This document shows, one piece after another, positions 1 through 21,018 of a DNA stretch of 21,018 nucleotides. The stretch lies in the IMG/VR virus record IMGVR_UViG_3300032307_000580, positions 1 to 21,018 of that record, one strand, 5' to 3'. The DNA comes from a virus. Below the pieces are notes generated by a model. The model ran no database searches. It was not told where the DNA came from and worked only from the letters and a program-made list of their open reading frames with translations. Both the position numbers and the translations under genes were made by a program. Within the stretch, counting starts at the first letter, position 1, and the number at the start of each line of letters is the position of its first letter.

Positions 1-3000
1 AGTTGACGCTAATGGTAAAGCACAACAAATTTACAGAAGATTAGCTGATGTTGTCTGTGGTAACTTATCATCACAAGCTTCATTCGCAAGAAGGGTTGAG
101 GTAAATTCTGTCTTAGCGCCTAAAGAAATACCTATTGTTAAGGTTATACCACCTAATCCAGATCCCCCAAGAGAAATTGAGGAGAGATTTGTTTCAACTA
201 ACGTAACTAAAAGAGAGATTGCGCAAAGAATTCTAAATAAATTATTAACCGAATGTGACTATTTCGAATACTTGTCGCAAGAGGCGCCTATTGTATATGA
301 TAGTTTGAAAAGTAAGTTAAAATATTTTACACCTGCTTTCCACTCTATGACACCAGAAGGCCTAAACACTAGACTTACTTTCTTACAACAATGTATGAGG
401 CCTGGTGAAACCATAACTAAAAACCAAGGTGAGGGTAATTGTGATGCTAAAAACACCGCATTTGGTAAACCACCTGTATGCGTATTGAGAATAGGTGATT
501 TTTACCATACAAAAATTATCATTAATAACTTAAATATTAGTTACGATCCTTTAGTTTGGGATTTGAACCCAGAGGGTATCGGTGTGCAACCTATGTTAGC
601 TAAAGTTAACCTTTCATTTAAATATATTGGTGGACAAGGTCTTAGAAGATATGTTGATCAATTACAGAATGCACTATCGTTTAATTATTACGCTAACGCG
701 GATGTTTATGACGAAAGAACTTTTGCTAATACTGATAGAAGAGAAAGAGATTTAATTAACCTAGAACAAGATTTCTTCGCTCAAAATAGTTTAGATTTGA
801 TACCTATTGTTGCTCAAGCGAAATTAATAACACCTACAACAGAATTTTTACCAGTACCAGTGGGTACAATTGGTATAATAAGCCAAAGGTTGTTACCTAA
901 ATTAGCTGGTGGTACTTATTACAACTATTTAGTCGCCGCAACACCATTTAACCCAGTAACTGATTACCCAGCCGAGGCTTGCGTTATTTACCAAGGTCAA
1001 TATTATGTTAGAAAGGTAACAAAATACCCTGCAAGTGGTCCAACAATACCAACTGACACAAACACTTGGTCAATTGTTGATCACTCTAACTTTGGTGAGT
1101 TTGCATTTAGACAGGAATACGGTAGATATTACATAAGCCAATATGACATACAATATGATGGTATGTTTGGTGAGTTATATAAAACATTTGGCGAATACAT
1201 ATGGTCATTAACTGGTGAAAAATGGAGTTCTGAAGACACAGATATCTATAAAACTTTACCAGAAATTCTTAGAAAGAAGAACTATAGTAAAACTTTACCG
1301 ACAACTGGTACAACAATATCCGATATTATATCAACAATAAGCGGTAACACTATACCTCTTGGTTCTTTTAGTGGCTTAACATACTATGAGACTTTTAGAA
1401 ATATTGCTGAAGATAAAAGATATATTGAATTGGGTGATATATTTAAAACACACCCGTTATTCTTATCTAAGAATAATAATATGCCAGAAAATTTTGAAGC
1501 GTTAAAATTAAACTTACACCCACAAGAATATATGTTTAAAGTTGGTGATGGTTTAGGTTTACCTTATAATTTCACCGCTTTAACAGGCGCGACAAATAAC
1601 GGTAGAAGTACAAAATATTTCCAAGGTAGCTTTACAAACGGTTACACAAATTATTTTGACGGTGTTTCTGAAACTGGTGGTATATTCTTTAAAGAAAGTG
1701 CTAATTCACAAAAAATCTATGAGTCAATCATGGATAATTTTTCGGCTGAATTTAAAACAAAAATTAGATTAAATATATTGCCGATATGGGATAAAAAATA
1801 TGATACAAATCTTAACACATTTAACGCTTTTAATAATAAGTTAGATGATGTACATAGAATCATGTTTAGAACTTATTTATCAAACTTATTTGAGTCATAT
1901 TATAGTGGTTTAAAATCAAATGATGAAACATTAGCAAACGATTTAAATGATAAGGTTGCTAAGATGAGTGTTATTTTAGCTGGCCTATCATTACCATTGT
2001 ATGGTTATGATGCCAAATATACACAAGATGGTAAAGCTCAGTTATATGAGATAGTACCTAACGCTAAAAAGTTAGTAACCCCAGTAACAGACGCTAAGAT
2101 GTTTGGTTATAATCCGTATGACCAGTATAAGAAATTAAATATAAGTGGTGGTGAAATAATTAATTTTGCTGACGTTAAAACTATTTTCCAAAATACTTCA
2201 TCAGGGTGGGATGGTAATTCAACACCTACATTGCTTGATTATATTGGGTTAGGTAACGGTTTATATTTCTTTAAACAATTGGTTAACGAAGTTTCGGTTG
2301 GTAGTACAATAGATTCACCTATTTTTACCGATGAGTCACCTGTTATTAATGAGTATGTTAGAAACATGGAGTTTTTACAAAAGGTATTCGGCTATTCAAC
2401 GTTAGATGAATTACCTAACCAATACAACTTTAAAAATTATTTACCAAAATCTAAAGTACTTTCAGATAGTGGACCTGGTACATACAATTATTATTTTGAA
2501 ACACCATTCTCATTTAACCCAACTGAATTTGGTACATCATCTTCAGCTAGATTACTAGAAACAACTGGTGATAATTTAGTTACTAGATTATCTGACGGTA
2601 GTGTCGCTAATACGGCTAACAACTCACTTAGCGATGGTAACTATGAAATGAAATATACTTGGGAAAAGTTAAATTATGAAATGCTTGATTTCAGTAATAA
2701 AACATTAGAATTGATGTTATCGGATGAAATGGAGACTAAATTAAATGATGTTGACTTTACCTACACACCTTCATTAGATTTTGATATGCAGTTAACTGGT
2801 TTAACTGGTACAACCGCTATCGGATCAATAAGTGGTACAACAACAGGTGACACATTACCTAAATTATTGTTCTACTATGGTGATAACAAAAAACCTAATA
2901 AAGCGTTAACAGCTGTTAATTATTATTTATTTAACAAAGATAACCCAAACATCACTGGTACCGATCTACAAACAATTTTGGACCAATTAAATGAGTTACT

Positions 3001-3679
3001 TAAATACGATTTCACGATTAACGAGTCATTTATTAACGCGTTACCAGATAATAATATTTTATCATTGACTGGTGATACGACAGATGGTAAATCGGTTGAT
3101 TTAATTCATTTGTCAGCGATGCATGAGTTGATTTTCATGGAATTCATGGTTCAGTTAGACACGAATAAAAATACGCATATTGAGGCTTTAAAAACACAAT
3201 TCCTTGAATCAATATCTATTCCAGCTAATATTAAAAATAAACCTAAAAAAGTTGAGAAATACGTTGCTCAAAAAACTAAAGAAATCGAAACAACGGTTAA
3301 AGATGTATTTAATTTGATCTCTAAGTTTGTTTTAGAATTTAATAGTAGCTTAAATGACCTGTATATCTATAATCAGTCTGTTAGAGGTAATACTGTTAAA
3401 AAAATAAATAAGAATGTTTTTGGTGGGGCTGAAAATGACTACTTAAATCTTTCACCTAGCGAGATTAAAAACAAGTTAATGAAAGGTGGCGCAGAGGATT
3501 ATACTTTAACAATGAGAGAGACAAGTAAACTGGATAGTGCTATTGTTAGAAATTTAAAACTCTTTACAAAATACAAGAGTGACCCTATTATTAATATAAG
3601 TTCTGCACTTGAGGCCGAAACTGAACCAAAAAACGAAACAACTCAGTTAGCACAATTATATCCAGAATTTTACCAATAA
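1..3679 (+). CDS. Large baseplate / tail-tube-junction-like structural protein (5' partial)
   Basis: The frame is open from base 2 with no stop, so the gene begins left of the window; 1225 residues are visible. A TTG at 272 is in frame but is not a credible start, because coding sequence continues upstream of it. About residues 155-215 (bases 470-645) hold the most recognisable block: a beta-rich stretch with VLRIGDFYHTK, YDPLVWDLNPEGIGVQP and LSFKYIGG, followed by LQNALSFNYYAN. From memory, this resembles tube-associated or tube-initiator baseplate proteins of contractile tails (T4 gp48/gp54-like role). The remaining roughly 1000 residues are rich in Asn, Tyr and Thr and unrecognised; the C-terminal 200 look more helical and charged. 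The gp53-like gene follows 11 nt downstream, which supports a baseplate role. The virion assignment is fairly safe; the exact T4 equivalent is inference. Confidence 0.72.
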   Translation, partial: VDANGKAQQIYRRLADVVCGNLSSQASFARRVEVNSVLAPKEIPIVKVIPPNPDPPREIEERFVSTNVTKREIAQRILNKLLTECDYFEYLSQEAPIVYDSLKSKLKYFTPAFHSMTPEGLNTRLTFLQQCMRPGETITKNQGEGNCDAKNTAFGKPPVCVLRIGDFYHTKIIINNLNISYDPLVWDLNPEGIGVQPMLAKVNLSFKYIGGQGLRRYVDQLQNALSFNYYANADVYDERTFANTDRRERDLINLEQDFFAQNSLDLIPIVAQAKLITPTTEFLPVPVGTIGIISQRLLPKLAGGTYYNYLVAATPFNPVTDYPAEACVIYQGQYYVRKVTKYPASGPTIPTDTNTWSIVDHSNFGEFAFRQEYGRYYISQYDIQYDGMFGELYKTFGEYIWSLTGEKWSSEDTDIYKTLPEILRKKNYSKTLPTTGTTISDIISTISGNTIPLGSFSGLTYYETFRNIAEDKRYIELGDIFKTHPLFLSKNNNMPENFEALKLNLHPQEYMFKVGDGLGLPYNFTALTGATNNGRSTKYFQGSFTNGYTNYFDGVSETGGIFFKESANSQKIYESIMDNFSAEFKTKIRLNILPIWDKKYDTNLNTFNAFNNKLDDVHRIMFRTYLSNLFESYYSGLKSNDETLANDLNDKVAKMSVILAGLSLPLYGYDAKYTQDGKAQLYEIVPNAKKLVTPVTDAKMFGYNPYDQYKKLNISGGEIINFADVKTIFQNTSSGWDGNSTPTLLDYIGLGNGLYFFKQLVNEVSVGSTIDSPIFTDESPVINEYVRNMEFLQKVFGYSTLDELPNQYNFKNYLPKSKVLSDSGPGTYNYYFETPFSFNPTEFGTSSSARLLETTGDNLVTRLSDGSVANTANNSLSDGNYEMKYTWEKLNYEMLDFSNKTLELMLSDEMETKLNDVDFTYTPSLDFDMQLTGLTGTTAIGSISGTTTGDTLPKLLFYYGDNKKPNKALTAVNYYLFNKDNPNITGTDLQTILDQLNELLKYDFTINESFINALPDNNILSLTGDTTDGKSVDLIHLSAMHELIFMEFMVQLDTNKNTHIEALKTQFLESISIPANIKNKPKKVEKYVAQKTKEIETTVKDVFNLISKFVLEFNSSLNDLYIYNQSVRGNTVKKINKNVFGGAENDYLNLSPSEIKNKLMKGGAEDYTLTMRETSKLDSAIVRNLKLFTKYKSDPIINISSALEAETEPKNETTQLAQLYPEFYQ

Positions 3680-3690
3680 ATTAAACAAAA

Positions 3691-4014
3691 ATGGCTTTAA
3701 ATTATTTCAATAGGTATAGAAAATTAAATAGTGATGAAAAAAGAGTTTCACCACCTTTTATTAAATTGGATGCTAAACAAAGTGATAAGTTTACCACTTA
3801 TACTGTTAATAAAAGTAGACTCGATAAACTTAGCCAACAGCATTACGGCGCGCCATATTATGGTTGGTTAATATTAATGGCTAACCCAGAATTGGGGTCA
3901 AGTGAATGGGAGTTTCCAGATAATTCAACAATAAGAATACCATACCCGTTACAGGAAACACTTAGGGAGTATGAAACTAAATTAAAAAATAGGTTGGATT
4001 ATTATGGCGGTTAA
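3691..4014 (+). CDS. 53: Baseplate wedge protein, gp53-like (LysM-type fold)
   Basis: A 107-residue protein resembling the T4 gp53 baseplate wedge family, which joins wedges around the hub and has a LysM-like core. About residues 36-90 show the pattern: YTVNKSRLDKLSQQHYG, then a Trp-containing segment (YYGWLILMANPEL), then a Pro-rich end with IRIPYPLQ. This is the layout 'dwells at a position, residue W, then a P-x-G/P-x-x-I-x-I-P' seen in LysM-like tail proteins. The ATG follows an A-rich leader (attaaacaaaa) with no Shine-Dalgarno, 11 nt after the previous stop. The last 11 nt overlap the next gene, so the two are probably translationally coupled. It is shorter than T4 gp53 (about 196 residues), so only the core is present. 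No cysteines or membrane segments are seen. Confidence 0.75.
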   Translation: MALNYFNRYRKLNSDEKRVSPPFIKLDAKQSDKFTTYTVNKSRLDKLSQQHYGAPYYGWLILMANPELGSSEWEFPDNSTIRIPYPLQETLREYETKLKNRLDYYGG

Positions 4015-6904
4015 TTATGATGAAAAAATATTATCGACATTTGGTAAAAGAACAACAAGAGTTGGTGAATCAGAAAATCTATCAAGAGGAGTTTTTGTTG
4101 TCGACCCAAACAAGGTTGTAACTGAAGATGATACGATAATACCTAGATACGTTAAACAGGAAGATATGGTTATGTATGCAAACATAACCGCAAGATTAAA
4201 CCCTGATAGCGCGATTATTGATGATGGTACCGATAATAGTAAGGTGATTACTATCGGTAGAGTTGGTGTTAATTTTTTGAACCCATTAGCTAAAGCCCCT
4301 AAAGATAATTTAGGTAATGTTGTTTTTGGTGACAAAAAAAATAAAGATTACTTCACAACTGAGTGGTCTGATTATTTTACCTCTAACGCTGAACAAGGAT
4401 CGTATTTCGATCCAGAAACATTCGGTATATCAAACATAGACGTAACACATAACGCCAGTTTAACACCGATCATTAAAATTGAGTTTATTGACGTACAAGG
4501 TAGAACATTACTTGAAAGAGGCGATGACCCAACAAACCCATATAACATATTTTATAGATTCCCGTACCCTTTATTTACTTTAACGATTAAAGGTTATTTT
4601 GGTAAAGCTATTGAATACCCATTATCGATGACAAAAACGTCAACAACGTTCGACTCATCAACAGGTAATTACATAATCAGAGCCGAGTTCTTATCAAGAA
4701 CTTTTTCAATATACAACAACTTTTTGACGATATACGCATATGCGGCGCCATATATGTATGAAAGAACCGATGTCCCTAAAAGTTATTTAGGTAAAAGATT
4801 ATTAACAGCATTGTACCAGAAACAAAACGCTAAATATGCTGAGATTTATGGTACTGGTACAACCGAGTACCTTAAACACGAGTTTGTTAAATACCCAACC
4901 ATTCTTGATTTAACAAGAGCGCAAACTGTTCTTGGCTATGAAACTTTAGCTGTTGATGAAAAATTGAAACAAATTAACACTGATAAAGAAAAAGCTCTAA
5001 ACTGGAATGGTCAGTTAGAAGCTGCGTATACTAGTGGCGTTAACTCCCAAGCCCTTATATGGGAATCCATTTTAAAAAAAGGTGATGGTGATAAATTTTA
5101 TTTAACGCAAGAAACAATTGAACAGTTAAAATCGGATGAACTAATTAATTTATCCGCGATTAATTTTCCAGACCCAAACCCATACTTTATATATTCTGAT
5201 TATTCTAATGTTTTAACAACAATGAATGATGGTGATGGTGCTGTTAGCACTGAACTAAAAACGGCGATCTATAAAAATATTATAAACAACACTAGTTTAC
5301 CAGATGCATATAAAAAGGGTATTGTACAAGACGATTTAAAAACAATTCTACAAGAAAGTTTATTGTTAATTTACTACACCGATTCAAATGATGAATCTGA
5401 GTTAAGCAAAATTTATTATACAAAAACATATTTTGATATCCTACATAAAACCGTAAGTAAGACAATAGCTGAATTTTACGATAAAGAAGAAAATAGAGTT
5501 ATTGATGAGCTAGGGTTTCAATTAAAAGGGCAACTTGGTTATGTACCAAACATGTCGAACGTTCTGCGCATATTAATGAATAATATGCAGATATTTCTAA
5601 CAATGTTAAATTTAGTTGCTTTAAATGCGGCTAAACAGATAGAGTCGGATTCGGAAAGAATGGGCAACCAAAGCAAATTTGGTGAATATGAGGTTGATAT
5701 AAACTCACCCGACCTCAAAAGATTTTATCCGTTCCCTAATTATTTCCAAAAGAAGTTTGATGCAGATACTGATGATTTTGTTTGGGAAAAAATATATCCG
5801 TGGACGAGTAAAACAGTAAACTGGTTCGAAGTTCAGTTTGTTGAAGAGGTTTATAACGCGTTAAAACGTATTTCAGAGATAAAGGGTATTGATAGTCAAA
5901 CAGAGGCTGATATCTTGTTCCAATTAGAACAAGTTAAAAAGATCAAAAACTCAACTATTGGTGAGAAAAGAATGGCTTTATTGACGACTTTGTTGGTTGT
6001 TAATAATTTAGAGTATTACAATGACCAACAAACACCAAGAGAAACAGGGTTTGAGTTTATGGAAAAAATCTTAATGTTCTCAACATTAGGGTTTATTAAC
6101 ACAGCTGGTGATGTAACTAAGATAAATGATATAACAAAATTATTTGTTGATCATGAGTTTGATTTAATTGAAAGAAGATATCAAAACAAAGAGCCTAATG
6201 ATTTGCATCAGTTTTATAATGATTTGAGTGTGTTCACTGATTGGGGAGTTGATCCAGCTGGTGAATGGCCAACAAATTATGATAGAATATGTTCCGAATT
6301 GGTAAATGGTTCTGCGCTAGACACGACAGACCCAACTGGACAAGCAACTTTTGGTGTTACAACAAATAATACAGCTATTGTTAATAACATAAACAATTTA
6401 CTACCAGAGTTTAAGGCTGTATTGGCCACTAATTACACTATGGATCAGTTAAAGGAATTATATGCTAAAGTTGACGCTATTATAAATAGCGCAACGGATA
6501 TTAACGAATTTAGAAAATTATACCAGTATAATCCTTTAAGATATAAAAACAGGAAAAACATTAACCCTAATCAAACGGTTAGAGCTTTATTTTTTGATGG
6601 TTTAGACGCACATGATCAATATGATGGTTTTAGTGATCATTTAAATGATTACGGAAATAAATTGGATGCATATAAAAAGACGTCTTTAGTTTCTGCTAAT
6701 AATGGTTATTTTTATTCTTTGAACACCCAAAAAGGTGATGTTTTAAATTTCACAATTGACGGTAAAGTTGAGGCGAATGATGTAAACTCAACACCCCTAA
6801 CCTTTGCCTTGAAAACCGATAATTTATTTAAAACAGAAGGAACTGTGTTAGATAGTAGTAAAAAAATAACAAATGGGACTAAATATAGTAAAGTAAGAAT
6901 ATAA
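4004..6904 (+). CDS. Baseplate-associated structural protein, 966 aa
   Basis: The ATG at 4004 lies inside the end of the gp53-like gene (11-nt overlap), and the stop abuts the next ATG (TAA then ATG at 6905), so this belongs to the baseplate operon. The N-terminal third is beta-rich. About residues 145-250 hold a distinctive block: IIKIEFIDVQGRTLLERGD, then YRFPYPLFTLTIKGYFGKA and a return strand ending in a YAYAAPYMY segment. The pattern of a short domain followed by a G-rich, aromatic beta-barrel suggests a hub or wedge beta-domain, but I cannot match it confidently to a named T4 gene. Residues about 300-700 are mixed helical and include an L/M/N-rich helix (LGYVPNMSNVLRILMNNMQI). No enzyme motif or transmembrane anchor stands out. 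The structural call rests mainly on position and composition; the alternative is a hub-linked protein of unknown role. Confidence 0.6.
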   Translation: MAVNYDEKILSTFGKRTTRVGESENLSRGVFVVDPNKVVTEDDTIIPRYVKQEDMVMYANITARLNPDSAIIDDGTDNSKVITIGRVGVNFLNPLAKAPKDNLGNVVFGDKKNKDYFTTEWSDYFTSNAEQGSYFDPETFGISNIDVTHNASLTPIIKIEFIDVQGRTLLERGDDPTNPYNIFYRFPYPLFTLTIKGYFGKAIEYPLSMTKTSTTFDSSTGNYIIRAEFLSRTFSIYNNFLTIYAYAAPYMYERTDVPKSYLGKRLLTALYQKQNAKYAEIYGTGTTEYLKHEFVKYPTILDLTRAQTVLGYETLAVDEKLKQINTDKEKALNWNGQLEAAYTSGVNSQALIWESILKKGDGDKFYLTQETIEQLKSDELINLSAINFPDPNPYFIYSDYSNVLTTMNDGDGAVSTELKTAIYKNIINNTSLPDAYKKGIVQDDLKTILQESLLLIYYTDSNDESELSKIYYTKTYFDILHKTVSKTIAEFYDKEENRVIDELGFQLKGQLGYVPNMSNVLRILMNNMQIFLTMLNLVALNAAKQIESDSERMGNQSKFGEYEVDINSPDLKRFYPFPNYFQKKFDADTDDFVWEKIYPWTSKTVNWFEVQFVEEVYNALKRISEIKGIDSQTEADILFQLEQVKKIKNSTIGEKRMALLTTLLVVNNLEYYNDQQTPRETGFEFMEKILMFSTLGFINTAGDVTKINDITKLFVDHEFDLIERRYQNKEPNDLHQFYNDLSVFTDWGVDPAGEWPTNYDRICSELVNGSALDTTDPTGQATFGVTTNNTAIVNNINNLLPEFKAVLATNYTMDQLKELYAKVDAIINSATDINEFRKLYQYNPLRYKNRKNINPNQTVRALFFDGLDAHDQYDGFSDHLNDYGNKLDAYKKTSLVSANNGYFYSLNTQKGDVLNFTIDGKVEANDVNSTPLTFALKTDNLFKTEGTVLDSSKKITNGTKYSKVRI

Positions 6905-9900
6905 ATGGCGTCATCTTTATCAAATTATTTAAACCAGAGATATCTGGGTAGCACCGAAAACGATTTAGTGTCTTTGATGTCAAAAGCGTATGATGAGTAT
7001 AACAATAATACCATAAAAACGGTATACGGTAATTACCCATTTTCAGATGACAAATTAACCTCACCAAGAATTATAGGGGTAACTTACCCCACTAATTATA
7101 CACCGATTAATCACGCAATATTTGCACAAAATATTGTTAATGAAAGTAAAACGGGTAGGTTATTTAAAACCGCGCAACTTTTCATCGGTAGTTTGGGAAC
7201 TGCGTCTAATAACGGTAAATTATCACCAGCGCAATTGGCTAAACTATTTAGAACCTCTCAAGGTTTGATCGAGGTCCCAATCCACCTCATACTGTATATT
7301 GGTGGTTTATATGATTTTTATTATTACGGTCAAGCCGATAATGATATTAATTTGGGTTTAATTAATGGTTTAACTAATAAAAACGGCCAAGATATTTTAT
7401 CGGATGATTTATTATTAAATAAACATTACGGTTCATACGCTTTTAGCGATACTATTGACCCTGGTTTAAAAGCCGCAACATTACCTTTTTTGAAACCACT
7501 AACACCAAGATTTATTGACGACTTAATGTTGTTTGACTATGAATCTTATAAGGATACTAGTACACCTAGGAACTATGTGGATACTTACTATGATTATGAG
7601 TTTAGGAAAGATATTTCATTAAGTAACAACATATCATCACATATACCATTCTCTGGTTATGGTGTGTTGAATAATTATTTGAACTCAATGTCATACCTTT
7701 ATTTTGGTGAAGGGCTTGACGGTCAAGTGACTGAAAATACTAACTTAAATGAGGATAAATTACCATACCATATTATCGGTAATTTTAGGGGTAAATTAAA
7801 AACATTTAAAACATATAACGATCAAAATATAAACTTCCTGGGTTCGTATAATAGTTACGGCCCATCTGTTAAATTTGAAATAAGTGCACCTGAATCGGAT
7901 TTAAACACAATAACAGGTTCATTAACATTTGATAATGATTTTATTTTTACGGATAAAAACAATAAAGAAAAAATAGAATTTTTCCTTCTTTTATCGAAAA
8001 TAAAAGCTAATTTCCTTGGTGGGCACATTGATACTGTTGATGTATATAATACCGTTAGAAAATTATGTACAGTTAACAATTTAAAAGCTAAACAAGATGA
8101 GATTGAAATTCCAGATTTTATAACTCTTTTAATACATAGTTTGATGCCGCCAGACGGTGTTGAACCTGATGAAGGTTTTAATAGACTTAATCGAAACCTA
8201 AATATTTTAGATAAATACAACGTTGATTTTAGGTCGTTTAATGGCTTTATAGATGTTAAAACAAACGAGTATTTCGAACTATATCAGTTAATCTTTATGA
8301 TCAACAATTTAACTGGTAATGATCTATATGACTTTATGTCAAGATTTTTAATATCTATTTGGTCGAGAGAATTCAACCAAAAAGAGAGAAATAAATTGAG
8401 ACCACTTGATTCAAAAGGTACATTCGTTGTTTACCCAAGTTCTGGTGGTGACATAGATATTAAAAACCTATTCACTCAAAATGATGATCCGAGTGTTTAT
8501 CTAAGTGAAACAAAATCATTTAAAGACGCAAAATATCAGTACCAAAAAACAAATGTAGTTCACACAATATTTCAAACGCAGGGCGATGCTTACTTATCAA
8601 CGCTTAGATATAATGATGGATCTTTTTCAGAGTATTATGATGTATCTAATGATGTTTTAAAAAGATATGGTAACGATACACAAATGCTGTATTCCAAAAT
8701 TAACCCTGGTCTAGCTGAATTTATTGACGTTAATAACAATGTAAACAAATTCTCAGAAAGATTTACAATACCTTTGGTTAACCCTTCTTTAGATAATTCG
8801 CTATTAAACAGATTTACACCAGTTTATTTTAGACCAGAAAACGCGCCAACAGATGGTATCGCAATCAATTATTTTGATAGATATGATGACGTTTATGTAA
8901 CAGCTGATACAACTGACCCTGAAGGTATAAAAAAACTTAAATTTGATAATAAATCTTTAATCTACAACACAAGTAGGTTGTTCTGGTTTGACACACCTAA
9001 ATACAACAACGTAACAACACCAGAAGTACTTAGATTCGCACCCAAAAACCAAACAGAAAAACCTAGTTTAATTTCTGTTGATTATTTAGAATACGCACAT
9101 TTTAATTTAAAGAATAGGAGTGTTTATAATTATACAGAAGGTGAGATTTTTTACAACACAAATAGTAATCAAATTACAACATATAATGAATTTAAATCTG
9201 GTTTAAATCTATACATCACTCAAGATGTTAGTCATAGCGCTAAGGAATTATCTAACCGCTTTTCCGATAACCAACAACAACAAGAGCAACAATCAGCTAA
9301 AGCATTGTTAGACGTATTTGATGTTGATAAATTAGAGGATTTTAGAACACTATTTAAAAAGTTTAGTGATGTAACACAAGAATCTTACTTTACAAAAACG
9401 TTTAATACTTTTGATTTTAAATCATTACTTAAACACACAACCATGTTTGGGTACACTAATTTACCTAATTCACTCACTTTAGGTGATAGATCGTTTAGTA
9501 AGGATGAATTATTAGCTTTGTTATGTGGTTACTCAGGTAATTTTATAGAATTTGCTTCAAACACAGGTTTATCAAAAGTAATTAACACCGCTTTAACTCT
9601 TGGACAAGAAGATAAGGCTAGGTTTGTTATAGATGAGTTTTTAAACGCGAAGATAACAGTTAACAATTACTCAACAGCTGGGCCGTTATCGATCGAAACT
9701 ACTGACGTTAACAACCCAAATGGTTTAAGGTTAAACTCCTTCGTCTTTAACCCAATAGTAGCGTATTCATCAAACACCAGGACATATGAAAATATAGTTG
9801 CGTCTTTAGGTGATGTTTTATTATTTAGAACAATACTATTTGGTGACCAAAATATAACATCATATAGCGAAAACATCGCCGACTTAGATAAATTAATAAA

Positions 9901-12900
9901 AAAGTACGTTTATTTTAAGGGTATGACAAAAGATGTTGACCCAATACTAGATGAGTTTTTTATTGTTACCGAATTAACTAGGACTTTTTTCAGGAAGTTA
10001 AACATCCAATTAAATGAAAATAATTTAAAATTATTAATAACATACCTAAGAAGTTACATATCAAGTGTATTAAATAAAGTCAATGTTTTAAATGTAAATA
10101 AAACCACTAAAGATAGTTTATTTAATTTGGTACCCGCTCATTCTGATGAGGCTACAATTTATCCGTATAAAGAGGGTGCGAAAAACACGTTATATGATTA
10201 CAAGAAAAAGGCTGAGGTTATTATAAGTGAGGTTAAAAACGGTGTTTTAGTTAGTACTAATAATAAAATACCTTATGAGGTTGAAGTTTTTGAAGATTTG
10301 TTTGCCAACGCGGAGTTTAATGACTGGGTTAAAAATTTTAATAAAGACTTTGTCGAAAAAACATTAACAACTTTAAACAATTCTTTGGGTTCCTTAGGTG
10401 ATAAATTGTTAGAGAAATTAACTACTGGTGCTTTAACACAGGCAGAAGGTACTGGTACCTATACAGAAATATCTAGGGACGATGTTGAGATTAGAACTGG
10501 GACATACTATAGATTAAAAACTTTATACGATAAAAACGTATCATTCACAAATGTTGATATTAGTGACGATAGGTTAATAAAGAAACATAGTTATGAACTT
10601 GGTGGTGCTGATGTTAATGCGATATTAAATAGCCCATTATTTTTTAATTTTAATGTTCAGCAACAAGATATTTGTGATGACGCTGGTTTATTAGAACCTT
10701 CCGATAAAGACCTAAAAGATTTGATTGATTATGTTAGTGTCCTTGATAGAGGGAATAATGCTTTCGGTACAAAAGTCCTTGTTGACATAGTTTCATTAAA
10801 ACAACTTTTATCGGATGACTTATTCAAAGAAGGTGAAATTAATAAAGCCACATCTAAATCAATGTGGACAATATTATCTAAACTTGCTAGTGACCATGAG
10901 TTTTTATTAATGCCGATGACATCGTATATAAATCTTAGTGGTTCTGTTTCGGAAAACCAAAGCCCTTATGATTTGGCGCACGATATGTTTGGTGTGTTTA
11001 AAAACTTGGAGATGTGGGAATCAAACCCAGCATTTATTTTCCAATTCGGTTCGTTAACTTCAAACGTCACAACGGGTAACAAAAGAAAAAATTCCGCTAA
11101 TAGTAATCTTGATTTAAGTAATACTTTCTGTTTGGATATAGACTCTAATAGTTTAGATGTCGATGGCAACGGTAAAATACTTAACGAAGATGCACCAGCT
11201 GACGTTAGAAACTCAAATGTATCATCTTTCATAGTTGATTTTGCTAACCAAAACCAAAACATGTTTGAAAGCATACAGCTATCAACTGATGAGTTTGCGA
11301 ATACCGAGGAAAGTATTAAAGCACAGGTTGCGTTGGTGTCAACTGATCAACCAGTTTTATCGACAGGTAAGTTATTTAGTGCAATGGAAAACAGATCGTA
11401 TTCTTGTACCGTAACAAGTCTTGGTAACGCCACAATACAACCTTTATCTTATTTCTATTTAAGAAATGTGCCGTTGTTTTATGGTACATATTGGATTACA
11501 AACGTTAGCCATAAAATTACAGCTAACAATATGTCAACAACATTTAAAGGTGTTAGACAACCGATCGCCAGAAAACCAACCTCAAACATAGCTGTGATCA
11601 AAGCCTTACTTAAAAAAGCTAATGAGTTATCAGCTCAACAAGGTTATTTGGATAGAAATGACACAACGCCTATACCAACGTCTGGACAAATCTATATTGA
11701 TAGAGCGTTTACAGGTGTTTCTGGGACAAATAGTGAAACACAATATGGTTTGTTATACCAAAAGGGTACTGACAGCGATAAATATGTTACTTATAACGCG
11801 TTGTGGGTTATCGCGGCATATATTAAATTAATGACTGAGGGTGATGAAACCGACACCCCTTTAATCAAAACAATTGTATCGTATTTACATAACAACGCGT
11901 CTGTTTTAGCCGAAGATATTGAGTGGGATATCCAGATTACTGGGCCTTATATGATTGACATCGTTGTTTACGACTTATACCATAAACTTGGTTATGATGT
12001 TGAACCTACTTTATCAATTAGTAGTTTATTAGATGCTTACCCAACAACTTCTGGTGATGTTTACCAATCAACTCTAGTTAAGATATTGGAGTTTAAAGGT
12101 AAACCAAATGAATTATTAAACTATTTGACTTTAAGTTATGAGGAAAAATATAATCCAAAAACAACTTTAATCACAAATAGTAAAGATGTTTCTATTACTA
12201 ATGACGAAACTTTACCTAAAATAAGTTTTCCTGGTGAGATTGCTGATGCAAATATAAGCTCAATAACAAGAGCTAACTATTGGGTTAGTGAAAAAACAAA
12301 GAGTAATTACCAAATATTTAATGGGTTATCAACCTATGAATTGGTTAATTTATTTGACACATCCCCAGCAACTAACTCGCCATCATTTAGCCAACAAGCA
12401 ACCCAACAATTACAACAACAAAGCCTTTCAGCGATTCAGTTGGCCAATGTTGCTGACGCAACGTATGTACAAACACCAGTTTTATACACACCACCCGTTG
12501 TTGGTAAGGTTAATGCCTCGTTTAAATTACCTAACTCACCGTTGTTAACGACACAACAACCGCAAAGTTTTGCAACTCAGTTATTCGCGAACTTACCTCA
12601 GTTCAATAATACTCAGACAACAACAACAGCTAGCACACCAAGACCAGTTGGTACACAATCAGATGGTTCATTTGTTTTTGGAAAAGCGTTTTCAAAAACG
12701 TTTAAACCCAAGGGTTATGATGGTAATGATGAATTAGTTGTGTATGTTATGGGTGGATATGGTAAGAGTAAACAATACTCATTCTTTAAGATATGTAAAG
12801 ACTCTGAAAAATTTGAGGGTGATACTTTAAAGATAAAAGATCATGGTTATATTAATTTAGGAGAAATAGGTCGAGACACTGGCTCAACTGGTGACACAAC

Positions 12901-13915
12901 TTATATATACACGATTAAGAATGTCAGTGATGAACAAACTAAAAATATCTACACCGCACCAGTACAAAGTAGCGGTGGTGGTGGCGGCGTCATCTCTGGT
13001 TGGTTAGAACCAGTAAATAACTACACAATTACGTCACCTTTCGGACCAAGATGGGGTAGACAACACAAAGGGCTTGATTTAGGTGTACCTGTTGGAACGC
13101 CAGTTTATAGTTCTTATGACGGTGTTGTGGTTGGTGCTGGTTTATTAGATCCAGATGGTTATGGTAACGTTATTATTATAAAACACGAAGGTGTTAATTT
13201 AACAACTGTTTATGGTCACTTAAGCGAATTTAATTTATCTGAAACAGGACGTAGTATAAACATACCTGTTAAAGCTGGCCAACTTATCGGTAAGAGTGGT
13301 GGTAAGAAAGGTGCCCCAGGTGCTGGTAGTAGCGGTGGCCCTCACTTACACTATGAGGTTAGACAAGGTTTGGCTAATGACTATTCAGGTACATTCTCAC
13401 TTAGTCCTGTAGATCCAGAACCGTATATTAAAGGCGAGGTTATAACAGTACAAGGTGGTGATGATACAAAAGCTGGTAGTGGCGATAAAGTGTCAAAAGG
13501 TTTAGATTATACTGTCGCATTTTTAAAAGATGTATTAAAAGGCCTTGGGGTTAGTTCACCAAACGAAAGCCAGATTAAGTTTATGAAAGCTTGGCGACAA
13601 CATGAGGGTGCTAAAGCAACTTATAACCCTTTTAATACAACACAAAAGGCGAGTGGTGCCACAAATTACAATGATGTTGGTGTTAAAAACTACATAAACA
13701 GATCACAAGGTTTAAAAGCTACTTTAGATACTTTAAATAATGGTAGATATGGGGCGATCATAACTGCTATTAAAAACATTAAAAATGACAATGATATTAA
13801 TTCGGCTATGCAGGCGGTTAACGATTCACCATGGGGTAGTAATTTTAACCCAACGGATTACAGATCTTGGAAAACTTTAAATAATTACATATATGGTTAT
13901 GCTAATGAGGGTTAA
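6905..13915 (+). CDS. Giant baseplate hub protein with M23 endopeptidase and lysozyme-like domains
   Basis: A 2336-residue protein, probably the tail hub and tip lysin combined (the T4 gp27/gp5 role). Residues about 1430-1560 resemble a phage hub domain, ending LFYGTYWITNVSHKITANN and a STTFKGVRQP strand. A Ca-binding-type loop DVDGNGKILNED lies at 1418-1429. Gln-rich spacers occur near 790 and 1830-1920, and a Gly5 hinge at 2024-2028. Residues about 2030-2175 form a peptidase M23 domain: H2054-x3-D2058 (HKGLD), YGH with H2105, and H2147-L-H2149 (PHLHYE), all zinc and catalytic residues intact. It would cut peptide cross-links in peptidoglycan. Residues about 2195-2336 look lysozyme-like: AWRQHEG with candidate acid E2234, then NPFNTT and repeated Gly/Tyr turns. 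No signal peptide is seen, as expected for a virion protein. It starts immediately after the previous stop. M23 is near certain; the lysozyme-like call is moderate. Confidence 0.85.
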   Translation: MASSLSNYLNQRYLGSTENDLVSLMSKAYDEYNNNTIKTVYGNYPFSDDKLTSPRIIGVTYPTNYTPINHAIFAQNIVNESKTGRLFKTAQLFIGSLGTASNNGKLSPAQLAKLFRTSQGLIEVPIHLILYIGGLYDFYYYGQADNDINLGLINGLTNKNGQDILSDDLLLNKHYGSYAFSDTIDPGLKAATLPFLKPLTPRFIDDLMLFDYESYKDTSTPRNYVDTYYDYEFRKDISLSNNISSHIPFSGYGVLNNYLNSMSYLYFGEGLDGQVTENTNLNEDKLPYHIIGNFRGKLKTFKTYNDQNINFLGSYNSYGPSVKFEISAPESDLNTITGSLTFDNDFIFTDKNNKEKIEFFLLLSKIKANFLGGHIDTVDVYNTVRKLCTVNNLKAKQDEIEIPDFITLLIHSLMPPDGVEPDEGFNRLNRNLNILDKYNVDFRSFNGFIDVKTNEYFELYQLIFMINNLTGNDLYDFMSRFLISIWSREFNQKERNKLRPLDSKGTFVVYPSSGGDIDIKNLFTQNDDPSVYLSETKSFKDAKYQYQKTNVVHTIFQTQGDAYLSTLRYNDGSFSEYYDVSNDVLKRYGNDTQMLYSKINPGLAEFIDVNNNVNKFSERFTIPLVNPSLDNSLLNRFTPVYFRPENAPTDGIAINYFDRYDDVYVTADTTDPEGIKKLKFDNKSLIYNTSRLFWFDTPKYNNVTTPEVLRFAPKNQTEKPSLISVDYLEYAHFNLKNRSVYNYTEGEIFYNTNSNQITTYNEFKSGLNLYITQDVSHSAKELSNRFSDNQQQQEQQSAKALLDVFDVDKLEDFRTLFKKFSDVTQESYFTKTFNTFDFKSLLKHTTMFGYTNLPNSLTLGDRSFSKDELLALLCGYSGNFIEFASNTGLSKVINTALTLGQEDKARFVIDEFLNAKITVNNYSTAGPLSIETTDVNNPNGLRLNSFVFNPIVAYSSNTRTYENIVASLGDVLLFRTILFGDQNITSYSENIADLDKLIKKYVYFKGMTKDVDPILDEFFIVTELTRTFFRKLNIQLNENNLKLLITYLRSYISSVLNKVNVLNVNKTTKDSLFNLVPAHSDEATIYPYKEGAKNTLYDYKKKAEVIISEVKNGVLVSTNNKIPYEVEVFEDLFANAEFNDWVKNFNKDFVEKTLTTLNNSLGSLGDKLLEKLTTGALTQAEGTGTYTEISRDDVEIRTGTYYRLKTLYDKNVSFTNVDISDDRLIKKHSYELGGADVNAILNSPLFFNFNVQQQDICDDAGLLEPSDKDLKDLIDYVSVLDRGNNAFGTKVLVDIVSLKQLLSDDLFKEGEINKATSKSMWTILSKLASDHEFLLMPMTSYINLSGSVSENQSPYDLAHDMFGVFKNLEMWESNPAFIFQFGSLTSNVTTGNKRKNSANSNLDLSNTFCLDIDSNSLDVDGNGKILNEDAPADVRNSNVSSFIVDFANQNQNMFESIQLSTDEFANTEESIKAQVALVSTDQPVLSTGKLFSAMENRSYSCTVTSLGNATIQPLSYFYLRNVPLFYGTYWITNVSHKITANNMSTTFKGVRQPIARKPTSNIAVIKALLKKANELSAQQGYLDRNDTTPIPTSGQIYIDRAFTGVSGTNSETQYGLLYQKGTDSDKYVTYNALWVIAAYIKLMTEGDETDTPLIKTIVSYLHNNASVLAEDIEWDIQITGPYMIDIVVYDLYHKLGYDVEPTLSISSLLDAYPTTSGDVYQSTLVKILEFKGKPNELLNYLTLSYEEKYNPKTTLITNSKDVSITNDETLPKISFPGEIADANISSITRANYWVSEKTKSNYQIFNGLSTYELVNLFDTSPATNSPSFSQQATQQLQQQSLSAIQLANVADATYVQTPVLYTPPVVGKVNASFKLPNSPLLTTQQPQSFATQLFANLPQFNNTQTTTTASTPRPVGTQSDGSFVFGKAFSKTFKPKGYDGNDELVVYVMGGYGKSKQYSFFKICKDSEKFEGDTLKIKDHGYINLGEIGRDTGSTGDTTYIYTIKNVSDEQTKNIYTAPVQSSGGGGGVISGWLEPVNNYTITSPFGPRWGRQHKGLDLGVPVGTPVYSSYDGVVVGAGLLDPDGYGNVIIIKHEGVNLTTVYGHLSEFNLSETGRSINIPVKAGQLIGKSGGKKGAPGAGSSGGPHLHYEVRQGLANDYSGTFSLSPVDPEPYIKGEVITVQGGDDTKAGSGDKVSKGLDYTVAFLKDVLKGLGVSSPNESQIKFMKAWRQHEGAKATYNPFNTTQKASGATNYNDVGVKNYINRSQGLKATLDTLNNGRYGAIITAIKNIKNDNDINSAMQAVNDSPWGSNFNPTDYRSWKTLNNYIYGYANEG

Positions 13916-13962
13916 TCTTAACTTTTATTAAAAAATCAGATATTTATAAGAAAATAACAATT

Positions 13963-14190
13963 ATGAACAACATTGGAAGTAAATTAGACCAGTTCTTGGG
14001 TAAAAGAATTGAAGAGGCCCAGGTAGGAGAAGAAGTATGTGATTTAAAAACAGGTATTTGTTACGTAAAAACAAAAGACGGTTTAATCGAAAGAACTTTA
14101 ATAGAAAAAAAATTAGTCCTAGAGGACGGTAGAGAATTATTGAGAGAAGAATCACCTATAACCCATTCAACGAAAACATTTTTAAGATGA
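13963..14190 (+). CDS. Small conserved-looking protein of unknown function, 75 aa
   Basis: The ATG follows an A/T-rich leader (aaaataacaatt) after a 47-nt gap from the hub gene. The product is short, charged and rich in Glu, Lys and Leu, with no membrane segment. Two cysteines (C26, C33) flank DLKTGI and the segment looks like a small beta-hairpin; spacing is C-x6-C, too little to call a zinc site. The end overlaps the next gene in an ATGA junction (stop TGA at 14188-14190, next ATG at 14187), which suggests coupled translation. Its position after the hub suggests a late structural or assembly role, but that is inference. I do not recognise the family. Confidence 0.6.
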   Translation: MNNIGSKLDQFLGKRIEEAQVGEEVCDLKTGICYVKTKDGLIERTLIEKKLVLEDGRELLREESPITHSTKTFLR

Positions 14191-14948
14191 GTAACAAATT
14201 AGATAAAATTTTATCCGAAGAGATAAAAAGGTTTAACAAAATCATGTCCTATCAAGATAGATTGAGCGAAGGGCATCATTATAAATTTTATGAAGCTGAA
14301 GAGGATGAGGTTGCTCCAGAAGAAGCCCCAGTTGATGCTGGTGTTGATACAACTGGTGGTGAAGAAGCTGCCCCTGTAGACGCTGGTGTTGATACAACTG
14401 GTGGTGAAGATATGGGTGCTGATATGACTGGAACTGAAGAAGTACCAGCAACTGATGACGCCGCTATTGACACAACTGGTGATGTTGCTCCAGAAGCCGC
14501 TCCAGAAGGTGACGTAGAGGTTGATGTAACCGAATTAGTTAACTCGACAAAAGAAATGGCTGCAAAAGCTGATGACATTGTTCAAAAAATTGCTAGTTCA
14601 TCTGAAAAGATTGAGGCTATCATTAACAAAGTTAATAGCGTTGAACAAAATCTACAGAAAATGGATTCTTTGGTACAACAAATGGACGCTTTAGCTAAAC
14701 AAGTTGAATTGATGAGACCACCTACTGAGGAAGAAAGAAGAAAGGTTTTAGCCAAAGATTCATACCCATTTAGTGTTACACAAGATGAGTATATGAGTGG
14801 CGATGCAACAAAAACCCAAACCGATTTAGAAAAAAGACCAGATAAGATGTCTATGATGGATAGTTTAATGAATAACTATAACGAAATGGATATTAAAAAC
14901 AGTTTCTACAATTCAAATAATAACGACAAACCAGTAAGTAACTATTAA
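14187..14948 (+). CDS. Acidic repeat and coiled-coil protein, putative virion or assembly factor, 253 aa
   Basis: Residues 1-30 form a charged amphipathic helix (SEEIKRFNKIMSYQ). Residues about 36-112 are an extremely acidic, Ala/Pro/Thr/Gly-rich linker that includes two near-identical 15-residue units (PVDAGVDTTGGEEAA at 48-62, PVDAGVDTTGGEDMG at 63-77) and degenerate copies after them. Residues about 112-176 form a long coiled coil (VNSVEQNLQKMDSLVQQMD). The C-terminus is Asn/Ser-rich and disordered. This helix, acidic spacer, coiled-coil architecture fits a scaffold or assembly protein, or an internal virion protein. There is no enzyme motif. It is coupled to the preceding gene by ATGA overlap, and the next gene starts 1 nt after its stop. 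Open frames on the minus strand here are by-products of the biased codons and are not genes. The function is unknown; the structural guess is from context. Confidence 0.65.
   Translation: MSNKLDKILSEEIKRFNKIMSYQDRLSEGHHYKFYEAEEDEVAPEEAPVDAGVDTTGGEEAAPVDAGVDTTGGEDMGADMTGTEEVPATDDAAIDTTGDVAPEAAPEGDVEVDVTELVNSTKEMAAKADDIVQKIASSSEKIEAIINKVNSVEQNLQKMDSLVQQMDALAKQVELMRPPTEEERRKVLAKDSYPFSVTQDEYMSGDATKTQTDLEKRPDKMSMMDSLMNNYNEMDIKNSFYNSNNNDKPVSNY
14328..14417 (+). repeat. Tandem 45-bp coding repeat, two copies
   Basis: Two adjacent 45-bp units (14328-14372 and 14373-14417) encode PVDAGVDTTGGEEAA and PVDAGVDTTGGEDMG. They share a long identical stretch (gctggtgttgatacaactgg) and differ mainly at third codon positions and near the ends. 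Weaker acidic copies follow. The in-frame unit length would allow copy-number change without frameshift. Confidence 0.85.
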
Positions 14949-14949
14949 T

Positions 14950-15255
14950 ATGAACAACAATTTACAAGAACTAGTGATGGTTAAGTTGGAACTTGGTGAT
15001 CCAGCTTTAACCTTTGTTGAAACAAACGAATATACGATTAAATACTACGCTTTTTTAACATTAGGCAACACCAACGATACAATTGTTGTGACTATGAACG
15101 GTATATCAGACATAACATTGTCAATGATGGGTTTTATCGAATGCCCAATTGATGAGTTAGAGATCACCGCGGTTAATCCGAGTGATTCTGAACCAGCTGC
15201 GGTAACAAGAGGCTTATTGGTATACGGTATTAAGAGATATAAGACGTTATTCTAA
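14950..15255 (+). CDS. Small beta-rich protein of unknown function, 101 aa
   Basis: Starts 1 nt after the preceding stop. The product is mostly predicted beta strands (YTIKYYAFLTLGN, TIVVTMNGISDITL) with a single cysteine and a basic end (YGIKRYKTLF). It has the look of a small beta-sandwich, such as a minor tail or decoration protein, but I do not recognise it. It is the last gene of the tail module: an intrinsic terminator begins 25 nt after its stop and a promoter for the replication module follows. No signal peptide or membrane segment is seen. Confidence 0.6.
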   Translation: MNNNLQELVMVKLELGDPALTFVETNEYTIKYYAFLTLGNTNDTIVVTMNGISDITLSMMGFIECPIDELEITAVNPSDSEPAAVTRGLLVYGIKRYKTLF

Positions 15256-15280
15256 TCACCTAAAAAAAATATTATATAAG

Positions 15281-15302
15281 AAACCCCTTTAGGGGTTTTT
15301 TT
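15281..15302 (+). terminator. Rho-independent terminator closing the tail module
   Basis: Perfect 7-bp stem aaacccc / ggggttt (15281-15287 with 15292-15298), loop ttta, followed by a run of seven T (15296-15302) shared with the end of the stem. It lies between the last tail gene and the promoter of the ssDNA-binding protein gene, so it separates two transcription units. Confidence 0.9.
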
Positions 15303-15332
15303 GTTTATATGAAAAAATATTTGGTCGGGGTA

Positions 15333-15363
15333 TTGACTTTTCGAATAATTGTACCTACTTTTG
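15333..15363 (+). promoter_or_regulatory. Bacteroidota-type promoter for the replication module
   Basis: The -7 element TACTTTTG (15356-15363) matches the Bacteroidota consensus TAnnTTTG, and TTGAC (15333-15337) lies 18 nt upstream as a -33-like element. Transcription would start near 15370, giving a leader of about 15-18 nt (A/T-rich, no Shine-Dalgarno) before the ATG at 15387. The phage therefore probably uses the host housekeeping sigma factor for this unit. Confidence 0.75.
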
Positions 15364-15386
15364 TACCATAACAAAAATAAATTATT

Positions 15387-16328
15387 ATGATTGACTACAA
15401 AAAAATCGATTGGAGCAAGGCCGCAACAGACACACTGGCCGATTACGAGAAAGCAAAGTCGAAAACTACACAGACTACCCAATCTAGTTCTGTTGACTTG
15501 ACAAAGTATTTTACAATTGCACTTGATGAGGGTGCACAAAGCGGTGAGAAATCAGTTAGGATTCTTCCTAACCAAGACGATCCGACAAAATGGTACAAAG
15601 TTGGTTATTTCCACAACTTAAAAATCGGGAAAAGATGGACAAAACTTTATGACCCATCACAAGATGGCGAAGCATCACCTTTAAATGAGATGTACAAATT
15701 CTTAATGAAGAGTGAAGACAAAGAAGAAAGAAAATTGGCCATCCAATACAAATCACGACAATTCTTTATCGTTCGTGTTATTGAACGCGGTAAGGAGCAT
15801 GAGGGTGTTAAATTCTGGAGATTCCCAGCTGTACAAGACGGTTCTGGTATCATGGATAAAATCGCACCGCTTGTTAAAAAGTATGGGGCGTTCTGGAACC
15901 CATTCGAAGGTTTCGACCTTACAATCTCTATGATCAGAGATAAATCAAAAGATTCAAAAGTTGGTTTCACAAAAGTTGCTTCTATCATTCCTGATAGAGA
16001 GTCTAAACTTTCTGACGATGAAAACCAAGCGGTAGAGTGGTTGGGTGACCCAATGGCTTGGACAGATGTGTTCAAGAAAAAATCTGTTGAGTATTTGAAT
16101 ATCGTTGCTGAGGGTAGCGAACCAATCTGGGATGCTGAACAAAAATGTTTCATCGCTAAGGTGGAAGATGGTGTTAGTACATACACACCAACACCAACAC
16201 CTAAAGCAGTATATGACGCACCAGTTGCCATGTCTGAAGAAGATGATGATTCTTCTGTTATGACAGAAGGACCAACAGCTGAAGAGGTACCAAACGCTAA
16301 ATTAAAGATTGACGATTTACCGTTCTAA
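15387..16328 (+). CDS. 32: Single-stranded DNA-binding protein, gp32-like
   Basis: Binds and protects ssDNA during replication, recombination and repair. The core resembles T4 gp32: an N-terminal basic helix region, then VRILPNQDD (57-65) and an OB-type fold region with RQFFIVRVIERG (124-135), VKFWRFPA (141-148), and a middle KYGAFWNPFEGFDLTI (165-180). T4 gp32 carries a zinc site made by one His and three Cys; here only one Cys (C254) exists in the whole protein, so that site is lost. The C-terminus has a Pro/Thr linker (TPTPTP), an acidic stretch EEDDD, and ends KIDDLPF, like the protein-docking tip of bacterial SSB (DDDIPF in E. coli). Length 313 is near T4 gp32 (301). It is the first gene after the promoter at 15333-15363, so it should be strongly expressed. 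The family call is good; the docking role of the tip is inference. Confidence 0.85.
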   Translation: MIDYKKIDWSKAATDTLADYEKAKSKTTQTTQSSSVDLTKYFTIALDEGAQSGEKSVRILPNQDDPTKWYKVGYFHNLKIGKRWTKLYDPSQDGEASPLNEMYKFLMKSEDKEERKLAIQYKSRQFFIVRVIERGKEHEGVKFWRFPAVQDGSGIMDKIAPLVKKYGAFWNPFEGFDLTISMIRDKSKDSKVGFTKVASIIPDRESKLSDDENQAVEWLGDPMAWTDVFKKKSVEYLNIVAEGSEPIWDAEQKCFIAKVEDGVSTYTPTPTPKAVYDAPVAMSEEDDDSSVMTEGPTAEEVPNAKLKIDDLPF

Positions 16329-16342
16329 GAAAAAATAATATT

Positions 16343-16397
16343 AAAGCATGGATATTAACTAGGGCATTATGTCCAAGTATGTGTCCATGCTTTTTTT
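16343..16397 (+). terminator. Nested hairpin with T tract between ssb and recombinase genes
   Basis: A perfect 10-bp outer stem, aaagcatgga (16343-16352) with tccatgcttt (16384-16393), encloses 31 nt that contain an inner 5-bp hairpin gggca/tgtcc (16362-16366 with 16370-16374, loop tta, one G-U pair). A run of seven T (16391-16397) follows. This reads as an intrinsic terminator or partial attenuator, although the large loop is unusual. No Bacteroidota-type promoter is visible between it and the recombinase ATG at 16416, so read-through probably feeds the next genes. It could also be a 3'-end stabiliser of the ssb mRNA. Confidence 0.7.
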
Positions 16398-16415
16398 ACA
16401 CCTAAAAAATATATC

Positions 16416-17420
16416 ATGGCAGTTAAAAAGAAAGAATTTTCATTCGATGACATGAGGAATAAATACAGTTCCTCTACAACTTACAAACCAGATACATTCC
16501 TAAATTGCGGACCTGCTTTTTTGGAAATGACTGGTATCCCAGGTCCAGCTGTTGGACACATTAACATGTTACTAGGTCACTCAGATACTGGTAAAACAAC
16601 TGCTTTAATTTTAGCGGCTATTTCAGCACAAAAACAAGGTATGATTCCAGTATTCCTGGTTACCGAAAAAAAGTGGGATTTTAGCCACGCAAAATTAATG
16701 GGTTTAGATTGTGATCAAGATCCAGCAACAGGTGAATGGGTTGGCCGATTCTTTTATCGTGACGATTTCTTTTACATCGAACAAATTACCGATTATATCA
16801 ACAAACTATTAGATGACCAAGCAAAAGGTGATATCCCGTTTGATTTGGTTTTCTTCTGGGATTCAGTTGGTTCAGTTCCTTGTAAAATGACATTTGACGG
16901 TAAAGGTGGTAAACAACACACCGCTGGTGTATTGGCCGAAAAGATTGGTATGGGTATCAACCAACGAATCAACAGTACAAGAAAAGATACGTCAGAATAC
17001 ACAAACACTATGGTGGTTATTAACCAACCATGGGTTGAATTACCAGATAGCCCAATGGGTCAACCTAGAATTAAAGCTAAGGGTGGTGACGCTTTCTGGT
17101 TGAACTATACGATCATTTTCTTATTCGGTAATCAGAAAAACGCTGGTACGACTAAAATTGACGCAACCAAAAATGGTAGAAAAGTTAAATTTGCAACGAG
17201 AACTAAAATCAGTGTGATGAAAAACCACGTAAATGGTTTGGGTTATGGTGATGGTAGAATTATCGCAACACCGCACGGATTTATCTTGGATTCTAAAGAG
17301 GCTATCGACCAATACAAAAAAGATTGCTCACAATACTGGGTAGATACTTTGGGCGCCGCTGATTTTGATTTATCAGAAGAAGTACCAACCAAATATCAAG
17401 AACCAGACTATGAAGATTAA
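16416..17420 (+). CDS. uvsX: UvsX/RecA-like recombinase
   Basis: ATP-dependent strand-exchange protein that forms filaments on ssDNA with help from the ssDNA-binding protein, for recombination-dependent replication and repair. Walker A is GHSDTGKTT (54-62), followed by VTEKKWDF (82-89), where E84 matches the catalytic Glu of RecA (E96), then HAKLMGLD. Walker B is LVFFWDS (144-150, D149). VVINQ (200-204) is the RecA-type NQ motif that precedes the DNA-binding loop L2, which ends KGGDAFW (222-228). Length 334 is a little shorter than T4 UvsX (391) or RecA (about 350). The C-terminus is acidic (EPDYED). The P-loop looks more like bacterial RecA than T4 UvsX. The ATG follows an A/T-rich leader. 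The exonuclease gene overlaps its last 11 nt. Confidence in a RecA-family recombinase is high; 'UvsX' follows from context. Confidence 0.9.
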   Translation: MAVKKKEFSFDDMRNKYSSSTTYKPDTFLNCGPAFLEMTGIPGPAVGHINMLLGHSDTGKTTALILAAISAQKQGMIPVFLVTEKKWDFSHAKLMGLDCDQDPATGEWVGRFFYRDDFFYIEQITDYINKLLDDQAKGDIPFDLVFFWDSVGSVPCKMTFDGKGGKQHTAGVLAEKIGMGINQRINSTRKDTSEYTNTMVVINQPWVELPDSPMGQPRIKAKGGDAFWLNYTIIFLFGNQKNAGTTKIDATKNGRKVKFATRTKISVMKNHVNGLGYGDGRIIATPHGFILDSKEAIDQYKKDCSQYWVDTLGAADFDLSEEVPTKYQEPDYED

Positions 17421-18459
17421 TAAACCAATCAGAAACAGAGTAATTAAAATTAACTCGTTACTTATTGATGGTGAATATCTACTAAAACAAGGATTTCATG
17501 GTGCCAAACATTTGCAAGGTAAACACGGAAGTGTTGGCACCATTTTTCACTTTGTTAACACGATCAAACGATTTTACCAAGATTACGCCGTAACAAAGGT
17601 TGTGGTTTTTTGGGAAGGTAAAGGTTCTAAAGATTATAGAAAAGCTTATTATCCTTACTACAAAGAAAATCGTAATAACAAGGTTGACCTGGATGAAGCT
17701 TTTGATTTAGATCGACAAAGAATACGAATCAAACAGTATCTTGAAGAGCTATCAATACGACAAGTTGAGATTGATGGTTGTGAGGCTGATGATGGTATCG
17801 CGCATTACTCAATGAACTCACCTAATGAAAGTAAAATAGTCTACACCAACGACCGTGATCTATTACAATTATTAGATGAGGATACAAAAGTTTGTTTAAC
17901 AATCAAAGGGGCTAAAGTAATGATTAACATGGACAACTTTGATAGTTACTTTGATTACCATTATTCAAACGTAGGTATCATAAAAATGATCGCTGGTGAT
18001 AGTAGTGATAATATATCTGGCTTACAAAATGTTGGAGAACAAAAAGTTTTAAAATATTTTCCAGAGATAAAAACTAAACCAGTTGACCAAGATTGGGTAC
18101 TTAATCGAACTAAGGAGCTATTGGTTGAAAAACCCGATGACAAGACATTAAACGCGATTATAAACGGTGAAACTAAGTGGGGTACTTACGGCAGTGATTA
18201 TTTTTCAGTAATGAATAAGATCATCAACTTAAAAGAACCACATGTTACGGAAGATCTGAAAGAGGCGATTAATGAAATGGTTAATGAAACTTTATCCCCA
18301 GAAGGGCGTGGTGGTATTAAAAAAATCATGGAAATGATGAAAGAAGACGAATTATTAAATTTTTTACCAAAAAATGATGACGCTTTCTTTGTTTTCTGGA
18401 GTTCTTTTATTACTATTATAAAAAAGGAAGAAAATGATTACAACAAAAAAAACAAATAA
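17410..18459 (+). CDS. rnh: 5'-3' exonuclease / RNase H, FEN family (T4 Rnh-like)
   Basis: Removes RNA primers and 5' flaps from lagging-strand fragments. The metal-binding acids of the FEN family are present: D20 (LLIDGEYL), E125, D127 and D128 (CEADDGIAH), D148 and D150 (TNDRDLLQL), D197 and D200 (AGDSSDNISG). A helix-hairpin-helix DNA-binding segment follows (GLQNVGEQKVLKYF, 204-217). Y76-R77 in DYRKAYYPYYKENR matches the basic motif that precedes the arch. The length of 349 exceeds T4 RNase H (305), mainly by a C-terminal helical tail. I chose ATG 17410 (MKINKPIRN); the in-frame TTG at 17365 would start deep in the recombinase gene with no family motif upstream. It overlaps the recombinase by 11 nt and ends 1 nt before the second possible ATG of the next gene. 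A stand-alone pol I-type exonuclease is the alternative name. Confidence 0.88.
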   Translation: MKINKPIRNRVIKINSLLIDGEYLLKQGFHGAKHLQGKHGSVGTIFHFVNTIKRFYQDYAVTKVVVFWEGKGSKDYRKAYYPYYKENRNNKVDLDEAFDLDRQRIRIKQYLEELSIRQVEIDGCEADDGIAHYSMNSPNESKIVYTNDRDLLQLLDEDTKVCLTIKGAKVMINMDNFDSYFDYHYSNVGIIKMIAGDSSDNISGLQNVGEQKVLKYFPEIKTKPVDQDWVLNRTKELLVEKPDDKTLNAIINGETKWGTYGSDYFSVMNKIINLKEPHVTEDLKEAINEMVNETLSPEGRGGIKKIMEMMKEDELLNFLPKNDDAFFVFWSSFITIIKKEENDYNKKNK

Positions 18460-18922
18460 CATGGAAGACAAAAGAGAACAACGTAAATTTGAGTTTACAC
18501 TTTATCTTAACGATAACATAATCGTACAAAGATTCTTTAACATCATCGGTTTTAACCATAGAGCGATTAATTCGCTTAACTTCAAAGAGGCTGTTGACGA
18601 CAACATGCGATTGATCCAAAGCGTTCTTAAAGACAGAACCCTGGATTTTATCACTGAACATCAAAGACAGTTCTCTGAAACTCAAGACTACGAGCAAAAC
18701 AGCTCTAAAGACGTTATGAAGATTGTTGTTAAGCAAGAAGGTAAAGTTATCGCATATAGAGAGTGGGATGCAACTATTTATCCAGTTAAAGTTAGATACA
18801 CCGTAGATATTCGCCAGCACATTTACGAATTAATCACAAGAGTACAAAAATGTCTCTGCACACCAACAAAAGAATTGGAAACAGAGTACATGGGTTACAA
18901 CTTACAGGTTCAATTGGTATAA
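18434..18922 (+). CDS. Unknown replication-module protein, 162 aa
   Basis: I do not recognise this family. The product is soluble, mixed alpha/beta and charged. An N-terminal beta strand region (FEFTLYLNDNIIVQRFF) is followed by a helix (FKEAVDDNMRLIQSVL), then a beta pair (KIVVKQEGKVIAYREWDA) and a Cys pair CLC near residue 140. No nucleotide-binding or catalytic motif is seen. Two starts are possible: ATG 18434 (overlaps the exonuclease by 26 nt, with GGAAG just upstream) and ATG 18461 (1 nt after the exonuclease stop, with an A-rich leader like the other genes here, giving 153 aa). I give the longer form, but 18461 is about equally likely. It lies between exonuclease and helicase, so a fork accessory role such as helicase loading is possible by context only. 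Confidence 0.7.
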   Translation: MITTKKTNNMEDKREQRKFEFTLYLNDNIIVQRFFNIIGFNHRAINSLNFKEAVDDNMRLIQSVLKDRTLDFITEHQRQFSETQDYEQNSSKDVMKIVVKQEGKVIAYREWDATIYPVKVRYTVDIRQHIYELITRVQKCLCTPTKELETEYMGYNLQVQLV

Positions 18923-18938
18923 TAATAAAAAAATTTAA

Positions 18939-20363
18939 ATGGCTAATATAATAAACAATTTTGAGGATTTAGGTAAAGACTTTCAACTACAATTATTAAA
19001 TGAAATAATTACAGACCATAAATTCGGGCAAGCGATAATAGATATTATTGACCCGAAGTATTTCCCATCCGAATCATTCCAACGGATAGCGCACTTAATT
19101 AAAAAATACCATAAAGACCACGATGTTCTTATGAACTTCCCAGCTTTAAGGGTTTTAGTTAATGAGGAAGTTGGGGCCTCTCAAGAAGCTTTGAGAACCC
19201 AATTAGACGATACGATTACTGACATTGAAAATTGTAGGGTTGGTAATTTAAATGTACAAAGCAACGCAAAAAAGTTTTGTAAGTTACAGTCAATTAGAAA
19301 CGCTGTTAACGAGATAAAATCCAAATTGGATCGTGGTATTGTCGCAGATTATGACGAGATTGAGAAAAAAATCAAAGACGCGATCACGTTCAAAGAAGAA
19401 CAAGACCCAATACTCTTGTTTGATAACATAGAAAAAGTTTTATCAGAGGATTATCGTGATCCAGTACCAACTGGAATCCAAGGTATTGATGACTGTACCA
19501 AAGGTGGGTTATCAAAGGGAGAGGTTGGTTTAGTCATTGCACCATTGGGTGTTGGTAAAACAACTTTCCTAACCAAAGTGGCCAGCTCCGCATTCTTAGA
19601 GGGTAAAACCGTACTACAGATCTTTTTTGAGGATAAAGAAGAGGCTGTACAAAGAAAGCATTTCTCGGCCCTAACAAAAATACCGCTTAGTGAGTTATCG
19701 GAAAACAAAGCTCTGATCCAAACAAAAATCAAAGCAATTAAGGACGAACATGAAAATAACCTGTTCTTACAAAAATTACCTTCAGATGGTGTTACAATTA
19801 ACAAAATTAAGAACATAATCAAAAAGATTAACGCCAAGGGTAAAAAAGTTGATGTACTTGTTTTAGATTACATCGATTGCTTATCAATGGAAAAGGAAAG
19901 TTCTAACTCAGAGGAGTGGTCAAATGAAGGTAAAATCATGCGTGCTTTTGAAAGCATGGTTGATGAGATGAACGTTGTTGGTTGGACAGCCACACAAGGT
20001 AACAGAAGCTCAACTAGTGTTGAAGTTGTTAAAACTGAAAACATGGGTGGTAACCTTAAGAAAGCTCAGATTGCACACTTTATCATGAGTATCGGTAAAA
20101 CCCTTGAACAGAAAGATCAAAAAATCGCAACAATATCAATCCTTAAAAACCGTATGGGTGATGATGGTATGATATTTAAAGACTGCTTGTTTGACAACTC
20201 AAGGATTATCATTGATACAAATGATGTATTAACTGAAAAAGGTTTTGAGTCACAAAAAAAGCAATCAAATGTTGAAGCTAGAAGAAGATATCTAGAAAGC
20301 GTTGCTGCACAGGGGAATACAGAAACCGAGGAAAATACTTTAGAAATTCAGCAAAATATTTAA
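18939..20363 (+). CDS. 41: Replicative DNA helicase, gp41/DnaB-like
   Basis: Hexameric 5'-3' helicase of the replication fork, similar to T4 gp41. The N-terminal helical domain (1-150) includes an acidic linker. The RecA-like core starts near residue 175 (PTGIQGIDDCTKGGLSKGE), with Walker A APLGVGKTT (201-209, K207), FFEDKEE (229-235), Walker B VLVLDYID (306-313, D310), a DnaB H3-type segment TATQGNRSS (350-358) and KNRMGDDG (403-410), whose R405 is the likely arginine finger. Length 474 is close to T4 gp41 (475) and DnaB. The C-terminal tail is charged and Gln-rich. The ATG follows an A-rich leader (aataaaaaaatttaa) 16 nt after the previous stop. The promoter of the next gene begins right after its stop. 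No primase is visible in the window, so gp61 would lie elsewhere. Confidence 0.92.
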   Translation: MANIINNFEDLGKDFQLQLLNEIITDHKFGQAIIDIIDPKYFPSESFQRIAHLIKKYHKDHDVLMNFPALRVLVNEEVGASQEALRTQLDDTITDIENCRVGNLNVQSNAKKFCKLQSIRNAVNEIKSKLDRGIVADYDEIEKKIKDAITFKEEQDPILLFDNIEKVLSEDYRDPVPTGIQGIDDCTKGGLSKGEVGLVIAPLGVGKTTFLTKVASSAFLEGKTVLQIFFEDKEEAVQRKHFSALTKIPLSELSENKALIQTKIKAIKDEHENNLFLQKLPSDGVTINKIKNIIKKINAKGKKVDVLVLDYIDCLSMEKESSNSEEWSNEGKIMRAFESMVDEMNVVGWTATQGNRSSTSVEVVKTENMGGNLKKAQIAHFIMSIGKTLEQKDQKIATISILKNRMGDDGMIFKDCLFDNSRIIIDTNDVLTEKGFESQKKQSNVEARRRYLESVAAQGNTETEENTLEIQQNI

Positions 20364-20372
20364 GAATATTCG

Positions 20373-20380
20373 TACCTTTG
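20373..20380 (+). promoter_or_regulatory. Bacteroidota-type -7 element upstream of nrdB
   Basis: TACCTTTG matches TAnnTTTG, 10 nt after the helicase stop and 34 nt before the nrdB ATG (20415). The predicted start near 20387 gives a leader of about 28 nt. No clear -33 TTG is seen at the usual distance (the region is A/T-rich), so the site is weaker than the one at 15333-15363. The flanks of the two sites are similar (TACC...TTTG...CCATA). Confidence 0.6.
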
Positions 20381-20414
20381 TCCATATTTATTTAAACAAT
20401 AAAAAAATTAATTT

Positions 20415-21018
20415 ATGCAAGAACCTATATTACAGGAAAACCCTAACAGATTTGTTATTTTTCCTATCGAACACAACGACATTTGGGAGTTTTACAAACA
20501 ACACCAAGCAGCGTTTTGGACCGCAGAAGAGGTCGATCTATCTAATGACATTAGAGATTGGCAGAACTTAACCGATAATGAAAGATATTTCATTAAGAAC
20601 ATACTTTCATTTTTCGCTTCTTCGGACGGAATTGTGAACGAAAATCTTGCTGAAAATTTCTTGAAAGAGGTCCAATACCCAGAAGCTAAATTTTTCTATG
20701 GTATCCAAATTGCGATGGAAAATATTCACAGCCTTATGTACTCTTTGTTGATTGACACATACATTTCAAATCACCAAGAGAAGATTGAAAGTTTTAGAGC
20801 GTTAGAATATTTACCTGCTGTACAGAAAAAAGCTAAATGGGCTTTAGATTGGATTGAAAACGCATCTTTTCAAGAAAGATTAGTTGCTTTTGCAGCGGTT
20901 GAGGGTATTTTCTTTTCAGGATCCTTCTGTTCTATTTTTTGGCTAAAATCAAGAGGTTTGATGCAAGGCCTATGTAACGCAAACGCGCTTATCTTTAAAG
21001 ATGAAAATTTGCATTGTG
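20415..21018 (+). CDS. nrdB: Class I ribonucleotide reductase beta subunit (3' partial)
   Basis: Supplies the radical for ribonucleotide-to-deoxyribonucleotide reduction, increasing dNTP supply for phage DNA synthesis. 201 residues are visible before the window edge. The di-iron ligands and radical tyrosine are all present: D71 ([11 protein letters not shown]), E102 and H105 (AMENIHS), Y109, E163 ([11 protein letters not shown]), E197 and H200 (FKDENLH). Spacing matches the R2 family (31, 3 and 4 residues in the first group, 34 between the last two Glu). The form with DGIVNENL and AMENIHS resembles the eukaryote/Bacteroidota-type NrdB more than E. coli NrdB. The catalytic Tyr makes an ordinary class Ia-like enzyme likely; the alpha subunit would be expected downstream, outside the window. 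The ATG follows an A/T-rich leader without a Shine-Dalgarno. Confidence 0.93.

Follow-up and report, generated by a model that had tools for sequence, protein, structure and literature searches.

Bacterial single-stranded DNA-binding protein (SSB) carries a C-terminal tip that docks many genome-maintenance proteins, and the gp32-type SSBs of phages have been described as recruiting phage-encoded partners through an acidic C-terminal domain of their own. The locus described here raises the question of why a gp32-type SSB from an uncultured virus ends in a peptide of the bacterial kind, and what that peptide may bind. The gene lies in IMG/VR record IMGVR_UViG_3300032307_000580, of which positions 1 to 21,018 were analysed; this whole stretch of 21,018 nucleotides is called the window below. 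The parts of the gene are as follows.

15387..16328, + strand: gp32-family single-stranded DNA-binding protein, 313 amino acids (open reading frame, Pfam PF08804, AlphaFold model against 2a1k and 1gpc)
15495..16121, + strand: gp32-like OB-fold core, residues 37-245 (VIA-align against 1gpc, model 37..245)
16173..16295, + strand: variable, mostly acidic disordered linker, residues 263-303 (pLDDT, pairwise identity)
16305..16325, + strand: C-terminal tip KIDDLPF, with DDLPF at 16311-16325 (block identity 0.97, 148/148 homologues, synonymous codons)

The open reading frame starts with ATG and stops with TAA. Its product matches the Pfam gp32 family PF08804 (8.9e-9; 36.1 bits against a cut-off of 26.8), and a PHROGs search returned weak matches to two phage SSB families. 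A sequence search of the PDB with the protein or its profile gave no match at E values up to 10, so that a fold search was needed to place it. An AlphaFold model built from 25 homologues (mean pLDDT 72) had gp32 structures as its sole confident Foldseek matches (2a1k, 6.9e-9; 1gpc, 2.5e-8), and VIA-align matched it to the T4 gp32 core 1gpc with a Z score of 12.9 and an rmsd of 4.0 over 192 aligned residues. The bacterial SSB model TIGR00621 matched nothing in the window record, nor anything in six related phage contigs. An earlier note on this DNA had read the core as T4 gp32-like and had proposed structure prediction as a check; the PF08804 match and the gp32-like OB fold of the model, with its matches to 1gpc and 2a1k, both uphold that reading. 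The modelled fold identifies the window protein as the phage's own gp32-family SSB, predicted to coat ssDNA through its gp32 OB core. The likeness to the gp32 of T4 and RB69 extends from the core fold (1gpc, 2a1k) to the acidic C-terminal domain and the recombination and replication genes nearby, at about 19% identity to T4 gp32 over the structural alignment. The window SSB differs from T4 gp32 in lacking the His/Cys3 zinc site and in ending LKIDDLPF, where T4 gp32 ends DLDDLLNDL.

The C-terminus itself reads AKLKIDDLPF and follows the acidic stretch SEEDDDSSV, in keeping with the KIDDLPF end behind an acidic stretch that the earlier note had described. Every close relative retrieved from IMG/VR keeps the tip, and a profile search reached a group at 48% identity that ends MNIDDLPF and another at 28-31% identity that ends YDDLPF. 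Further scans, with DNA patterns that did not include the tip, yielded a set of 204 distinct complete proteins. An [DEN][LM]PF end is present in 148 of 148 distinct proteins from four related clades (20 in the window clade, 2 in the L070 clade, 73 in the 'pro' clade and 53 in the zinc clade), down to about 28% core identity, and the claim of a docking signal thus survives the check on its final residues. A PF end is found in none of the 56 members of the immuto/Mel group (55 in the immuto clade, plus Mel-JY01), whose ends resemble FDDLFN, in none of the 11 other gp32s compared (T4, ValKK3, P-SSM4, S-WAM2, DSL-LC02, Melnitz, Mendera, phiM19, Ds3CZ, pv27 and AG-345) and in none of 795 other distinct open reading frames of 150 amino acids or more from related loci. 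In a 206-kb relative, the SSB alone ends in PF among 152 open reading frames of 130 amino acids or more.

The region before the tip behaves quite differently. Residues 262-313 of the window SSB have pLDDT values under 50 and are predicted to be disordered, and mean pairwise identity within the window clade is 0.86 for the core, 0.44 for the linker and 0.97 for DDLPF; across the tip-bearing clades the linker is unalignable. The tails are net acidic, carrying over their final 40 residues a median of 7-10 more negative than positive charges, and the acidic stretch is variable, being replaced in L034, L035 and L037 by a Thr-rich, only mildly acidic linker with the tip unchanged. The codons of the tip vary synonymously: both Phe codons are in use, as are, in the pro and zinc clades, all four Pro codons. 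Since all 148 proteins keep the tip while the linker cannot be aligned and the tip codons vary synonymously, the tip is, judged from these sequences, beyond chance and strongly selected, its five residues fixed despite the turnover of the linker. In one relative, L025, whose SSB variant lies at positions 1905-2732 of that contig, the core is 97% identical to the window at the DNA level and the linker is gone; unrelated DNA takes the place of the SSB tail and of some of the 3' flank, yet it still encodes LDDLPF, with different synonymous codons for DDLPF, and homology to the window resumes beyond it. L025 may be a natural experiment on linker loss with a recoded tip, although it is a single contig and an assembly fault is possible.

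These data bear on whether the tip does anything at all. Its length of only five residues would suit a functionless inherited remnant or a chance end; its retention in every homologue while the adjoining linker turned over completely, its synonymous codon changes and the recoded tip of L025 all speak against this reading, to which we give almost no credence. Hardly more credible is a degron, by which the LPF end would mark the SSB for removal by a host protease. A C-terminal LPF is sufficient for ClpXP degradation of SsbA and of GFP in some Streptococcus mutans strains, but it is not recognized in E. coli, in other streptococci or in other S. mutans strains (PMC5143411); some of the phage tips are MPF, and an unstable SSB would be of little gain to a phage. 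That selection maintains the tip as a functional docking element we consider very probable, docking being what we infer from the pattern.

The phylogeny of the SSBs places the acquisition of the tip. A tree of 124 representatives was built with the last 30 residues removed; the search behind it was quick, and at some of its forks long branches come together. All tip-bearing proteins lie on one side of a single branch (SH-aLRT 99), and the presence of the tip requires one change on the tree, against 29.3 in shuffles. The tip maps to one origin. Five residues are too few to decide between convergence on the bacterial peptide and borrowing of it; the tree shows only that the origin was single.

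The earlier note had set the tip beside the loss of the gp32 zinc site, of which the following remnant is visible.

15612..15686, + strand: gp32 zinc-site remnant, with H76 kept and the Cys ligands replaced by D89, S97 and N100 (alignment against HCCC relatives)

The sole cysteine of the window SSB is C254, and the columns that align with the ligands of zinc-bearing relatives hold H76, D89, S97 and N100; His alone is kept among the ligands, so a His/Cys3 site cannot form, just as the note had deduced from the single cysteine. At the ligand positions, all 50 zinc-clade proteins with coverage of the site, and L128 too, read HCCC; four relatives around L085, a phage from a Prochlorococcus cell, read YCC plus an aromatic residue; and the window clade, like most others, reads HDS[NST]. 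The gp32s of P-SSM4, S-WAM2, Melnitz and Mendera contain no Cys at all, and no PF tip either. These Cys-less cyanophage and Mendera proteins indicate that the zinc site is a feature of T4 gp32 and not one that defines the family, and the ligand states require at least three changes on the tree. A coupling of tip gain with zinc loss is rejected: the zinc clade has both the ligands (50/50) and the same tip, and many zinc-free gp32s are tipless. On the alignments, zinc loss is a separate and ordinary matter. The SSB of L085 has a half-eroded site (Y, C, C, hydrophobic) and ends SDDLPF; together L125-L127 (YCC-aromatic) and L128 (intact HCCC) present intermediate states near zinc-free relatives, a useful series for the study of zinc-site loss.

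To which proteins the tip might dock depends in part on the host. In a sample of 31 Bacteroidota SSBs, drawn mostly from best-scoring loci so that tipless paralogues may be under-sampled, 29 end DDLPF and two end DELPF; the phage tip DDLPF is identical over its five residues to most of them. Expression signals were also considered, among them an element upstream of the gene.

15333..15363, + strand: Bacteroidota-type promoter-like element TTG-N20-TAnnTTTG (position conserved in relatives)

This element lies 24-54 bases upstream of the SSB start codon and is kept in relatives. The number of such promoters was dropped as host evidence, with 5 consensus matches in the whole window against 3.8 in shuffles. 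Shine-Dalgarno-like sites ahead of open reading frames are rare in the pro clade (1.6%), the zinc clade (2.4%) and Flavobacterium phage immuto (1.2%); the window clade has them at 7-10%, and control phages at about 63%. Relatives were located in one Bacteroidales MAG, in one Izimaplasma MAG from the same sampling project and in one Prochlorococcus single-cell genome. The last is tip-bearing L085, which sits in a genome whose SSB ends NDIPF; its location is contrary to a Bacteroidota host unless it is a co-sorted virus. Cyanobacterial SSB tails, a weak comparison, had no PF end among the 14 of 29 loci that could be parsed. From the SSB tips and the expression signals, the hosts of the tip-bearing phages are probably Bacteroidota. 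Flavobacterium phage immuto has a tipless gp32, so infection of Bacteroidota does not depend on the tip.

The main alternative to host docking is that the tip binds a phage-encoded partner, most likely a UvsX/RecA-like recombinase, or else a helicase or polymerase, its likeness to the host tip being convergence on a good peptide. A candidate is encoded next to the SSB.

16416..17420, + strand: UvsX/RecA-like recombinase, candidate phage-encoded partner (phrog_97, UvsX-like, 1.1e-14)

In most relatives the recombinase gene comes directly after the SSB gene, an order that favours this alternative. The partners known for phage SSB tails are encoded mostly by the phages themselves: Dda is recruited by the C-domain of T4 gp32 (PMC11551737), and the tip NDYPPF of the HK620 SSB, a protein of another family, is required to load the adjoining phage-encoded recombinase Sak4 (PMC5928155). 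Against it, the gp32s of Flavobacterium phage vB_FspM_immuto and Microcystis phage Mel-JY01, the nearest isolate relatives found, share the SSB-recombinase neighbourhood yet end FDDLFN and FDDLFNKD, so that a PF tip is no prerequisite for having the recombinase as a neighbour. A partner encoded by the phage would moreover be free to co-evolve with the SSB, yet PF is invariant in 148 proteins; such invariance over deep divergence would better suit slow-changing host pockets. We regard a phage-encoded partner as somewhat unlikely.

Host proteins are the likeliest partners because the tip equals that of the host phylum, its acidic positions vary likewise and PF is invariant. A point against host docking is the replication machinery of these phages, which seem from their gene content to bring their own T4-like replisome, so that a need for host factors is not evident. 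Five of six related phage contigs gave weak family-B polymerase matches, and primase, SbcC-like and RuvC-like proteins also seem to be encoded; searches of related contigs, which may be incomplete, found no family-A polymerase, RecO, PriA or bacterial SSB. We hold it about as likely as not that the tip docks mainly host proteins, the identity of the partners being what we infer from these likenesses.

Several neighbours of the SSB gene deserve mention in their own right. The order SSB-recombinase-exonuclease-helicase recurs in L085 (QCKH01000004.1). Between the 5'-3' exonuclease and the DnaB-like helicase, the window encodes a small protein of no known family (18434-18922, + strand), with a 31% identical counterpart at the same place in L085, a candidate helicase-associated factor. 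Upstream of the SSB lies an acidic, repeat-rich protein (14187-14948, + strand; L085 counterpart 27% identical), whose N-terminus, KILSEEIKRFNKIMSY, resembles those of several other open reading frames in the 206-kb relative and is perhaps a shared targeting signal. A 2336-residue protein (6905-13915, + strand) has a Peptidase_M23 domain at residues 2053-2154 (1.6e-21) and is probably a tail or baseplate protein bearing a cell-wall hydrolase associated with the virion.

A further alternative requires no partner. Intramolecular control by the tail has been proposed for T4 gp32 and T7 gp2.5, and here the acidic tail and Phe tip would act as competitors of ssDNA in the OB groove, thereby regulating when DNA is bound and released. 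In T4 gp32, the C-domain shuts over the DNA site at low salt (PMC5892887), and the phage SSB tails are net acidic as such a mechanism would need. Charge alone would suffice for it, however, with no need of an invariant terminal Pro-Phe; the outgroup gp32s have acidic tails without PF, and the tip stays fixed across linkers of widely different charge. As the main role of the tail we find this improbable.

We propose instead a model of docking in which the gp32 OB core of the phage SSB would coat ssDNA while the flexible, fast-evolving acidic linker presents the invariant tip [D/E][D/E][L/M]PF-COOH. The tip would act as an SSB-Ct, its terminal Phe and acidic residues entering a pocket on the partner protein, and docked partners would be brought to phage ssDNA; the likeliest are SSB-interacting proteins of Bacteroidota such as RecO, PriA, RecQ, RecJ and RecG. 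A gp32-type protein whose bacterial-SSB-type tip equals that of the likely host phylum would fit docking to host repair proteins. The whole model, a gp32 SSB with an SSB-Ct-like tip that docks mostly host proteins, may as well be right as wrong. The idea of a gp32 lineage with a bacterial docking signal gains from the conserved tip and its identity with the host-phylum SSB tip, and loses its link to zinc.

Comparison with known systems sets the bounds of this model. The tip resembles the bacterial SSB-Ct (DDDIPF; DDLPF in Bacteroidota) in its acidic-hydrophobic-Pro-Phe C-terminus after a variable disordered linker; it differs in sitting on a gp32 core instead of the bacterial SSB OB domain, and its partner binding is putative. 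T7 gp2.5, whose tail partners are T7 replisome proteins, belongs to another OB family and has no LPF motif. It is nonetheless a phage SSB with an acidic tail, the C-terminal Phe of which matters for partner function (Ghosh et al. 2009, cited in PMC9917605). The HK620 SSB (DUF669) is closer, as a phage SSB with a PF tip, experimentally needed, and an adjoining RecA-like recombinase gene (PMC5928155); it differs in SSB family, in host and in having a phage-encoded partner, Sak4. The open-access literature yielded nothing relevant on a DDLPF-type tip on a phage gp32, and a term search of the Hna paper, on a phage SSB as a defence trigger (PMC13381803), turned up no role for an SSB tail. PF-type tips on phage SSBs are thus already known, and the present one appears, within the open-access literature, to be the first found on a gp32 fold.

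A deep gp32 clade with an invariant SSB-Ct tip is present in hundreds of environmental phage contigs, probably from phages of Bacteroidota. We tentatively suggest, at somewhat less than even confidence, that an uncultured T4-like lineage gained a mimic of the host SSB tip once, on a phage SSB unrelated to that of the host, and that the mimic draws SSB-interacting repair and restart proteins of the host to phage DNA or off host DNA. If this is true, short-peptide mimicry would link a replication protein of the phage to an interaction hub of the host, and the tip offers both a test at the level of a peptide and a marker motif for the lineage.
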